In this document: positions 1-64,000 of the stretch, piece by piece
Position numbering within the stretch: position 1 is the first letter of the stretch
Layout of the letters: the number at the start of each line of letters is the position of its first letter
DNA from: Pseudomonadota bacterium
Lineage (GTDB): Bacteria; Desulfobacterota; Desulfobulbia; Desulfobulbales; Desulfocapsaceae
Direction of reading: 5' to 3'
DNA length: 64,000 nt
NCBI GenBank assembly: GCA_018821985.1
Contig: JAHJKP010000003.1
Span: 62,001 to 126,000, forward strand
The notes under the pieces: generated by a model
What the model saw: only the letters and a program-made list of their open reading frames with translations
Database searches by the model: none
What the model was told of the DNA's origin: nothing
Position numbers and translations under genes: made by a program

Positions 1-113
1 CCAGAATGATAATAGAAAAATTTGATTGATCGCTCACAATAAGTCCATTAAGTTGAATAAAATGTAGCTGTTTAACAGGGCCTGTTATTTTGATTGCGTT
101 GGATTGTTTTTAC

Positions 114-1511
114 ATGAATAAAGATACTCTCAAAAAAATAGCCGAAATCGTTGGCCGTGAACACTGTACCACCAGCCTCGAGGATCTGCATTGTTATTCC
201 TACGACGGCACCAGGAAGACCTTTCTTCCCGAAGTCGTGGCCTTTCCTGACTCCACGGATCAGGTAGTTGCATTAATGCGTCTGGCCAGCACTCATGTCT
301 TTCCTGTGGTGGCCAGAGGTGCTGGCAGCGGTATGACCGGCGGTTCCCTACCTATAAAAGGCGGTATGGTGCTGACACTCTCCCGCCTGAACCGTATTCT
401 GGAGATCGACAGGGACAACCAGATTGCCATCGTTGAGCCAGGTGTCATTACCGGAGAATTCCAGCAGAAGGTAAAAGAACTTGGTCTGTTTTACCCCCCC
501 GACCCGGCCAGTCTTAAGTTCTGTACCATGGGCGGCAACGCGGCCGAATGCGCGGGCGGCCCTTCCGCCGTCAAATACGGAGTGACCAAGGATTTTATCA
601 TTGGCCTGGAAGTAGTGCTAGCCAGTGGAGAGATTCTGACGACCGGGACCCGCACCGAAAAGGGGGTAGTCGGTTACGATCTGACCCGACTGTTCATTGG
701 CTCGGAGGGGACCTTAGGCATCATCACCAAAATAATCACCCGCCTCATCCCCCTGCCGGAACACAAAGAGACATTTCTGATCAGTTCCAACTCACTGCCC
801 CAGGCAACTGCCCTTGTGGCTGAACTCCTGAACAACAATATCCGCCCTTGCACCCTTGAATATATGGACAGAACCGCACTGGGATTGGTAGCAAAACTGT
901 TGCCGGAACCACCTGTACCAGATATCCAGGCCATGCTCCTGCTCGAGATTGACGGCAGCAGGAGCGCTGTTCGCGAGCAGGCAGAACGCCTCCATCTGCT
1001 TCTGAACAGAACTCCCCATTGCACCATCAAACAGGCGGACACAGAAGCAGAAAGAGAGGAGCTGTGGCGAGCCAGGAGATCCATCTCGCCTGCCACCTTT
1101 CAGTTGAGCCCCCATAAAATCAGCGAGGATGTGGTTGTGCCCCGCACCCGGATCCCCGATCTTGTCCAATTTACCGAAAAGCTGGCCCGGGAACTCGGTC
1201 TCACCATTCTCACCTTCGGCCATGCCGGGGATGGTAATATCCATGTCAATATCATGCTGGACCTTGACCAGGAAGAGCAACGCCGCAGGGGAGAAATTGC
1301 AAGAGAGCGGCTTTTCCGCCAAGTCATCCACCTTGCAGGAACCTTATCCGGAGAACATGGAATCGGCATCACCAAATCTAAATTTCTACCCCTTGAGCTG
1401 AACGACATCACCCTGAAGATCATGAAACAACTAAAAGCACTCTTCGATCCGCAAGGAATCCTCAATCCCGGAAAGATATTCCCGACAGAGACTTCAGCTA
1501 ACCCCTTGTAA
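114..1511 (+). CDS. glcD: FAD-linked oxidase, GlcD / D-lactate dehydrogenase type
   Basis: This is a flavoprotein of the GlcD/DLD family, which oxidises D-2-hydroxy acids such as glycolate or D-lactate with FAD. The FAD-binding (PCMH) domain carries GAGSGMTGGS near residue 72 and CAGGPSAVKYG near 147. The C-terminal cap ends with GHAGDGNIHVN near 370 and SGEHGIG near 413. At 465 aa it is full length. A TTG at 90 could also open the frame, but the ATG at 114 gives MNKDTLKKIAEIVG, the normal family N-terminus. No GlcE or GlcF (iron-sulfur) gene follows, so its electron acceptor and exact substrate are not shown. The next gene is rpsU, transcribed from its own promoter. Confidence 0.85.
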   Translation: MNKDTLKKIAEIVGREHCTTSLEDLHCYSYDGTRKTFLPEVVAFPDSTDQVVALMRLASTHVFPVVARGAGSGMTGGSLPIKGGMVLTLSRLNRILEIDRDNQIAIVEPGVITGEFQQKVKELGLFYPPDPASLKFCTMGGNAAECAGGPSAVKYGVTKDFIIGLEVVLASGEILTTGTRTEKGVVGYDLTRLFIGSEGTLGIITKIITRLIPLPEHKETFLISSNSLPQATALVAELLNNNIRPCTLEYMDRTALGLVAKLLPEPPVPDIQAMLLLEIDGSRSAVREQAERLHLLLNRTPHCTIKQADTEAEREELWRARRSISPATFQLSPHKISEDVVVPRTRIPDLVQFTEKLARELGLTILTFGHAGDGNIHVNIMLDLDQEEQRRRGEIARERLFRQVIHLAGTLSGEHGIGITKSKFLPLELNDITLKIMKQLKALFDPQGILNPGKIFPTETSANPL

Positions 1512-1603
1512 CAGCCTAACAACAGTGCCACAAAAAATGGCCGGAAAAGGAACTGTCTCTTGCATAATACCTTCTAATTCTCTTATGGTTTTTGAAAATT
1601 CCA

Positions 1604-1632
1604 TTGACAGACTGAGAAGTTCTATTTATAAA
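1604..1632 (+). promoter_or_regulatory. sigma70-type promoter for rpsU
   Basis: TTGACA at 1604-1609 is separated by 17 nt from TATAAA at 1627-1632, a near-consensus housekeeping promoter. It sits about 95 nt upstream of rpsU and is the clearest promoter in the window. A strong promoter suits an abundant ribosomal protein. Confidence 0.75.
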
Positions 1633-1670
1633 AGGAGATTCTTTTCAGAAATTAGCTATTTTTTTTAAAA

Positions 1671-1697
1671 GGAAGATGCCGTTCAACGGTTTCTTCC
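1671..1697 (+). promoter_or_regulatory. hairpin in the rpsU leader
   Basis: GGAAGA (1671-1676) pairs with TCTTCC (1692-1697), and CCGT/ACGG can pair inside. The hairpin lies in the 5' leader between the promoter and the S21 ribosome-binding site. Leader structures often mediate feedback on ribosomal protein genes, but no such role is shown for this one. Confidence 0.35.
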
Positions 1698-1724
1698 TCG
1701 AACCTAGATACACTGGAGTCCTAA

Positions 1725-1916
1725 ATGATAGAAGTAGAAGTTCGTGGAGATATTGAATACGCCATCAGACAATTGAAGAAAAAGCTGCAGATCGATGGTA
1801 TTAAAAGAGAATTGAAACGTCGTGAATGCTATGAGAAACCCAGCATCATGAAGCGTCGCAAACAAGCCGAGGCCCGCAGAAAGCTTCGGAAATTCAATCG
1901 CACACGAAGGGCGTAG
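1725..1916 (+). CDS. rpsU: 30S ribosomal protein S21
   Basis: S21 is a small basic protein of the 30S subunit that helps in initiation. The 63-residue product begins MIEVEVRGDIEYAIRQLKKK and has the usual central KRRECYEKPS and arginine-rich tail KLRKFNRTRRA. The length is typical. GGAG lies about 8 nt before the ATG. The gene ends in TAG, and the reading frame of the following recombinase continues in phase directly after that stop. S21 genes are often followed by yqeY, dnaG and rpoD; here a Xer-type gene follows instead. Confidence 0.97.
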   Translation: MIEVEVRGDIEYAIRQLKKKLQIDGIKRELKRRECYEKPSIMKRRKQAEARRKLRKFNRTRRA

Positions 1917-1937
1917 GCTCACAGAGGCAGTAAACGC

Positions 1938-2921
1938 CTGGAGCTTTTCCAAGCCCTGGGCGTTGATTCCTTTCTCTGCCGAGAACCTGCAGCACATCTT
2001 CTGTCCATCTCTCGCCAGTCCACTCCTCAGCAGTTTCAATCAGCAAGGTCGCTCTTTCTACGCTACCTGATCACCGAAAGGCGCCTTGCTGATAATACCA
2101 TACAGGCCTATCAGGCTGATATTGATATTTTCTTCAGTTTTCTTCGGCAGCAAAGAATTTCAACACTGGAAGAAATCCAAAGCACGACCCTTCACACCTT
2201 CCTGGAACAGTGCAGCGCGCGACAGCTCTCCCATCGCAGTAACGCCAGAAGGGTCTCGTCCCTCAAAAGCTTCTTTAGCTTTTTACAGGCCAGCAGCATA
2301 TGTAAACACAACCCCTTTGCAGCAGTTGACCTCCCACGAATCGGCAGCCATCTTCCCAAGGCCCTTTCCCTGACCGAAGTGATCAAACTCCTGACCCCAC
2401 CTGCTGTCATCACCCCTCAGATCCAAAGAAATTATACCATGCTGCACCTCCTCTACTCCACTGGATTAAGGGTCTCAGAGCTGGTTTCTATACCCCTTGC
2501 AGCCTGCAATCTATCATCCTGTTTTGTCAGGGTGATAGGGAAGGGTAACAAGGAACGACTCATACCCTTTGGTGTCCCGGCCCGGGAAATCTTAGAACAA
2601 TACCTAAGAACAGCACGCCCGCTGATCCTCAAGGGTAGGCGCAGCAATATCCTTTTTGTCAGCAACCGAGGCCGCACCATGAGCAGACTCCGTTTCTGGC
2701 AGATCATCAAGGAGGCGGCAAAGGCTGCCGGAATAAGTAAATCCGTCTCTCCACACATGCTTCGTCATTCCTTCGCCACCCACCTCCTGACCCATGGTGC
2801 AGACCTGCGATCTGTCCAGCTTATGCTTGGTCATTCAGACATCGCCACCACCCAGATCTACACCCACATCGACCAGGACAGACTCAAAGAACTCCATAAA
2901 AAATTTCACCCGCGCGGATGA
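1938..2921 (+). CDS. XerC/XerD-type tyrosine recombinase, start codon unresolved
   Basis: The product is a tyrosine site-specific recombinase of the Xer type, the family that resolves chromosome dimers at dif. The catalytic set is complete: Arg in STGLRVSEL, Lys in GKGNKER, HxxR in HMLRHSFATH, His in LGHSDIATT and the nucleophile Tyr in QIYTH. The SAM-like N-terminal domain is readable (FLRYLITERRLADNTIQAYQ, from about 2060). The open frame runs from the S21 stop at 1914-1916 but contains no ATG, GTG or TTG before 2379, which is too late for a whole protein. CTG at 1938, preceded by AGAGG, would give 327 aa; ATC at 2007 would give about 304 aa, the usual length. XerC or XerD cannot be told apart here. 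Confidence 0.7.
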   Translation: MELFQALGVDSFLCREPAAHLLSISRQSTPQQFQSARSLFLRYLITERRLADNTIQAYQADIDIFFSFLRQQRISTLEEIQSTTLHTFLEQCSARQLSHRSNARRVSSLKSFFSFLQASSICKHNPFAAVDLPRIGSHLPKALSLTEVIKLLTPPAVITPQIQRNYTMLHLLYSTGLRVSELVSIPLAACNLSSCFVRVIGKGNKERLIPFGVPAREILEQYLRTARPLILKGRRSNILFVSNRGRTMSRLRFWQIIKEAAKAAGISKSVSPHMLRHSFATHLLTHGADLRSVQLMLGHSDIATTQIYTHIDQDRLKELHKKFHPRG

Positions 2922-3036
2922 AAGGTTGCCGAATCAGCTTGAATACCCTTATACTGAAGAGACCTTTAAGAGGAAGAAAAAATGAAACAAGATGAAGACA
3001 TCTTGATGAAATAAAGCAACGGAGGGAAAACAGCAC

Positions 3037-3519
3037 ATGCGAATTGCGACTATCATTTACCATCTTGCCGTCAGCTGTTGGCTGGGCGGCTCAGTTCTGT
3101 TCACCTTTCTCCTGACCCCGATTCTCTTCAAATCGTATCCCCGCGATATGGCCGGCAGCATCGTCGGCGCCCTCTTCCCCGGTTATTTCCAATGGGGTCT
3201 CGCCTGTGGCGCAGTGGCGCTCATCTGCCTGCTGCTCGGCAAAAGCCACCGCAAAATTGCCTCGGGACTTATTCTTAGTATCATGCTCACCGTTACTGCC
3301 ACTCAAGCTTTTATCATCGAACCTCGCGCAGCCGAACTGAAAAGACAAATCCCTTCTTTCGAGACAACCCCGCCCGACCATCCACTGCGTGTTCAGTTCA
3401 GAAAATTGCATGGGGTCTCAGCAGCGGCAAACCTTGCAGTCATAGGTGCCGGGATAGTCCTGGTAATCCTCTCTTCCCCTTCGGCACAAAAAAAGAGGCT
3501 GCCAATTGACCTTGACTGA
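3037..3519 (+). CDS. DUF4149 / TMEM205-like membrane protein
   Basis: This is a 160-residue integral membrane protein with about four hydrophobic segments (near residues 5-30, 45-68, 73-95 and 127-147). The first segment includes the family-like run VSCWLGGSVLFTFLLTPILF. It resembles DUF4149/TMEM205-like proteins, whose function is unknown. CGGAGGG lies 10 nt before the ATG and supports the start. A 10-codon ATG frame (2981-3013) with a purine-rich upstream site lies just before it, but nothing shows it is translated. Confidence 0.75.
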   Translation: MRIATIIYHLAVSCWLGGSVLFTFLLTPILFKSYPRDMAGSIVGALFPGYFQWGLACGAVALICLLLGKSHRKIASGLILSIMLTVTATQAFIIEPRAAELKRQIPSFETTPPDHPLRVQFRKLHGVSAAANLAVIGAGIVLVILSSPSAQKKRLPIDLD

Positions 3520-3597
3520 GAACGATTACATATCGTCATATTTTTCAATCTTATTGCCCACAAGACCAATCTTGCCGTTGACCATGAAGCTTGGACC

Positions 3598-6285
3598 ATG
3601 CAAGTAATCACCACCCATATCAATGCCGACTTTGATGGTCTGGCCTCAATGATCGCCGCCCAGAGAATCTACCCTGACGCGGTCATGGTCTTCTCCGGAT
3701 CTCAGGAAAAGAATCTGCGCGATTTCATCAATGAAACCCTGCAAGATCGTTATGACTTTGCCAAGATAAAACAGATCGACCTGAAGACAATCACCAGACT
3801 CATCGTGGTAGACACCCGCAATTCGAAACGAATCGGCGCCTTTGCCTCCTGCCTCGACAACCCAGGCCTCTCACTCCACCTCTTCGACCATCACCCGGAC
3901 AGTCCTGAGGACATGAAGGGTGACCTGGAGCTGGTCAAAGAAGTGGGCTCAACCACCACACTCTTCACCCAGCTTTTCCAGGAACGACAAGTCCCTATCT
4001 CGGCCTCAGAGGCCACCATTTTTGGACTTGGCATCTACGAAGACACCGGTTCACTCACGCATCTGACCACAAGGCCAGCCGATCTGCAAGCCGCTGCCTG
4101 GCTCCTTGAACAAGGGGCTCAATTGGAGATTATCTCCCAGTTCATCAGCTACGACCTCACCGCCTACCAGGTTGAGTTGCTGCACAAGCTGATGGAGACC
4201 GCACGCAGTTACACCATCCGAGGGATTGAAGTAGTGGTGGTCACTCTGAGCCTCCCTGATTATGTTGATGACTTTGCCCTGATCGTCCGTCGTTTCATGG
4301 TCATGGAAAATCTAGATACCATCTTCGCCCTGGTATCCATGGCAGGACGCATCTATTTGATTGGCAGAAGCCGCATCACGGAAGTCAATACAGGAATTAT
4401 CGCGAAGGATTTTGGTGGAGGAGGCCATGCAACAGCGGCTTCAGCCACAATCCATGACATGACCCTGATTGAGGCCCAGGATAAGCTGATCCGCACCCTG
4501 CACCGACACATCCGGCCCCAGGCAGTTGCGAAAGAGATGTTGTCCCAACCCGTCATCAGTGTGCCGGCTGAAACCAGCATCAACGAGGCCCATAATCTAC
4601 TCACCAGATACAATATCACAACGCTGCCAGTGGTTGAGACCAACCGACCTCAACCCCACCACCCAGCCTCACAGGTTACAGGGATCATCACCCGTCGAGT
4701 CATAGAAAAGGCTATTCATCATGCACTCGGTCACCTGCCGGTGAGCGAATATATGACCAGCGACATTAAAACTCTTCCTTTAAGCGCAACGCTTTCCGAC
4801 ATTGAAGAGCTGATTATTGAACGCAGGCAGCGTCTAATCCCCATTGTTCATGACCACCAGTTGGCAGGAGTTATAACCCGAACTGACCTGCTGAACATGC
4901 TGGTCAACGATCCGGCCCATCTACCGAGAAATCTTCTGCACGAAAATGAACAACCACTTCAGGAACGAACCAGGAACTTGAGTGCACTGATCTTTGAAAC
5001 TCTGGAGAAGAAACTCATTGCCATCCTGCAGGCCATTGGTGAGGTGGCTGAGTCGCTTGGCTTCAAGGCCTTTGCCGTCGGCGGTTTCGTTCGCGATCTG
5101 CTGCTGCAGAACAAAAATCTGGATCTCGACATTGTTGTTGAAGGGGATGGTATTATCTTTGCAAAGAAACTGGCCCGAAAACTTCAAGGCCAAGTCAAGG
5201 CCCACGAACGATTCATTACCGCCATGATTCTGTTACCAAGCGGTTTCAAGATCGACGTGGCCACAGCCAGGCTCGAATACTATGACTATCCGGCAGCCCT
5301 GCCCACGGTTGAGCTCTCTTCCATCAAGCTCGACCTGTACCGCCGCGATTTCACCATTAATGCCATGGCCATCCAACTCAACCCTGCCCATTTTGGCACC
5401 CTGATCGATTTCTTCAACTGCCAGAGCGATTTGAGAGAAAAGACCATAAAGGTCCTGCACAACCTCAGCTTCGTGGAAGACCCCACTCGTATCTTCCGGG
5501 CCATCCGTTTTGAAAAACGTATGGATTTCAAGATTGACATCCATACCAGCCGTCTGATCCAGAGTGCGGTCAAGATGAAGCTCTTTGGCAAGGCCACTGA
5601 CCCCCGTTTTTTCACCGAACTTCAGCTTATCTTTTCCGAGGAAAACCCGCTGCCTGCCATCAACCGCCTGGCAGAATTCAAGCTCTTCCAGTTCTTATGG
5701 CCAGACCTGAAACCCCACCTGAAGATAGACCGCCGATTCAACCATATCCTGACCCAGGCCGGGCAGGCCCTCTCCTGGCATCATCTTCTCTATCTCGATG
5801 AACCATGCCCAGCCTGGCAAGTATATCTACTGGCCATCATGGGCCGCTCCAAATCCGCTGAACTTTCTGCCTTTTGTCAGCGTTTTCAACTCCCACCCAA
5901 GACCAGAGACTTTCTTGTCCAGCAGAAACTCACAGCCGACAAGATCTCACATATTCTCTACCGACGATCAACCATAAGCAGATCTGAGCTTTACTGGCTA
6001 CTGAAAGAACTTTCAAACGTTGGCCTGCTTTACCTCATGGCCATTGCCAGAAAAAATGAGATAAAGAAAGGAGTTTCTCTTTATGTAACCGAACTGCGGA
6101 AGACAAAACCTCAGATAACAGGCAGGGATCTCCAGGCCATGGGTTATTCTCCCGGCCCACGATTTAAGACGGTACTGAACGAACTGCTATCCGCCCACCT
6201 TGACGGAGTAGTACAGAGCAGACAAGAGGAAGAGACCTTCATCCAGCACCATTTTCCGCTGGATGAGAAGCCTCCCGCATCCTAA
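3598..6285 (+). CDS. DHH phosphoesterase - CBS pair - tRNA nucleotidyltransferase fusion
   Basis: The product is 895 aa with three modules. Residues 1-300 are a DHH/DHHA1 phosphoesterase (DFDGLAS, VVDTRNSKR, FDHHPDS, and GGGGHATAA near 272). Residues 310-445 hold two CBS domains, which usually bind adenine nucleotides. Residues 475-895 are a class II poly(A) polymerase/tRNA nucleotidyltransferase (GFVRDLL near 497, the metal-binding pair in LDLDIVVEG, and RRDFTINAMA). This architecture is known in deltaproteobacteria and is linked to CCA or A addition at tRNA 3' ends; CC- versus A-adding specificity cannot be read here. No other CCA enzyme is seen in the window. The ribosome-binding site is weak. 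Confidence 0.9.
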   Translation: MQVITTHINADFDGLASMIAAQRIYPDAVMVFSGSQEKNLRDFINETLQDRYDFAKIKQIDLKTITRLIVVDTRNSKRIGAFASCLDNPGLSLHLFDHHPDSPEDMKGDLELVKEVGSTTTLFTQLFQERQVPISASEATIFGLGIYEDTGSLTHLTTRPADLQAAAWLLEQGAQLEIISQFISYDLTAYQVELLHKLMETARSYTIRGIEVVVVTLSLPDYVDDFALIVRRFMVMENLDTIFALVSMAGRIYLIGRSRITEVNTGIIAKDFGGGGHATAASATIHDMTLIEAQDKLIRTLHRHIRPQAVAKEMLSQPVISVPAETSINEAHNLLTRYNITTLPVVETNRPQPHHPASQVTGIITRRVIEKAIHHALGHLPVSEYMTSDIKTLPLSATLSDIEELIIERRQRLIPIVHDHQLAGVITRTDLLNMLVNDPAHLPRNLLHENEQPLQERTRNLSALIFETLEKKLIAILQAIGEVAESLGFKAFAVGGFVRDLLLQNKNLDLDIVVEGDGIIFAKKLARKLQGQVKAHERFITAMILLPSGFKIDVATARLEYYDYPAALPTVELSSIKLDLYRRDFTINAMAIQLNPAHFGTLIDFFNCQSDLREKTIKVLHNLSFVEDPTRIFRAIRFEKRMDFKIDIHTSRLIQSAVKMKLFGKATDPRFFTELQLIFSEENPLPAINRLAEFKLFQFLWPDLKPHLKIDRRFNHILTQAGQALSWHHLLYLDEPCPAWQVYLLAIMGRSKSAELSAFCQRFQLPPKTRDFLVQQKLTADKISHILYRRSTISRSELYWLLKELSNVGLLYLMAIARKNEIKKGVSLYVTELRKTKPQITGRDLQAMGYSPGPRFKTVLNELLSAHLDGVVQSRQEEETFIQHHFPLDEKPPAS

Positions 6286-6379
6286 CAAAACAACCTTACA
6301 ATAATCACAAATGACAAAAGCTTCATAAAAGAGCTATTTCCGGAATGTTTCAGCAAACACGGCCATTCCACCCACACCC

Positions 6380-6991
6380 CTAAACAGTCAACTTCCTGGC
6401 AATCCTGGCAACATGTTCACCCTGAAAACGGGCTCCTGCCAACTCATTTTCACTGGGAGAGCGGCTGCCATCAGCACCAGCAATGGTTGAGGCACCATAC
6501 GGGGAACAACCGCTGATCTCACTGGTGTTCATCTGACCCTGAAACGCATAAGGCAGGCCAACCACCACCATCCCCTGATGGAATAAAGTAATGTGGAAAC
6601 TGAGGATTGTGGATTCCTGACCACCATGCTGGGTATTAGTACTGGTGATAACACTGCCCGCCTTGCCTACCAACGCCCCTTTCATCCACAGCTGTCCCGT
6701 ACCGTCTAAAAATTGCCGCATCTGTCCGCACATATTTCCAAAACGGGTGGGAGTTCCGAAGATAATGGCATCCGCCTCCCCCAGTTCATCCACCGTGCAA
6801 ACCGGGATCTGCTTCTGTAAATCCTGAGTTGCAACCGCGCCCATCTTTTCCAACACATCAGGAGGAAGCGTCTCAGGTATCCGCCGGAGCACAGCCTCAG
6901 CCCCTTCCACTGCACGCACTCCTTCTGCCGCAGCCTCTGCCATCTTGTAAATGTGCCCATACATGGAATAATAAACAATCAGCACCTTCAT
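6380..6991 (-). CDS. wrbA: NAD(P)H:quinone oxidoreductase WrbA
   Basis: WrbA is an FMN-dependent NAD(P)H:quinone oxidoreductase with a flavodoxin fold that reduces quinones by two electrons. The sequence opens [20 protein letters not shown], a phosphate-binding loop, followed by [18 protein letters not shown], the [10 protein letters not shown] loop and [10 protein letters not shown], all typical of WrbA. The 203 aa match the family length. GGGAGG lies about 6 nt before the ATG. It is monocistronic and convergent with the tRNA nucleotidyltransferase fusion gene. A role in redox-stress defence is likely from family knowledge. Confidence 0.93.
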
Positions 6992-7131
6992 ACCTGGCCT
7001 CCCTTAAACTTTTTATTGAATCTCAACTGTCTGCCCCCTGCACATAAACATTACCTGAATGACAACAACAAGAAACAGCTAATATGACTCTGTTCACCTC
7101 AAAAGCTGTTTTTATCATGCAGATAACAACA

Positions 7132-7902
7132 TTATTTTGTTGGAATGGGTTCCCCTGCCAACTTTTTCTCAATGAGTTGCAGATCCTTCCAGGTTTCAGA
7201 CTTCATCTCTGTAGCCTGGAGCAGATACGAAGGATGATAAGTAGGCATGAGCGGAATCTGTCTCCCATCAAACGCCGTGTACGAATGAAAACGTCCTCGT
7301 AACTGAGAAAGAGACTGCGGCAGATCCAGAAGGGCCCTGGTAGCAATAATACCCATGGAGCATATTAGCTCTGGGGAAATCACGGCTATCTGCCGCCTCA
7401 GGTACGCAAGACAGCATTGGATATTAGCAGCCACAGGCTGAGAGGATTCGGGCAGGCCGCACTTCAGAATATTGGTAACAAAGACGTCATCAGAAACAAG
7501 ATGAATCGCCTCCAGCATCCGGGAAAGCATTCTGTCTTCCTCCTGACCGAATATCATTTCCGGGGAAAGCACTGCCTGCCCAGGGGCTGTCAGCCAACCA
7601 CCAACGATAAGAAGCCTGGCCTGTGTCCTCCCCCTGCCTGGAACCGAGACCACCCGCCCAGCATGAAGATCACAGTTATGGCACTCAGTAACTTCCGCAG
7701 CAATATTCTGAAGCGTTTCCGAAACGACAGGTGTCATTTTTCGCTGGTGCGGCAAGGTCTTCACCCTAGCGGCGGTCTCAACCTTTCTATCCAGCAATTG
7801 AAAAATTGCGGCACCCAAGGGATAAGCTTCAATCCCCAGAGCGTGATGGTAAGCCATCAATACCCGGATATCTTTTACAATTTTAACATGTTGCCCATCC
7901 AT
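7132..7902 (-). CDS. uracil-DNA glycosylase superfamily protein, family 4/5-like
   Basis: The protein resembles iron-sulfur uracil-DNA glycosylases, which excise uracil from DNA. Cysteines that could hold a [4Fe-4S] cluster are CHNC and the pair in KCGLPESS...IQCC. The C-terminal active-site loop is present as PTYHPSYLL. Motif A, normally GEAPG followed by acidic residues, is replaced by GGWLTAPGQ with a longer insert, so activity is doubtful. The frame can open at a TTG (7992), but ATG 7902 has a GGGGGG run upstream and puts DIRVLMAYHHALG close to the N-terminus as in relatives. With that start it is 256 aa. Confidence 0.7.
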   Translation of the reverse strand: MDGQHVKIVKDIRVLMAYHHALGIEAYPLGAAIFQLLDRKVETAARVKTLPHQRKMTPVVSETLQNIAAEVTECHNCDLHAGRVVSVPGRGRTQARLLIVGGWLTAPGQAVLSPEMIFGQEEDRMLSRMLEAIHLVSDDVFVTNILKCGLPESSQPVAANIQCCLAYLRRQIAVISPELICSMGIIATRALLDLPQSLSQLRGRFHSYTAFDGRQIPLMPTYHPSYLLQATEMKSETWKDLQLIEKKLAGEPIPTK

Positions 7903-8107
7903 CCATCCCCCCTTCACTGGCTCGTTCTTCTCCTTAAAAAAGCAGACAAGCTTAACGGCGCCACGATCACTGATAGTGCATAATTTAGCCAAGCTTCCTT
8001 GACAATCTTTATAAAAGACAAATTATACATTTTATAATTCAGATGAGATTTCATCAAAACAGACCCAAACTCTCTTATGTTGTTCAAAGATTACCCAAGG
8101 ATCCAAA

Positions 8108-8320
8108 ATGCCTATTTACGAATTCAAGTGCGAAGACTGCAAGCAGACCTTTGAAAGTCTGGTACTCATTGCCTCCGCTATTGACACCATTCGTTGCAAA
8201 CACTGCAACAGTGCGAACATCAAAAAAATAATCTCTGCCACCAGCAGCCAACCGACCAAAGGGACATCCATTCCAGCAGGCGCCCTCTCCGGCTGTTCTT
8301 CCCGCTCAGGTTTTTCCTGA
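8108..8320 (+). CDS. FmdB-family zinc-ribbon protein
   Basis: This 70-residue protein starts MPIYEFKCEDCKQTFESLV and has a second pair CKHCNS, giving the CxxC...CxxC zinc ribbon of the FmdB family. The tail is serine and glycine rich (SGCSSRSGFS), as is common in the family. FmdB-like proteins are called putative regulators after a methylotroph gene, but their role is not settled. The gene stands alone between the UDG-like gene and ftsB. A short inverted repeat, AGGGATC/GATCCCT (8333-8351), follows it without a U-tract. Confidence 0.85.
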   Translation: MPIYEFKCEDCKQTFESLVLIASAIDTIRCKHCNSANIKKIISATSSQPTKGTSIPAGALSGCSSRSGFS

Positions 8321-8395
8321 GCATAGACTGCAAGGGATCCGTGTGATCCCTATCCAGACCTGCAGAGGGAATAGCAAGCTATGGAATTCCCCATG

Positions 8396-8728
8396 TTATT
8401 TCCTCTGTTTCTGAGCCTTAGGTGAAAAGTCAAAAACCATCTCATCCTTTTTTAATAAACCGCGTTGTTCCCTTGCCACTTCTTCCAGGTAATGAACGTC
8501 AGTTTTTAAACGCTTGATCTCTTCCCGCAAAGCAGTGTTCTTTTCCACCAACTCCTGCTTTTCAGCATTCAAAGCGACAACCTGTAACTTCTGTTTTCTC
8601 AGAAAATAGAGTCCCTTACCCGGAGTAAAAAAGATCGCCAGGAGAAGTATAATAAGAAGCAGAAGCGAGATCCGACACAACTTTTTCTGCTGCAGTGGTG
8701 ATAAAGATGTTTTATAAGTTCTCTTCAT
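8396..8728 (-). CDS. ftsB: FtsB/DivIC-family septum formation initiator
   Basis: This is a small bitopic cell-division protein of the FtsB/DivIC type, which joins FtsL and FtsQ at the septum. It has a short basic N-terminus, one membrane segment (ISLLLLIILLLAIFF, about residues 18-35) and a coiled coil rich in Leu and Glu (about 40-90), ending with REQRGLLKKDEMVF, a region typical of FtsB. Start ATG 8728 is chosen because GAGGAG lies 6 nt upstream; it gives 110 aa. An upstream ATG would only add poorly conserved residues. No division cluster surrounds it; the DUF523 gene is divergent. Confidence 0.85.
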   Translation of the reverse strand: MKRTYKTSLSPLQQKKLCRISLLLLIILLLAIFFTPGKGLYFLRKQKLQVVALNAEKQELVEKNTALREEIKRLKTDVHYLEEVAREQRGLLKKDEMVFDFSPKAQKQRK

Positions 8729-8882
8729 GAACATCTCCTCAAAAATTGTAAGCCATTGTTCAAAAATAACTGAAACGTTGCAATACCTTGTTCCGCCCAA
8801 TACAATGAACAGAAATATCATGATTATTACTTAACGTTAACGGTTGTTCAACAACAGACAGCACAATAACCATTTCCCCATC

Positions 8883-9299
8883 ATGCTCTCTCAACCCACC
8901 ATTTATCTAGCCAGCGCCTGTCTTGTCGGGCTTTGCAGTCGTTATGACGGAAAAACACGACCCAATAAGGCATGCCTGCAAGGTCTGCAGAATGGGATTT
9001 GGATTCCTTTCTGCCCTGAACAGATGGGGGGCCTTCCTACCCCACGAACAGCCGCAGACCTCATCGGGGGCGATGGCAACGATGTCCTCTCGGGAAAAGC
9101 AAGAGTGATAACCCGAGACGGAATAGACGTAAGCCCACAATTCATCCAGGGGGCTGAACAGACACTGCTGCTGGCAAAGAGCCAGCAGGTAACTTCCATT
9201 TGTTTAAAGAGTAACAGCCCTTCCTGTGGAATCTCTGGAACAACAGGGGTTACAGCCGCCCTCCTCAAAAAACATGGCTTTCATCTGACAGAATTTTAG
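8883..9299 (+). CDS. DUF523 family protein
   Basis: DUF523 proteins are about 140 aa, widespread and uncharacterised. Seen here are ACLVGLCSRYDGKTRPN, CPEQMGGLPTPRTAADL, GAEQTLLLAKS and the conserved LKSNSPSCG near the C-terminus. The cysteines suggest metal or redox chemistry, but this is not known. ATG 8883 gives 138 aa beginning directly before the conserved core; a TTG at 8844 would add 13 poorly conserved residues. The gene ends in TAG and is convergent with tatC. Confidence 0.85.
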   Translation: MLSQPTIYLASACLVGLCSRYDGKTRPNKACLQGLQNGIWIPFCPEQMGGLPTPRTAADLIGGDGNDVLSGKARVITRDGIDVSPQFIQGAEQTLLLAKSQQVTSICLKSNSPSCGISGTTGVTAALLKKHGFHLTEF

Positions 9300-9330
9300 G
9301 AGCCTGATCCCTGCCCTTGCTCGTACCCTC

Positions 9331-10026
9331 TTATTTTATCCGCATCAACAAAAGAATCAAGATACCTGACTCATACAAAAGATAAAGGGGGCCGCCCATG
9401 AGCAGCATATTCACGATATCAGGTGTCGGGGTCAGCAGGGCAGCAACGATCGCAATAAGCAGCAATGCATAACGCCTGTTTTTTTCAAAGAAACTGCGGG
9501 GACAGAGCCCTACTTTGGCCAGAAAGACCATAAAAACAGGAAGCTCAAAGATGGCGCCAAATCCAAGGAGAAACAGGGTGACAAAATTTACAAAACGACT
9601 GATAGAGATAACCGGTCGCAGCTGTTCCGAGCCAAATTCAAGGAGGAAATTAATCCCAAAGGGCAGGGTCACAAAATAACAGAACAGCGTTCCTGCATAA
9701 AAAAGCAGGGTGGTAAAGAGAATAAAAAAGAATAATGGTATTCCCTCAACGCCAAATGGTTTTCCTATAGCGCGCCAGAAAACCGCCATTAGCCAAGGCA
9801 CCAGTCCATAAAGGGCAGAAAATGCCGCCAGTTTCACATGGGCGAGAAACGGACCAGCCACACTAAAAAAGTAGAGTTTTTCGGCAAGATGGTGCTGAAC
9901 AACTCGCAGCAGATCAGGTGTAAGGAAAAAGATTGCAATCGTTACGGTAAGAACACCTATCCCCAATACCCGCAGAGATTTGCGCAACTCACCTATAAAA
10001 ATCACTGCTTTATTCTGCAGTTCCAT
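9331..10026 (-). CDS. tatC: Sec-independent protein translocase TatC
   Basis: TatC is the multi-spanning receptor of the twin-arginine translocase, which exports folded proteins. The 231-residue product has about six membrane segments. The N-terminal FIGELRKSLRV corresponds to the family's HLxELRxR motif, and GFGAIFELPVF and LTPTPDIVNMLL match the conserved late TatC regions. It lies downstream of the Rne/Rng gene in the same direction, about 120 nt away. No tatA or tatB is seen nearby. DsrO, encoded at 30.4-31.2 kb, has a Tat signal and is an expected client. Confidence 0.9.
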   Translation of the reverse strand: MELQNKAVIFIGELRKSLRVLGIGVLTVTIAIFFLTPDLLRVVQHHLAEKLYFFSVAGPFLAHVKLAAFSALYGLVPWLMAVFWRAIGKPFGVEGIPLFFFILFTTLLFYAGTLFCYFVTLPFGINFLLEFGSEQLRPVISISRFVNFVTLFLLGFGAIFELPVFMVFLAKVGLCPRSFFEKNRRYALLLIAIVAALLTPTPDIVNMLLMGGPLYLLYESGILILLLMRIK

Positions 10027-10081
10027 AAAGAGAAATGTTCAGGTCGACAGATAAAGGTTGAAGGGAAAAGGACAACAAGGG

Positions 10082-10124
10082 GCACCTTGAAATATTAAAA
10101 ACCTTCATTCAAAGTTCAAGGTGC
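10082..10124. repeat. 10-bp inverted repeat between the Rne/Rng gene and tatC
   Basis: GCACCTTGAA (10082-10091) and TTCAAGGTGC (10115-10124) are perfect inverted copies around a 23-nt spacer. No U-tract follows in either direction, so it is not a standard terminator. It could shape or process the mRNA between the two minus-strand genes. Confidence 0.4.
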
Positions 10125-10147
10125 TCAACATATACCACAGCAGATTT

Positions 10148-12475
10148 CTATGATTCTTTTACCTGCCGATCTGTTTCACCCTTATGAAAGATGATCTCAT
10201 GATCCGCCGGTTTCAAGGCAGGATCAGCGATGATATCCACTGAAATCTTGTGCCTGTTTTCCAGATCGATCAGCTCATGCCGTTTATTATTCAGAAGATA
10301 ATGGGCTACATCAAGGGGAAAACGACACTCTACCCGGCCAACCATCTTGCGGCTGGCGCCGGTCTGCATCCTGCGCAGATAAAAAAGGGCCAAGGTCTCC
10401 ACTGAACGCACCACACCACGCCCTATGCAATGCGGGCAGACCTGATAATTAAGAGCCTCAACAGGGGCGCCAAGTTTCTGCCGGGAGATCTGCATCAAGC
10501 CAAATTTAGAGATCCGGCTGATATCCACCTTGGCCTTATCGCGTTTCATGGCCACCTTGACCTGCCTCTCCACCTCACGGATATTCTTCTGACTCCGCAT
10601 ATCGATGAAATCGACCACGATCAATCCACCCAGATCACGCAGCCGCAGCTGACGGGCAAGTTCTGTTGCCGCCTCCATGTTGGCCTTGAAGATAGAATCC
10701 TCAAAATTCTGACCTTTGCCGGTGGATCCCGAATTCACATCAATAGCCACCAGGGCCTCCGTGGGATCAATGACAATTGAGCCACCCGATGGCAGAAAGA
10801 CCTGCGGTTGATAGATCGATTCGATCTGATCTTCCACATTGTATTGATTGAAGATCGGGCGAGCACCCTTGTGCAATCTGACCTTGGTATTTCTTTGTTT
10901 ATCCGGCAGCATTTCGATGAAATCCCTGACCTTCTCCATGGCGGCCAGATCATCCACCAGGATCTCTTTGATCTCTGGATCGAAATGCTCCCTGAGGAAG
11001 CGAAGGACACAATCCTGGTCCTGATAAACAAGACCGACTCCGTCCATGGCCTGTCCTTTCCCTTTGATCTCACCCCAGAGCTTCAACAGATACTTGACAT
11101 CCTTGGCCAAAGAACCTTCTGTCAAATCAAAACTGGCGGTGCGCACGATCCAGCCGATCCCTTCGGGGATCTCGAGGCTGTCCATAATCTCGCGCAGCTG
11201 TGAACGTCGTTCTTCCCCGGAAATTTTCCTCGAGATCCCTGCAGAATCAGAGCCGGGCATGAGCACCACGCAGCGCCCCGGTAGCGAAAGATAGGTGGTC
11301 ATATTGGCGCCTTTATTCCCCACCTCTTCCTTCACGACCTGAACCAGCATCTCCTGACCTCGCTCCAGCACCTCATTGATATTCAGATTTTTCCACTGAT
11401 GCTGTTCAATCAATTTCAGGGTTTTTTCACTGACATCTTGTCGATAATATTCTGGATGGATCTCACTGAAGGGCAGGAAACCGTTCTTCTCAGTCCCATA
11501 ATCAATAAAGGCAGCCTGCAGGTTCGACTCTACCGCCACAATCCTGGCCTTGTAAATATTGCTTTTCGTATGCTCTTTGGCAACAGTTGAGACATGGAGG
11601 GATTCCAAACGACCATCTTCAAGCAGGGCGATTCGGCATTCTTCCGGCTCCTCCGCATTGATTAACAACCTGCTGATCGTGCCCTTGACCACCTTTTCAT
11701 CTTCGACATCAGGGACCTCATCATTTTCTTCGTCCTGAATGTCAATATTTTCCTGGGCGGGTTTCCTCCGCCCCCGTGACCGGGAAGGACGCTTCGCCTT
11801 TTCAACGACCTGATCCGGAATTGCTGCTTTCTCTGCAACCACTTCCGACAACTCTTGCCCCTGAGACTTTTCCTCATCCTGAATGTCAATATTTTCAGGG
11901 GCCGGCTTCCTTCTCCCCCGCGACCGGGAAGGACGCTTAACCTTTTCACCGACCTGATCCAGAGTTGCTGCTTTCTCTACAACCGCTTCCGGATGTTCTG
12001 GCACCTCAGACACAGCACTGTCAGTTATTCCCTCAGCAGCAATCTCTTCTGCCGGGCTGACTGCTTCTGACTTTTTCCTCCTCGGCCTGGCAGGTCGTCT
12101 GCCACTCTTTTTCGCTGGCGGGTTTATCTCAGCGAAGGCCTCTTCTCCTGGCATTTCCGCCTGACCAGCTGCTCCTTTCTCTCCCTCCGGGGATAATTTT
12201 TCTCCACTCTGAGATACAAGGCCTGGAGCAATCACCTCAGAGACAATATCTGTTTTTTTCTTCCTCGGTCGAGCAGGTCTTCTGGGCGCTTTTTTTGCTG
12301 GCGTGCTGGCCTCTGGTGCCACCTCAGAAACCGGTGTCTGCTCCTTACCTCCAGATTCTTGTCTTGCCTCATCGGCAACAGAACTCTTCCACCAGGATCC
12401 CGTTGTCGCCTTGACCTTTTTCTCCCCCTGCTCTGATGCAGCTTCATTTTCAGGACTTGTTTTTTTCTCAGTCAT
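10148..12475 (-). CDS. rne: Rne/Rng-family ribonuclease with long disordered N-terminal region
   Basis: This is an endoribonuclease of the RNase E/G family, which cuts single-stranded AU-rich RNA in rRNA processing and mRNA decay. From about residue 259 there is an S1 domain (IVAVESNLQAAFIDYG), then the DNase I-like catalytic part (VAIDVNSGSTGKG, GGLIVVDFIDMR) and the zinc-link CPHCIGRG. Residues 1-258 are low complexity: acidic stretches alternate with basic RRPARPRRKK and SRSRGRR motifs, partly as a 48-aa repeat. In E. coli RNase E the disordered scaffold is C-terminal; here it precedes the catalytic core. ATG 12475 has AAGGA 8 nt upstream and gives 775 aa. Confidence 0.92.
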   Translation of the reverse strand: MTEKKTSPENEAASEQGEKKVKATTGSWWKSSVADEARQESGGKEQTPVSEVAPEASTPAKKAPRRPARPRKKKTDIVSEVIAPGLVSQSGEKLSPEGEKGAAGQAEMPGEEAFAEINPPAKKSGRRPARPRRKKSEAVSPAEEIAAEGITDSAVSEVPEHPEAVVEKAATLDQVGEKVKRPSRSRGRRKPAPENIDIQDEEKSQGQELSEVVAEKAAIPDQVVEKAKRPSRSRGRRKPAQENIDIQDEENDEVPDVEDEKVVKGTISRLLINAEEPEECRIALLEDGRLESLHVSTVAKEHTKSNIYKARIVAVESNLQAAFIDYGTEKNGFLPFSEIHPEYYRQDVSEKTLKLIEQHQWKNLNINEVLERGQEMLVQVVKEEVGNKGANMTTYLSLPGRCVVLMPGSDSAGISRKISGEERRSQLREIMDSLEIPEGIGWIVRTASFDLTEGSLAKDVKYLLKLWGEIKGKGQAMDGVGLVYQDQDCVLRFLREHFDPEIKEILVDDLAAMEKVRDFIEMLPDKQRNTKVRLHKGARPIFNQYNVEDQIESIYQPQVFLPSGGSIVIDPTEALVAIDVNSGSTGKGQNFEDSIFKANMEAATELARQLRLRDLGGLIVVDFIDMRSQKNIREVERQVKVAMKRDKAKVDISRISKFGLMQISRQKLGAPVEALNYQVCPHCIGRGVVRSVETLALFYLRRMQTGASRKMVGRVECRFPLDVAHYLLNNKRHELIDLENRHKISVDIIADPALKPADHEIIFHKGETDRQVKES
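11729..11995. repeat. 144-bp period tandem repeat inside the Rne/Rng gene
   Basis: Two imperfect copies with a 144-nt period (about 11729-11872 and 11873-11995) encode 48-residue units containing KRPSRSRGRRKPA-ENIDIQDEE and an E-rich linker. The period is a multiple of three, so copy number can change without breaking the frame. Each unit carries one basic, potentially RNA-binding patch and one acidic patch. Confidence 0.75.
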
Positions 12476-12543
12476 TCTCATTTTCCTTGATCCAGGCACC
12501 GTTCTCCTTAACGGACAAAACAATGCTGGATACCTCATGACAC

Positions 12544-12650
12544 CCTGCAAGACATCATCTGCTGCAGGCTATCGTAAATAAATAGACACCACTACCACAT
12601 AGGCTGGTACCTTCCATGGGGTGGAATCACCTACACGGCATCCACCCCAT
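12544..12650 (-). promoter_or_regulatory. two inverted repeats in the Rne/Rng leader
   Basis: Upstream of the gene, CCTGCA/TGCAGG (12544-12549 and 12563-12568) and ATGGGGTGGA/TCCACCCCAT (12616-12625 and 12641-12650) can form hairpins in the minus-strand transcript. RNase E of E. coli autoregulates through structures in its leader; a similar role here is a guess from position. Confidence 0.3.
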
Positions 12651-12737
12651 CAACATTCTTCAATACCTATTCAGGACACCATGAAAAATTAAACATCCCG
12701 TTCCACTGAACATAAAGACATCTTTTCGAGGTTTCCT

Positions 12738-13706
12738 TCAGACAGTTACCTGCTGATAAAATTCTTTATCATTATAAATTTTCTTTTCAATCCTACCGGC
12801 AACAACCAGCATCTGCACACATGCTCTGGTCATCGCCAAGTCCTGCACATGCAGGGCCTTATCAATCTCTTCAATGGGACAGGGCCGGCGCTGGAGCAAA
12901 GCCGCGATATCCTCCACGAGCGTCGACTGCAACTGCGCCCCCTGCCCCATTTCTTTTTTCTCGATGGCCTGAAAGTCAACAAGGATCTCCACGCGGCCAT
13001 CATAACCATCAGCCAGCATTGAGGCAGCCTGTTCCATCACTTCCCGGGTCACAGGCCGAGCACGGCCATCCATGGGTGGCCTGGCCACTGTATTCAACTG
13101 AATCCGTGCGGGATGTATCTTCCGCACTGCCTGTTGCAAGGCTATAAGATCCTCAAGGCTGTCATTCATATCTCGGACCAGCAGGATTTCAAGCCAAAGC
13201 TCCCCCCCAAATTCACGACTGAAAAGGGCCAAACCTTCAATCACCTGCTCAAGGTTCACCGCAGACGCTGGTTGGTTCACCCGTTCAAAACTCTCCTGCC
13301 TGGCCGCGTCAAGTGAAGGAATCACAATATCGGCGGCTGAAAGCTCGGCTCGGACTTCAGGATCAAAAAAAAGTGTCCCGTTGGTCAGGACAGCGACTGG
13401 TTTATCCGTTTTTTCTTTGAGATAGGCAATAATTTTGCCTAAACCAGTATGCAGGGTCGGCTCACCCATCGCAGTCAAGGTAAACACATCAATTGGCCGT
13501 CCACCTGCCCCTTTGGCCAGAACCTGATCAATTTCTTTCAATATCTCTTCTGTTGGCACGTATTCTTTACGCTCACATGTCAGGTCAGTGGTGGGACCGA
13601 CTTCACAATAAACACAGTTGAGACTACAGATTTTGGGAGGTAGCAGATCAATGCCCAATGAATGACCAAGACGCCTGGAATAAACCGGGCCAAAAAGATA
13701 TTTCAT
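12738..13706 (-). CDS. radical SAM protein, COG0731-like
   Basis: This 322-residue radical SAM enzyme carries CSLNCVYCEVG near residue 27, the CX3CX2C site for a [4Fe-4S] cluster and S-adenosylmethionine. TAMGEPTLH is the GxEPxL-like SAM-binding segment, and a TIM-barrel pattern follows. The C-terminal third (about 230-322) looks like a winged-helix segment ending RIEKKIYNDKEFYQQV. The N-terminus FGPVYSRRLGHSLGID is typical of the COG0731-like group often labelled Fe-S oxidoreductase, whose substrate is unknown. It lies 262 nt upstream of the Rne/Rng gene on the same strand. Confidence 0.85.
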   Translation of the reverse strand: MKYLFGPVYSRRLGHSLGIDLLPPKICSLNCVYCEVGPTTDLTCERKEYVPTEEILKEIDQVLAKGAGGRPIDVFTLTAMGEPTLHTGLGKIIAYLKEKTDKPVAVLTNGTLFFDPEVRAELSAADIVIPSLDAARQESFERVNQPASAVNLEQVIEGLALFSREFGGELWLEILLVRDMNDSLEDLIALQQAVRKIHPARIQLNTVARPPMDGRARPVTREVMEQAASMLADGYDGRVEILVDFQAIEKKEMGQGAQLQSTLVEDIAALLQRRPCPIEEIDKALHVQDLAMTRACVQMLVVAGRIEKKIYNDKEFYQQVTV

Positions 13707-14387
13707 CGATTCATAACACTCAATGCCTTGCGGCAGAAAAAACTACTTTTCTTCAACAATTATCACAATACACAATATTTAAAAAAATAAAACAATCCCC
13801 TCTCATTATCAAGGTAAATCGTCAGCAGTCACTCTTCAGTATCCACCGATTAACAATTTTTTCAAATTGTATTTTCCCGCCTTCCCTTACATTTCCAACC
13901 AATCCTACCAACGTCCAGCAGGGCGGCCCGTACCCATGTTCCTCTCTAAAGTGCTCTGCATTTACCACCAATTTTTGTCTAACCATCTTGTGCATGGAAT
14001 GTGCCTAGATCACACCATTCAGCAACCACACGCAAATAAGGATCAAGTTCAAAACAAGATTATTCCTGAGGCTCAGAATTCTTCTGATAGAACACTCAAC
14101 TTTCAAAAAAGTTGTCATATCAAGTCACAATAGCACACTTTTAAACACGAATAACTTGAAACATTCAACCTGATTAAGTAAAGTCTTCATAAATAGTTCT
14201 ATTTTTAAAATTATTCAAATTGCTCAGTTAATAATTTTGAAAAGTTCCGTCCCAAAAGAACCTTATATCTAGCCACCTGAACAAAGTTTATCCTTGACAG
14301 ACACTCCGTTTCTGACACCTATCAACAGTCGGAGCGGCCTGAAGTTCCATAAAATATTTGCTTTTCTTTTCTGCAAAGGAGTTTACC
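13707..14387. other. AT-rich non-coding interval
   Basis: About 680 nt between the divergently transcribed radical SAM gene and lptD contain no credible gene; short open frames lack ribosome sites and homology. TTGACA occurs at 14294-14299, but the hexamer 17 nt later (ACCTAT) is poor, so the lptD promoter is uncertain. ACAATTT/AAATTGT near 13853-13870 can form a weak hairpin. The composition is clearly more AT-rich than in flanking genes. Confidence 0.5.
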
Positions 14388-16787
14388 GTGACAAAGCTCT
14401 ACCACTCTCGTGTTTGCCATCTGCTCTGCCTAACTTCTATGGCAGCCCTGTCACTCCCCACCTGCAATGGCCTTGCCGAGACTGTCACCACTGAGGAATG
14501 GCAGATAGCCGCGGACAAAATCACCCGTTACGAAGACCCCAGATCCCTTATTGCTGAGGGCAATGTGGTTCTCGTTAAACGAGAGCAGCTGCCACCAGAA
14601 CTGCCAAAAAAACAGCAGAAAAATAAACAATGGGCAGAACTTCTGGAAGAGACACCTCCTGCCCAGGAAGCAACAACCGGACAGACATTAGAGACACATA
14701 CTGCACCTCGCTATGAGACCAAAGTTACTATCCAGGCCGACTGGATTGCATATGACGTAGATCGAAGCTCCATTAAGGCCCGCGGTCATGTGTCCATCAA
14801 GGGCACTGAGGATGAAATCAGGGCCGAAGAGGGGGTGGTTGATCTGAACAAGGAAACCGGGACATTTACCGATGCCACCATCCTGCGTAAATCCTTGGAC
14901 TTGCACCTGGAAGGAACGACCATTGAAAAAACAGGGTTCAACACCTATCATATCGAAAACGGCTGGGTCATTACCTGTAAGCTGGAAAACAAAGAGACTC
15001 CCCCCTGGAGCTTTGCCAGCACCGATACCACCATCACCGAGGGTGGTTACGCCGTCATGAAAAATGCCACCTTTCGGATAAAAGATGTTCCGGTTCTTTA
15101 CACACCCTGGATGATCGTGCCTGCGAAAAATAAGCGCCAGACAGGTCTGATGTTCCCTGAGATCTCTGTCTCCGATCGCAATGGTTTTGGATTTGACCTG
15201 CCTCTGTTTGTTAATGTCTCCGACTCCACCGACCTGACCATTTTTCCTGAATACCATGCGGAGCGAGGAGTCATGCCAGGCATGGAGTTTCGCTATGTCC
15301 TGGGAGAAACACAAAAAGGGACCTTCATGGGCAGCTTTCTCCAGGATAAACTCTCAGATCCATCTGAAATCGACTATTACCGGGAAACAGGCTACACCCA
15401 TACCAATGAGGATAGATACTGGTTTCGGGGTAAAATTGACCATGACCTTGCCAACGACTTGTACACCCGTATCGACCTTGATGTCGTCTCCGATCGCGAT
15501 TATCTAACAGAGTTCAACACCGGTTTCACCGGTTTCACTCAAACCGACAACCGCTTTCTGGCCATGTATGGCCGTAACTTCCAGAACAGGACAGAGGATC
15601 AGCGCATCAACACCATGAAAGTGCTCAAGGCATGGGATTCTATGTCTCTGGAAACTAATTTCCTGGCCATTAACGATGTCCGCGCATATGAGACCTCACC
15701 TACTCCTCTCTGGAAACTGCCAGGACTGGATTTCACAGGCTCTCTTCCCTTAAATGAAAATTCTCTTACTGTTGACTGGAATGCAGACTATGTCAATTAC
15801 TGGAGGGAAAATGGTGTTGGCGGCCATCGCTTTGACCTGTTTCCCCGCCTCAGTGCCCCTGTACCTCTAGGCGCCTATCTTGAATCACGAGCAGAAGTCG
15901 GGGTACGACAAACCTCCTACATGGTTGAAAGCTACGGAGATGGAGTCTGGAATCAAGACGATAACCCCAGTCGTTCTCTCTTTAATCTCCATGGCGAGGT
16001 TGGCACCACTCTGCTCCGTAATTTTGGATTGAACAGAGACGAAGCTGCAAGCTGGGATCACCGGCTCCGCCCCTATGTCCAATATGACTATCTGCCTAAG
16101 ACCAATCAGGACGACCTTCCATTTTTCGATGAAGTTGACCGCATCGGAGACAGCAATGCCATCACCTACGGGATCAATAACTTTTTTGAACTTTTTAAGA
16201 ATAACACAAGAGAATCGGGCCGTGACTATGCCTATTTCAAAATCTGGGAAAGCTACGATATCCGCCAGGAATACTCTGACCGCCCACTGACCCCTGTCAG
16301 TTTTGAGCTTGGCTGGACCCCGGCCAATAATTTTTTACTCTCCTATAAAACAGATATCGGCATATATGGTGAAGGAGCTACATTCTACAGCCTTGCAAGC
16401 AATTACCGTAATAGTCGTGGCGATTCTCTTGGCTTGGATTATCGTTACAGCAGTACCGAAAAAATCCTGGGCTCGCCTTATAGCAGCACAGATAACTACA
16501 ATATAACAAGCCTTGTTTATCCATATTACAACAATCTCGAAAATATCCATCAAATCAACCTCTCTTTAAAAGCCAAGATTATTGACACCATTACCGCAGT
16601 TTACCAGGTCGAGCATTCGCTCTCTCAATCTCAGACCATAGATCAGAATATCTCCCTCATCTATCAACCATCCTGCTGGTCTGTTGAACTGCGTTCCAAT
16701 TATACCCCTGGTGACCAGGGTATCATGCTGCTGTTCAACCTGGCAAATATTGGCAACCCATTTGGTGTCAACCTCCCGGGACAGTAA
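14388..16787 (+). CDS. lptD: LPS-assembly protein LptD
   Basis: LptD is the outer-membrane beta-barrel that inserts lipopolysaccharide on the cell surface. A signal peptide (about residues 1-30, ending CNGLA) precedes an OstA-like periplasmic domain with repeats such as DPRSLIAEGNVVLV and RSSIKARGHVSI. The barrel follows, with family segments VLYTPWMIVPAKNKRQTGLM and DRNGFGFDLPLF. The mature part has only two cysteines (about residues 200 and 765), so the two-disulfide pattern of the E. coli protein cannot form. GTG 14388 is chosen because AAAGGAG lies 6-8 nt upstream; it gives 799 aa. It heads a tight plus-strand run with a DHH gene, mltB and mltA. Confidence 0.92.
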   Translation: MTKLYHSRVCHLLCLTSMAALSLPTCNGLAETVTTEEWQIAADKITRYEDPRSLIAEGNVVLVKREQLPPELPKKQQKNKQWAELLEETPPAQEATTGQTLETHTAPRYETKVTIQADWIAYDVDRSSIKARGHVSIKGTEDEIRAEEGVVDLNKETGTFTDATILRKSLDLHLEGTTIEKTGFNTYHIENGWVITCKLENKETPPWSFASTDTTITEGGYAVMKNATFRIKDVPVLYTPWMIVPAKNKRQTGLMFPEISVSDRNGFGFDLPLFVNVSDSTDLTIFPEYHAERGVMPGMEFRYVLGETQKGTFMGSFLQDKLSDPSEIDYYRETGYTHTNEDRYWFRGKIDHDLANDLYTRIDLDVVSDRDYLTEFNTGFTGFTQTDNRFLAMYGRNFQNRTEDQRINTMKVLKAWDSMSLETNFLAINDVRAYETSPTPLWKLPGLDFTGSLPLNENSLTVDWNADYVNYWRENGVGGHRFDLFPRLSAPVPLGAYLESRAEVGVRQTSYMVESYGDGVWNQDDNPSRSLFNLHGEVGTTLLRNFGLNRDEAASWDHRLRPYVQYDYLPKTNQDDLPFFDEVDRIGDSNAITYGINNFFELFKNNTRESGRDYAYFKIWESYDIRQEYSDRPLTPVSFELGWTPANNFLLSYKTDIGIYGEGATFYSLASNYRNSRGDSLGLDYRYSSTEKILGSPYSSTDNYNITSLVYPYYNNLENIHQINLSLKAKIIDTITAVYQVEHSLSQSQTIDQNISLIYQPSCWSVELRSNYTPGDQGIMLLFNLANIGNPFGVNLPGQ

Positions 16788-16793
16788 CGCATT

Positions 16794-17753
16794 ATGCATT
16801 ATGACATCTTCAATGGCGATAGCGACGGAATCTGTGCCCTGCATCAACTTCGTCTTGATACGCCATGCCCTGATGCCATCCTGATCACTGGACCCAAACG
16901 AGATATCACCCTGTTATCGACACTCCAGGACGTAAAGCAAAGCTCACTCACCGTCCTTGACCTCTCTCTGGAGAGCAACCGACCTTTTCTAGAGGAACTG
17001 TTGAGCAACTCCAATGAGATACTTTACATCGATCACCATTTTTCCGGGGTGATTCCGGAGACACCGGCCCTCACCGTCCATATTAATACGAGCCCTGACA
17101 CCTGCACTTCTCTCATTGTCGACTCTCTACTCCAGGGACGTTACCGGAAATGGGCCATCGTTGCCGCCTTCGGCGATAATCTGCATGATGCTGCCCTTAA
17201 GGCTGCACAAACGCTTTCTCTCTCAAGGCAGGAGCTGAAGCAACTCCAAGAACTGGGAGAGCTCCTCAACTATAATGGCTACGGCGCAACTCTGGCAGAT
17301 CTCTACTTTCACCCAGCTGATCTTTACCGGGCAATTCGACCCTTTGCCGACCCTCTGGATTTTATAAACTCTTCCCCTGAGGCCATCACTCTCTTACGTC
17401 AGGGTTTCCAACAGGACATGCTGCTGGCGCTCCGTCAAAAGGCCGTAAATCCAGGCAACATAAATCGGATATTCCACTTTCCCGACACTGCCTGGTCCAG
17501 GCGAGTATGTGGTGTTTTTGCCAACCTGAAGGCCCAGGAAAAAAAAGAAGCTGCCCATGCGCTGATTGTTGACAATGAGGATTCCACCCTGCGCATCAGT
17601 GTCAGAGCCCCCCTGGCTGACAAAAAAAAAGCGGACGCCCTCTGCCGAGCATTTCCCACCGGAGGTGGTCGCGCTGCTGCGGCAGGGATCAACAAGCTTC
17701 CTCCTGAAATGCTGGATGAATTTATCACCGCCTTTCACGCAACCTATGATTGA
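16794..17753 (+). CDS. DHH-family phosphoesterase
   Basis: The 319-residue product is a DHH-superfamily protein. It has FNGDSDGICALHQL at the N-terminus, a YIDHH motif near residue 80, DNLHDAA and the C-terminal DHHA1-like GGGRAAAAGINKL. Relatives hydrolyse phosphodiesters in small molecules, oligonucleotides or polyphosphate; the substrate cannot be assigned. The gene starts 6 nt after lptD and its stop overlaps the first possible mltB start, so it is probably co-transcribed with both. It is a second DHH protein, independent of the tRNA nucleotidyltransferase fusion. Confidence 0.85.
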   Translation: MHYDIFNGDSDGICALHQLRLDTPCPDAILITGPKRDITLLSTLQDVKQSSLTVLDLSLESNRPFLEELLSNSNEILYIDHHFSGVIPETPALTVHINTSPDTCTSLIVDSLLQGRYRKWAIVAAFGDNLHDAALKAAQTLSLSRQELKQLQELGELLNYNGYGATLADLYFHPADLYRAIRPFADPLDFINSSPEAITLLRQGFQQDMLLALRQKAVNPGNINRIFHFPDTAWSRRVCGVFANLKAQEKKEAAHALIVDNEDSTLRISVRAPLADKKKADALCRAFPTGGGRAAAAGINKLPPEMLDEFITAFHATYD

Positions 17754-17769
17754 ATCGCCCGAAGCACGA

Positions 17770-18906
17770 ATGACACCTGATGCCAATAAAAATTTGATCG
17801 AATCAAGTAAATTTCACCATTCTTTACAAAATGAGGTTTCTGCTATTAATACTTTCTATCGTTTCACACTCTTCATATCGGCCATTGTTTGTATCATCTT
17901 TGGCTCTTTTATCCCTGTGGTCATAGCCCAAGATACTGCAAAAGTAAAAGCTGCAGATCTGGTAACAGATGGACAACCTATTAATCTGCAGCAAGAAAAG
18001 TACATAACTTTGTTCAAGGAGCTTCGCGAGCAGCATCATTTTACTCAGGCGGAGATTGATCAACTCTTTACCGGTGTCAATATTGACAAAAGGGTATTGG
18101 AGCTCATGGACAAACAATGGGAAGCCAAACCCTATTATGCCTATTGGCCACTTTTTATCACCCCGGCGGTTATCAAAAGAGGGCAGCAAGAACTCAAGGC
18201 TAATCAACAGATTCTGGACCGCATTGAGAAAGAACTGAGAGTCAATCGTGAAATAGTCATTGCCATCTGGGCCATTGAATCTCGATTCGGGGAGCATAAA
18301 GGGACATATGGGGTCTTTAAAACCTTAAACACCCTTTTTGATGCCTATCCGCGACGCAGTTCATTCTTTCGCGACCAGCTTGTTCACTTTCTGCTCCTCT
18401 GTCGTGAAAACCAATTTGACACCCTTGCCGTCACCGGCTCCTACGCCGGCGCCTTTGGCCAGACTCAATTCATCCCTTCCAGCTATCGGGAATATGCCAT
18501 AAGTTTTGACGGCGATAAAAAACGCGATGTTTTTACCTCCACCGAGGACATCTTGGCCTCCATTGCCAACTATCTCCGCCGCTACCATTGGGTTCTTGAC
18601 GCCCCCCTCTATGTGGAGATCGGCAACGAATTAAAAGGTGAGGAATTGATCGACGCCTGCAGCAAAGGAACAAAAGGCAGGGTTGACTGGCAGCATGTCA
18701 GCACTATTCAGGGAATCAAGCTGCCCCCCCCGCCCGGAGACCAACAACTATCCATTGTCGGGCTCGAAAAAAGTCCATTAACCGGTGGAGGCTTGCGCTA
18801 CGTGGCCGGATATCCGAACTTCCAGGCCATTACCGCATGGAATAACTCAAACAGATACGCCATGGCAGTCAGTGAACTGGCTACGGCGCTGAAACAAAAC
18901 CCATGA
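17770..18906 (+). CDS. mltB: lytic murein transglycosylase, MltB type
   Basis: MltB-type enzymes cleave the MurNAc-GlcNAc bond in peptidoglycan to form 1,6-anhydro ends. The catalytic Glu is in AIWAIESRFGEHKGTYG, and AGAFGQTQFIPSSY and IANYLRRYHW follow as in the SLT_2 family. A membrane segment (FTLFISAIVCIIFGSFIPVV, about residues 32-51) probably acts as an uncleaved anchor or long signal. No lipobox is seen. ATG 17770 gives 378 aa; ATG 17746, overlapping the DHH gene's stop, is equally possible. The next gene, mltA, starts a few bases downstream, so two cell-wall hydrolases are made together. Confidence 0.9.
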   Translation: MTPDANKNLIESSKFHHSLQNEVSAINTFYRFTLFISAIVCIIFGSFIPVVIAQDTAKVKAADLVTDGQPINLQQEKYITLFKELREQHHFTQAEIDQLFTGVNIDKRVLELMDKQWEAKPYYAYWPLFITPAVIKRGQQELKANQQILDRIEKELRVNREIVIAIWAIESRFGEHKGTYGVFKTLNTLFDAYPRRSSFFRDQLVHFLLLCRENQFDTLAVTGSYAGAFGQTQFIPSSYREYAISFDGDKKRDVFTSTEDILASIANYLRRYHWVLDAPLYVEIGNELKGEELIDACSKGTKGRVDWQHVSTIQGIKLPPPPGDQQLSIVGLEKSPLTGGGLRYVAGYPNFQAITAWNNSNRYAMAVSELATALKQNP

Positions 18907-18910
18907 CAGC

Positions 18911-20179
18911 ATGAACACTTCAGCCCACAGAAATCACGGACTATCTCCTACCAGGAGCTGGTCCGTGGTCATTCTCTTCCTCTGCCTGTGGTCGTGGCCG
19001 CTCCCTGGCCATGCGGCTCAACAATCACCCCTGCTGGTTCCCCAACAAAATCAGATACCGCCTTTAGGCGATGACATGGACAGAAAAAGCCTGATCACGG
19101 CGGCAACCCGGCACCTCTGTTACTTGAAAACGCTCCCATCTAACACAGTCATTCACCTGGGAAAAGAAGTTTACTCAAAGGACTGGCTCCTGGAATCAAT
19201 GGAAACTTTTCTTGCCATCCTGATGCAGAAGCCAAGTCCGGCGGAATTCGACCATGCGATACGAGAAAACTTCATGCTCTACCAGGCAAGTGGCCGCAAT
19301 AATGGTCGCAAAAAAGAGGCAAAAGGAGCAATGCTGATCACCGGTTATTATGAGCCACTTCTGGAAGGCAGCCTGACTAGAAATAACCCATTCATTCATC
19401 CTCTCTACACCACGCCTGATTCGCTTCTTAGCTATCGAGATCCTGTCACTAGAAAAAAGACATCAGGCCAGCAGAATACAGAGGGCGAGAAAGTCCCCTT
19501 CTGGACCCGGGCAGAGATAGAAGATGGAAAACTGCTGGCAGGCGGGGAACTGGTATACTTGAAAGACCCGGTGGACGCCTTTGTCCTTCACGTCCAGGGA
19601 TCTGGAAAAATCCGTCTCCGGGATGGTTCACTACGGGCCGTTCAATTTGCTTCGACCAATGGCCGGGAATACAAAAGTATCGGCAAGCTTCTAGTGGATG
19701 AAAAGAAAATGACCCGTGAAGAGGCCACCATGCCAAGCATCCGTCGCTATCTTGAACAGAATCCAGATGATCAGAGACGGATACTGCACCACAATCCCCG
19801 ATTTGTCTTTTTCCAATGGAATAAAAAAAAGGAGAGCCCCACTGGCAGTTTAGGCCAACCACTCACCCCTGGACGATCCATCGCTGTTGACCCTGGAACC
19901 CTGCCCACGGGGGTCATGGCCTATCTTGTTTCACAAAAACCAGTCCTTGATCAGGAAGGTCAACTCCTGAAATGGGAACCAATGCAGCGTTTTGTCCTAC
20001 CGCAGGACACAGGAGCTGCCATCAAAGGTGCTGGCCGGGCCGATCTGTTCTGGGGCAATGGTCATTACGCCGAAACAGCCGCCGGCAACATGAAGGAACA
20101 AGGGCAGCTCTATTTCCTGGTGAAGAAAAATGCAAAGAAGAACAGCAAATTGGAAGCAGAACTCGCAAATCTTCCATGA
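18911..20179 (+). CDS. mltA: membrane-bound lytic transglycosylase MltA
   Basis: MltA trims peptidoglycan strands. The product has a signal peptide (SVVILFLCLWSWPLPGHA, about residues 18-35) and a MltA domain including ITGYYEPLLEGSL and LHVQGSGKIRLRDGS. A C-terminal 3D domain holds the conserved aspartates in IAVDPGTLPTG, QDTGAAIKGAGRADLFWG and the following GHYAE. At 422 aa it is of normal length. No lipobox cysteine follows the signal, so it may be soluble in the periplasm. It begins 4 nt after mltB, and its last 50 nt overlap the next open frame. Confidence 0.92.
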   Translation: MNTSAHRNHGLSPTRSWSVVILFLCLWSWPLPGHAAQQSPLLVPQQNQIPPLGDDMDRKSLITAATRHLCYLKTLPSNTVIHLGKEVYSKDWLLESMETFLAILMQKPSPAEFDHAIRENFMLYQASGRNNGRKKEAKGAMLITGYYEPLLEGSLTRNNPFIHPLYTTPDSLLSYRDPVTRKKTSGQQNTEGEKVPFWTRAEIEDGKLLAGGELVYLKDPVDAFVLHVQGSGKIRLRDGSLRAVQFASTNGREYKSIGKLLVDEKKMTREEATMPSIRRYLEQNPDDQRRILHHNPRFVFFQWNKKKESPTGSLGQPLTPGRSIAVDPGTLPTGVMAYLVSQKPVLDQEGQLLKWEPMQRFVLPQDTGAAIKGAGRADLFWGNGHYAETAAGNMKEQGQLYFLVKKNAKKNSKLEAELANLP

Positions 20180-20798
20180 ACGGGCCAAGGAATATGACGA
20201 GTGGTTTAAAAACAGTCTGCTCTATTCCATTGAAAAGGCTGCAATCCACTCACTCGACATAACCTTCTCTGCGCCAGCACTTGAAGTTGGCGTTGGCCCT
20301 GGCCGGTTCGCAGAGGCCCTACATATTCCTTTTGGCATTGACCCTGCCATGGCCCCGCTCCTCTTGGCAGAAAAAAGAGGTATCTGCACCTGCCAGGCCA
20401 TAGCCGAAGAGCTTCCCTTTGCCAAATCCTCCCTAGGTGCCATATTTCTGCTCTTCACCCTCTGTTTTCTCGAATCTCCCGCCCTTTTTTTAAAGGAATG
20501 CAGGCGTGTCCTGCGACCTAATGCGCCTCTGGTTATTGGCCTTGTCCCGGCAGACAGCGCCTGGGGGTTGAATCTGCTCAGAAAAAAAGAACAGAATCAC
20601 CCTTTTTATCAAGCGGCCCGGTTATCCACCATCGCCCAAGTGCAACAACTCCTCACGGCACATGGATTCCACATCCTCAAAAGTGCTTCAACCCTTTATC
20701 AGCTGCCAGAGAAACTGGTTGAATTTGAACAGGTCAAGTTTGGGATGGATGAGAAGGCAGGTTTTGTGGTCATTGTTGCCAGACACGAAGACTTTTAG
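20130..20798 (+). CDS. class I SAM-dependent methyltransferase
   Basis: A Rossmann-type methyltransferase of 222 aa. Motif I is LEVGVGPGRFAEAL (near residue 51), an acidic residue follows in FGIDPAMA, and the post-I region AIAEELPFAKSSL is typical of Methyltransf_11 proteins. The N-terminus IFHERAKEYDEWFKNS is a common lead-in. The substrate is unknown. The ATG at 20130, with GGTGAAG just upstream, overlaps the end of mltA by 50 nt in another frame. This overlap implies translational coupling, unless a non-ATG start further in is used. It ends in TAG and is convergent with a diguanylate cyclase gene. Confidence 0.8.
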   Translation: MQRRTANWKQNSQIFHERAKEYDEWFKNSLLYSIEKAAIHSLDITFSAPALEVGVGPGRFAEALHIPFGIDPAMAPLLLAEKRGICTCQAIAEELPFAKSSLGAIFLLFTLCFLESPALFLKECRRVLRPNAPLVIGLVPADSAWGLNLLRKKEQNHPFYQAARLSTIAQVQQLLTAHGFHILKSASTLYQLPEKLVEFEQVKFGMDEKAGFVVIVARHEDF

Positions 20799-22060
20799 CT
20801 GCTGAAGGCGCACACCCGGTTGCGACCGGTACACTTTGCCTTGTAAAGCGCCTCGTCGGCCTGTTTAAGCAGGGGATCCAAATTAGCTTCTCCGCCAACG
20901 GCGAGCGTGGTGAGGCCAATGGAGACTGTCAATCCAAGTGAAACGCCCTTCTCGGTGGTCATAATTTGACTGGCGATGGATTGGCATAGCCGTTCTGCAA
21001 TCTCATAGGCACCTTCACCATCGGTCTCGGGCAGGATTACCGCGAATTCTTCCCCTCCGACGCGGCCGATGATGTCTGTTTCACGCAGGGCTTCCTGGCA
21101 ATGGGCGGCAAACATTTGCAGAGCGGTATCACCTGCATGATGTCCATGAGTATCATTGATGTCCTTGAAATGATCAATGTCCAGCATCAGCAGGGACATT
21201 GGATGCCCGTAGCGAAAAGCACGTGCGACCTCTTCCTCGCTCCGCTCTATGAAATAGCGACGGTTAGAGAGGCCGGTGAGGTAGTCGGATTGTGCCTGGC
21301 GCTGAAGCTCATGCTCAAGGATTTTACGGTCGCTGATGTCACGTACCACCGAGACGATAAAATTCTTTTCATGGTGAGGAACATAGCTGGCAGTGACCTC
21401 AACAGGGAGGTGGCTGCCATCCTTGCGAATATGTCCAGCTTCAAAGACACGGTTCTTTTTGCGGATATGGGCGGCATGACTGTGCCAGCTGGGTAAGTCC
21501 ACGAAAGATGCCGAGATATCGATGACCCGACGCGTCAATAGCTCAGCAGTACTGTATCCCAAATTGGAGCAGGCCTTGTCGTTGACGTAGATGAAGGCAC
21601 TGGTATCGGCATCAATGAGGAAGATGGCGTCATTGCTATGGCTGATCAGAGTCTGCAGCAGGGAGAGCTCTTCCCTGACAAGATAGCTCTCGGTAATATC
21701 CATGATCAGGGATTGTTTGGACAAGCTGCCATCAATATTACAAATGGGGGTGTTGATGATATGATACCAGCGCTCATCTTTGGGACTTTTTAACTGATAG
21801 CGGATGGGTTTCTGTTCGGAGAACAATCTGTCGTTATTGCACCAGGGACAGACATCATCGCAGCCATGGAGGATTTTATAACAGTATTCACCAGTGGCGT
21901 CATAACCGGTACGCTCGCACAACTTGTCGTTCATGTACTGGATGCGATAGTCCTGAGAACAGATATAGATAAAAGCATTACAGGCCTTAGTCAGGGCATC
22001 AAGGTCTGGCATACGCTGCAAGGAATCGGCCGTTTTGATCGGGTCCGTAGAAAAAGGCAT
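20795..22060 (-). CDS. PAS-PAS-GGDEF diguanylate cyclase
   Basis: The 421-residue protein should make cyclic di-GMP. Residues 20-130 form a PAS domain with a cysteine-rich loop (CYKILHGCDDVCPWC) that may bind a metal or sense redox state. A second PAS domain spans about 135-250 and ends in VVRDISDRK. The GGDEF domain (about 260-421) has DYLTGLSNRR, the active-site GGEEF, and RETD five residues before it, the inhibitory I-site. There is no membrane segment, so sensing is cytoplasmic. It stands alone, with its last bases overlapping those of the convergent methyltransferase gene. Confidence 0.92.
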   Translation of the reverse strand: MPFSTDPIKTADSLQRMPDLDALTKACNAFIYICSQDYRIQYMNDKLCERTGYDATGEYCYKILHGCDDVCPWCNNDRLFSEQKPIRYQLKSPKDERWYHIINTPICNIDGSLSKQSLIMDITESYLVREELSLLQTLISHSNDAIFLIDADTSAFIYVNDKACSNLGYSTAELLTRRVIDISASFVDLPSWHSHAAHIRKKNRVFEAGHIRKDGSHLPVEVTASYVPHHEKNFIVSVVRDISDRKILEHELQRQAQSDYLTGLSNRRYFIERSEEEVARAFRYGHPMSLLMLDIDHFKDINDTHGHHAGDTALQMFAAHCQEALRETDIIGRVGGEEFAVILPETDGEGAYEIAERLCQSIASQIMTTEKGVSLGLTVSIGLTTLAVGGEANLDPLLKQADEALYKAKCTGRNRVCAFSS

Positions 22061-22388
22061 CTGCTGTCTCTAAACGATTTCAAACAAATTATGGAGGCAC
22101 AGTCTTGTATTTTCAACAAGGTCTTCTGGAATTTCATAAATCATCTCAATTACTCCACCGACTAAAGATACCAACTTTCCAAATACCATTAAATACCGAA
22201 TTCCATTTATACTTAAAACAACTCAATAAATATTGAATCACAGAAGCAATCCGCATGTCAACAAGAGGTTAGCCATAGTGCCTGTTAAGGATTGTGGGTA
22301 AACGACATTTTTTAATATGTCTCTAAACAAGTTAATAAGAAAGATCAGAGCTTAGTACGTATACTTCCACAGCTTTTTAACACTGGCT

Positions 22389-22522
22389 CAGACTCAAAAA
22401 ATGAAGATCACAAGAGCAGACATTACCCAATTGGATATCGGTCGTAACTATTAGTTTACCACTGTGACTATCCGCTTTGATACAACATCTTTCCCCTAAT
22501 TGTCAGATCAGATCTGAGTTAG
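22389..22522 (+). repeat. intergenic relic A: decayed reading frame plus IS-like right end
   Basis: The 468-nt gap between the GGDEF gene and aroA (22061-22528) has no gene. Its right part aligns with 43698-43826 elsewhere in the window. Both copies contain a matching frame ending DIGR-N/K-Y and TAG, and both end in a terminus like TGTCAGATCAGATCTGAGTTA (22501-22521). That terminus resembles, inverted, the left end of the IS481-type element at 37891. I read it as the remains of an insertion sequence end. The rest of the gap shows nothing recognisable. Confidence 0.55.
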
Positions 22523-22528
22523 CACAAA

Positions 22529-23797
22529 TCAAGCAAGCCAGCTGAAGCGCTCCCAGAAATCGGGAAAGGATTTGGCGACACAGCCTTCATCGCTGATCTG
22601 GACGCCGGCCACCCTGAGACCAGTCACCGCAAAACTCATGGCCATGCGATGATCCTTATAGGTATCAATGACAGCCCCATGCAGCCTCGCCCCGCCATCA
22701 CCATGGATAATCATGCTGTCCTGCCGCTCTTCCACCTGCGCCCCCATCTTGGTCAATTCAGTGACCACAGCACTCAAACGATCGCACTCCTTGATCCGCA
22801 GGTGGGCAATATTATTGATAACGGTAGTGCCATGGGCAAAGGCAGCCACCACCGCTAACGTAGGTACAACATCCGGCATATCGCCCATGTCAACGGTGAT
22901 CCCTTCCAGCCGCTTCCGCCCTTGAACCATGATCCCCCCTCCTTCCCGGCTGACCTCACAACCCATTCTGGCCAATAACGGAACAAGACCGGCATCCCCC
23001 TGCAGAGACGGCACCGGCACATTGCTCACCGTAACACGGCCAGCCGTAATGGCGGCCGCCGCCCAAAAATAAGAGGCATTGGAGGCATCTCCTTCAATCT
23101 CATATTTCATAGCGCGGTAACAGCCCTGGGGGATCACGAATCGCGTTAATTCCTGATTGCAATCAACATCGATACCAAAATCGGACATAACGGAAAGAGT
23201 CATGGCCACATAAGGTTTTGACAGGACCTCACCCTTGACCTGGAGGATGGCAGGCCGGGCTGCATAGGGCGCGACCAGCAGAAGCGAGGAGAGATACTGA
23301 CTGGACTTTCCTTCCGGCAGGATCGTCTCTCCGCCCAGCAGGCCATGACTGTTAATGCTCAGTGGCGGACAAGCTGTGCCTGCAACTGAACGGATATCCA
23401 CTCCCCAACCCCTGAGCGCCTCCATAAGCGGTCCAATGGGACGCTCGCGCATCCGCTCTTCACCATCGATGGTAAAAAGTCCATGGCCCAAGGCCGCAAC
23501 CGAGGTGAGAAACCTGGTGGCAGTACCATTATTGCCCAGATAAATCTCGCCGGCCGGGGTGGCAATCCTGCCGCCATTCCCTTCCACCTGCCAAACGTCA
23601 TCCTCTTTATCGACCTGAATACCCATCTGCCCCAAGGCCTTAGAGGTATAATCTGTGTCTTCACTGGTCAAAGGGCCAACCAAACGACTGCTGCCATCCG
23701 CGAGGGCTGCGGCAATCAGCGCCCTCTGAGTTAAACTCTTGGAACCGGGCACTACGATGGTTGCATCAACGCTTGTAACGGGTGATATCTCTTTCAT
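22529..23797 (-). CDS. aroA: 3-phosphoshikimate 1-carboxyvinyltransferase (EPSP synthase)
   Basis: AroA joins shikimate-3-phosphate and phosphoenolpyruvate in the sixth step of the shikimate pathway. Seen are GSKSLTQRALIAAAL near the N-terminus (the catalytic Lys), LGNNGTATRFLTS, the substrate-binding EGDASNASYFWAAAA and the late KECDRLSAVVTEL and TYKDHRMAMSFA. At 422 aa it is full length. AAGAAAGG lies about 7 nt before the ATG. It is the last gene of the minus-strand operon pyrK-pyrD-DUF1232-aroD-aroE-aroA and starts 3 nt after aroE. No terminator is evident downstream, where relic A begins. Confidence 0.96.
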   Translation of the reverse strand: MKEISPVTSVDATIVVPGSKSLTQRALIAAALADGSSRLVGPLTSEDTDYTSKALGQMGIQVDKEDDVWQVEGNGGRIATPAGEIYLGNNGTATRFLTSVAALGHGLFTIDGEERMRERPIGPLMEALRGWGVDIRSVAGTACPPLSINSHGLLGGETILPEGKSSQYLSSLLLVAPYAARPAILQVKGEVLSKPYVAMTLSVMSDFGIDVDCNQELTRFVIPQGCYRAMKYEIEGDASNASYFWAAAAITAGRVTVSNVPVPSLQGDAGLVPLLARMGCEVSREGGGIMVQGRKRLEGITVDMGDMPDVVPTLAVVAAFAHGTTVINNIAHLRIKECDRLSAVVTELTKMGAQVEERQDSMIIHGDGGARLHGAVIDTYKDHRMAMSFAVTGLRVAGVQISDEGCVAKSFPDFWERFSWLA

Positions 23798-23800
23798 CTC

Positions 23801-24676
23801 TTACCTTTCTTCTTTCCACATTGATTTTCCAGCATTCGTCAACGTATTCCCTGTCGCCTGATACAATTTCTGACGCATCAGCTCAACGGGGGCAGTTTTC
23901 CCGGTCCACAACTCAAATTGTGCCACCCCCTGATAGAGCAGCATCTCCAGGCCATTAATCACCTGGCAGCCAGCAGCCCTCGCCTCACTAAGCAGCCTGG
24001 TTACAAGCGGGGCATAGACGATATCCATAACCACCTGGAAACGGGAAAGGATAGCCTTGGAAACAGGGCTGAGCTGGATCTCCGGCTGCATCCCCACCGA
24101 GGTGGCATTGACCAGGATATCTCCATGCAGGCTTTCCGCATCATCCAAAGGGTGCCAGAGACAGCCCAGATCTGCGGCCAGTACCAGGCCCCGTGACTCA
24201 GTCCTACTACAAAGGACAACCTGCGCCCCCTCTTTCTGCAGGCCAAAGCCGATGGCCCGAGCAGAGCCGCCAGCGCCAAGGAGGACAACCTGCGCCCCAC
24301 GCAAGCTCACCTTCTCGGACAGGGCTCGGTTAGCCCCCAGCCAATCTGTATTGCTGCCGCAAAGACGCTTTTTGCCGTCGACATCCTTGATAACGAGGGT
24401 ATTCACCGCCCCGATCTGCCGGGCCACATCCTCAATCTCATCAAGCAGGGGGATGACCGCCTCTTTGTAGGGGATGGTCACACTCACCCCCTTTACTCCG
24501 ATGGCCTTTAACCCCACAATTCCGGCCTCCAGATCAAGCAGCGGGAACGGCAGGTAGACACTGTTCTCCCCGAGTTCCGCAAAGGCAGCATTGTGCATGG
24601 CTGGGCTGAGGGAATGACTCACGGGATTACCTATAATCCCATAGAGGGCTGTCCTACCATTGATTGTCATGACCAT
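23801..24676 (-). CDS. aroE: shikimate 5-dehydrogenase
   Basis: AroE reduces 3-dehydroshikimate to shikimate with NADPH. The N-terminal half has GNPVSHSLSPAMHNAAF (substrate-binding serines), the catalytic Lys in VTIPYKEAVIP and Asp in GSNTDWLGA. The NADP Rossmann loop is LLGAGGSARAIGFGL, and the C-terminal NGLEMLLYQGVAQFELW is also conserved. The 291 aa are typical. ATG 24676 has AAGGA upstream inside the end of aroD; the two genes overlap by 10 nt, so they are probably coupled. Confidence 0.95.
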   Translation of the reverse strand: MVMTINGRTALYGIIGNPVSHSLSPAMHNAAFAELGENSVYLPFPLLDLEAGIVGLKAIGVKGVSVTIPYKEAVIPLLDEIEDVARQIGAVNTLVIKDVDGKKRLCGSNTDWLGANRALSEKVSLRGAQVVLLGAGGSARAIGFGLQKEGAQVVLCSRTESRGLVLAADLGCLWHPLDDAESLHGDILVNATSVGMQPEIQLSPVSKAILSRFQVVMDIVYAPLVTRLLSEARAAGCQVINGLEMLLYQGVAQFELWTGKTAPVELMRQKLYQATGNTLTNAGKSMWKEER

Positions 24677-25368
24677 GTCGATTCCTTGCCGTTTATCATC
24701 AAGGCCTCAATCTGCCGCAGGACTCCAACAGAGAGCTGACCAGGGGCCGTGGCCTCATCCTCATGGGCAGCACAATAGGTCATGTAGCCTCCAAGCTCCC
24801 CTGTTGCCACGCGGCTGATAACCCCGGGCCGGCCCATACAAAAGGCAATAAGAGGAATATCCATTCTGGCAGCCTCTTCCTGAAGGTTAAGCACCCGCAG
24901 AACATCATGATAATCATGGGCCAGGGTCACAATCTTGGCAATATGGGCGCCCTTATCCTGGATCATGGCCAAACGACCTACCAGTTCGGCCTTCGTGGGA
25001 GTTTCCTGGAAGTTATGCCAGGAAAGGATCACACGACTGGGAGAGTTTTCCACCTCCTCCAGCAAGGCCTTATGCGAGGACGTGGGGGCCTTGAGTTCCA
25101 GATCAACATACGAGACACCTTGTTGCACTCCCTCGAGAAGCGGAGCGATCCTTAACTCTTCATCTCCTGCAAAACCACCGCCCTCCCAGATCGGTCGATT
25201 GGTTAAAAGCAGGGGTTTGGTCAGTTGAGAGATAAAAGGTGCAACCGAAATAGCCTTGAGACGATCAAGACGGATTTCTATCACATCGGCTAAGGGACTA
25301 ATGGTCTCGGCCACAGCCAATCCTTCAGCAACAGTTTCCCTGGCAATCGAAACACATATGCAGTGCAT
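24667..25368 (-). CDS. aroD: type I 3-dehydroquinate dehydratase
   Basis: AroD removes water from 3-dehydroquinate through a Schiff base. The lysine is in HIAKIVTLAH and the general-base histidine in ILSWHNFQETP. VIEIRLDRLK at the N-terminus and the C-terminal GQLSVGVLRQIEALM are conserved in the family. At 233 aa it is a type I (not type II) enzyme. It sits between the DUF1232 gene and aroE; together with aroE and aroA it makes three consecutive-type pathway steps, while shikimate kinase is encoded at 59.8 kb. Confidence 0.94.
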   Translation of the reverse strand: MHCICVSIARETVAEGLAVAETISPLADVIEIRLDRLKAISVAPFISQLTKPLLLTNRPIWEGGGFAGDEELRIAPLLEGVQQGVSYVDLELKAPTSSHKALLEEVENSPSRVILSWHNFQETPTKAELVGRLAMIQDKGAHIAKIVTLAHDYHDVLRVLNLQEEAARMDIPLIAFCMGRPGVISRVATGELGGYMTYCAAHEDEATAPGQLSVGVLRQIEALMINGKESTWS

Positions 25369-25382
25369 GTTTCCTGTCCTTT

Positions 25383-25667
25383 TTATTTTTTATTCTCAGA
25401 TAGAGCTTGGGGCAGGCGACTGGCAAGACGGATCGCCAGCCCCACAAGTAAGGAGACAATGACCAAATCGTCAAGCAGTCCCAGACCAAGAATCCAGTCC
25501 GGGACAAAATCAAAAGGCGAGAGGAGATACAAAATGGCCAGGAGGAGAATTCCCTTCACAGTCCAGGGTGTATCTGGCCGAAACAGGAGACGAGCATATG
25601 ATGCAACCGTTGTCCAGAGGGAGGTATTTGGTTGCTGGCCGGGAAAGGAATCATTCATACTCTTCAT
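25383..25667 (-). CDS. DUF1232 (YkvA-like) membrane protein
   Basis: The 94-residue protein has the DUF1232 signature: ILYLLSPFDFVPDWILGLGLLDDLVIV, within a pair of hydrophobic segments (about residues 38-78). The family is uncharacterised. It lies 2 nt after pyrD and 14 nt before aroD in the minus-strand operon, so it is surely co-transcribed with pyrimidine and shikimate genes. The context gives no clear functional hint; it may be carried along. Confidence 0.88.
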   Translation of the reverse strand: MKSMNDSFPGQQPNTSLWTTVASYARLLFRPDTPWTVKGILLLAILYLLSPFDFVPDWILGLGLLDDLVIVSLLVGLAIRLASRLPQALSENKK

Positions 25668-25669
25668 CG

Positions 25670-26611
25670 CTAGCCAATCCGTAGCGCACCAATTAAATCG
25701 CGCACTGACTCTAGTTTCTGCTCCCGGACATAAGTAGCCATCCCGTCAAGCACATCCTCACAGGCCCTGGGGTTTACAAAACTCGCTGTCCCCACCTGCA
25801 CTGCGCAGGCCCCGGCCAGCATGAATTCCATAGCATCCTCTGCGCTTGCAATCCCGCCAATGCCGATGATCGGGATTGAGACCGCCTGGGCAACCTGATA
25901 AACCATACGCAGTGCCACCGGTTTGATGGCAGGCCCTGACAGACCGCCAATGACATTGGCCAGACGAGGGCGCCGTGACTTGAGATCAATAGCCATGCCG
26001 ATCAGGGTATTGATCAGGGAAACCGCATCCGCTCCTGCTTCCTCAACCGCCCTGGCCACCAGGGTCACATCGGTGACATTGGGAGAGAGCTTAACGATTA
26101 CCGGCAGCTGACAACCCTCTTTCACTGCATTAGTCACGGTTGCAGCCATTTGAGGATCTGTTCCAAAGGCCACCCCACCCTTCTTCACATTGGGGCAGGA
26201 GATATTCACTTCAATAGCAGCAACGCCGGGGGCCTCGGCCAAACGTTCAGCAAGCTGTCGGTATTCCTCAACAGAATCTCCAAGAATATTGACAATAACC
26301 GGAACGCCGAGAGTAGAGAGATAGGGCATCTTCTCACTGATAAAACGATCCACCCCCACATTTTCCAGACCGATTGCGTTGAGCATGCCGCAGGCGGTCT
26401 CAAAAATACGGGGCGGTGGGTTGCCGGCACGCGGCTCAAGCGAGATTCCCTTGACCACCAAGGCTCCGAGACGTTGCAGATGGACATACGACTCAAACTC
26501 ACGGGCATAGCCAAAAGTTCCCGATGCAGTCATAACTGGATTTTGCAGCTTAAGGCTGCCGATAGAAACCCGCAGATCAAGCTCATCCATTTTCACATTT
26601 ACAGGCTCCAT
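25670..26611 (-). CDS. pyrD: dihydroorotate dehydrogenase, class 1B catalytic subunit
   Basis: PyrD oxidises dihydroorotate to orotate in pyrimidine synthesis, using FMN in a TIM barrel. Class 1B is shown by the catalytic cysteine in [12 protein letters not shown] and by the adjacent pyrK. Other conserved parts are [30 protein letters not shown] and the FMN-phosphate loop [20 protein letters not shown]. The 313 aa fit the family. The start overlaps the end of pyrK by 13 nt. Class 1B enzymes pass electrons through PyrK to NAD+. Confidence 0.95.
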
Positions 26612-27387
26612 AATAACTCCCTCGCCTCAAAGACAGGCCCGTCGGAACAGGCATGAGCATACCCACCTGCCTTCAGGGGCACGGCACAGCCAAGGCAAGC
26701 ACCCATCCCGCAGGCCATCACCGTCTCCACCGAGACCTGACAGGGGATATTCTTCTTCTGGCACAGATGATGAATCGCCGCCATCATCGGCCTGGGGCCA
26801 CAACTATAAACAGTGCTCTGCGAGGTCAGATTTAATGTTTTCAGCACATCGGTAACCAGACCATAATGACCGAAAGATCCATCATCGGTGGCAGCAAGCA
26901 CCTCAATACCTACATCCAGAAAATCTCCCATGAGCGGAACAAGCTCCTCATGATTACGAGCTCCCAAAACCACCCTAGGTCTCACACCCTCATGAGACTT
27001 TTGCAAAAGACGACTGGCGAGAAAGAGCATGGGCGCAATTCCCATGCCGCCACCCACCAGACAGGCATGGTCGGACTCACCAAGGACAAAGCCATTACCA
27101 AGGGGACCCAGCAGCGACAGCTGTTCGCCTGCCCGGCACTGGGCAAGCCGCTCCGTACCCCGACCAACCACCTTGAAAAGAATCTGCAGAAAACCTTCAC
27201 TGCTGACCTGGTGGATGGAAAAAGGACGCCTGAGTAAAGGATCCAAGCCGGGAGCAGTTTGAACCATGACAAATTGTCCAGGAATGGCCGCAGCAGCAAT
27301 ATCAGGGGCATTCAAGGTCATCCTGACAATACCTGCGGCAATGACCTCAGATTGAATCAGCTCGACATTTTGTTGGAATTGAGACAT
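26599..27387 (-). CDS. pyrK: dihydroorotate dehydrogenase electron-transfer subunit
   Basis: PyrK is an FAD and [2Fe-2S] protein that carries electrons from PyrD to NAD+. It has the FAD motif RRPFSIHQV, the NAD-binding [13 protein letters not shown] and the late [13 protein letters not shown]...ACSDGPVF, which holds the four cysteines of the cluster. Start ATG 27387 ([12 protein letters not shown]) gives 262 aa, the usual size; upstream codons to 27456 do not look coding. It is the first gene of the pyr-aro operon and is divergent from the prepilin peptidase gene, with about 128 nt between them. Confidence 0.93.
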
Positions 27388-27515
27388 AGTATAAAATTGA
27401 TTAACAAATTCGGTAGTTGAAAGCAGACAACAGCTCAACAGGAAACTACTTACCAAGTTCCTTAACTGCTTCCTCAGATTCCTGTAAACAACAAATCACA
27501 CGCACACCACACACA

Positions 27516-28304
27516 ATGGAACCCTTAACTCTGACTCTCTTGTTTGCACTGCTCTTTGGGGCGATTATCGGTAGTTTTCTCAATGTAGTTATCCTCCGAC
27601 TGCCCACCGATAATGGTTCCATCATCTTTCCCGCCTCGCATTGTCCACAATGCCAGAACACTCTTTCCTGGTACGAAAACATCCCCATACTCAGTTTTCT
27701 CATCCTTCGCGGCAGATGCAAACACTGTCAAGCGAGGATATCATTGCAATACCCCGTAGTGGAACTGAGCATGGCCCTGCTATCAGCGGCTATCGTTCAG
27801 CGCTTCGGTCTCAGCGTAACGGCTGCTGGTTATTTCCTCTTTTGTGCGGCATTACTGGTCATTATCTGGATCGATCTCAAACATCAGATTATTCCAGATG
27901 CGATCAGCCTGCCTGGAATTCTTCTGGGTATCATTTTCTCCTTCATCAGCCCGGCGCTTAGCTGGCAGAGTTCTCTCCTCGGCCTGCTAGTGGGAGGTGG
28001 CATTCTCTACGCCATAGCCCTGATTTATTACCTTTGGAGAAAACAGGAAGGAATGGGAGGCGGCGACATCAAACTACTGGCAATGATTGGGGCATTCCTG
28101 GGTTGGCAGGCACTTCCTTTTGTCATCTTTGCCAGTTCCCTCTCTGGTTCCTGCATTGGAATCCTTGCCATGATCAAACAAGGGAAAGGTGCCAAAATGC
28201 GTATTCCATTTGGCCCGTTTCTCTCCCTCGCCGCATTAGTCTATCTCTTTTTTTCAGATCAGGTTCACTTACTTTACCAGACTTATCTCCATGGCAGCTT
28301 CTAA
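27516..28304 (+). CDS. pilD: prepilin peptidase (type IV leader peptidase/N-methyltransferase)
   Basis: PilD cuts the leader of type IV prepilins and methylates the new N-terminus. The N-terminal domain has two CxxC pairs (CPQC, CKHC) as in the bifunctional enzymes. The two catalytic aspartates are in IWIDLKHQIIPD and GGGDIKLLAMIGAFLG. About eight membrane segments fit an inner-membrane enzyme. ATG 27516 gives 262 aa and starts at the first membrane helix (LTLLFALLFGAIIGSFLNVV). No pilus genes are near, so its pilin or pseudopilin substrates are encoded elsewhere. Confidence 0.94.
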   Translation: MEPLTLTLLFALLFGAIIGSFLNVVILRLPTDNGSIIFPASHCPQCQNTLSWYENIPILSFLILRGRCKHCQARISLQYPVVELSMALLSAAIVQRFGLSVTAAGYFLFCAALLVIIWIDLKHQIIPDAISLPGILLGIIFSFISPALSWQSSLLGLLVGGGILYAIALIYYLWRKQEGMGGGDIKLLAMIGAFLGWQALPFVIFASSLSGSCIGILAMIKQGKGAKMRIPFGPFLSLAALVYLFFSDQVHLLYQTYLHGSF

Positions 28305-28399
28305 TTGCTATAATCCTCTACAAGCAACTGTTACCTTGACCAATTTTCGCATAAAAAATAGACTTGCAATGTTACCGTAAGCAGATTTTCAAGATAATC

Positions 28400-29101
28400 T
28401 TATAGGTCCTCTTCCCCGCCACTCCTGACGGGAGTGGCAAAAAGAGGACGATCAAGAGAATTCCCCGCCATAATGTTTTCCCCAAGCTCAAACCCTACCT
28501 TCCGGCTATCCTCCACCTGTTCCCTGCTATGCCCGTATTTGGGATAGAAGCGATGAATCCAGGAGCTTCCAGCTTCAGGCACCTTCCCTGCCAATTTCAG
28601 AAAAACACCAATCGTCCTCCAGGGCTCAGGTGTGGGATGTGAAAAAACAACGGGTGCGACAACTTTAGCCCCACAACCTCTAAGCAATCTCCTGAGTCCA
28701 AAATAATGAACCCGCCAATACCCACGACAAGAGATAAAAGGCAGAACAACCTTGCCCTCAAACAATCTCTTCCCATCACGATCGAGTAATGAAAGTACGG
28801 GACCACTTGGATTATAAGACCAGGTGGGCCCAGCAAGAATAATAAGATCCCACTGGTCAAAGCATCTGGGATTGACTGCTTGCACGGGGTAACGTTTGCG
28901 AAGAAAGGTCTGCATCATCATCAAAAACGTTGCGCTGATAGACCCAATGGGAAATCGCAATTCAGATACCGGAGTCAATTGTTCCCAAAAAACCTCTACA
29001 GCACTCTTCTCAAGCCCTTCAATCAGACCATTTAGGAGGTTTCTTGTTTGACTGCTGAATGAGTAGGAAATTATAAGAATTCTTTTTTTATTCAAGGTCA
29101 T
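28400..29101 (-). CDS. flavodoxin-like fold protein
   Basis: A 233-residue protein that starts like a flavodoxin: KKRILIISYSFSSQTRNLLNGL, where the serine-rich loop would hold the FMN phosphate. LIILAGPTWSYNPSGPVLSLLDRDG matches the second FMN-binding region of NAD(P)H-dependent reductases. The C-terminal third is unlike ordinary flavodoxins. A redox role is likely but partner and substrate are unknown. ATG 29101 is chosen because the conserved first strand begins at once; the upstream extension looks non-coding. It lies downstream of the dsr terminator, so it is probably transcribed separately. Confidence 0.65.
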   Translation of the reverse strand: MTLNKKRILIISYSFSSQTRNLLNGLIEGLEKSAVEVFWEQLTPVSELRFPIGSISATFLMMMQTFLRKRYPVQAVNPRCFDQWDLIILAGPTWSYNPSGPVLSLLDRDGKRLFEGKVVLPFISCRGYWRVHYFGLRRLLRGCGAKVVAPVVFSHPTPEPWRTIGVFLKLAGKVPEAGSSWIHRFYPKYGHSREQVEDSRKVGFELGENIMAGNSLDRPLFATPVRSGGEEDL

Positions 29102-29170
29102 AAACCACAATATACTTTCTAACGTACCATTAACGAAAAACCTGTCAGAGAGTATACCGCAGTTATACAT

Positions 29171-29199
29171 AAAAAAAAAGCCCCCGATCTCTCGGAGGC
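29171..29199 (-). terminator. rho-independent terminator of the dsr operon
   Basis: On the minus strand GCCTCCGA-GAGA-TCGGGGGC (29199-29180) forms an 8-bp stem with one G-U pair and a 4-nt loop, followed by nine U residues. It lies 34 nt past the dsrP stop codon and is the clearest terminator in the window. Confidence 0.88.
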
Positions 29200-29232
29200 T
29201 TTGTATACAAGAAAAAATGGACTCGTTTTTTT

Positions 29233-30405
29233 CTATTCTTCTATTTCATGCTCAACACCAACTGCAATCTTATAGAGCAGGGTCACAACGAACAATCCAG
29301 TAGCCCAAATACCTAAAGTAATACCAAGTTCATTGGCAGTTGGTATATACTCGGTAATCTCATCGAGCGGATTGGGAACAAATCCAGCAAAAACAAATCC
29401 AAGACCCTTATCAATCCACAACGCTATAAAAATCATAACACAGGAAAGTCCAAGCAGAAACTCATTCTTTTTCCTGGCGTAAGGCCAGGCAAAAAGTCCC
29501 AGGGCGCCAAAGTTCAACACCACTGAAGTCCACATGAATGGGACAAGATTGTTATAAACATGGCCATGATGCTCAAGTCCAAAGAAGAGATATTCAATAC
29601 TGTGCTTATGGCCGGGAATATTAGAATAATAGCCTACAAAAACCTCAAGGAAAACAAAAAAGGTGTTCAGCAGGGCCGCATACATAATGATCGTCACCAG
29701 CTTATTCATCGCTTCCTTGCCAGCATCAAAGTTGGCAACACGCTTCAAGATCAGGCAGGCAATGATAATAAGGGCAGGACCAGCCGCAAAGGCCGACGCC
29801 AGAAAGCGTGGGGCAATAATTGCTGACAGCCAGAAATGCCGCCCAGGCAGACCACAGTAGAGCATGGCGGTCACGGTATGGATTGAGACCGCAAAGGGTA
29901 TGGAAAGATAGACAAAAAAGTAGATCCACTTGGGTGGATGCACTTGTTTTCTCTCGGCGGTAAGGATCACCCAACCACAAAGGATATTCAGAAAAAGGTA
30001 TCCGTTCAGAACAATCATGTCATAAAAGAGCATGGAATGAGGAGTCGGATGAAAGACCACATTCAAAGCCCTAGTCGGCTGGCCAAGATCGGCCATGATA
30101 AAGAGCAGGCACATGGTAATGGCGCCAATAGCCAGGAACTCACCAAGAATAGTGATTTTGCCAAAGACCTTATAATTATGGACATAATAGGGCAGAACCA
30201 GCATCACACCTCCGGCAGCAACACCTACCAGAAAGGTAAACTGGGAGATATAAAGACCCCACGAGACATCACGGCTCATACCCGTCATTCCAAGGCCGAA
30301 GAGATACTGCCGCGCATAACAGGCAACACCTACAGCCATGAACATTCCTAAAAATGCAAGCCAGATCCAATAAGCCGGCTTGCCTTTGAGTGTTTTTTCA
30401 ATCAT
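29233..30405 (-). CDS. dsrP: DsrP, NrfD-family membrane subunit of the Dsr complex
   Basis: DsrP is the NrfD-like integral membrane subunit of DsrMKJOP and is thought to exchange electrons with the menaquinone pool through DsrO. The 390-residue protein is almost entirely hydrophobic with about ten membrane segments. Conserved features include SRDVSWGLYISQFTFLVGVAAGG near residue 45 and DLGQPTRALNVVFHPTPHSM near 107. It is the last gene of the operon, directly after dsrO, with GAGGGAG before its ATG and a strong terminator behind it. Confidence 0.95.
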   Translation of the reverse strand: MIEKTLKGKPAYWIWLAFLGMFMAVGVACYARQYLFGLGMTGMSRDVSWGLYISQFTFLVGVAAGGVMLVLPYYVHNYKVFGKITILGEFLAIGAITMCLLFIMADLGQPTRALNVVFHPTPHSMLFYDMIVLNGYLFLNILCGWVILTAERKQVHPPKWIYFFVYLSIPFAVSIHTVTAMLYCGLPGRHFWLSAIIAPRFLASAFAAGPALIIIACLILKRVANFDAGKEAMNKLVTIIMYAALLNTFFVFLEVFVGYYSNIPGHKHSIEYLFFGLEHHGHVYNNLVPFMWTSVVLNFGALGLFAWPYARKKNEFLLGLSCVMIFIALWIDKGLGFVFAGFVPNPLDEITEYIPTANELGITLGIWATGLFVVTLLYKIAVGVEHEIEE

Positions 30406-30412
30406 GACTCCC

Positions 30413-31240
30413 TCACACTATGTAGAAGACTGAAGGCTTAGTACCCAGGGAAGGATTTCGCTGGATAGTAAACTCTTTATCAAGAAGCTGTCTGATTTCT
30501 GACTGTGCATCATTCAGATCACCAAAAACAATAGCTCCTGTTCCTTTGCAGGCCTCTACACAGGCTGGTTCCTGCCCAAGGGCCAGACGTTCGCCGCAGA
30601 AGTTACATTTCTCAACAACTCCCCGCATACGGCTTGGAAAATCCTTATTATATTTTTTAATATATGGTCGTGGATCTTGCCAATTGAAACTTCTCGCCCC
30701 GTACGGACAGGCAGCCATACAAAACCTGCAACCTATACAACGGTGGAAATCCATTGCCACAATACCATTCGCCTTAACCTTGAAGGTCGCCTGAGTAGGA
30801 CAGGCGCGCACACATGGCGGATCGTCACAATGATTACAGAGGACAGCAAAATCAGTTTCCTCTACATTTTTTGCTAAATGGTAGGAAGACTCTCCGGGAA
30901 AAACATTTTCAAAAGGAGCCTTCCATAACCATTTGATTTCACTCTTCTTGTTGTCAAACTGGGGAATATTATGAACGTCAACACAGGCGGCAATTGCCTT
31001 GTCAAGTAGCTCTGGTTGAGCTGTAATCTTGCGCATATCAATTACCATGCCCAAACGAACCCCCTGCGGAGCGGCCTCGACAGGGGCTCCATGAACTGCT
31101 TCTGCAGCATGCTCTTCAGCAGCACCATGCTCAGAGGCAAGGGCGTTTGAAGAGCTCAACCTGACAAGAGCCGGTGCGCCGATTCCTGCAAGCGCTGTTA
31201 CGCCTGCGATCTTGAGGAATTTTCTTCTTTGCTTATCCAT
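30413..31240 (-). CDS. dsrO: DsrO, periplasmic iron-sulfur subunit of the Dsr complex
   Basis: DsrO is a ferredoxin-like periplasmic subunit that links DsrP with the cytochrome DsrJ. ATG 31240 is chosen because it overlaps the dsrJ stop (TAATG) and gives MDKQRRKFLKIAGVTALAG, a twin-arginine signal. The cluster motifs are CNHCDDPPCVRACP, CIGCRFCMAACPYG and CNFCGERLA...ACVEACKG, typical of the four-cluster NrfC/DmsB family. It has 275 aa. Export would need the Tat system; tatC is at 9.3-10.0 kb. Confidence 0.95.
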   Translation of the reverse strand: MDKQRRKFLKIAGVTALAGIGAPALVRLSSSNALASEHGAAEEHAAEAVHGAPVEAAPQGVRLGMVIDMRKITAQPELLDKAIAACVDVHNIPQFDNKKSEIKWLWKAPFENVFPGESSYHLAKNVEETDFAVLCNHCDDPPCVRACPTQATFKVKANGIVAMDFHRCIGCRFCMAACPYGARSFNWQDPRPYIKKYNKDFPSRMRGVVEKCNFCGERLALGQEPACVEACKGTGAIVFGDLNDAQSEIRQLLDKEFTIQRNPSLGTKPSVFYIV

Positions 31241-31638
31241 TAGTGGGTCTCCTCCTTCGATACTGCTTCCTTGGGACTCAGATGACAGTCCCAGCAGTAT
31301 GGCTTTACAGCTGCATAGGTATGGCAACTATCACAGAATTTTTCTTTATTGCTATGACACTGCATGCACGCCAGCTGCAGGCCCTTGCGGTAGTCCTTAC
31401 CTTCGACCGTGACAACTGTACGATTGCCATCGCGTAGGACATTGTCACGCCACTCATTCAAGAGCTGCATATGATTGGCCCGCATATACTCAACAGACTC
31501 AACACATTTTTTTTCTCCACCCGGTGGTAGCTCAGGTTTTGGCAGGGTACCTGCCTTTAAACCATTGAACCAGATGGGGAAAGTCACAAAGAGGACGAAA
31601 ATAATCAGTCCTGGTATGATTGTTCCTTTATTGTACAT
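31240..31638 (-). CDS. dsrJ: DsrJ, triheme cytochrome c of the Dsr complex
   Basis: DsrJ is a small periplasmic cytochrome anchored by an N-terminal helix (IIPGLIIFVLFVTFPIWF, about residues 7-24). Three CxxCH heme sites are seen: CMQCH, CDSCH and CWDCH, as expected for the triheme protein. At 132 aa it is of usual length. GGAGG lies 10 nt before the ATG. It sits between dsrK and dsrO in the standard order. One DsrJ heme in other bacteria has unusual His/Cys ligation; that cannot be judged from sequence alone. Confidence 0.95.
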   Translation of the reverse strand: MYNKGTIIPGLIIFVLFVTFPIWFNGLKAGTLPKPELPPGGEKKCVESVEYMRANHMQLLNEWRDNVLRDGNRTVVTVEGKDYRKGLQLACMQCHSNKEKFCDSCHTYAAVKPYCWDCHLSPKEAVSKEETH

Positions 31639-31666
31639 TATACTGTTTCCTCCGTTCCGGTCCGGT

Positions 31667-33298
31667 TTAGACTAAGGTCCTGAGACCCTCATCAAGTTCT
31701 TGTCGATTTTCACCATCCATTACCAGAGCGTTACCAACCAGCTCTGAGACACCACACACATTGCATCCTGGATTCCAGTAATTCATGAGCGAGGTCAGGG
31801 TGGCGCGGTCAATGGCACACACGCAGGACAGGGTATTGACATCATGTTTATCAATCACATGTTTCACCGCATTGGCCCGCGGCAATCCGGATCGCATCCT
31901 CAGTTCCATGATCTCATCGGTGTTGAGACCGGTTCCGGAGCCACAGCAGAAGGTCTGCTCCCGAATGGTATTCTCCGGCATCTCGACCCAGTTATCCAGG
32001 ACATGATCGAGGATATAGCGGGGTTCATCAATGAGTCCCATGGCCCGGGCGGGATTGCAGGAGTCATGAAATGTTGCCTTGACGTGGGCGTTGCGGCTCT
32101 TGTCAAGTTTCAACTTTCCATTTTTGATTAAATCAGCTGTAAACTCACTGATATGCACCATTTTGGTGGAGGCAGCATTATTAAACGTAGTCCCGGTAAT
32201 GGATGATTTGGGCACCTCCAGGAAATCAGCAGGCCCATTCATAGTATCCATATACTGATGAACAACGCGCCACATATGACCACATTCACCACCAATAATA
32301 TACTTGACGCCCAGACGTTTTGCCTCGGCATACATCTTGCCGTTAAGCTTCTTCATCAACTCGTTGTTGGTGAAGAGACCGAAGTTTCCACCCTCAGAGG
32401 CATAGGTTGACCATGTGTAATCCAGACCAATATGCTCAAAGAGAAGCAGATAGCCCATGGCCGTATAGAGACCCGGTTCAGCAAAGACATCAGCGGAAGG
32501 AGTGATGAACAGCACCTCCGCTCCCTTACGATTAAAGGAATGATTAATCTTGATACCGGTGAGATTCTCAACATCATCGGCCAGGAAATCAACATTATCC
32601 TTGAAGGTGTGCGGCTGCAACCCCATATGATTACCGGTACGATTGGAGTTTGAAGCCGGCTCCAGTATCCAGTTAATCCCCACACCCACCAGATGCAGCA
32701 GTTCGCGGAGCATCATGGTGACCTCGGCGGTATCAATGCCGTAAGGACAGAAGACCGAACAACGACGGCACTCGGTGCACTGGTAGGAGTACATGAACCA
32801 CTCCTTGAGCACTCCGACGGTCATCTCCCGACCACCAGCCATTTTACCCAATATCTTGCCACCAATGGTGAACTCATTCCGATACACCGACCTCAACAAC
32901 TCGGCACGCAAGACCGGCATATTTTTGGGATCACCGGTCCCCAGAAAGAAGTGACACTTGTCCGCGCACGCCCCACAGCGGACACAGCAATCCATAAAGA
33001 TCTTCAACGAGCGGAACTTGTCCAGACGCTCCTTGAGCCCCTTGAGGATAATATCCTGCCAACCTTCAGGTAGTTTCCAGTCATCATCTTCCGGAGACCA
33101 TTCACGGGCATTGGGAAAATGAAGATCCTTCTGGCTGTTCAGGTATTCAACCTTTTCCTGTTTGGCAGGATAGGCATAATTACCAGGTTTAAAAATCGCA
33201 GGGACATCCATCCAGTCCTTAGTCGGCACTGCTCCTGTCGCCAAGGACGGCCCCTGCACTACGCTTTTCGATAATTGTTCTAATTTTGGAACTGCCAT
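31667..33298 (-). CDS. dsrK: DsrK, HdrD-like iron-sulfur subunit of the Dsr complex
   Basis: DsrK resembles the catalytic subunit HdrD of heterodisulfide reductase and is believed to reduce the trisulfide form of DsrC in the cytoplasm. The 543-residue protein has two [4Fe-4S] motifs, CVRCGACADKC near residue 103 and CTECRRCSVFCPYG near 173. A C-terminal CCG-type region with FCCGSGTGLN near 450 is expected to bind the special cluster. It lies 41 nt after dsrM. No dsrC or dsrAB gene is in the window. Confidence 0.96.
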   Translation of the reverse strand: MAVPKLEQLSKSVVQGPSLATGAVPTKDWMDVPAIFKPGNYAYPAKQEKVEYLNSQKDLHFPNAREWSPEDDDWKLPEGWQDIILKGLKERLDKFRSLKIFMDCCVRCGACADKCHFFLGTGDPKNMPVLRAELLRSVYRNEFTIGGKILGKMAGGREMTVGVLKEWFMYSYQCTECRRCSVFCPYGIDTAEVTMMLRELLHLVGVGINWILEPASNSNRTGNHMGLQPHTFKDNVDFLADDVENLTGIKINHSFNRKGAEVLFITPSADVFAEPGLYTAMGYLLLFEHIGLDYTWSTYASEGGNFGLFTNNELMKKLNGKMYAEAKRLGVKYIIGGECGHMWRVVHQYMDTMNGPADFLEVPKSSITGTTFNNAASTKMVHISEFTADLIKNGKLKLDKSRNAHVKATFHDSCNPARAMGLIDEPRYILDHVLDNWVEMPENTIREQTFCCGSGTGLNTDEIMELRMRSGLPRANAVKHVIDKHDVNTLSCVCAIDRATLTSLMNYWNPGCNVCGVSELVGNALVMDGENRQELDEGLRTLV

Positions 33299-33339
33299 CG
33301 TTATCTATCCTTATAAGCTAGTTTTGGGTGTGGACAATC

Positions 33340-34365
33340 TCACGCCTCGTCCTTTGTGGCTGACAGCTCTTTCTCAACCGGAATACCCGCATCCACCATA
33401 AACTCCCTGAACTCATCCTCGTACCCTGCATAGGAATGAGGTTTAATCGCTGGATCATTCCAAGGATTAATGTGTCGTTTTGCCCGGCTGTTATTTGCCA
33501 TATTCCTGGTAGGACTCATGAACACGCCGCCCATGTGCATCAATTTACTGAAGGGGAAATAAGCAAGCAGGGTGGAGACCAGAAAGAGATGGATATAGAA
33601 GATGGCCCCGATCTTGACATTGATCACCGGAGAAAAGGTCACCAACCCCATTGCCAGATTCTTGATATTGATGATGTCAATATTGGTGCGCAGAAAGTAG
33701 CGCATCAGGATACCGGTCACACCGATAGCAAAGATCAACACCAGCGGAAAATAATCGTTATTCAGTGAGATATACCGGACATGACGGTTCACCAGACGAC
33801 GCCCGAAGAGAAGAAGAAGCCCGCCCAGAAGTGTTACACTCGAAAGATAGAGGGTGGGTGCACCGATCTGCAGCATGGAGTCAACACTTTCAATGGCAGA
33901 CAGCCAGAAAGGAATGGGATCGACAAAAAGACGCATATGCCTGATCACGATCAGCAGGAAGGAATAATGAAAGAGGAGCCCAAAAAGCCACAGCCACTTG
34001 GATGATTCGTAGGTGATTTTGGGACCGTCATGAATCTCTGATTTAGTATTCCTAAACAGCGATCTGAAGAGAAAAATCTCCAAAAACATCCTGGCCACCA
34101 CCTCTGAAGTCTTGGTGGGGCAGTCAAGCTTATCCTGCTTGATGAAATCCAATGACGCACCCTGACCACATGTAGTGGGGATGGAAAAGGGAACAGGTGA
34201 TTTTGCCCATTGTGTGACCCGATAGACAAAGCCACCCACAAAGAGCATCATGGCCAGATACGGTATGGCAACACCAAAAAAGTATTGCATACCCGGCACC
34301 TGGGATCCTAGCCCTGCAATCAAGATCAGAGCAATGACTGCCAGGAATGAGAAGGCGTACTTCAT
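33340..34365 (-). CDS. dsrM: DsrM, heme b membrane subunit of the Dsr complex
   Basis: DsrM is a NarI-like cytochrome b that connects quinones with DsrK. The 341-residue protein has about six membrane segments. Possible heme ligands are histidines in LLFHYSFLLIVIRHMRLF near residue 130 and in YIHLFLVSTLLAYFP near 260. The soluble C-terminal tail (about 280-341) is a feature of DsrM. GAGG lies 6 nt before the ATG. It is the first of the five dsr genes, 75 nt after the RsbRD-N-like gene, from which a small hairpin separates it. Confidence 0.95.
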   Translation of the reverse strand: MKYAFSFLAVIALILIAGLGSQVPGMQYFFGVAIPYLAMMLFVGGFVYRVTQWAKSPVPFSIPTTCGQGASLDFIKQDKLDCPTKTSEVVARMFLEIFLFRSLFRNTKSEIHDGPKITYESSKWLWLFGLLFHYSFLLIVIRHMRLFVDPIPFWLSAIESVDSMLQIGAPTLYLSSVTLLGGLLLLFGRRLVNRHVRYISLNNDYFPLVLIFAIGVTGILMRYFLRTNIDIINIKNLAMGLVTFSPVINVKIGAIFYIHLFLVSTLLAYFPFSKLMHMGGVFMSPTRNMANNSRAKRHINPWNDPAIKPHSYAGYEDEFREFMVDAGIPVEKELSATKDEA

Positions 34366-34404
34366 TTCTTACCTCGCTTCAAATTTAACAGTGTTGGAAA
34401 CTGC

Positions 34405-34428
34405 CCGGAAGAATACCCCCCCTTCCGG
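34405..34428. promoter_or_regulatory. hairpin between the RsbRD-N-like gene and dsrM
   Basis: CCGGAAG (34405-34411) and CTTCCGG (34422-34428) pair over a 10-nt loop. No U-tract follows on the minus strand, so it may be an mRNA processing or stability element that changes the ratio of the leader gene to dsrM. Confidence 0.35.
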
Positions 34429-34440
34429 CTCAACCCCCAG

Positions 34441-34983
34441 TTAATGGCTCTCAACAGCCTTAAGAGACTCCTGAATATTGGTCTTCAGCAAATTCGACGG
34501 ACATTTGCTGTCAGTAAGAATATAATTGCCGGTCTTTATTTCCTGGATCCGAACCTGATACAAGCGCTCCCGACATTGCATGTACAGATCAAAGGCGGCA
34601 AGCACGGCCAGATCAACCGCAAACTCGAAATCATAAAGATCGGCAACAAGATGACGCCTCTCCTTGTCTTTCTCCAGGACTTCACGAGTGATATGTTTTA
34701 CCGCATGTATCGGTCCCACTGCAACCGATGCCGCAAACTCCTGAATGGCACGAATACGCATGATCTGCTCCAGAGGAGCAACGAACTCTTGTGGATCGGC
34801 ATTTCGAGCAAGCAGGCCGAACAGGGAATCCAGGCCTTCCCTGATATTGCCGCCGACAGGATTGGCAAACTTATCCTTTTCTTTTTTAAAAAAGGATGAT
34901 GACTCATAGGTCGACAGGGTATAATCAACCCATCTGTCAACGATTTTCTCCCTATGATTTCTAAACGCTTCGTCAAGCTTCAT
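34441..34983 (-). CDS. RsbRD N-terminal-like domain protein upstream of dsrM
   Basis: A 180-residue, mostly helical soluble protein. The start MKLDEAFRNHREKIVDRWVDYTL and the length match the RsbRD/RsbT-co-antagonist N-terminal domain, a globin-like helical sensor, here without the usual STAS domain. A gene of this kind precedes dsrMKJOP in several sulfate reducers, to my knowledge. Position as first gene suggests a regulatory or assembly role, but none is shown. The 254-nt gap upstream (34984-35237) holds the operon promoter; TTGCTT and TAATAA with a 17-nt spacer near 35053-35025 are weak candidates, with TGAATAGTCATTCA between them. Confidence 0.75.
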   Translation of the reverse strand: MKLDEAFRNHREKIVDRWVDYTLSTYESSSFFKKEKDKFANPVGGNIREGLDSLFGLLARNADPQEFVAPLEQIMRIRAIQEFAASVAVGPIHAVKHITREVLEKDKERRHLVADLYDFEFAVDLAVLAAFDLYMQCRERLYQVRIQEIKTGNYILTDSKCPSNLLKTNIQESLKAVESH

Positions 34984-35237
34984 TCATCACCCATCATTGC
35001 CAGCTCCCGGAGCTTTCGCCACTTATTAAATGAATAGTCATTCATAAGCAACGAGCTTTATCACTTTTCTTTCTGTTAATCAACATTTTTTTCTTGGCAC
35101 AGAACGTATCTTCCATCTCTATTCATTCAGGCATTCAGACACCGTTACAGAACGTCCGTTACCCTGCAAACCTTTTCGTTGCTATTTCCAATACGGATAT
35201 TACTTTCCAGATGCCGGATTCATCTTGTTACAGCGGG

Positions 35238-37349
35238 TTATGGCTGGTTCATATCCACAAGTATACGCATTGCCTCAGCAATATAAGGATCATCCTTCAC
35301 CTCCTCCAGCCATTTCAAGTGGTCATCTCCTTTCTTTGCCCCATTTTCCGTTTCCTCGCCCATCGCCCCCTCTTTTTCAACGCGATATTTACGATAATGG
35401 GAACCAATTTTCTTGCGGGCCAGCTCCGCCTCTTCACGCCTTTTCTTCATATCACTTAACTGCAGTGACACTACAGTGTCCTTGCTTCGTTCTTCCGCCT
35501 TTTTCGCTTCGTCGGCTATGGCCTGCAGGCCGGGATCAAACTTCACCCTGCGCTCGCTTGCCGCAATCAAACGATTCAGGTCAATCTTTTTATCGCTAAA
35601 CTTGACAAAAGGAACAGGCTCAACCTGATCCCAAGGCAGAGAGTAATCAATATACTGTTCACCGGATTTCAGATATTGAAAAAGACTCGGCAATGCGATA
35701 TCCGACTCCACGCCTTTATATTGTGTTGATCCGCCATTCACCCGGTAAAATTTCTGAATTGTTACCTTGAGCGCCCCCAAGTCATCATAGCTGCGTAAAT
35801 GTAAGGTAGGAATATTTTCATTCATATCCACCAGGGTCTGCACCGTTCCCTTGCCGTGAGTGTGCCTGCCGCCAATGATTACTGCCCGCCCATAGTCCTG
35901 CAAGGCCGCCGCCACAATCTCTGAGGCAGAGGCGGAAAACTGATTCACCAGAACCACCAGAGGGCCGTCGTAGACAATCTCCGGATCTTCATCGCTGAGA
36001 ATTCTCTGGACGCCGGAACTGTTTTTCACCTGCACAACCGGGCCTGACTTGATAAAAAGGCCCGCGGTATCCACCGCATCCACCAGAGAGCCACCTCCAT
36101 TATTGCGCAGATCAAGAATCAGACCATTGATGCCCGTTTTCTTCAGATCTTCAATGGCCTTCCTGGTATCCTCCGTACAATTTCTGGCTTCCGTCCCATT
36201 CTTGGTCCCTTCAAAATCACGATAGAAACTGGGAATCATGACATAGCCTATCTTTCCTCCAACTGGAGCGTCAAGGGTCACCGATTTCACAAATGTCTCT
36301 TCAATCTGGACAACATCGCGAATCAGAGAGATCACCACCTTCACTCCATCCGGTTTTTTCACGGTCAGACGCACTTCCGTGCCCTTGGGGCCCCTGATCA
36401 GACGCACGGCATCTCGCAGGCGCATATCCGTAATTTCCACTGGATCACCATTTTTCTGGGCAACCTCTAGGATACTATCCTCTGCCTCAAGATGTCCCTG
36501 CCTGGCAGAAGCACTTCCCGGAATAATTGACACCACCTTGATATAGCCATCCTCTTCTCGCAGCACCGCTCCAATCCCTTCAAGACTGCCGCGCATGTGG
36601 ATATCAAAATCTTCCTTATTATCCGGTGGCATATAATCGGTATGGGGATCAAAGGCCCTGGCCACCGCATCAAAATAACGATCAAAGTGATCCTGCAGGG
36701 TCTCCTGGTGCAATCGGTGAAAGAACTGCTTGTTCTGTTTGGCCACCCTTTCCCTGGCCTCCTTCCACAGAAGCTCATCGCTTTTTTTCTCTTTCGCAGC
36801 CTGCTGCTCAGTCAGGGCATCAAGATACTTGGAAATGATCTGCTCCTTCAGAATCTTGCGCCAATACTCCCGCAAGCCCTGATCATCGGTGGCATAGGTC
36901 AATTTTTCAGGATCCGTCTCATAAGACTCTTTCTGAGTCACATCAATATCCGCGGCCAGAATCTCAGCTACCATTTTTTCCACCTGCTGAATGCGGATAG
37001 TAAGGAGGTCAAAACCTTTCTGCGGCAGAGTTACATTGCCACGCAACAGTTCATCATCAATTGATTGAGAATAGGTACTCAGGACGTCAATATCCTGCTG
37101 CAGCAGAAAACGTTTCTGAAAATCAAGCTGCTTCAGGTAGAGATCAAAAGCTGCTCGACTCAAGGAATCATCCATCTGCTTATCGCTGAAATGCATACCC
37201 GGTAACTGCCTACTGATCATATAGCCAATCATTCTGTTTCTGCCCATATCCACCGTGGCCAAGCCATTGGCCGACCCGGTACCGATGGAGGAAAAAAGCA
37301 GAAAGGCAGAGAGGATGAAGCAGGAGAAAACTGATGAACGATTTTTCAT
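35238..37349 (-). CDS. prc: C-terminal processing protease Prc (Tsp), S41 family
   Basis: Prc is a periplasmic protease that degrades or trims proteins from the C-terminus. A signal peptide (SCFILSAFLLFSSIGTGSANG, about residues 9-29) is followed by a helical N-domain and a PDZ domain (EGIGAVLREEDGYIKVVSIIPG, about 255-340). The S41 domain has the catalytic serine in FSASASEIVAAAL and lysine in THGKGTVQTL. A C-terminal extension with the DUF3340-like KKRREEAELARKKIG is present, so at 703 aa it is the long Prc type. It is upstream of the dsr operon on the same strand but 250 nt apart. Confidence 0.94.
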   Translation of the reverse strand: MKNRSSVFSCFILSAFLLFSSIGTGSANGLATVDMGRNRMIGYMISRQLPGMHFSDKQMDDSLSRAAFDLYLKQLDFQKRFLLQQDIDVLSTYSQSIDDELLRGNVTLPQKGFDLLTIRIQQVEKMVAEILAADIDVTQKESYETDPEKLTYATDDQGLREYWRKILKEQIISKYLDALTEQQAAKEKKSDELLWKEARERVAKQNKQFFHRLHQETLQDHFDRYFDAVARAFDPHTDYMPPDNKEDFDIHMRGSLEGIGAVLREEDGYIKVVSIIPGSASARQGHLEAEDSILEVAQKNGDPVEITDMRLRDAVRLIRGPKGTEVRLTVKKPDGVKVVISLIRDVVQIEETFVKSVTLDAPVGGKIGYVMIPSFYRDFEGTKNGTEARNCTEDTRKAIEDLKKTGINGLILDLRNNGGGSLVDAVDTAGLFIKSGPVVQVKNSSGVQRILSDEDPEIVYDGPLVVLVNQFSASASEIVAAALQDYGRAVIIGGRHTHGKGTVQTLVDMNENIPTLHLRSYDDLGALKVTIQKFYRVNGGSTQYKGVESDIALPSLFQYLKSGEQYIDYSLPWDQVEPVPFVKFSDKKIDLNRLIAASERRVKFDPGLQAIADEAKKAEERSKDTVVSLQLSDMKKRREEAELARKKIGSHYRKYRVEKEGAMGEETENGAKKGDDHLKWLEEVKDDPYIAEAMRILVDMNQP

Positions 37350-37471
37350 AAAATTGTATCCGTTAAAAGGAAAATTGGGTTACTCTCCCCAAAATCAATG
37401 CTACACTGGGAGTATAAAGTTAAAAAACCTACCAGAATCCAACCACAAATACCACGAGAAAGACTGATAGC

Positions 37472-37777
37472 ATGAAAAAACTCCAACCAAAGCTCGTAAA
37501 ATTCGTCAGCGAACGGAATTGGGAGCAGTTTCACTCCCCCAAGAATCTGGCAATGGCCCTCAGTGTTGAGACTGCGGAACTGGTGGAGATCTTTCAATGG
37601 ATGGAAGGTGCGGAGAGCAGGAGTGTGGATGCGGCCACCCGAAAACATATTGAAGAGGAGGTGGGCGACGTGATGATCTACCTCACCATGCTTGCCTCCA
37701 AGTTCGACATAAATCCGATAGAGGCCGCCCATAAAAAAATGAAGCTCAATGCTAAGAAATACCCTGTTAATCCTTAA
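37472..37777 (+). CDS. MazG-like nucleotide pyrophosphohydrolase
   Basis: A 101-residue all-alpha NTP pyrophosphohydrolase. The metal-binding pattern is SVETAELVEIFQW followed by EEEVGDVMIYL, the ExxE and ExxD pairs of the MazG/dCTPase-like fold. A basic FVSERNWEQFHSPKNLAMAL precedes it, as in RS21-C6/dCTPase relatives. It probably removes non-canonical or surplus dNTPs; the substrate is not readable. It is divergent from prc and followed by repeat and IS sequences. Confidence 0.88.
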   Translation: MKKLQPKLVKFVSERNWEQFHSPKNLAMALSVETAELVEIFQWMEGAESRSVDAATRKHIEEEVGDVMIYLTMLASKFDINPIEAAHKKMKLNAKKYPVNP

Positions 37778-37828
37778 TGGTAAGTCGTCATAAAAAATAC
37801 AACTATAGCATTACAGTACCTAACCGGC

Positions 37829-37882
37829 ATGAGGAGCCATAAAGAAGATAAAAATGTACTGGGTATTTCTTAACGGCCCCTA
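37829..37882. repeat. palindromic intergenic element, copy 1
   Basis: The left end TGAGGAGCCATAAAGAAG and right end ATTTCTTAACGGCCCCTAA are imperfect inverted copies around a short centre. The right half (TGGGTATTTCTTAACGGCCCCT) closely resembles the right half of copy 4 at 60460-60480. An IS481-type element begins about 9 nt to the right. Confidence 0.55.
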
Positions 37883-37961
37883 AGCTGAAGTAGTTTAAAC
37901 CTGATCTGACACCGAGCTTCTAAAAGTGAGGGTTGTCGGTTTTGATAATTGTACCACCAAC

Positions 37962-37997
37962 AACCAAAACCAAAACCAAAACCAAAACCAAAACCAA
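37962..37997 (+). repeat. short tandem repeat of AACCAA
   Basis: About six copies of the hexamer AACCAA run directly into the GGAGG ribosome site of the transposase relic. Slippage here would change the spacing upstream of that site by six bases at a time, or lengthen a Thr-Lys run if an upstream start were used. Confidence 0.8.
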
Positions 37998-38010
37998 GGA
38001 GGTAACCTTC

Positions 38011-38861
38011 ATGTTGCATTCTAACAATCCAATTATTAAACACAAGGTTGGTCTTTTAAATTTGGCAGAAGAACTTGGCAATGTATCTCAAGCCTGTCGG
38101 ATTATGGGGCTTTCAAGAGATACGTTTTATCGTTACCAGGAGGCAGTTGATGCTGATGGCGTTGATACCTTGCTCAATGCCAATCGGCGAACAGCAAATG
38201 TCAAGAATCGTGTTGACGAGAAGATTGAAGAGGCAGTTGTAAAACATGCCACAGACTTCCCTGCTCATGGCCAGTCAAGAGCCAGTAATGAATTAAGAAA
38301 AACAGGTATTTTTATATAAGCAAGTGGAATTCGCAGTGTTTGGATGAGACATGATCTTGCCTGTTTTAAGAATCGATTACGAGCTTTAGAGGAACAGGTA
38401 GCCCGATATGGTGTTATTCTCACAGAAGCTCAAGTAACTGCCCTTGAAAGAAAGAAGGAGGATGATCAGGCAGCCGGTGAGATTGAAACTGCTCATCCTG
38501 GTTATCTTGGATCGCAGGCTACCTTTTATGTTGGAAATCTTAAAGGTGTTGGTAGGATTTACCAGCAGACCTTCGTAACTACTTATACCAAAGTTGTTTT
38601 TGCCAAGTTGTATACAACAAAAACACCGATTACCGCCGCTGATTTACTCAATGATAAGGTCCTTCCTTTTTTCATTGAGCCAAATTGCCCCTTTTGGGAA
38701 TATTAACTGATAGAGGAACAGAATATTGAGGTAAGGATGAACGACATGATTATCAGCTGTATTTGGCGATTAATGATATTGATCACACAAAGGCTATAGT
38801 CAGGTCACCACAAACAAACGGTATTTGTGAACGGTTTCATAAGACTATTTTACAGGAGTTC
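38011..38861 (+). pseudogene. IS481-family transposase, disrupted
   Basis: The reading begins MLHSNNPIIKHKVGLLNLAE with a helix-turn-helix (CRIMGLSRDTFYRYQE) and continues through a DDE integrase domain (AHPGYLGSQATFYVG, KLYTTKTPITAADLLNDKV, SPQTNGICERFHKTILQEF). It is broken by an in-frame TAA at 38317-38319, a frameshift near 38693, and a TGA in place of a cysteine codon near 38726. The C-terminus after QEF is absent. GGAGG precedes the start. The catalytic parts are recognisable but no intact enzyme can be made. Confidence 0.88.
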
Positions 38862-38878
38862 AGGTCTGATGCTGTCGA

Positions 38879-39823
38879 TTATGGCAACTCCTTTACTTGA
38901 GGAAGTGGGAAAACACGGTTTCGTCCCAGATCTTTTGCTTTATATAGAGCCTTGTCAGCACTGTTCAGTGCCGCTATTGCATCCGGTATATCTTTGTTCA
39001 CTGAATAGATGCCGATACTGCAGGTAACCATAAACATATTCTTATCAGAAGTGATAAAACATTCAGCCGCCAACGCCTTCCTGATCCGTTCAGCAAAGAT
39101 GTATGCTCCGGGCAGCCCACTGTTGTTCAGACCAAAAGCAAATTCCTCGCCTCCAATCCGACCAACAATATCAGTCTCTCGAATATGGCGACGAATGACC
39201 TCCCCTGTTCTAGCCAGTACCCGGTCGCCTGTCTGGTGGCCATGGGTATCATTGATGAGTTTGAAATGATCAAGGTCAAGCATGAGTATGGAAAGATGTT
39301 GACCGGAGCGCTTCGACCGGTTTACTTCCATGTTGAGCTGTTCAATAAAAAAACGTCGGTTATGAAGGCCGGTCAACTCATCGATCCGGGCAAGTTCTTC
39401 AAGTCGTTTCTGCTGTTCGGCAATCTGTTGTGTCAGGTTAGCCCTTTGTAGACTATTTCTGATAGCCCTGTGCAGGCTATCAGGCTCTATGGTGCCTTTA
39501 ACCAGGTAATCTGAAAAGCCGGATTTCATTGCCTCAACTGCCACTAATTCATTCCCCTGGCCGGTCAGCATGATCATTGGCTTTGTACAGCCTTTCTCAA
39601 TCATAAGTTGAAAAATATCAAGACCAGTATCATTGCCGAGTCGGTAATCGATAAAGATCAGATCGGCCTGGTGGCAGACTTGATCGGCCGTTTCAAGAAA
39701 ACAAGTTGATAAAGAAATTATATCTGCCTGTAAATCTGGAATAGCTTCTATGGTTCGCCGCAGGATTTCGATGTCACCAGGGTCATCATCAATAATCAGA
39801 AAACAAAATTTATGGTCACTCAC
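38879..39823 (-). CDS. receiver-GGDEF response regulator (diguanylate cyclase)
   Basis: Residues 1-130 are a receiver domain: acidic IIDDDPGD, the phosphorylated Asp in DLIFIDYRLGND, the Thr in MIMLTGQG and the Lys in YLVKGT. After a coiled coil (about 130-155) comes a GGDEF domain with DELTGLHNRR, active-site GGEEF and an RETD I-site five residues before it. It should make cyclic di-GMP when phosphorylated. GTG 39823 is chosen because AAAGGGA lies about 9 nt upstream; it overlaps the end of the preceding gene by 16 nt. With 314 aa it is the output of the operon. Confidence 0.92.
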   Translation of the reverse strand: MSDHKFCFLIIDDDPGDIEILRRTIEAIPDLQADIISLSTCFLETADQVCHQADLIFIDYRLGNDTGLDIFQLMIEKGCTKPMIMLTGQGNELVAVEAMKSGFSDYLVKGTIEPDSLHRAIRNSLQRANLTQQIAEQQKRLEELARIDELTGLHNRRFFIEQLNMEVNRSKRSGQHLSILMLDLDHFKLINDTHGHQTGDRVLARTGEVIRRHIRETDIVGRIGGEEFAFGLNNSGLPGAYIFAERIRKALAAECFITSDKNMFMVTCSIGIYSVNKDIPDAIAALNSADKALYKAKDLGRNRVFPLPQVKELP

Positions 39824-39837
39824 TTTATTCAGTCCCT

Positions 39838-40287
39838 TTATTTGGGTAAGACAACAATCTGAAACCAATAATCTTCCAGCGCGTGGATTATTTTAGTAAA
39901 CTGCCCAAAGTCAACCGGTTTGGTAATAAAGGACTTGATGCCAAGATTGTAAGTGCGAAGAATATCCTCTTCCTGGGAAGACGTGGTAAGAACCACAATG
40001 ACCAAATGCGGCAGGTCTGGTCTGTCTTTGAGTTGCTGCAAGACATTTCTACCATCAACTTTTGGCATGTTCAGGTCCAAAAGAAAAAGATCCGGCCATG
40101 GCGATGATTTAGGGTCGGAATATTTGCCTCGTCTAAACAGATAATCGAGCGCTTCTTCTCCATTTTCAACGATATGAAGAGTGTTCTTGATTTTACCTTC
40201 GGCCAAGGCACGCCGAGTCAATTCCTGGTCGCCAGGATCATCTTCTGCTAAAAGGATCACAGCCGCTTTTTCGTTTATGTCTTCCAT
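39838..40287 (-). CDS. single-domain response regulator, Rcp1-like
   Basis: A lone 149-residue receiver of the Rcp1-like type, common next to Cache or phytochrome kinases. It has AEDDPGDQELTRRAL, the phospho-acceptor Asp in LFLLDLNMPKVDG, Thr in VVLTTSSQEEDI and Lys in FITKPVDFGQF. Without an output domain it may act as a phosphate sink or relay between the kinase upstream and the receiver-GGDEF protein downstream. It lies between those two genes. Confidence 0.92.
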   Translation of the reverse strand: MEDINEKAAVILLAEDDPGDQELTRRALAEGKIKNTLHIVENGEEALDYLFRRGKYSDPKSSPWPDLFLLDLNMPKVDGRNVLQQLKDRPDLPHLVIVVLTTSSQEEDILRTYNLGIKSFITKPVDFGQFTKIIHALEDYWFQIVVLPK

Positions 40288-40331
40288 TATTTATCCTCAA
40301 TCGGTGATGGTTTAGTTTATATATTGTAAAA

Positions 40332-42293
40332 CTAAGAGGCTCTAGTCAAGGTGAAGCTAAAAAGAGTTCCTTGTCCAGGCTCGGATTCTACCAAAATTTC
40401 ACTGCCATGGCGCTCAACAACTTTCCGGCAGATAGCCAGCCCTATCCCTGAACCCGGATATTCCGCCATCCCGTGCAGGCGTTTGAAAGGGAGGAATATT
40501 CGGTCGCAATATTCCGCTTTGATACCAATGCCATTATCCCTTACCCCGAGCACAACCTTCTCTCCATGAATTTCAGCTGATAAATGGATCAAGGGGCGTT
40601 GTTCTCCGGTAAACTTGAGCGCATTGCCAATCAGATTTTGGTAGAGCTGGGTGAGCATAGTTTTATCCCCTATCACCTGCGGCAAAGAATCCCGGCGAAT
40701 TACCGCGTCTATCTCTTCTATGCGAACAGCCAGAGCATATAAGGCATCATCAACACATAGATCAAGGGAGATAGGAAGATTGGTCATCTCCTTGCGGCCC
40801 GAACGGGACAGGGCAAGCAGGTCCTGGATCAAGGCTTGCATCCTGGTTGCCGCATCAATAATAAAATTAAGGTCCTTTCTCGCATTTTCTGGCAAGGCAT
40901 CACCGGCATCCTTTACTAATAATCCACTAAACGAGGTAAGTTTGCGCAGAGGTTCCTGCAAATCATGGCTGGCCACATAGGTAAATTCATCAAGCTCACT
41001 ATTTCTGCGGGCGAGATCATCACCAATTACGGCCAACTCCTGTGCGTGAACGGCAAGGGCAGTTTCAGCTTTTTTCCTCTCCTCAATTTCAAGATGCATT
41101 TTTTGATATGATTCTGATAAGGATACGGCCATATCATTGAAAGTTTGGGCAAGATCACCAATTTCGTCCCGGGAGGCCTGCTTTATCTGACATTCGAGGT
41201 TACCATTGGCAATTGAGGCCGCTGCCTGTTTTAATCTGGTCAACGGGTTGGCAATTATGCGGGCGGTATAAAAGGCAATTATGGTCGCCAGCAGGATTGC
41301 CGCAATTCCTCCCAGCAGGATCTTTTTTTCAAAAAGAATACTATGGGTCAGAATCTCCTCAGGGTCATGGCTGATCATGACAATCCAGTTTAATTGCTTG
41401 CTGTTGAGCAGCCCCTCAGATCGTATATAGGTAAACAACCGGGACCGTCCGGAACTGTTTTGATCAATAAAATAGCCGGAATCCTCTTTAATTTTTAAAA
41501 AATAAGGTTCTGCCGCAATATTTTTACCCAACTGTGCGACCTTGGAGGAGTAGAGAAGTATGCCGGCATCGGTTATCATCTGTATTTCGGTGGTCTGGTA
41601 TTCCCGCGTTACTATTTCTGCAGTCCTGATCAGGCTCTGCAGAGGAAGAACCCCTTTGATCACTCCCAGAAAATCCCCATTATGGTCATCCAGGCGAACA
41701 GCTATTGTCAGACCTTGTATGCCCGAGCTTTCATCATATTCTACCCCGCCGAGGTACTGGCCATCCTTGCGGGCTCTCTGCCACCATTCTTCATCTGCCT
41801 GCAGATAATCACTGGTTCTGTTTGTCTGGGCGATATTGACCCCGTAGCTGTTCGTGACAAAGATCTCGCTAAAACCGAGATAGCCATAATTCAGTTCAAA
41901 AAAAGTAAAAAATTTTCTACGTAAATCATGGGAGAGCGCAGATGTCGTTATTTCAGTCATTAACGGAGTGGACGTCTGGAGAGGGGTCTGGCGCCACTCC
42001 TCATCCCTTTCAGCAATGTATCTGTCATGATCCGCCAAAGCGGCAAAATGAGTATTTGAGACCAAAAGGGCCTGTTGTAAATCAGAGTCCAACCCGTACC
42101 AGGAAAACTCATCCAGTCGTTTTTGAATATTGTGAGCGGTCTTCATCAAGATGGAATCGGCGATCATGGCCGAATTTTGAGTTGCCGATGTAAGCAGCGA
42201 CCTCTTTCCTTGCTCCAGGCTCAAGAAGATCATGGCGAAAAAAAGCAGCATGATCAAGGCGTATCCTGTTAATATTTTATAGCGGATTCTCAT
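40332..42293 (-). CDS. Cache-HAMP sensor histidine kinase
   Basis: The 653-residue membrane kinase has a first membrane helix (about 7-25), a large periplasmic Cache-like region (about 30-325), a second helix (ILLGGIAAILLATIIAFYTA, about 332-351), HAMP, and the kinase core. The phospho-His is in SHDLQEPLRKLTSFSG. The ATP site has N (YQNLIGNALKF), G1 (DNGIGIK) and G2 (GSGIGLAICRKVVERHG) boxes. Its ATG overlaps the stop of the binding-protein gene (ATGA), so the two are coupled. This suggests the kinase senses a ligand through its own Cache domain, the lipoprotein, or both. Confidence 0.93.
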   Translation of the reverse strand: MRIRYKILTGYALIMLLFFAMIFLSLEQGKRSLLTSATQNSAMIADSILMKTAHNIQKRLDEFSWYGLDSDLQQALLVSNTHFAALADHDRYIAERDEEWRQTPLQTSTPLMTEITTSALSHDLRRKFFTFFELNYGYLGFSEIFVTNSYGVNIAQTNRTSDYLQADEEWWQRARKDGQYLGGVEYDESSGIQGLTIAVRLDDHNGDFLGVIKGVLPLQSLIRTAEIVTREYQTTEIQMITDAGILLYSSKVAQLGKNIAAEPYFLKIKEDSGYFIDQNSSGRSRLFTYIRSEGLLNSKQLNWIVMISHDPEEILTHSILFEKKILLGGIAAILLATIIAFYTARIIANPLTRLKQAAASIANGNLECQIKQASRDEIGDLAQTFNDMAVSLSESYQKMHLEIEERKKAETALAVHAQELAVIGDDLARRNSELDEFTYVASHDLQEPLRKLTSFSGLLVKDAGDALPENARKDLNFIIDAATRMQALIQDLLALSRSGRKEMTNLPISLDLCVDDALYALAVRIEEIDAVIRRDSLPQVIGDKTMLTQLYQNLIGNALKFTGEQRPLIHLSAEIHGEKVVLGVRDNGIGIKAEYCDRIFLPFKRLHGMAEYPGSGIGLAICRKVVERHGSEILVESEPGQGTLFSFTLTRAS

Positions 42294-43438
42294 AAGGTGT
42301 TACTCAGAAAATGGATTTTTTCCTGTCTGATCTGAGCTGGATACAGCTGGAAGTTTATCTCGTGACTTCCCGGAACAACTCGGATATCGCCCATGGAACC
42401 TGGGAAATTATACCCTTGCTCTAGGAGCTTTTTTACATTTTCTCTGCTCAATTCCTGGCCGCTTAGCAGCCCTGCCACTAATTTGACAATATCGTAACCC
42501 GTTGCAGCGTAATGGCTAAGGGGGAGATGATAGGCGGATGTGTATTTTTCAGAGAGTTCTTTGGTATAGGGATATGCTTGATTGTATATCATTGGTGAGG
42601 CTAAATAGACTCCTTCAAAGGCCGGATTTTTTCTGGCGGAGGTATCTGCAGCACCGGAGGTAGCAAGCAGATGACCGCTATAACCGGTAGCACGGATCTG
42701 GGTAAGAATCATTGAGATATGGGAGGCAAAACCTCCTATGTATATAGCATCCGTTTCCTGAACTTCTTTGATTTGTGTCTCAAAATCCTTGGTGTTGGAG
42801 GGGAAAGATACTCCGATGATGCTGCGGTTTTTCCCGGAGCTGTCCTCTTCCAGTTGCTGAAACAACGATTTTCCGTAGGGATCATCAAGGTAGATGACCC
42901 CCAGTCTGTTTACGTTCAGTTTGTTCAGGATATTGGTGATGGGCGGCGTCTCATCTTGCGCGGTTACCCAGTATCTAAAAATCCATTCCTTGCCGGAAAG
43001 CAGGTTTTTTGCTGCCGTGGGAGCTGCGATCAGTGGGACCTTTGCCTCTTCGGCCATGTCCCTGGTAGCCATGGCGATTGAACTCATATTGACGACATAG
43101 AAGAGGGGGTTATGTTCTTTTTCCAGCTTCTGGAAGGCGGCCTTACCACCTTCCGGGGTAGTTTTGCTATCCTCTACAATCAATTCGATTTTATGGCCGT
43201 TGATGCCACCAGTCCGGTTTATATCATCTGCTGCCATCTCCATACCATTCCGAAATTCCTGCAAATAAAATCCGGGCCCGGTAAGGGAGAGAATAGCACC
43301 GATCTTGACAGGCTCTTTTTGACTGGAGCAGGATACCGAAAAAATTGCCATCATAAGAACAAGGGAGGTGACACAGTTAACCACCCGAAAAGTAACGGTC
43401 TTCTTCTTGGTGGAAGATCTAAAGAGTTTTGCAAGCAT
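42290..43438 (-). CDS. ABC-type substrate-binding lipoprotein, branched-chain amino acid type
   Basis: This is a periplasmic binding protein of the LivJ/Peripla_BP_6 type, 382 aa. A signal peptide ends in the lipobox SVSC (near residue 36), so it is lipid-anchored. The start of the mature part, VKIGAILSLTGPGFYLQEFRNGMEMAADDINRTGG, is typical. No permease or ATPase genes are nearby; instead a histidine kinase gene overlaps it by 4 nt. The protein is thus likely a sensor component rather than a transporter. The ligand may be an amino acid, amide or aromatic compound. AAGG lies 8 nt before the ATG. Confidence 0.9.
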   Translation of the reverse strand: MLAKLFRSSTKKKTVTFRVVNCVTSLVLMMAIFSVSCSSQKEPVKIGAILSLTGPGFYLQEFRNGMEMAADDINRTGGINGHKIELIVEDSKTTPEGGKAAFQKLEKEHNPLFYVVNMSSIAMATRDMAEEAKVPLIAAPTAAKNLLSGKEWIFRYWVTAQDETPPITNILNKLNVNRLGVIYLDDPYGKSLFQQLEEDSSGKNRSIIGVSFPSNTKDFETQIKEVQETDAIYIGGFASHISMILTQIRATGYSGHLLATSGAADTSARKNPAFEGVYLASPMIYNQAYPYTKELSEKYTSAYHLPLSHYAATGYDIVKLVAGLLSGQELSRENVKKLLEQGYNFPGSMGDIRVVPGSHEINFQLYPAQIRQEKIHFLSNTL

Positions 43439-43697
43439 GACGCACCTTTTGAAAAGAGAGGGGGGTAGAGTTTATTCTACAACGAAACAGCACTGTTATT
43501 TTTTGGACCGGACAATGCTAAAGTTAAATAGTATTGGCAAGATAAATCCATTGACTGAAAAAAAAGCAAGGTTCGCTTTCTCTGGACTATCCTATAAGCC
43601 TATGATAGTTATATGAGTCGGTTATATGGCAAAATAGGACAAGTTTTCTATGCAAGCCTCTTACGGTGTTAATGGCATAATTTAAGGCACCGCCTTC

Positions 43698-43826
43698 AGA
43701 CTCACAAAATCAAGATTGCCAGAATGGACCTTAACCCATTTGACATTGGTCGTAAATATTAGCTTACTTATATTTGATTGAGAGGGAGTGTTTTTCGCCC
43801 TTACTGTCAAATCCGATTTGAGTTAC
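43698..43826 (+). repeat. intergenic relic B, paired with the one at 22389
   Basis: The 392-nt gap between the binding-protein gene and recQ (43439-43830) has no gene. Its right part aligns with relic A: the first 70 nt align without gaps, including a frame ending FDIGRKY and TAG, and the end TGTCAAATCCGATTTGAGTTA (43805-43825) matches A at 18 of 21 positions. The left part of the gap, upstream of the sensory operon, must hold that operon's promoter but shows no clear -35/-10 pair. Confidence 0.55.
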
Positions 43827-43830
43827 TACA

Positions 43831-46008
43831 TTAATCTGAATCCGCATCATCGTTTACCTCTTCCATCTTCCCGCCCTGGGACAGGAGAAATCCGCGGACA
43901 ATATGTGCCTGTTCGTATCCCGCCCTCCCCTCCATGCCATCCACTATCGGTTTAAGACGCTGGAGACCATGGACCCTGAACAGTTCGGCCATCTCACTCC
44001 GCACTGCCAGATCAACATAATCACCCACATCCAACCCCTTTCCCTGCTGTAGAAGCTCTCCAATATGGGAGGCAATGGTCGATGGTTTCAACTCCCGCTC
44101 GGCAGCCATTTCCTCCACGCTCATCCCTGTCTCCGCCAGTCGCAATGTTTCTCCCAAGGTCTGACCGGATGTCTGTTTTCTGGCAGCAGATGGCGCGGTG
44201 ACCTTTGTGGCCTGCTGCGGACAGGCCTCGGGGTTATCGGTCAGATAGTTTCCAATGATTTCAAGAAAAGGTTTTCCATACCGTTCAAGTTTCATCTGCC
44301 CCACCCCGTTTATTCCAAGCAGGGCATCAGGGGTTTGCGGCATGAGGCTGCTCATCTGATGCAGGCTCTTATCGGAGAACAGAATATAAGGCGGCACCCC
44401 TTCTTTCTCAGCCATGTCGCGCCGCAGTTTTTTAAGAAGCGTAAACAACTGTTCATCATACAAGGATTCCTCCGACTTAGTACCCCTATCCTCAAGCATC
44501 TGGTGGGTGACAAATTCTGCCCGGCCAAAGAGGACCTCATCCCCCGCGGCCGTGATATGCAGCATGGGATAAGGCTCACCTTCGCTCTTGAGCAACCCCT
44601 GACTGAGCATACCGTCGATGAGCTGCCGCCAGAATCGCTTGCCGCGGTCCCGTCCCACCCCGTAGGTCTTGAGCTGATCATGACCTAAGGCGCTGATCCG
44701 TCCGGTCTTGGCCCCATAGACGATATCGACAATATGGCCGGCTCCAAAGCGCTGTCCGCTGCGATAAATGGCCGACATGACCATCTGGGCCTCAGTACTG
44801 GCAACAACGCTTTGCACCCCATGCACACAGACGTCACAGGCGCCGCAGTTATCCCGGTCATACTCCTCATCAAAATAGTGGAGTACGGCCCGCCTGCGGC
44901 AGACAGGCTGCTCAGCCAGAGCCATCATCCTGTTCAATTGGGCCAGACCGGCCTGACGTTCCCGCTCGTCAGGCAACTGATCGATAAAGGGCCGCAGGCG
45001 GAAATAATCGCCACGCGAGTACAAGAGCAGACAGAGGGCAGGCTCGCCATCGCGCCCGGCCCGGCCCGTCTCCTGATAATAGCCCTCCATGCTTTTGGGC
45101 AGATCGCCATGGATCACAAAACGGACATTGGACTTGTCGATCCCCATGCCAAAGGCGACTGTGGCCACCACCACCTGCACCTCATCCCGATTAAAGGCCT
45201 CCTGATTATGGCCGCGAGTCTGCTTGTCGAGCCCTGCATGATACGGCAGGGCCTTGACCCCCCGTTTCTGCAGCCAGGCCGCCGTCTTTTCCACATCGGC
45301 GCGGCTTAAGCGATAGATAATCCCGGCCTCGTCGGCATGGGCGCGAACGACGGCCTCGATCTGGCTGTTCACCTGATCCCGAAGCTGGATCTGATAAAAG
45401 AGATTGGGCCGGTCAAAGGAGGCCCGGGTCATGAGCGGCTGGTTCAGGGCCAGACGGCGAACGATATCCTCCTGAACCCTCTGGGTGGCGGTGGCGGTAA
45501 AGGCGGTAATCGGCACCCCGGGCAGTTCCTGCTTCAGGCTGGAGAGGGCCAGATAATCAGGACGAAAATCATGGCCCCACTCAGAGATGCAGTGCGCCTC
45601 ATCGACTGCCACAAACGAGAGGGGAGCCCGTCTCAGACGCTCAAAAAATCCCGGCAGTGCCAGTCGTTCCGGGGAGAGATAGAGCAGGTCATAGTCTCCC
45701 TCCTGCAGACGGGCCATGACTTCATGCTGCTGAGCGGTGGAGAGGGTGGAGTTGAGCAGACCGGCCTTCATGCCAAAGGCATTGGCCGCATCCACCTGAT
45801 CTTTCATCAGGGAGATCAGAGGACTGACAACCAGACAGGTGCCCTTCATCATCGAGGCAGGCAGTTGATAGCAGAGGGACTTTCCGCCACCGGTGGGCAT
45901 GACCGCAAAGATGTCTCGGCGAGCGAGGATGGCTTGGACGATTTCCTCCTGGTTGGCCCGAAAGGTGGAAAAGCCGAAGATCCTCTGGAGTTGTTCAGTG
46001 TAATTCAA
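43831..46008 (-). CDS. recQ: ATP-dependent DNA helicase RecQ
   Basis: RecQ unwinds DNA 3'-5' in recombinational repair. The helicase motifs are [41 protein letters not shown] and [11 protein letters not shown]. The zinc site is C(RRRAVLHYF...)CGACDVC, then a winged-helix RQC domain and an HRDC domain (about 520-600). A further C-terminal helix-turn-helix ([30 protein letters not shown]) is present, as in the longer bacterial RecQ forms. The TTG at 46008, with AAGG about 8 nt upstream, gives 725 aa starting [13 protein letters not shown]; another TTG at 46065 is possible. It is divergent from the 46083 gene. Confidence 0.95.
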
Positions 46009-46082
46009 GATACGACCTTGGAGATGGCAAATTATGGACAATAAAGTAGAATGGGTCCCATTCAATCAAGGACAGTATATTC

Positions 46083-46856
46083 ATGCAACAAAAAAAGACA
46101 AAAAAACAGGAAAGGATTGCCGGAGGCCCCTGCCTGAATTGCCAACGGGAGCACTCCTTTTCTGAAGGCGATGCCCGCAGCCATTGCCTGGAACTCATGC
46201 AGTTCCTGGAACGGGAAAAACGGATTGACCTCTTGGCGGCAACAGCTCAGGCTGATCCGCAGCTGACCACCGCCACTCTGTTTGGTGAGGCCAGGGGCAA
46301 GATGCTCGGGATCATGGTCTGCCGGGCCGCAGATGGCAGTGAGCGGCTATTGCGCGCCTTTTCCGGTCAGTACAACGGGATCTGGGAGGTGGCGGGCTGG
46401 GCACCTCCCCTCTTCAATGTGACCGCATACACCAGTATCTATGTAGAGTTTGAGCCCCGGATCAAGCAACTCGGCAGGGAGCTGCAGCTCACAGAGCATG
46501 GTTCAGCCCAGTGGAGAGATCTGAGCAGCCGGCGCAGACAACTCTCCCAGCAATGGATGCGGGAGATCCACGCCCTCTATACCCTGAGCAACTTTCGTGG
46601 CCAGCAGCGCCTGTTATCCGACGCCTTTACAGGCAGCGGCGGGATCCCCACCGGCACCGGTGATTGCTGCGCCCCCAAGCTCTTCAATCAGGCGATACAA
46701 GAAGATCTGATTCCCCTGGGACTGGCGGAATTCTACTGGGGCCGGGAAAATGCATCACAGACTCGGCAGCATGGCCAGTACTACCCATCCTGCGCCAGTA
46801 AATGTACGCCCATCCTGGGTTTCATGCTCTGCGGCTTAGAAGCCGTTACAAAATAA
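46083..46856 (+). CDS. cysteine-rich protein, resembles a domain fused to some RluA-type synthases
   Basis: I do not know a function for this 257-residue protein. It has CLNC near residue 17, LLRAFSGQYNGIWEVAGWAPPLFN (about 88-111), a charged helical middle with SRRRQLSQQWMREIHALY, and a conserved-looking end: TGDCCAPKLFNQAI, LAEFYWGREN and HGQYYPSCASKCTPILGFML. From memory, a similar block precedes the catalytic domain in some RluA-family pseudouridine synthases; here it stands alone and no catalytic Asp motif of RluA is seen. The eight or so cysteines could bind metal. It is divergent from recQ. Confidence 0.6.
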   Translation: MQQKKTKKQERIAGGPCLNCQREHSFSEGDARSHCLELMQFLEREKRIDLLAATAQADPQLTTATLFGEARGKMLGIMVCRAADGSERLLRAFSGQYNGIWEVAGWAPPLFNVTAYTSIYVEFEPRIKQLGRELQLTEHGSAQWRDLSSRRRQLSQQWMREIHALYTLSNFRGQQRLLSDAFTGSGGIPTGTGDCCAPKLFNQAIQEDLIPLGLAEFYWGRENASQTRQHGQYYPSCASKCTPILGFMLCGLEAVTK

Positions 46857-46982
46857 CATGGTCTCTTATAAGCATTTTGTTACGCAGACCAAGGATGGCC
46901 CAGTGTCGCGGGCGCCATTGACGGCGCAGGAGCGACCGGCTTCCGGACAAAGGATGATCTACCATTCAACACCCTCTTTTTA

Positions 46983-47033
46983 GGTGCCGTAATAAAATAA
47001 GCAGTGCTTTTTTGCTTATTTTATTACGGTACC
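46983..47033. repeat. palindromic intergenic element, copy 2 (21-bp stem)
   Basis: GGTGCCGTAATAAAATAAGCA (46983-47003) pairs with 47013-47033 around a 9-nt loop; the inner 17 bp are perfect. The ends match the AGGAGCCGTAACGAAAT-type ends of copies 3 and 4. The same 287-nt gap (46857-47143) also holds a GC-rich region with a GCGCC/GGCGC hairpin near 46910. Confidence 0.75.
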
Positions 47034-47043
47034 TTATGCCGCT

Positions 47044-47082
47044 TCAAAGAAACAGCCAATGCTATTCCGGCTGTTTCTTTGA
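47044..47082. repeat. 14-bp perfect hairpin between convergent genes
   Basis: TCAAAGAAACAGCC (47044-47057) and GGCTGTTTCTTTGA (47069-47082) pair around an 11-nt loop. It lies between the convergent 46083 gene and the antiporter gene, where a bidirectional terminator would be useful, though neither side has a clean U-tract. Confidence 0.6.
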
Positions 47083-47143
47083 GTGGCGTCTGGCAGATGA
47101 CATACAAAGGGACGTTACGAAAAATCCATCACCCAAAAACCCA

Positions 47144-48961
47144 TCAGCCAACAACAAGAGACCTGTCAGGATCTGCCACCAGGGCGATGACAGTCCAGCC
47201 TGGCTGCGGGCTCAACTGCTCCTCTGCAGTAAAAACCTCGATCCTGCCTTTGGGAGTTACGGCAAAGAGAGGAATCGCCCCCTGGCCGTACTGTAGCTGG
47301 TAAGCGGCAAAATCAAAAGTCTGGCTGAGCGTGGTGCTTCGCACCTTCCAACCGTCATGCGCCAGGGCCTTGGTCAGGCTTGAGAAGCTCACCTCCGGGC
47401 CAAAAAGAACTCTCCATTTTCGATGAGACACCGCCTTGCGCTCTTTGGACATCTCCATATCCGCCGCAGCCTGGATCGCAAAAATAGCCTTTGGACCCAA
47501 CTCCATACGGTAGTGCATGCAGGAAAGGGTATTGAGCGGACCGCGTGGTGAAAGGGCGAGCAGTTTACCGATTCCGACCAGATCGAGATTGCGGTCCGCA
47601 TGCTGGGAAACCGGCTCGCCATAATAGGTTTCCAACCCCTCCATCTTCGCCTTACCGATCATCTCCCAGTTACTGTCAACCAGCAATACCCGAAATCCTG
47701 CCTGCTGCAAGGCGCGGCCGATGGCTCTTGCCACCAGATTGGCGCCGATGATCAGAAAACCTCGGGGATCCGGTTCTGCCACGCCAAGCCATTTGGCGAT
47801 GAACCGGGCGGTAGCGCTCTGCAGAACTACGGTGCCGATAATCACCGAAAAGGTCAACGGCACCAGCAATTCCGCCTCGCTGTACCCAGCCGCTTGAAGC
47901 TTGATGGCAAAGAGGGCGGAAATGGCGGCGGCGACGATGCCGCGCGGCCCTATCCAGGAAAGCAGATGGCGCTCCGGCCAGCTCAGCTTGGAGCCGAGGG
48001 CGGAAATCATCACACTCAATGGCCTGGAAAGAAGCTGAATGGAAAGAAAGATGAAGACCACATGCCAGCCCAGATGGAAAAAGCGATGAAAGTCAAGACG
48101 CGCGGACAGCACAATAAAAAGCACGGAGATGAGCAGGACACTGAGGCTCTCCTTAAAATCAAGAATCTCCTCGAGAGAGACATCGCGCATATTGGCAAGC
48201 CAGATGCCCATGACCGTAACGGCGAGCAGGCCGGTTCCGTGCTGAATACTGCTGGAAACGGCAAAGACAAAGATGACCAGCCCCAGGGTGGCCACACTGT
48301 GGAGAAATTCGGGCAGCCAATGGCGGCGGAGGATGGAGCCGTAGAGATAACCGGCCAGGGACCCGAGAAGAAGGCCGATCCCGACAATCCTGGCAAAGGC
48401 AAGCAAAGTATGGCTCAGGGCGTGGCCACTGCTGCCGGCCAAGATGAATTCATAAACCAGCACGGCCAGGGTTGCACCGATGGGATCGATAACAATCCCT
48501 TCCCAGCGCAGAATATGGGACACGGCGGCGGTAGGTTTGACCGTACGCAGCATGGGCACAATCACGGTGGGACCGGTCACCGAGGTAATCGCGCCGAAGA
48601 GCAGGGCCAGCCCCCAGGGTAAGTCAAGGACCAGGCGGGTCGCGGCGGCAGTGATCAGCCAGGTGACCAGCACCCCGAAGGAGATCATCCTGCGGACCAC
48701 CCGCTCCAACCCGGCAATCTCATGAAAGCGCAGGGTGAGGCTGCCCTCGAAGAGGATCACCGCAACGGAAAGGGAGATAAAGGGGAAGAGCAGATCGCCG
48801 AAAAGGGCATCGGAGTTGAGCCAGCCGGTGAACGGCCCGGCGATGATCCCGGCAAAAAGAAGAAAGAGAATGGCGGGCAGTTTTACCCGCCAGGCAAACC
48901 ACTGACAGAGTATGCCGACAAAGACAACAGCAGCGAGGATGAAGACCTTATCGATCAGCAC
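47144..48961 (-). CDS. CPA1-type cation:proton antiporter with TrkA-N domain
   Basis: The 605-residue protein has about 12 membrane segments (residues 1-395) of the Na+(K+)/H+ exchanger fold, with SVTGPTVIVPMLRTVKP and the conserved acidic WEGIVIDPIGATLAVLVYEF (the Asp of the ion path). After it comes a Rossmann TrkA-N-like domain, GFLIIGANLVARAIGRALQQAGFRVLLVDS, and a further C-terminal part that could be a TrkA-C-like region. It should expel Na+ or K+ in exchange for protons at the inner membrane, gated by nucleotide binding. The start is GTG 48961 without a visible ribosome site, so it may not be exact. Confidence 0.88.
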   Translation of the reverse strand: MLIDKVFILAAVVFVGILCQWFAWRVKLPAILFLLFAGIIAGPFTGWLNSDALFGDLLFPFISLSVAVILFEGSLTLRFHEIAGLERVVRRMISFGVLVTWLITAAATRLVLDLPWGLALLFGAITSVTGPTVIVPMLRTVKPTAAVSHILRWEGIVIDPIGATLAVLVYEFILAGSSGHALSHTLLAFARIVGIGLLLGSLAGYLYGSILRRHWLPEFLHSVATLGLVIFVFAVSSSIQHGTGLLAVTVMGIWLANMRDVSLEEILDFKESLSVLLISVLFIVLSARLDFHRFFHLGWHVVFIFLSIQLLSRPLSVMISALGSKLSWPERHLLSWIGPRGIVAAAISALFAIKLQAAGYSEAELLVPLTFSVIIGTVVLQSATARFIAKWLGVAEPDPRGFLIIGANLVARAIGRALQQAGFRVLLVDSNWEMIGKAKMEGLETYYGEPVSQHADRNLDLVGIGKLLALSPRGPLNTLSCMHYRMELGPKAIFAIQAAADMEMSKERKAVSHRKWRVLFGPEVSFSSLTKALAHDGWKVRSTTLSQTFDFAAYQLQYGQGAIPLFAVTPKGRIEVFTAEEQLSPQPGWTVIALVADPDRSLVVG

Positions 48962-49083
48962 GGAATTTTACTTTTTCACGTTTTGGTTATGGGAAAAGGA
49001 CGGTGACAAACAGGACTGGCATCAGACCACGAGGTAGTCAAGGCAACCCACTCAACAAAAACATTCATAGTTCAAAGGACTCC

Positions 49084-51201
49084 TTAAGAAGGCAAAGTAA
49101 TGGAAGCACCAGCAAGACGAAAGGCACGACAAACCTCATCGCGCATTTTATCCTCATCCCAAGGTTTGGTAAAATACTTCCAGGCCGCACCACGATTGAT
49201 GGCATCGGTTACCGTCTCGATTTCGGCATAGCCCGACAACACGATCCGGACCGTATCGGGATAAAGGTCCTTGACTCGGAACAGAAGTTCAATACCAGTC
49301 ATCCCCGGCATACGCTGGTCACTAATAATCACCTGCACCCGGTTAAGGGCAAGTAACTCCAAGGCCTCCCGGGCACTGGTTGCTGTCAGTACCCGATATC
49401 CTTCGCGATAAAAAAGCCGTTTCAAGGCACTGAGAACAGGAATGTCATCGTCCACCAGAAGCAAGGTTCGCGTCACTTCGACTCCTTCCTTTTCCTCAAA
49501 AACTAATCGTTTTCTCTCCCGCAAAAGGGTGGCGAAATCCTCGGCCGGCAGTGGTTTGCTGAACAGATACCCCTGCATCTCATCGCAATCATGACGCCGC
49601 AAAAAAGCCATCTGGGCCTCGGTCTCTACCCCCTCAGCAATAATATTTTTCCCAAGCTTATGGGCCATGGCGATGGTGGCAGTGACAATGGAGGCATTAA
49701 CGGGATTGATAGTAACATCACTAATAAAAGATTGATCAATCTTGATTAGATCGATGGAAAAACGGGAGAGGTAGGCGAGCGAAGAAAAGCCAGTGCCAAA
49801 ATCATCCAGCGACAGGCGCACACCCAACCCCTTCAATCGGTCCATAATCCTGACAGCGCCTACCACATCGTGCATCATGGCACTTTCAGTCAGCTCCAAC
49901 TCCAGAGAGCTGCCTTCAATACCGGTTTCAGCCAAAACTGAAGCGACGGTATCCGGCAAAGTGGCAAGATAGAAATGCCGCGCCGAGAGATTGACAGCGA
50001 TCTTCAACGGCGGCAGCCCTGCTATTCGCCAATCATGCATCTGCTGACAGGCAGCACGTACCACCCAATCACTGATGGGCAGGATCAGGCCTGTTTCCTC
50101 GGCAAAAGGAATAAACTGCCCCGGCATAATCATCCCTTTTTCAGGATGCTGCCAGCGTATCAGCGCCTCAGCCCCAACAATTTCTCCCGAGATCAGACTG
50201 ACCTGGGGTTGATAGTAAAGTACCAATTCGCCACGTTCCACCACCCGGCGCAAGTGGCTGGCCAGATCAAAACGGGAGGCCATGCCCTCTTGCATCTCCG
50301 GCACATAATAATAGACATTGTCACCGCCGTTTTTCTTGGCGGCAACCATGGCCAGATTGGCCGCCCGCAGCAGGGTATCACTATCATAGCCGTCACGGGG
50401 ATAAACGGCAACTCCGATACTGACTGTAAGGGAGACCTCATCTCCAGATACCACCATGAGAGGCTCGGCAATCGTTGCCTGAATGCGTTTCAGGGTATCT
50501 TCCAGGTGCGAATCTGGAACAGTATTTCGCAGCAGCAAAACAAACTCATCACCTGTCAGACGCGCCAGCGCATCATCCCGTCGCACAACGCCCCTGAGAC
50601 GATCAGCGATACCGACCAGCACCTGGTCAGCAACGGCATACCCGAGTGAATCGTTCAAAGACTTAAAACGATCCAAATCCAGATGAACAACAGTCAACTC
50701 ATGATTAAGCACCGCCGCGTCCCGGATGGATTCGGCCAGAGAGGCCAGCAGATATGCACGATTTGGCAATCCAGTCAATGGATCAAAGGTAGACAAAGAC
50801 TCAAGCCGTCTGGCTGTATTGCGACATGCAGAGAGATCCTGCTGAATAACAAAGAAATGGCTAAGCTGACCTGTTTCAGCAAGCAAAGGGGATATGGCAA
50901 GGCTCTCCGTATAGGGTTCACCATCCTTCCGCAGGTTCAGCAGTTCCCCTTCCCAGAGCTCTCCCGCCATGAGAGTCTGCCAAATTTCTGGGTACATGGG
51001 CAATTGAGACTGGTCGGACTGAAAGACACGCGGCTTGGTCCCAATCAACTCAGATGCCGTATATCCGCTAGACTTCTCCTGAGCCGGATTGACATATTCT
51101 ATACAACCATTCCGGTCAGTGATCATGATTGGCAGACAATTCTGCTCTGCCGCCAAATAGAAAAGACGAAACATCTCTCTGGGAATCGTTTCTTCTTTCA
51201 T
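49084..51201 (-). CDS. PAS-GGDEF-EAL-REC cyclic di-GMP protein
   Basis: The 705-residue cytoplasmic protein has a PAS domain (about 15-130), a GGDEF domain (135-300), an EAL domain (310-560) and a C-terminal receiver (about 580-700). The cyclase motif reads LTGDEF, not GGDEF, so it may be inactive or act as a GTP sensor. The EAL site looks complete: AEALIRWQHPE, VNLSARHF, ELTESAMM, SLDDFGTGFSSL, DQSFI and AEGVET, so phosphodiesterase activity is likely. The receiver has LLVDDD, the Asp in VIISDQRMPGMTG and the Lys in YFTKPWDE. A receiver at the C-terminus is unusual. The gene stands alone. Confidence 0.92.
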   Translation of the reverse strand: MKEETIPREMFRLFYLAAEQNCLPIMITDRNGCIEYVNPAQEKSSGYTASELIGTKPRVFQSDQSQLPMYPEIWQTLMAGELWEGELLNLRKDGEPYTESLAISPLLAETGQLSHFFVIQQDLSACRNTARRLESLSTFDPLTGLPNRAYLLASLAESIRDAAVLNHELTVVHLDLDRFKSLNDSLGYAVADQVLVGIADRLRGVVRRDDALARLTGDEFVLLLRNTVPDSHLEDTLKRIQATIAEPLMVVSGDEVSLTVSIGVAVYPRDGYDSDTLLRAANLAMVAAKKNGGDNVYYYVPEMQEGMASRFDLASHLRRVVERGELVLYYQPQVSLISGEIVGAEALIRWQHPEKGMIMPGQFIPFAEETGLILPISDWVVRAACQQMHDWRIAGLPPLKIAVNLSARHFYLATLPDTVASVLAETGIEGSSLELELTESAMMHDVVGAVRIMDRLKGLGVRLSLDDFGTGFSSLAYLSRFSIDLIKIDQSFISDVTINPVNASIVTATIAMAHKLGKNIIAEGVETEAQMAFLRRHDCDEMQGYLFSKPLPAEDFATLLRERKRLVFEEKEGVEVTRTLLLVDDDIPVLSALKRLFYREGYRVLTATSAREALELLALNRVQVIISDQRMPGMTGIELLFRVKDLYPDTVRIVLSGYAEIETVTDAINRGAAWKYFTKPWDEDKMRDEVCRAFRLAGASITLPS

Positions 51202-51253
51202 GAAACAGCCCTCACCTTTTTTCTGATCTCAAACTACCCAAACCAGCCAATAA

Positions 51254-52186
51254 TCATCCATTCACAACTTTAATGCCTTCAAGCCGCCAGGCCTCAGTCC
51301 CAACCGGCCTGGCCCACGTCCACTCTTCGGCAAACTTGACCGGATCCGTCATGTTCCCTGTCAGCAGGGCGTCGCTGTGTTCATCCACCGTATAATCAAG
51401 GAGATTGGCGGTAAAGAGCACGGTGACAAAATCCTCACCATTCTCCTGGCCCGCTGCCACGATCTCCACCTTGCGGATGGAGATGCTCTCCAATTTATTG
51501 ATGTGGCCGAGCTGTCGCATCTCTATAAACTGTCGATCATACTCGGCGGCAAGCTCCTCTCCCAGCAGATGGCGGTAGGATCCGATATCACGCCGCATCC
51601 AGCCAGCCTGAACCTTGAAAAAGACATCCGAGGCCACCTCGACAAAATGGTTCCCATCAAAGCCGGGATCCGTCTGACGGATCATGGCCAGCCCCTCATC
51701 AAGGGTGCCCGGCAAGGCGCCAGGTGGCGGAGGGGGAACACTCCCAGCCATTCCCTCTGGCTGGTTGCCGGAAAAAAACGACCCCGGAGCCTGCCTTGGC
51801 GGCTGATACCCCTGATATGGTCCGGAAACAGGGGGTTTAATAAAGCGCTTGTAGAAGAAATAGCCAACCCCGCCCAACAGAAGCAGAGGCAGTAGCCCCA
51901 TGCCACTGCCGCCACCCATGCCAAACATGCTGCCAAAGAGCATGCCGCCCAAGGCTCCACCCAAGAGGCCTCCAGCCATGCCCCGGCCAAATCCGGATCT
52001 ATTGGCGGTCTGACTACCGGAAGTGGATTGATTCATGGACGGCGACCTCGGTACACTGCGACTGAAAGAGCGGCCACCAGCTCGGGAACGGGCATCGGCA
52101 AAGTCAGCAGTAATTCCAGCCTCAATAAACATCAAGGCGATCAATATAAGAAACAAGGGGGTAAAACGGGTAAAAAGAGACGACAT
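51254..52186 (-). CDS. Tim44-like domain membrane protein
   Basis: A 310-residue protein of the bacterial Tim44-like group. It has an N-terminal signal or anchor (PLFLILIALMFIEAG, about residues 9-23), a Ser/Arg/Gly-rich region, a glycine-rich hydrophobic part (GMAGGLLGGALGGMLFGSMFGMGGG and GLLPLLLLGGVGYFFY), a proline-rich linker and a C-terminal Tim44-like domain (about 165-310; FVEVASDVFFKVQAGW). Such proteins are common in proteobacteria with unknown role. ATG 52186 has GGAG 7 nt upstream. It lies just upstream of the GGDEF-EAL gene. Confidence 0.82.
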   Translation of the reverse strand: MSSLFTRFTPLFLILIALMFIEAGITADFADARSRAGGRSFSRSVPRSPSMNQSTSGSQTANRSGFGRGMAGGLLGGALGGMLFGSMFGMGGGSGMGLLPLLLLGGVGYFFYKRFIKPPVSGPYQGYQPPRQAPGSFFSGNQPEGMAGSVPPPPPGALPGTLDEGLAMIRQTDPGFDGNHFVEVASDVFFKVQAGWMRRDIGSYRHLLGEELAAEYDRQFIEMRQLGHINKLESISIRKVEIVAAGQENGEDFVTVLFTANLLDYTVDEHSDALLTGNMTDPVKFAEEWTWARPVGTEAWRLEGIKVVNG

Positions 52187-52230
52187 AAGAACACTCCAAG
52201 AGATAAAAAGATTTTTCTGAACTTCTTTTT

Positions 52231-52340
52231 TAGGAGCTGGCACGAAACAACCATTCCATGCGCAGGCTATGGAAGCGCACTATCGCTCGTTCCAGAGAGG
52301 GATGAAGAGCGAGTTGTCCATTTCGTTACGGCTCCTTATG
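52231..52340. repeat. palindromic intergenic element, copy 3 (about 110 bp)
   Basis: The left end TAGGAGCTGGCACGAAAC (52231-52248) and right end ATTTCGTTACGGCTCCTTATG (52320-52340) are imperfect inverted copies. The right end CGTTACGGCTCCTTATG is an exact inverted match to 60424-60440. Between them GGAAGCGCACTATCGCTCGTTCC-like sequence can fold. The surrounding gap (52187-52512, 326 nt) contains no gene. Confidence 0.7.
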
Positions 52341-52512
52341 CAGGTCACTCCATTTCACTGTTACGGTTATTTTTGAACAACCGCCCATTGTATGGTATGA
52401 AGAGACTCTCCTGATCCGCATCAGGAATCTATTACTTTAGCAAGCCGGCCAGGGGTTGTCATCTCTTTTCGGCGCCGTAAAACTTCACAAAATTTCACTC
52501 CAGACCCCAGAC

Positions 52513-54021
52513 ATGCTCCTCATCTATCCCCCCCTGGCCAAACCCTGTGAAGCCCCGGCCGGCATTGCCCAGCTGGCCGGTTCCCTGCTTGGCCATGGCC
52601 TGACCAGCTGCACCCTGCTGGATGCCAACCTTGAAGGGCAGCTCCATCTCCTGAGCCAGCAGCCACTGACAGATGACACCTGGACCAGACGCGCCTACCG
52701 GGCCATAGACGACAACCTGAAGAGGATGCGCAGCCCTGAGATCTACACCAATCCGGCGCGATATCAACGGGCCGTGGCCGATATCAACCGCCTGCTGGAA
52801 CAAGTGGGAGTAAAGCAAGAGCTGGTCCTGAATCTCGCCAATTATCAGGACCCCTCCGTGTCCCCGCTCAAAAGCGCTGACCTGCTGCGCTGTGGTGCAG
52901 ATCCTGAACATAATATCTTCTACCCCTGGTTTGCCGAACGGCTGAGCCGGATTCTAGAGAACACCAACCCGCAGATGGTTGGCCTTTCCCTCAATTACCT
53001 GAGCCAGGCCCCCACCACCTTTGCCATGATCGGTTTTCTCAAAAAGATTGCGCCGGAACTGCCCATCGTCACCGGGGGCGGGCTGATCACCTCCTGGCTG
53101 CGCAACCCGGCCTGGAACAATCCCTTTGCTGGGCTCATCGACCATCTGGTGGCAGGTCCCGGTGAAGAGCCCCTGCTGAAACTCCTGGGGATCGAAGACA
53201 ATGGCCAACACCAGACACCCGACTTCCAGGATCTCCACCAGCAAGAATATCTGGCGCCGGGATTCATCCTCCCCTACGCCGCATCGTCCGGCTGCTACTG
53301 GAACAGGTGCTCGTTCTGCCCGGAAAAGGCCGAGGAAAACCCCTATCATTCCCTCTCTGCGGACAGGGTCGTGGAGGATCTTGCCACCCTCTGCCGAAAG
53401 ACAGAGCCTGCCATCATCCATTTTCTCGACAACGCCATTGCCCCGGCCCTGATGCGCAGACTGACCGAAACACCCCCGGCCGCCTCATGGTATGGATTTG
53501 CCAGGGTCAGCCCCCTGCTCACTGACCCGGAATTCTGCCGCAGGCTGCGCCAGTCCGGCTGCCTGATGCTGAAGCTGGGTATCGAGTCCGGCGACCAGGG
53601 TGTGCTCGATGCCATGGACAAGGGTATTGATCTGCAGATGGTGGCCCAAACCTTGTCTGCACTTGAGCAGGCAGGCATTGCCACCTATGTCTATCTTCTC
53701 TTCGGCACCCCGTCAGAAGGGCTGGCTCAGGCACGCAAGACCCTGGACTTTGTGGTCAAACATCAAAAGGCTATCACCTTCCTCAACCTTGCCGTCTTTA
53801 ATATGCCGGTATGCAGCCCTGAAGCCCAAGATCTGCATACACAAGATTTCTATGAGGGCGACCTCTCCCTCTACAGCGACTTTGTGCATCCGCAGGGCTG
53901 GGGACGCAAGGCAATCCGCACCTTTCTGGACAAGGAGTTCAAGCGCCACCCGGCCATCATCCCCATCCTCCAGCGGGATCCCCCCATCTTCACCTCAAAC
54001 CATGCACCATTTATGCTCTAA
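52513..54021 (+). CDS. radical SAM protein, B12-binding-domain type
   Basis: A 502-residue radical SAM enzyme. The N-terminus MLLIYPPLAKPCEAPAGIAQ and the region up to about 240 resemble the cobalamin-binding domain of B12-dependent radical SAM proteins, with LLDANLEG in place of the standard DxHxxG loop. The cluster motif is GCYWNRCSFC (about residue 260), with four rather than three residues between the first two cysteines; GCYW-x-RCxFC variants exist in this group. LKLGIESGDQGVLDAM and VYLLFGTPSEG follow. The substrate is unknown. ATG 52513 is chosen because it begins the conserved strand; TTG 52456 is another option. Confidence 0.8.
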   Translation: MLLIYPPLAKPCEAPAGIAQLAGSLLGHGLTSCTLLDANLEGQLHLLSQQPLTDDTWTRRAYRAIDDNLKRMRSPEIYTNPARYQRAVADINRLLEQVGVKQELVLNLANYQDPSVSPLKSADLLRCGADPEHNIFYPWFAERLSRILENTNPQMVGLSLNYLSQAPTTFAMIGFLKKIAPELPIVTGGGLITSWLRNPAWNNPFAGLIDHLVAGPGEEPLLKLLGIEDNGQHQTPDFQDLHQQEYLAPGFILPYAASSGCYWNRCSFCPEKAEENPYHSLSADRVVEDLATLCRKTEPAIIHFLDNAIAPALMRRLTETPPAASWYGFARVSPLLTDPEFCRRLRQSGCLMLKLGIESGDQGVLDAMDKGIDLQMVAQTLSALEQAGIATYVYLLFGTPSEGLAQARKTLDFVVKHQKAITFLNLAVFNMPVCSPEAQDLHTQDFYEGDLSLYSDFVHPQGWGRKAIRTFLDKEFKRHPAIIPILQRDPPIFTSNHAPFML

Positions 54022-54039
54022 CCCCGATACAACGGGATA

Positions 54040-54099
54040 AGTGCCTTTCTCAGATTATTTTCTTGAGGGAAAAAACAAGAAAATAATCTGTAAGGCACT
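54040..54099. repeat. long hairpin between the radical SAM and HI0933-type genes
   Basis: CAGATTATTTTCTTG (54051-54065) and CAAGAAAATAATCTG (54076-54090) are perfect inverted copies, with outer AGTGCC/GGCACT arms adding to the stem. The outer sequence, inverted, begins AGTGCCTTA, similar to GGTGCCGTA of copy 2, so it may be a diverged family member. It could also shield the 3' end of the upstream mRNA. Confidence 0.65.
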
Positions 54100-54129
54100 A
54101 AAAAATAATGAAACAGGAAACAGAATAAA

Positions 54130-55383
54130 ATGAATAAACGAAAAGTCATCGTCATCGGCGGCGGCGCGGCAGGGTTGATGGCAGCCGGACAGGCAGCAGC
54201 AGCTGGCGCCGATGTTCTCATCCTCGAGAAGATGAAACGTCCCGGCCGCAAGATCTGCATCACCGGCAAGGGGCGCTGCAACATCACCAATATCGCTGGA
54301 ATCAAGGAGTTCATCGACCACTTTGGCTCCAATGGCCGCTTCCTGCGCCAGGCCTTCTCCCGCTTTTTTGCCCCGGAGCTGATGAGCTTCCTCGAGCAGC
54401 AGGGATTGGAGTTAGTGAGTGAGAGAGGCGGACGGGTCTTCCCGGCCAGCGGCAAGGCTCCAGACGTAGTCAAGGTCTTTCAGCATTGGTTGCAGAAAAA
54501 CGGGGTCCAGATCAAGACTGAGTCCAGGGTTGAACTCCTGCTGACCACCAATGGAGCGGTCAGCGGTGTGTTGTGCAAGGATGAAGCCCTGGGCTGCGAT
54601 GCGGTGATCCTGGCCACCGGCGGCGCCTCCTACGCGGCCACCGGATCAACAGGGGATGGCTATCGATTGGCGGCAGCGGTCGGTCACACCATCATCCCCA
54701 TCAGGCCGGCGCTGGTGCCCCTGGAGATTGGTGGCGACCTGACAGCACTGATGGACGGCCTTGATCTGCGCAATATTAATGTGCGGCTGCTTAAAAATGG
54801 CAAGCGCTGCCGACAGGCCTTTGGCGAGATGAGTTTCACCAAATTCGGGGTCACCGGACCGGTGATCCTGACTCTGAGCGGCGAAGTGGTGGACGGCCTG
54901 CGCAGAGATGACAAGATGGCCCTCTCCATCGACCTGAAACCGGCGCTCGATGAGCAGAAGCTAGAGGCCCGCCTGCTCCGTGATCTGGAGAGCCGCAGCA
55001 AGGAGCCAATCCACAGCCTCCTGCGCGGCCTGCTTCCCCGCGTGATGATCCCGGTCTGCCTGAAGCTCACCGAGATCCCTGAAGATCGTCTTGCCAGCCA
55101 GGTCACGGCCAAGGAGCGCAAACGTCTGAAGAGCTGGCTCAAGGATTTCCGCCTGGAAATCAGCGGCCATCGCCCCTTCACCGAGGCCATCATTACCGCA
55201 GGCGGGGTCGATCTGAAAGAGGTGGATCCGCGAACCATGGAGTCACGCAAGGCCCGTGGACTCTATCTGGCAGGAGAGGTTCTCGATATCCAGGGCGATA
55301 CCGGCGGCTATAACCTGCAGGCTGCCTTTTCAACGGGCTGGCTGGCCGGACGCGCGGCTGCCCTTGGGCCTGATGCCAAGTAA
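54130..55383 (+). CDS. HI0933/YhiN-family FAD-dependent oxidoreductase
   Basis: A 417-residue flavoprotein of the HI0933-like (BaiN/YhiN) group. The FAD loop is VIVIGGGAAGLMAAGQAAAAGADVLILEK; ITGKGRCNITN is a family hallmark near residue 48, and ILATGGASYAATGSTGDGY and the C-terminal GLYLAGEVLDIQGDTGGYNLQAAFSTG are also conserved. The physiological substrate of most members is unknown; some relatives reduce bile-acid intermediates, which is not expected here. It is downstream of the radical SAM gene on the same strand, with a long hairpin in the 108-nt gap. Confidence 0.9.
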   Translation: MNKRKVIVIGGGAAGLMAAGQAAAAGADVLILEKMKRPGRKICITGKGRCNITNIAGIKEFIDHFGSNGRFLRQAFSRFFAPELMSFLEQQGLELVSERGGRVFPASGKAPDVVKVFQHWLQKNGVQIKTESRVELLLTTNGAVSGVLCKDEALGCDAVILATGGASYAATGSTGDGYRLAAAVGHTIIPIRPALVPLEIGGDLTALMDGLDLRNINVRLLKNGKRCRQAFGEMSFTKFGVTGPVILTLSGEVVDGLRRDDKMALSIDLKPALDEQKLEARLLRDLESRSKEPIHSLLRGLLPRVMIPVCLKLTEIPEDRLASQVTAKERKRLKSWLKDFRLEISGHRPFTEAIITAGGVDLKEVDPRTMESRKARGLYLAGEVLDIQGDTGGYNLQAAFSTGWLAGRAAALGPDAK

Positions 55384-55481
55384 TTTCAGGCCAATTTTCT
55401 CGAGGAAGATCCGGCCCTTTCTTGTTCCTCAGGAGACCAAGACAAACAGCCTTGAGAGATGACAGCAATTAAAACATGGCC

Positions 55482-55886
55482 TTACTTCCGCACCGACACA
55501 GGCTGCATCTCATCATCGACGGCAACAAAGGTAAAGAGCCCTTCAATCGCCTTTTTCCGGCTCTCGTTATGCTCATCATACTCGTCATACATCTGCTCAA
55601 GATAAACGGTCACCCGGACCTGCAGGCTGGTGTTGCCCACCTTCACCACCCGGCCCACCAACTCGACAAAGGTGCCGGCCGGGATCGGATGCTTGAATTC
55701 AATGCGGTCCGAGCAGACCGTCACCATCTTCTGCCGGCTGAAACGAGTGGCGGTGATGAAGGCAGCCTCGTCCATCCATTGCAGGGCCGTGCCGCCAAAC
55801 AGGGTCGCATAATGATTGGTGGTGTTAGGGAACACCGCCTTGGTAATTCTCGTTTCCGAAGCCTCTATTTTTTCTTCGCTGGACAT
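55482..55886 (-). CDS. acyl-CoA thioesterase, YciA-like hotdog fold
   Basis: A 134-residue hotdog thioesterase that hydrolyses acyl-CoA. FPNTTNHYATLFGGTALQWMDEAAFITATR is the conserved start, with the N-x-x-G-T-L-F-G-G-like element and the acidic residue of the active site. VCSDRIEFKHPIPAGTFVELVGRV follows. Chain-length preference cannot be read. ATG 55886 has GAGG 5-8 nt upstream. It is a lone minus-strand gene, convergent with the HI0933-type gene; the 295 nt upstream of it (55887-56181) hold nothing recognisable. Confidence 0.9.
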   Translation of the reverse strand: MSSEEKIEASETRITKAVFPNTTNHYATLFGGTALQWMDEAAFITATRFSRQKMVTVCSDRIEFKHPIPAGTFVELVGRVVKVGNTSLQVRVTVYLEQMYDEYDEHNESRKKAIEGLFTFVAVDDEMQPVSVRK

Positions 55887-56181
55887 GACAACCTCATGGG
55901 AAGTAATGGAAAGAACACATTCACCTGCAGGCCGCAACAGCCTTGGGCGTTGAAAGCAGTAGTCTCAATGGTATGGTTACCTGCCACCAATATCCCTGAG
56001 GCCGAAATCTGACAATAAGGAAACGATATAAAAAAAACCGCAGCAACGCAGATAAAATTTAATAAACCGAATGAAGTCTCTTTTACAAAAATGGCTGGAA
56101 TATCATTTAGTAAGTGGCAAAAACATTACGACACAGAACAATCGTCCGCCAAAACATTGATCAAGCAGAAGGGCTTGCCGA

Positions 56182-58236
56182 TCAGACCTTGTTTACCCGG
56201 CACATGAAGGTGCGTTGGCCCGGGGTGCCGGTGATGGGGTTGCGGGTATCATCATCGGTAAGGGTATTGAGGTTCCAGTCGGCCTTGTAATCGCCCCAGC
56301 CCCAGGCGATACGCACCGAGCCGGGGTGGACCACGGATGACACCTTGGCCGGCATGGTGATAGTGCCTTTCGGGGTGGTGATCTGCAGCTGGTCGCCATC
56401 CTCAATCTGCTGTTGTGCCGCATCAAGAGGATGGACATCGACCACGCAGCCCTCCTCATTCTTGAGCAAGGCGGGGATGGTACGGTACTGGGAATTGGTG
56501 AAGCGGATATCGCGACGGCCGCTGATCCCGATCAGGGGAAATTCTGCCTGCTGTGCGTCAAAGCTGATGGCGGCCTTTTCCGGAAAGCCATCAGCATAGG
56601 GCAGCCCGGCATGGCCGTTTTCCTGGAGCCTGAGGGAAAAAAATTCAAACTTACCGGATGGGGTGGCAAAGCCGTCCTGCCGGTACTTTTCATGGCGCAG
56701 GACTTCCACCCGTACTCCGTCAGCTTCCTGCCGCAATTGCTCAACGCTGACACCAGCCGGTGCCAGTTGATCATCAATGGCCGCTTCGGCGCTGTGCCAT
56801 GGAAACTCATGTTCAAGACCGATCCGGCGCCCCAGCTCAAAGACGATCTTCCAGTCGGGCCACGACTGACCCACGGGTTCGATGACCTGATTCTGGAGGA
56901 TGATCGGGTTGTTGCGGGTGGCGGACCGGTTCAGTTGCGTCTTTTCAAAACAACCGGCGGCCGGCAGGATCACATCGGCCAGATCGGCGGTTCTGGTCAT
57001 GAATAGATCAATGACCACCAGAAATTCCAGCTCCTCCATGGCACGCTGGGCCCGGCTGGAGTCGGCCATGGTCACCACCGGATTGCCGGCCTGGACCACC
57101 AGCATCTTCAGGCCATACGGCTTCTGGTCGAGAATGGCATCCACCACGCAGGACTGGACCTGATTGCCCCACGTCTCGCTGAAGGTATTAAAAAGAGGGT
57201 AGGCAGCGGTGATCGGCGTAACGCCTACAGGCAGTCTGTCGCGGGCCTGGAGGGGGCGCAAGGGGATAGCTTGGGGCAGGACATCGCCGCCTGGCCGGTC
57301 AATATTGCCGGTGAGTCCGCGCAGGCAGGCTACGGCGCGGGTGGACTGGAAGATATCAAGCTGCATGTCCAGTCCGTTGCCGTCGATCAGACAGGCAGGC
57401 TTGGTAGTGGCGTAGAGACGGGCAGCCTCCCGGACCCGTTGCGGATCAAGCCAGATGCCGGGGGCAATGGTATTGATGGCATATCTGCCGGCCACCTCCC
57501 GCAGCTGCTCAAAGCCGGTGGTAAATCCCTCGATGAATTCCTGATCATGGAGGTTCTGGCTGATGATCTCATTGATCATGGCCATGGCCAGCAGGCCGTC
57601 ATGACCGGGTTTGATCTGCAGCCAGATGTCGGCTTTTCTGGCCAGTGGGGTCTGAATCGGGTCCACCACAATGAGCTTGGCGCCATTGCTGACGGCATGG
57701 TTGATGGCATCAGCCACACCCAGGGTGGTATCGGCGTCATGCTTGCCCCAGACCAGGATGCACTTGGCCTTGGAGGCCTCGGGAAAGGCCATGGCCCCAT
57801 AGGTATAGGTGTGGGCCATCTCCCGGGCCACAAAGCAGATGGAACCGTTGCCGATGGTATTGGGGGAGCCATAACAGTTCATCAAGCGGTTGGCGTAATC
57901 CCAAGGGGATCCCCAATCCGCGGCCATGCCCCGCAGCCAGCCGACAGCTTCGGGCCGGGCCTGCCCTTGGTAGTGTTTGAAGCGTGATGCCACCAGGTCC
58001 AGGGCCTCATCCCAGCTTGCCTGACGAAAGGCACCATCCTTTTGTCTGATCAGCGGGGTGGTGAGGCGTTTATCGGAATAGACGATATCCGCTGCCGCCT
58101 GTAACTTCAGACAGGGGCTGCGTTTATCCTGACTGAGGAAAGATTTGCGCTGGGCCGATACCAGTTTACCGGCAACGACTTCTACCTCCACCGGGCAGCA
58201 GGAGGAACACATCCGACAGACAGTATCTTTCTTCAT
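56182..58236 (-). CDS. molybdopterin-dependent oxidoreductase, stand-alone
   Basis: A 684-residue DMSO-reductase-family enzyme with a bis-MGD cofactor. The N-terminal CRMCSSCCPVEV plus SPCLK (about residue 41) would bind a [4Fe-4S] cluster. NGSICFVAREMAHTYTYG is at the place of the metal ligand, which suggests Cys to Mo or W. Typical later parts are GGDVLPQ, QAGNPVVTMADS, LADVILPAAGCFEKT and the MGD-binding RRDIRFTNSQYRTIP. No Tat signal is seen and no electron-transfer or anchor subunit is encoded next to it, so it is probably a soluble cytoplasmic enzyme. The substrate is unknown. It follows a methyltransferase gene by 12 nt. Confidence 0.87.
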   Translation of the reverse strand: MKKDTVCRMCSSCCPVEVEVVAGKLVSAQRKSFLSQDKRSPCLKLQAAADIVYSDKRLTTPLIRQKDGAFRQASWDEALDLVASRFKHYQGQARPEAVGWLRGMAADWGSPWDYANRLMNCYGSPNTIGNGSICFVAREMAHTYTYGAMAFPEASKAKCILVWGKHDADTTLGVADAINHAVSNGAKLIVVDPIQTPLARKADIWLQIKPGHDGLLAMAMINEIISQNLHDQEFIEGFTTGFEQLREVAGRYAINTIAPGIWLDPQRVREAARLYATTKPACLIDGNGLDMQLDIFQSTRAVACLRGLTGNIDRPGGDVLPQAIPLRPLQARDRLPVGVTPITAAYPLFNTFSETWGNQVQSCVVDAILDQKPYGLKMLVVQAGNPVVTMADSSRAQRAMEELEFLVVIDLFMTRTADLADVILPAAGCFEKTQLNRSATRNNPIILQNQVIEPVGQSWPDWKIVFELGRRIGLEHEFPWHSAEAAIDDQLAPAGVSVEQLRQEADGVRVEVLRHEKYRQDGFATPSGKFEFFSLRLQENGHAGLPYADGFPEKAAISFDAQQAEFPLIGISGRRDIRFTNSQYRTIPALLKNEEGCVVDVHPLDAAQQQIEDGDQLQITTPKGTITMPAKVSSVVHPGSVRIAWGWGDYKADWNLNTLTDDDTRNPITGTPGQRTFMCRVNKV

Positions 58237-58248
58237 GACAACCTCGTT

Positions 58249-59184
58249 TTATCGTGCGGCCTTGATAAAGCAACTCCTGATCAATTCGTAATGATTGCTG
58301 TGCGTGCGGATCTTCCACCAGACATGGTCCCGCTTGGTCACCTGCCAACCAGGGGAGAGTCCTTCTTGGCCATGGCGCAGGATGGCCAAGATATTATCCA
58401 ATCCCTTACCGGCAAAGGGACCATCCTCCTTGCCCCCGAGCCACTGGTCAATCTCTGCCGCCTCGGTGGACCAGGAAAAGGGATCGGAGAGGAGCAGCTG
58501 ACTTCCCGAGGTAGCGGCGACCCGGTTGATTTCCTGCAGGTGATTGTTGGGAAAAGGCAATTTGTCGACCAGATTGAGAGAGGCGACAGATCTTGCCGTG
58601 TGTGCGGCAAAGGGAAGACGCTGGGCATCGGCGACGATAAACTCCACGCGCTCCGGCTGCCACTGTGCGGGCCGACGGATGACCACCTCCCGGCCGAGCA
58701 GGCCTTCATCCTTGAGGGTAAAGCGCAACTCGCCCTCCTGCATGAATCGGCGGGCCGTTTTGACAAAGGCCAGTGATTTGTCAACACCAACGGCCAGATC
58801 ACATTTGGAGCTCATCTCAAAGGTGAAACGGCCGACGGCTCCGCCCAGATCCAGGGCCATCCCACCATGCGGTTCCATGAGTCCGGCCCACTGTTGATAG
58901 GCATAGGTGGCCTGCTCATCAGCGAGCAGGTCACCGTAATGACTCCACAAATAGGAAGAGACCACCTCCTCCTGTTCATACCTGTTGGTCTGGCGCTCAT
59001 CTTGCCGGCCCGAATCGAGAAAGGCGATGCCCTGCCGGATGGGGAAACGGCTGTCACAGTGCAGACAGGTCAAGGTGCCGGCAATAATATCCTCCCCCTC
59101 ATCCGACCCGATATCCAATTGCAGTCCATGTTCCCGGGGCAGACAGGTGGGACAGATCAGCCTGCTGACCAGATGCTTTTTCAT
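58249..59184 (-). CDS. SAM-dependent methyltransferase with Trm112-like zinc domain
   Basis: A 311-residue protein. The N-terminus has ICPTC and CLHC pairs (about residues 10-45) like the Trm112 zinc domain, then a Rossmann methyltransferase: MALDLGGAVGRFTFEMSS (motif I, near 108), AVGVDKSLAF, FIVADAQRLPFAA and VASLNLVDKLPFP. The substrate is not known. It is 12 nt upstream of the molybdopterin oxidoreductase gene, so the two are probably expressed together, with a possible role in one pathway or in cofactor or product modification. ATG 59184 (MKKHLVSRLICPTC) is chosen over 59232 because it begins right before the zinc domain. Confidence 0.82.
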   Translation of the reverse strand: MKKHLVSRLICPTCLPREHGLQLDIGSDEGEDIIAGTLTCLHCDSRFPIRQGIAFLDSGRQDERQTNRYEQEEVVSSYLWSHYGDLLADEQATYAYQQWAGLMEPHGGMALDLGGAVGRFTFEMSSKCDLAVGVDKSLAFVKTARRFMQEGELRFTLKDEGLLGREVVIRRPAQWQPERVEFIVADAQRLPFAAHTARSVASLNLVDKLPFPNNHLQEINRVAATSGSQLLLSDPFSWSTEAAEIDQWLGGKEDGPFAGKGLDNILAILRHGQEGLSPGWQVTKRDHVWWKIRTHSNHYELIRSCFIKAAR

Positions 59185-59282
59185 GAATGCTTCCCGTTTG
59201 TTCCCTAAAGACAGGGGGTACGGCCATGCCAAAGTTGCAACAGGACCTATTTACTTTAAAAAATGAAAGATGACTGCTGCGT

Positions 59283-59711
59283 TCAACAAATCGCCACCAG
59301 CTCCAGATCAAAGATCAGATCCTGTCCGGCCAATGGCGGATTGGCATCGAGATAGATATGGGTATCACTGATCTCTCGCACGGTCACCATCATGATCTCA
59401 CCGTTGGCCCCGCCCACCTCCAGCTTCTGACCGACCTCAGGGCTGAAATCCGGCGGTACCTGCTCAAGGGGCACTTCCATGACCATGTTCGGATCATGGG
59501 CGCCATAGGCCTTATCCACCGGGATGGCAACCGTCTTTTTCTCGCCCAGCACCATGCCGATCAGGGCCTCATCAAAACCCTGAATCACATGGCCGCTGCC
59601 AAGGACAACCTCAAGGGGTTCACGCCCATCCGAGGAATCAAAGACCGTCCCATCATCAAGTTTGCCAGTGTACTTCACCTTCACCTTATTCCCTTTCTTT
59701 GCCTGTGTCAT
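59283..59711 (-). CDS. FKBP-type peptidyl-prolyl isomerase, SlyD-like
   Basis: A 142-residue FKBP-type prolyl isomerase. KVKYTGKLDDGTVFDSSDGREPLEVVLGSG is the FKBP start, and an inserted flap (YGAHDPNMVMEVPLEQVPPDFSPEVGQKLE) is typical of the SlyD/FKPA-like short group. It ends NPPLAGQDLIFDLELV. There is no His-rich metal-binding tail as in E. coli SlyD. ATG 59711 has GGAG 6 nt upstream; ATG 59723 is the other candidate. It probably helps folding in the cytoplasm. It is followed at 59.2 kb by the methyltransferase and molybdoenzyme genes on the same strand. Confidence 0.9.
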   Translation of the reverse strand: MTQAKKGNKVKVKYTGKLDDGTVFDSSDGREPLEVVLGSGHVIQGFDEALIGMVLGEKKTVAIPVDKAYGAHDPNMVMEVPLEQVPPDFSPEVGQKLEVGGANGEIMMVTVREISDTHIYLDANPPLAGQDLIFDLELVAIC

Positions 59712-59818
59712 ATTCCACTCCATTCATGATATTTCAGACCCGTAGGTCCATTCTGATTTCGATTTAACCGGACCACCATAGCACATATCGCCTGATAATG
59801 GTAGCCGGGGCAGTCACT

Positions 59819-60346
59819 TTAGGGGATGCCTCCCAGCAGACCCGCGCCAGCCTGAATGATCGCAGCACAGATCTCGGCCAGACTCTTGCCACCACACTCT
59901 ATCCTGATATCCGCATGGCTGAGATACAGCGGCTGGCGATCGGCAAAGAGCTGGGCAAAGCTCTGGCCCTCTTCCCGCGCCAGCCCTCTGGTCGCCACAT
60001 CGCCCACCCTCGCCTCCAGGACCGCAAGGGGCACGTCGAGGTAGACCACCAGGCCGCTCTGCTGCAGGTGCTTCATGCCCGCCGCGCCATAGACCGCACT
60101 GCCGCCGGTGGCAATCACATGGCGCTGCAGGTCAAGACCGAGGAGAATCCTCTCCTCCAGCAGACGAAACCAGGCAGCCCCGTGCTGATCCACAAGTTCC
60201 TGCAGGGACTGCTGCTGATCGGCCTCAATGAGCTCATCCACATCCACAAAGCCATAGGACAAGATCCGGGCCAGCAGGGGGCCGACCGTACTCTTCCCGG
60301 CGCCGGCCATCCCGATCAAAACAAGATTCGTTTTTTGTGCAGACAT
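59819..60346 (-). CDS. aroK: shikimate kinase
   Basis: AroK phosphorylates shikimate with ATP, the step before AroA. The Walker A loop is LIGMAGAGKSTVG, the shikimate site has FVDVDELIE, and HVIATGGSAVY and the lid RGLAREEGQSFAQLFADRQPLY follow; here GMAGAGKST replaces the usual GxxGxGKS. At about 175 aa it is the normal size. ATG 60346 was taken because MSAQKTNLVLIGM starts directly at the first strand; ATG 60364 would add six residues. It is separated from aroDEA by about 35 kb. Confidence 0.85.
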   Translation of the reverse strand: MSAQKTNLVLIGMAGAGKSTVGPLLARILSYGFVDVDELIEADQQQSLQELVDQHGAAWFRLLEERILLGLDLQRHVIATGGSAVYGAAGMKHLQQSGLVVYLDVPLAVLEARVGDVATRGLAREEGQSFAQLFADRQPLYLSHADIRIECGGKSLAEICAAIIQAGAGLLGGIP

Positions 60347-60423
60347 GATATGGTACACACTCATTCAGATGACAAGCCGCCTTTCAAAAATAACCATCAT
60401 ATCAGACCACTCTCATCGGCTCC

Positions 60424-60480
60424 ATAAGGAGCCGTAACGAAATTATCAGATATCTAATGGGTATTCCGTAACGGCTTCTA
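60424..60480. repeat. palindromic intergenic element, copy 4
   Basis: The left end AAGGAGCCGTAACGAAAT (60426-60443) and right end ATTCCGTAACGGCTTCTA (60463-60480) are imperfect inverted copies around 19 nt. It lies in the gap between the divergent aroK and arfB genes, about 30 nt before arfB. The left end is an exact inverted match to copy 3, and the right end resembles copy 1. Confidence 0.75.
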
Positions 60481-60512
60481 AAAAAATCTACCAGACGCAA
60501 AAAGAAATCGCC

Positions 60513-60923
60513 ATGTTCCAGGTAACAAGCACCATAAGCATCCCGGATGATGAAATCGAGTTCCATTTTATCCGGGCCAGCGGGTCCGGGGGCCAGAATG
60601 TCAACAAGGTCGCCAGCGCCGTCCATCTGCGTTTTGACATCCCTAACTCCTCCCTGCCCGACAGCTGCAAGGAACGGCTGCTGGCCCTCGGTGATCAGCG
60701 GCTGACCCAGAACGGGGTTATCATCATCAAGGCCCAGCAATACCGGACCCAGGAACAAAACAAGGAAGATGCCCTGAATAGGCTCAGCCGGATCATCAAG
60801 GATGCCATGGTGGTAGCCAAGCACCGCCGCCCGACGCGGCCCGGGAAAAACGCCAGAAAGAAGCGAACGGACCTGAAGACGCAACGGGGGGCAACCAAGG
60901 CCCTGCGCAAGAAGGTGGGCTGA
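60513..60923 (+). CDS. arfB: peptidyl-tRNA hydrolase ArfB (YaeJ), ribosome rescue
   Basis: ArfB rescues stalled ribosomes by hydrolysing peptidyl-tRNA when the mRNA has no stop codon. The 136-residue protein has the GGQ loop in IRASGSGGQNVNKVAS, as in release factors, and a basic C-terminal tail (RRPTRPGKNARKKRTDLKTQRGATKALRKK) that enters the mRNA channel. The length and layout match. It is preceded by palindromic element copy 4, and a SprT-like gene begins 24 nt after it. Confidence 0.95.
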   Translation: MFQVTSTISIPDDEIEFHFIRASGSGGQNVNKVASAVHLRFDIPNSSLPDSCKERLLALGDQRLTQNGVIIIKAQQYRTQEQNKEDALNRLSRIIKDAMVVAKHRRPTRPGKNARKKRTDLKTQRGATKALRKKVG

Positions 60924-60947
60924 CAGCCTGAAAAGGATAGAACAACG

Positions 60948-62087
60948 ATGACGGATTTTTCGCCCTATTACCCGCTCTGGGGCCGGCAACTGCTGGCGGA
61001 GTTCACCAACATCAACTGGCAGTACGGACTGACGCTCACAACCCCGGTCTTTGAGATCAGTGAGAATGAAAGACAGTATGGTTCCTGGCACTCCGCGACC
61101 AGGGTCATCCGCATCAGCACCCGGCTGATCAGCAGCCACTCCTGGGATATCACCTGCCAGATCCTCAAACACGAGATGGCCCATCAGATCTGCTCGGAGC
61201 TTTTTTCCGAGAACGATGCAGGTCACGGCCCCCTCTTCCAGAAGGCGTGTGACCTGCTGGGCCTGCCGGCACCCTTTCGTCTGGCTGCAGGCGATCTGCC
61301 GGTGACCGGGGCCACGGATCCTGCCGGGAACCAGCAGACCGAGAAGGGACGGCAGTTCATCCGCAGGATCGGCAAGCTCCTGGCCCTGGCAGGCTCGAAT
61401 AATGAACATGAGGCAGCCATCGCCATGGAAAAGGCCAGCCAGCTGATGGCGCGCCACAATCTGCAGCAGATCCAGGAAGACGCACAATCCGAATTCACCT
61501 CCCTGATTATCAACAACAAGTCCAAACGGCTGGAGAGATGGCAGCACAAGATCTGCGCCATCCTCCTCCGCTTTTTTTATGTAAAGGTGGTCACCGCCAG
61601 CCTCTACGATCCGCTGCAGGATTGCCTGCACAAGACGATCGAGATCTTTGGCAGGCAGGAGAATGTGGCCATTGCCGAGTACTGCTACGCCTTTCTGGCG
61701 GGCCAGCTTACCTCACTGTGGCAAGAGAACAGGAGCAGGATCAGAGGCAAGGGCATCCGGGCGCGGAACAGTTATTACCTGGGAGTCCTGCAGGGATTTT
61801 ACGACAAGCTGCTGGCCCAGGAGGCGCTGACAAGGCGGCCGAGGCCTGAGAAGAGGGAAACAGAGAGATCTGGTGCTCCGGGCATGGCCCTTTTGATCCA
61901 GGCGGAAGAGAGGGAATTGGACCGTTTTGTGGGGATGCGTTTTCCCCGCTTGCGCAGGCGATCCGGAACTGGGGCCATGATCTACCGGGAGAGCTATGAA
62001 CTGGGGCGGACGGATGGCGGACAGATTGTCCTGCACAAGGGGGTTACGGAGCAGAGAGGCGAGCAGGGTTTGCTGCTTTCTCGGTGA
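60948..62087 (+). CDS. SprT-like protease and DUF2786 fusion
   Basis: A 379-residue protein. Residues 10-115 are a SprT-like zinc metalloprotease domain with HExxH in LKHEMAHQICSE and a downstream HGPLFQKACDLLG. Residues 125-250 match DUF2786, a helical domain (GRQFIRRIGKLLALAGSNNEHEAAIAMEKASQLMARHNL) often found in phage and plasmid proteins. The C-terminal part is basic. SprT-type proteases in eukaryotes cut DNA-protein crosslinks; a role in DNA or ribosome quality control is possible but unproven. It is 24 nt downstream of arfB, which suggests one operon. Confidence 0.82.
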   Translation: MTDFSPYYPLWGRQLLAEFTNINWQYGLTLTTPVFEISENERQYGSWHSATRVIRISTRLISSHSWDITCQILKHEMAHQICSELFSENDAGHGPLFQKACDLLGLPAPFRLAAGDLPVTGATDPAGNQQTEKGRQFIRRIGKLLALAGSNNEHEAAIAMEKASQLMARHNLQQIQEDAQSEFTSLIINNKSKRLERWQHKICAILLRFFYVKVVTASLYDPLQDCLHKTIEIFGRQENVAIAEYCYAFLAGQLTSLWQENRSRIRGKGIRARNSYYLGVLQGFYDKLLAQEALTRRPRPEKRETERSGAPGMALLIQAEERELDRFVGMRFPRLRRRSGTGAMIYRESYELGRTDGGQIVLHKGVTEQRGEQGLLLSR

Positions 62088-62111
62088 CAGAGAACTAAAG
62101 ACAGAAATCAA

Positions 62112-63038
62112 TCAGTCAAAATCGGAAGGTCCAAAGGAAACCACCTCGCCCACGCTCTCCTTACCCATCAGGAGCATGAGCAGACGATCCACCCCCAAGG
62201 CGATACCTGCGGCCCGATCCAGGCCTGCAAGCTCTTCCAGAAAACGCTCGGGCATCAATGAGCGCCGCCTGCGTTCCTCATCCATGAGCTCCAACTCCCG
62301 CTCAAAACGCTGCCGCTGCTCCTGGCTGTCCGTGAGTTCGGAAAAGCCGTTGGCCATCTCGATGCCATTGATATAAAGCTCAAAGCGCTCGGCAAGATGG
62401 GGAGAGCCATCCTTGCGCCTGGCGAGCGACCCCAGCTCCACCGGGTAGTCGTAGAGGAAGAGAGGTCTTTCCACCCCCAGATAGGGTTCCACATACTCGA
62501 CCAGGATCTCATCAAAGGTATCATCGGCCATGGCCTGCTCAATGGAGACCGGACTGCAGCGGGCAAAGGCCTCATGCACCGACAGCCTCTCCCAGGGAGG
62601 TTGCAGGGAAATAAACCGCTCACCTGCCCGTAGATTTCCATCGGAGAAGCCACAGAAGTCCATCCCGCCCAAATCGGCCAGCAAAGAGCCAAGCAGCGCC
62701 TCGCAATCCGCCATCAGATCCTCATAACCGGCATTCGTCCTATACCACTCCAGCATGGTGAATTCCTCCAGATGAAGCCGGCCACGCTCACCCTTGCGGA
62801 AACAGTTACAGAGCTGAAAGATCCGGCTGCATCCCGCGGCCAGCATCCGCTTCATGCACAGCTCCGGAGATGCCTGCAGGAACCAACACTCTGAGGCCAG
62901 GGGCTCGATATTAAATTCCGGGAGGAGCAGGGGCTGACGGATGGGGGTATCGACTTCAAGGAACTGCTGACGGACAAAAAAAGAACGGAGGGAATGAAAA
63001 AAGGCCGCGCGAAAGCACAGCCCCTGGATATCAAGCAT
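62112..63038 (-). CDS. epmA: EF-P lysine lysyltransferase EpmA (GenX/PoxA)
   Basis: EpmA is a truncated class II lysyl-tRNA synthetase that attaches (R)-beta-lysine to a conserved lysine of EF-P. The 308-residue protein has the class II core only, without the anticodon-binding domain. Motif 2 is CFRKGERGRLHLEEFTMLEWY, EMANGFSEL is the substrate site, and motif 3 is GIALGVDRLLMLLMG. The length and the neighbouring efp gene (157 nt upstream on the same strand) support EpmA over a lysyl-tRNA synthetase. EpmB, the 2,3-aminomutase, is not in the window. Confidence 0.92.
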   Translation of the reverse strand: MLDIQGLCFRAAFFHSLRSFFVRQQFLEVDTPIRQPLLLPEFNIEPLASECWFLQASPELCMKRMLAAGCSRIFQLCNCFRKGERGRLHLEEFTMLEWYRTNAGYEDLMADCEALLGSLLADLGGMDFCGFSDGNLRAGERFISLQPPWERLSVHEAFARCSPVSIEQAMADDTFDEILVEYVEPYLGVERPLFLYDYPVELGSLARRKDGSPHLAERFELYINGIEMANGFSELTDSQEQRQRFERELELMDEERRRRSLMPERFLEELAGLDRAAGIALGVDRLLMLLMGKESVGEVVSFGPSDFD

Positions 63039-63083
63039 GAAAATTACTACGAACGGTTTTGTTAACGGGAATGGCTAAGCGAA

Positions 63084-63182
63084 AAGGCCCGAAGACAAGG
63101 CGCGAAAATCCTGAGGAAAGAGGGGTACTTTTGGGTACGCCGCAATGACGAAGAATGCATCGCAACGCAGTATTTGGGCCTT
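63084..63182. repeat. inverted-repeat-bounded element between epmA and efp
   Basis: AAGGCCC (63084-63090) and GGGCCTT (63176-63182) bound a 99-nt GC-rich segment. It includes GTACTTTTGGGTAC (63125-63138) and ATGCATCGCAACGC, with more complementary stretches near each end (GCGCGAAAA and TTTGCGCG). It fills the gap between efp and epmA (63039-63195). The sequence reminds me of short intergenic repeats found in many copies in some proteobacterial genomes, but this is the only one in the window. Confidence 0.5.
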
Positions 63183-63195
63183 TGCGCGACGCCAT

Positions 63196-63759
63196 TTAGT
63201 CTTTGACTCGGGTTACATAAGCACCGGTACGCGTATCGATCTGAATCTTGTCGCCTTCGTCAACAAAGGGCGGGACCTGAAGGACATAGCCCGTCTCCAC
63301 CGTCACCGGTTTGCTGTCTGAACCGGAGGTATCACCTTTGGCCCAGGGATCAGCCTTGGTCACCACCAGATTAACAAACATGGGCAGGCTGACATCGATG
63401 GGTCTGTCCTGAAAAAAGAGGACCTCCATATCCATATTATCGGTCATGTAATTGACATTGTCGCCAAGATGCTCCTTATCAATGACAATCTGTTCAAAAT
63501 TATCGGTATCCATGAAATGATACTCGTTCTCCTGACAATAGAGATACTGCATCTTCCGCTCTTCCAGCTCCGGCTTTTCAAACTTGTCATTGGAGCGATA
63601 GGTCTGAACCAACTGGTTGCCGGTAATCATGTTCCGCATCTTGCAGCGATAGAGAGCCTGACCCTTTCCCGGCTTGGAAAACTCAAAGTCAGTAACAATA
63701 AATGGCGCTCCATCAACCTGAACCTTCAACCCCTTGCGTAAATCTGCCGCGCTGTACAT
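63196..63759 (-). CDS. efp: translation elongation factor P
   Basis: EF-P helps the ribosome form peptide bonds at polyproline stretches. The 187-residue protein has three beta domains. The loop FEFSKPGKGQALY carries the lysine (residue 32) that EpmA would modify; the flanking SKPGKGQA matches the beta-lysylated type rather than the rhamnosylated Arg type. RSNDKFEKPELEERKMQYLY and the C-terminal VPPFVDEGDKIQIDTRTGAYVTRV are conserved. It is upstream of epmA on the same strand. The ATG at 63759 is preceded by GAGGG-like purines. Confidence 0.95.
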   Translation of the reverse strand: MYSAADLRKGLKVQVDGAPFIVTDFEFSKPGKGQALYRCKMRNMITGNQLVQTYRSNDKFEKPELEERKMQYLYCQENEYHFMDTDNFEQIVIDKEHLGDNVNYMTDNMDMEVLFFQDRPIDVSLPMFVNLVVTKADPWAKGDTSGSDSKPVTVETGYVLQVPPFVDEGDKIQIDTRTGAYVTRVKD

Positions 63760-64000
63760 GCTATTCTCCCTGAATTCCGCCCTCTGGCATGGAATATTGA
63801 ATTAACCATTAAAACAAATCTCAGACACATATTAAAAAAATAAACAACTATTATACCTGCACAACAGCACTTTACGCAACCGATAAAACTCAAGAGGATT
63901 TCTCCAAAAAACAAAGACCACCCTTCGGGAAATATTTTTCCTTGCTGAACTGCTACCGACTCTCCTTTTTCAACAAAAAACACCCTGCTGCCCAGAGGAT
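63760..64000. other. non-coding end of the window
   Basis: The last 240 nt upstream of efp contain no gene I can support; an 85-codon minus-strand open frame overlapping the efp start has no homology and no ribosome site. The efp promoter should lie here, but no clear -35/-10 pair was found. Confidence 0.4.

Follow-up and report, generated by a model that had tools for sequence, protein, structure and literature searches.

A locus in the window, a stretch of 64,000 nucleotides from a relative of Desulfocapsa, raises the question of what a solute-binding lipoprotein (SBP) does when its gene adjoins that of a histidine kinase and not those of a transporter. Four minus-strand genes follow each other there, encoding the SBP, the histidine kinase, a lone receiver and a receiver-GGDEF protein. 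As a sequence-only reading had stated, they are tightly packed: the SBP and kinase genes overlap by 4 bp, 44 bp separate the kinase from the lone receiver, and 14 bp separate the latter from the cyclase if this starts at GTG 39823. That start is more likely than TTG 39868; an AGGGA lies upstream of the GTG, and a protein starting at the TTG would overlap the receiver gene. The favored, and likely, explanation is that of an acquired sensory operon, in which the SBP, the double-Cache (dCache) kinase and the receiver-GGDEF protein would link an outside solute to cyclic di-GMP.

Features of the locus, in positions of the window
Feature	Position	Strand	Remarks
Peripla_BP_6 solute-binding lipoprotein (SBP)	42290..43438	-	382 aa
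SBP lipobox-like FSVSC, Cys37	43328..43342	-	residues 33-37
dCache-HAMP-HisKA-HATPase histidine kinase, non-hybrid	40332..42293	-	653 aa
Kinase periplasmic double-Cache sensor domain	41334..42206	-	about residues 30-320
Lone receiver, Rcp1 (phytochrome response regulator) type	39838..40287	-	149 aa
Receiver-GGDEF protein, predicted diguanylate cyclase	38879..39823	-	314 aa from GTG; 329 aa from TTG 39868
Cyclase I-site RETD and active site GGEEF	39140..39181	-	
Intergenic stretch upstream of the SBP gene	43439..43830	none	
Broken transposase relic, three pieces	37933..38896	+	abuts the cyclase 3' end
6,090-bp block without counterpart in sister genome G002	37772..43861	none	

In the window and in all 11 homologues kept for comparison (SBPs 33-43% identical), the gene immediately after that of the SBP encodes a histidine kinase. 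This set of 12 comprises nine members from 257 genomes of the class (E <= 1e-45), two (G266 and G269) taken from eight matches in 395 genomes of the phylum, and a SAR324 record added from among the matches listed; three pairs of entries were each counted once, as their contigs agree in length (G006 and L032, G009 and L033) or in both length and gene coordinates (G244 and L034). Two further phylum matches, G399 (E 9e-61) and G447 (E 1e-46), were dropped before the count. The order is found in 12 of 14 loci once these weaker matches are included: in both, the protein next to the SBP has no Pfam match, the contig end truncates it, and no kinase is seen. Wider searches centered on G266 (10 genomes) and G269 (four genomes) recovered only G266 and G269 themselves. 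A frame of 855 amino acids in G019, considered as a fusion, rather seems to be an SBP whose frame extends far upstream; the kinase after it is of the dCache_2/HisKA_3 type.

Neither LivH, LivM, LivG nor LivF has a match anywhere in the window (phmmer, E <= 1e-5, eight references), and no LivH or LivM occurs in the stretches of 7-17 kb examined around each of the 11 homologues. The SBP does therefore sit with a kinase instead of a transporter, as first claimed, and the permease or ATPase linkage in relatives that could have overturned this claim amounts to one weak LivF-type ABC-ATPase match (E 2e-6), 4.4 kb away at the L082 locus. The linked permease and ATPase expected of a Liv/HAAT ABC-uptake role were thus not identified here. 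Liv genes are present in 23 of 34 distant relatives, and of the five Peripla_BP_6 proteins of the genome, two are beside Liv permeases and three beside kinases. Several of the 12 loci contain further kinases, so that kinase neighbors are not rare there. Judging from gene order, the pairing is not accidental, since it is kept in the window and 11 homologues without LivH or LivM.

The SBP matches Peripla_BP_6 over residues 43-371 (E 6e-45). With N-termini judged by eye, a lipobox-like Cys is found in seven of the 12 family members, six in the aligned column and that of G244 slightly shifted; the other five (G055, SAR324, G245, G242 and G266) harbor a hydrophobic, anchor-like N-terminus devoid of such a Cys. 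The amino-acid-type binding first proposed finds no support in the binding residues. The column of LivJ Glu226, presumably the acidic residue for the amino group of the ligand, holds S261 in the window SBP and S, N or A in all 12 members, while the LivJ Thr102 column holds T141, with T in seven of 12. In the kinase dCache, E168 and V215 occupy the columns of PctA R126 and D173, and across the 12 members R never occurs in the dCache_1AA Arg column (K once) nor D in the Asp column (E once), positions read through an alignment with PctB that is weak (E 0.32). With these key LivJ and dCache_1AA residues absent, an amino-acid ligand is not supported.

The HAMP, HisKA (motif SHDLQEPLR, H443) and HATPase_c domains of the kinase all score above the Pfam cut-offs, and its dCache_1 match reaches 40.5 bits, under the cut-off of 45. 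The sensor domain is a double Cache by its fold, with Z values of 15.5-20.8 among the 50 matches listed; LuxQ is not among them, which excludes nothing. Among the 12 adjoining kinases, HisKA and HATPase_c are found in all, HAMP in 11 (not in G269) and dCache_1 at E <= 1e-3 in 10 (not in G055 and SAR324), above the Pfam cut-off only in G245; the periplasmic parts of the homologues can be aligned to that of the window at 20-35%. Such a dCache belongs to a type of extracytoplasmic domain known to accept SBPs, LuxQ being also a Cache protein, entered in PMC8694187 as a Cache domain without a ligand of its own. In PDB 5ERE, Dret_0059 of Desulfohalobium retbaense, a binding-protein domain is followed by a dCache in one chain: the SBP model matches residues 32-356 (Z 32.4) and the sensor model residues 353-593 (Z 15.6) of this single chain. 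The two parts are fused in Dret_0059 and separate proteins in the window, so that this chain supports the predicted SBP-sensor binding indirectly. Cytosine is given as the ligand of the Dret_0059 dCache part in PMC8694187.

Alternatively, the SBP might be an orphan transport protein passing its solute to one of the Liv permeases of the genome, while the Cache of the kinase would sense something else directly. Two other places in the genome carry Liv-type permease genes, LivH with LivM in one case and LivH in the other, but each has its own SBP. According to PMC10104139, dCache domains often bind ligands directly, yet the amino-acid motif is missing from this one, and 5ERE unites an SBP and a dCache in one chain. 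PMC11113362 reports that 10 of 11 characterized SBP-kinase pairs are close gene neighbors and that AgtS and AruS do not bind their neighboring SBPs; adjacency does not always mean partnership. Against an orphan transport protein stands the conserved company of this SBP type, found with a kinase and without LivH/LivM in all 12 loci, and we regard this explanation as unlikely.

Distances between family members do not add to the case for a partnership. A strong SBP-sensor correlation in a mirror-tree of the 12 members (r 0.90) was discarded, as it is produced by near-identical groups. With nine divergent members, the SBP-sensor correlation (r 0.39, p 0.08) is no better than that of the SBP with the kinase core (r 0.405, p 0.003), hence no specific co-evolution signal.

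The output of the window operon is a receiver-GGDEF protein with receiver residues D59/T87/K109. Its GGEEF (residues 224-228) and the I-site RETD (215-218), five residues ahead of it, look intact, in agreement with the diguanylate cyclase with an I-site that had been read at first; a product-inhibited enzyme is predicted from these motifs. The genome holds 41 GGDEF matches. Outputs differ among the cassettes: GGDEF, HD-GYP, receiver-kinases and CheR/CheB hybrids. Cyclic di-GMP enzymes adjoin four of the 12, downstream in the window (GGDEF) and G266 (HD-GYP) and upstream in G006 (GGDEF-EAL) and G009 (GGDEF). Of the four-gene synteny proposed for checking, the SBP-kinase order holds as described above, whereas a receiver-GGDEF gene downstream of the kinase occurs, within the set of 12, only in the window. 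A second locus of the same genome is alike, with a DctP/Peripla_BP_6 fusion, a kinase, a lone receiver and a receiver-GAF-GGDEF protein; the lone receivers of the two loci are 55% identical and the kinase cores 41%.

The lone receiver is a single receiver domain with phospho-acceptor residues D71/T101/K123. Its best solved match is the response regulator 5te9 (E 1e-37), and its named solved relatives include Rcp1, RcpA and RcpB (E 2e-29 to 7e-28), Rcp1 (1jlk) being matched full-length over 146 query residues (E 2e-29). In the 12 cassettes, a lone receiver accompanies seven of seven non-hybrid kinases and none of five hybrid ones. Both a phosphate sink and a relay had been suggested for it. A phosphorelay from the kinase through the lone receiver and an HPt protein to the receiver-GGDEF protein would require such an HPt; the genome has eight HPt matches, two of them in short frames of 113 and 188 amino acids that could be free HPt proteins, but none is on the contig of the window, so that a relay fits less well, and the kinase could in principle serve the receiver of the GGDEF protein directly. 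A relay is accordingly given little credence, and a sink or separate output appears to fit better.

In the favored sensory reading, the membrane-tethered SBP would capture an extracellular solute and, loaded (or empty), dock on the double Cache of the neighboring kinase, altering its activity. The kinase would phosphorylate the receiver of the GGDEF protein, and cyclic di-GMP would rise until the I-site halts the cyclase. The same kinase would also act on the lone Rcp1-type receiver, which may drain phosphate or work with a protein partner of its own; in hybrid versions the kinase includes a receiver, whose place the lone one would take.

LuxP-LuxQ, the autoinducer-2 receptor of Vibrio, resembles the window pair in that a binding protein adjoins a kinase whose periplasmic part is of the Cache type. 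As a hybrid kinase, LuxQ passes its signal to LuxU/LuxO, whereas the window combines a non-hybrid kinase with an Rcp1-type receiver, a receiver-GGDEF protein and a Peripla_BP_6 SBP that is apparently membrane-anchored. In NspS-MbaA, MbaA itself is a membrane GGDEF/EAL enzyme, whereas the window interposes a kinase and receivers between input and cyclase. NspS-MbaA appears in PMC9993111 as a polyamine-sensing protein pair modulating cyclic di-GMP. The window receiver is of the same type as in Cph1-Rcp1 kinase/lone-receiver pairs, but a domain search revealed no phytochrome domain in the operon, the input being an SBP and a Cache. TorT-TorS, XylFII-LytS and BctC-BctE are SBP-activated kinases, as proposed here, with SBP families and outputs different from those of the window. 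The TMAO receptor kinase, XylFII-LytS and BctC-BctE appear in PMC9602780, where BctC is said to serve a transporter additionally. The window would encode an SBP-activated sensor kinase system in a new arrangement, with a predicted SBP-kinase binding. Searching titles and abstract openings among the matches listed returned no description of the four-gene layout, which does not prove its absence.

A broader proposal, put forward tentatively, is that SBP and dCache together act as a mobile input cartridge made of two proteins, spread by horizontal transfer and kinase-core swapping into varied outputs across distant bacteria; the Cache may have lost direct ligand binding, and the lone Rcp1-type receiver may replace the internal receiver of hybrid kinases. 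For most sensor kinases the signal has yet to be identified, according to PMC11113362. Ligand screens are simpler with a dedicated binding protein than with a kinase in the membrane. If the sensory reading is true, the operon compactly links a single external chemical to cyclic di-GMP in a lineage that has received little study, at least 12 related cassettes can be compared as a family, and 5ERE would serve as a structural guide to how the SBP may sit on the double Cache. The split between lone receivers and hybrid kinases provides a testable rule on why single receivers persist.

The 6,090-bp block carrying the operon is missing from sister genomes, G002 having 39 bp in its place. Since this block, absent there, includes a transposase relic (an HTH_29 piece, a piece without match and an rve_3 piece under the cut-off), the operon was probably acquired laterally, a gain rather than a loss being what we infer. 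Its G+C is 0.46, compared to 0.49 in the left flank and 0.56 in the right. That the operon is a decaying, transposon-borne passenger out of use is very improbable: it would suit the absence from sisters, the adjoining broken transposase, the G+C below both flanks and the lack of a standout promoter (nine promoter-like sites in the region for 9.6 expected, i.e., chance level), but the four reading frames are intact and catalytic residues are retained. A terminator scan also remained at chance level. Within positions 37700-43950, a repeat scan (seed 10, minimum 14) found no pair bracketing the whole block; an inverted pair of 24 nucleotides (79%) lies at its left edge, at 37753-37776 and 37849-37872.

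The four genes of the operon lie on the minus strand exactly where the sequence-only reading had placed them. They encode a Peripla_BP_6 binding protein (SBP, 382 aa), a kinase (653 aa), a lone receiver (149 aa) and a receiver-GGDEF protein, in this order. The SBP and kinase genes overlap by 4 bp, the kinase and lone receiver genes are 44 bp apart, and 14 bp separate the lone receiver from the cyclase when counted from GTG start 39823, which we prefer. A RecQ-type helicase gene is the upstream neighbour, and a broken transposase and a MazG-like gene are found on the other side. All three signalling proteins have intact catalytic residues: the kinase has H443, the lone receiver D71/T101/K123, and the cyclase D59/T87/K109 together with GGEEF and the I-site RETD. 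The lone receiver belongs to the Rcp1 type, that of phytochrome regulators, a comparison covering the window's receiver only. The operon is rather likely to be a route from an outside solute to cyclic di-GMP, every biochemical step of which we infer.

The nearest SBP homologues (36-43% identity, one 33%) are rare: 9 of the 257 class genomes have one, that of the window included, as do 8 of 395 genomes sampled in the phylum, 4 of these 8 being also in the class set. One SAR324 record was added from among the matches listed, and two weak matches (G399 and G447), whose adjoining protein has no assignment, were left out. The 12 distinct genomes retained (the window and 11 others) span six family labels (f1, f3, f8, f12, f25, f28) and SAR324. 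In all of them the next gene downstream of the SBP encodes a histidine kinase with HisKA and HATPase_c domains. HAMP is present in 11 (the exception being G269), and 10 match dCache_1 with E <= 1e-3 (all but G055 and SAR324), mostly below Pfam's cut-off, as is the score of the window's sensor, the periplasmic part of its kinase. The periplasmic parts align with that of the window at 20-35%. No LivH/LivM-like permease gene is present in the loci of the 12 members; locus L082 has one weak LivF-type match (E 2e-6), 4.4 kb off. As a control, the fetched stretches of 34 distant relatives among the matches listed were checked for neighbours: Liv genes are present in 23, a kinase core in 3, and neither of the two in 8. 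Within the window's own genome, two of the five Peripla_BP_6 proteins are found with Liv permeases and three with kinases. A mirror-tree test gave no specific SBP-sensor coupling.

AlphaFold models of the SBP (pLDDT 89.0) and of the kinase sensor (84.7) were built from the 12-member alignments and were of good quality. The former resembles binding proteins of the Liv class and their relatives (Z 31.5-37.6 among the 50 matches listed). Among the matches listed for the latter, two integrative chemoreceptor models score highest (Z 20-21), followed by PscC (19.4), 8w7p (17.9) and DctB (17.6), and the sensor is a double Cache by its predicted fold. A natural chain, PDB 5ERE from Desulfohalobium retbaense, joins both parts: its residues 32-356 match the SBP model (Z 32.4) and residues 353-593 the sensor model (Z 15.6), a domain order identical to the gene order of the operon. 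By analogy with this chain, and short of proof of contact here, it is suggested that the SBP and the kinase act as one sensor. The dCache part of 5ERE (Dret_0059, 322-562) is entered under cytosine in a published table (PMC8694187).

The reading of the SBP as amino-acid-type holds for its fold only. In phmmer alignments, T141 falls on LivJ Thr102, in a column that is T in 7/12 members, and S261 on LivJ Glu226, which we take to be the residue holding the ligand's amino group; at this second position all 12 members have S, N or A. The amino-acid motif described for dCache sensors includes an Arg and an Asp, R126 and D173 in PctA (PMC10104139). In an alignment through PctB that is weak (E 0.32), E168 and V215 of the window's sensor occupy these columns, and Arg and Asp are absent from them in all 12 sensors. 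Our guess is that the SBP catches a non-amino-acid ligand. The SBP N-termini, read by eye, display a lipobox-like Cys in 7 members and a hydrophobic anchor-like start instead in 5, as if membrane attachment counted for more than its chemistry.

The genes following the kinase differ among members (see table). A lone receiver accompanies 7/7 non-hybrid versus 0/5 hybrid kinases, a split with a probability of 1 in 792 if kinship is disregarded, the kinase cores forming only about five groups. The lone receiver of the window is 52% identical to that of G269, 35% to that of G055 and 23% to the shorter one of G266. Cyclic di-GMP enzymes lie beside the cassette in 4/12 members: those of the window and G266 are located downstream, those of G006 and G009 upstream. 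SAR324 and G006 share 52% identity in the kinase core and only 32% in the SBPs, while the window has its closest core in G269 (47%) and its closest SBP in G006 (43%). Inputs and outputs thus seem to have changed partners. Contig C49 of the window's genome carries an operon with the same layout, in which kinase, lone receiver and receiver-GAF-GGDEF genes follow that of a 706-aa binding protein. Judging from the identities to the window operon (lone receivers 55%, kinase cores 41%), a related output set here serves a different sensor.

Gene order after the SBP gene in the 12 members, and coordinates of individual features (G, genomes compared, G000 being the window's; L, fetched loci; C, contigs)
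Place	Coordinates	Genes or feature
Window	38879-43438	kinase, lone receiver and receiver-GGDEF; coordinates include the SBP gene
G055, G245, G242		kinase, lone receiver, receiver-kinase
G244		kinase, lone receiver, receiver-PAS, then contig end; matches G055/G245/G242 up to there
G266		kinase, lone receiver, receiver-HD-GYP
G269		kinase, lone receiver, receiver-PAS-kinase of at least 2,073 aa
G006, G009, SAR324		three-receiver hybrid kinase, then CheR, CheB, receiver-kinase
G114, G170		one-receiver hybrid kinase, then unrelated genes
L025; L026; L035	4044-8477; 4264-8706; 9143-13267	SBP-linked three-receiver hybrid kinases, then CheR, CheB, receiver-kinase; no chemoreceptor apparent in the ORF lists
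L089	1-6220	receiver protein (2,073 aa or more) with many PAS domains (8 PAS_3 stretches) and a kinase end
L028 (G000:C49)	7518-9638	706-aa protein, fusion of TRAP-type DctP and Peripla_BP_6, two different binding-protein families
L122 (G019, family member)	2991-7448	another Peripla_BP_6 protein directly 5' of a dCache_2/HisKA_3 kinase
Window	37772-43861	6.1-kb insertion between the MazG-like gene and recQ
Window	37850-37885	left edge of the insertion; short stretch with copies of 86-94% identity on C36 and C54, the C54 one right beside a tRNA-Val gene
Window	37962-37997	AACCAA hexamer six times in tandem (translation would give Thr-Lys repeats), just 5' of the transposase relic's likely ribosome-binding site

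SBP-activated kinases are an established class, whose characterised pairs are close gene neighbours in 10 of 11 cases (PMC11113362); according to the same source, AgtS and AruS showed no binding to theirs. NspS-MbaA already provides a known case of an SBP controlling cyclic di-GMP (PMC9993111), and a 2022 review gives SBP_bac_3 as the only PBP-clan family studied in cyclic di-GMP networks (PMC8846402). What is new in the operon is therefore that it combines a Peripla_BP_6 SBP with a dCache kinase, an Rcp1-type lone receiver and a receiver-cyclase.

The operon was probably acquired. The sister genome G002 shares 92-94% identity in the flanking proteins and has 39 bp in place of the 6.1-kb block, which contains the transposase relic and has a G+C of 0.44 versus 0.49 on its left and 0.56 on its right. 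Both flanking genes are on one contig in 8 of the 16 other genomes of the genus, with 37-142 bp between them in six, 1.0 kb in G008 and 6.9 kb in G013. G006 and G009 are members of the window's genus and their cassettes are on contigs other than those with the flanking genes, hence the gains in these two genomes and in the window were probably separate events. The 6.9 kb at the insertion place in G013 are other sequence.
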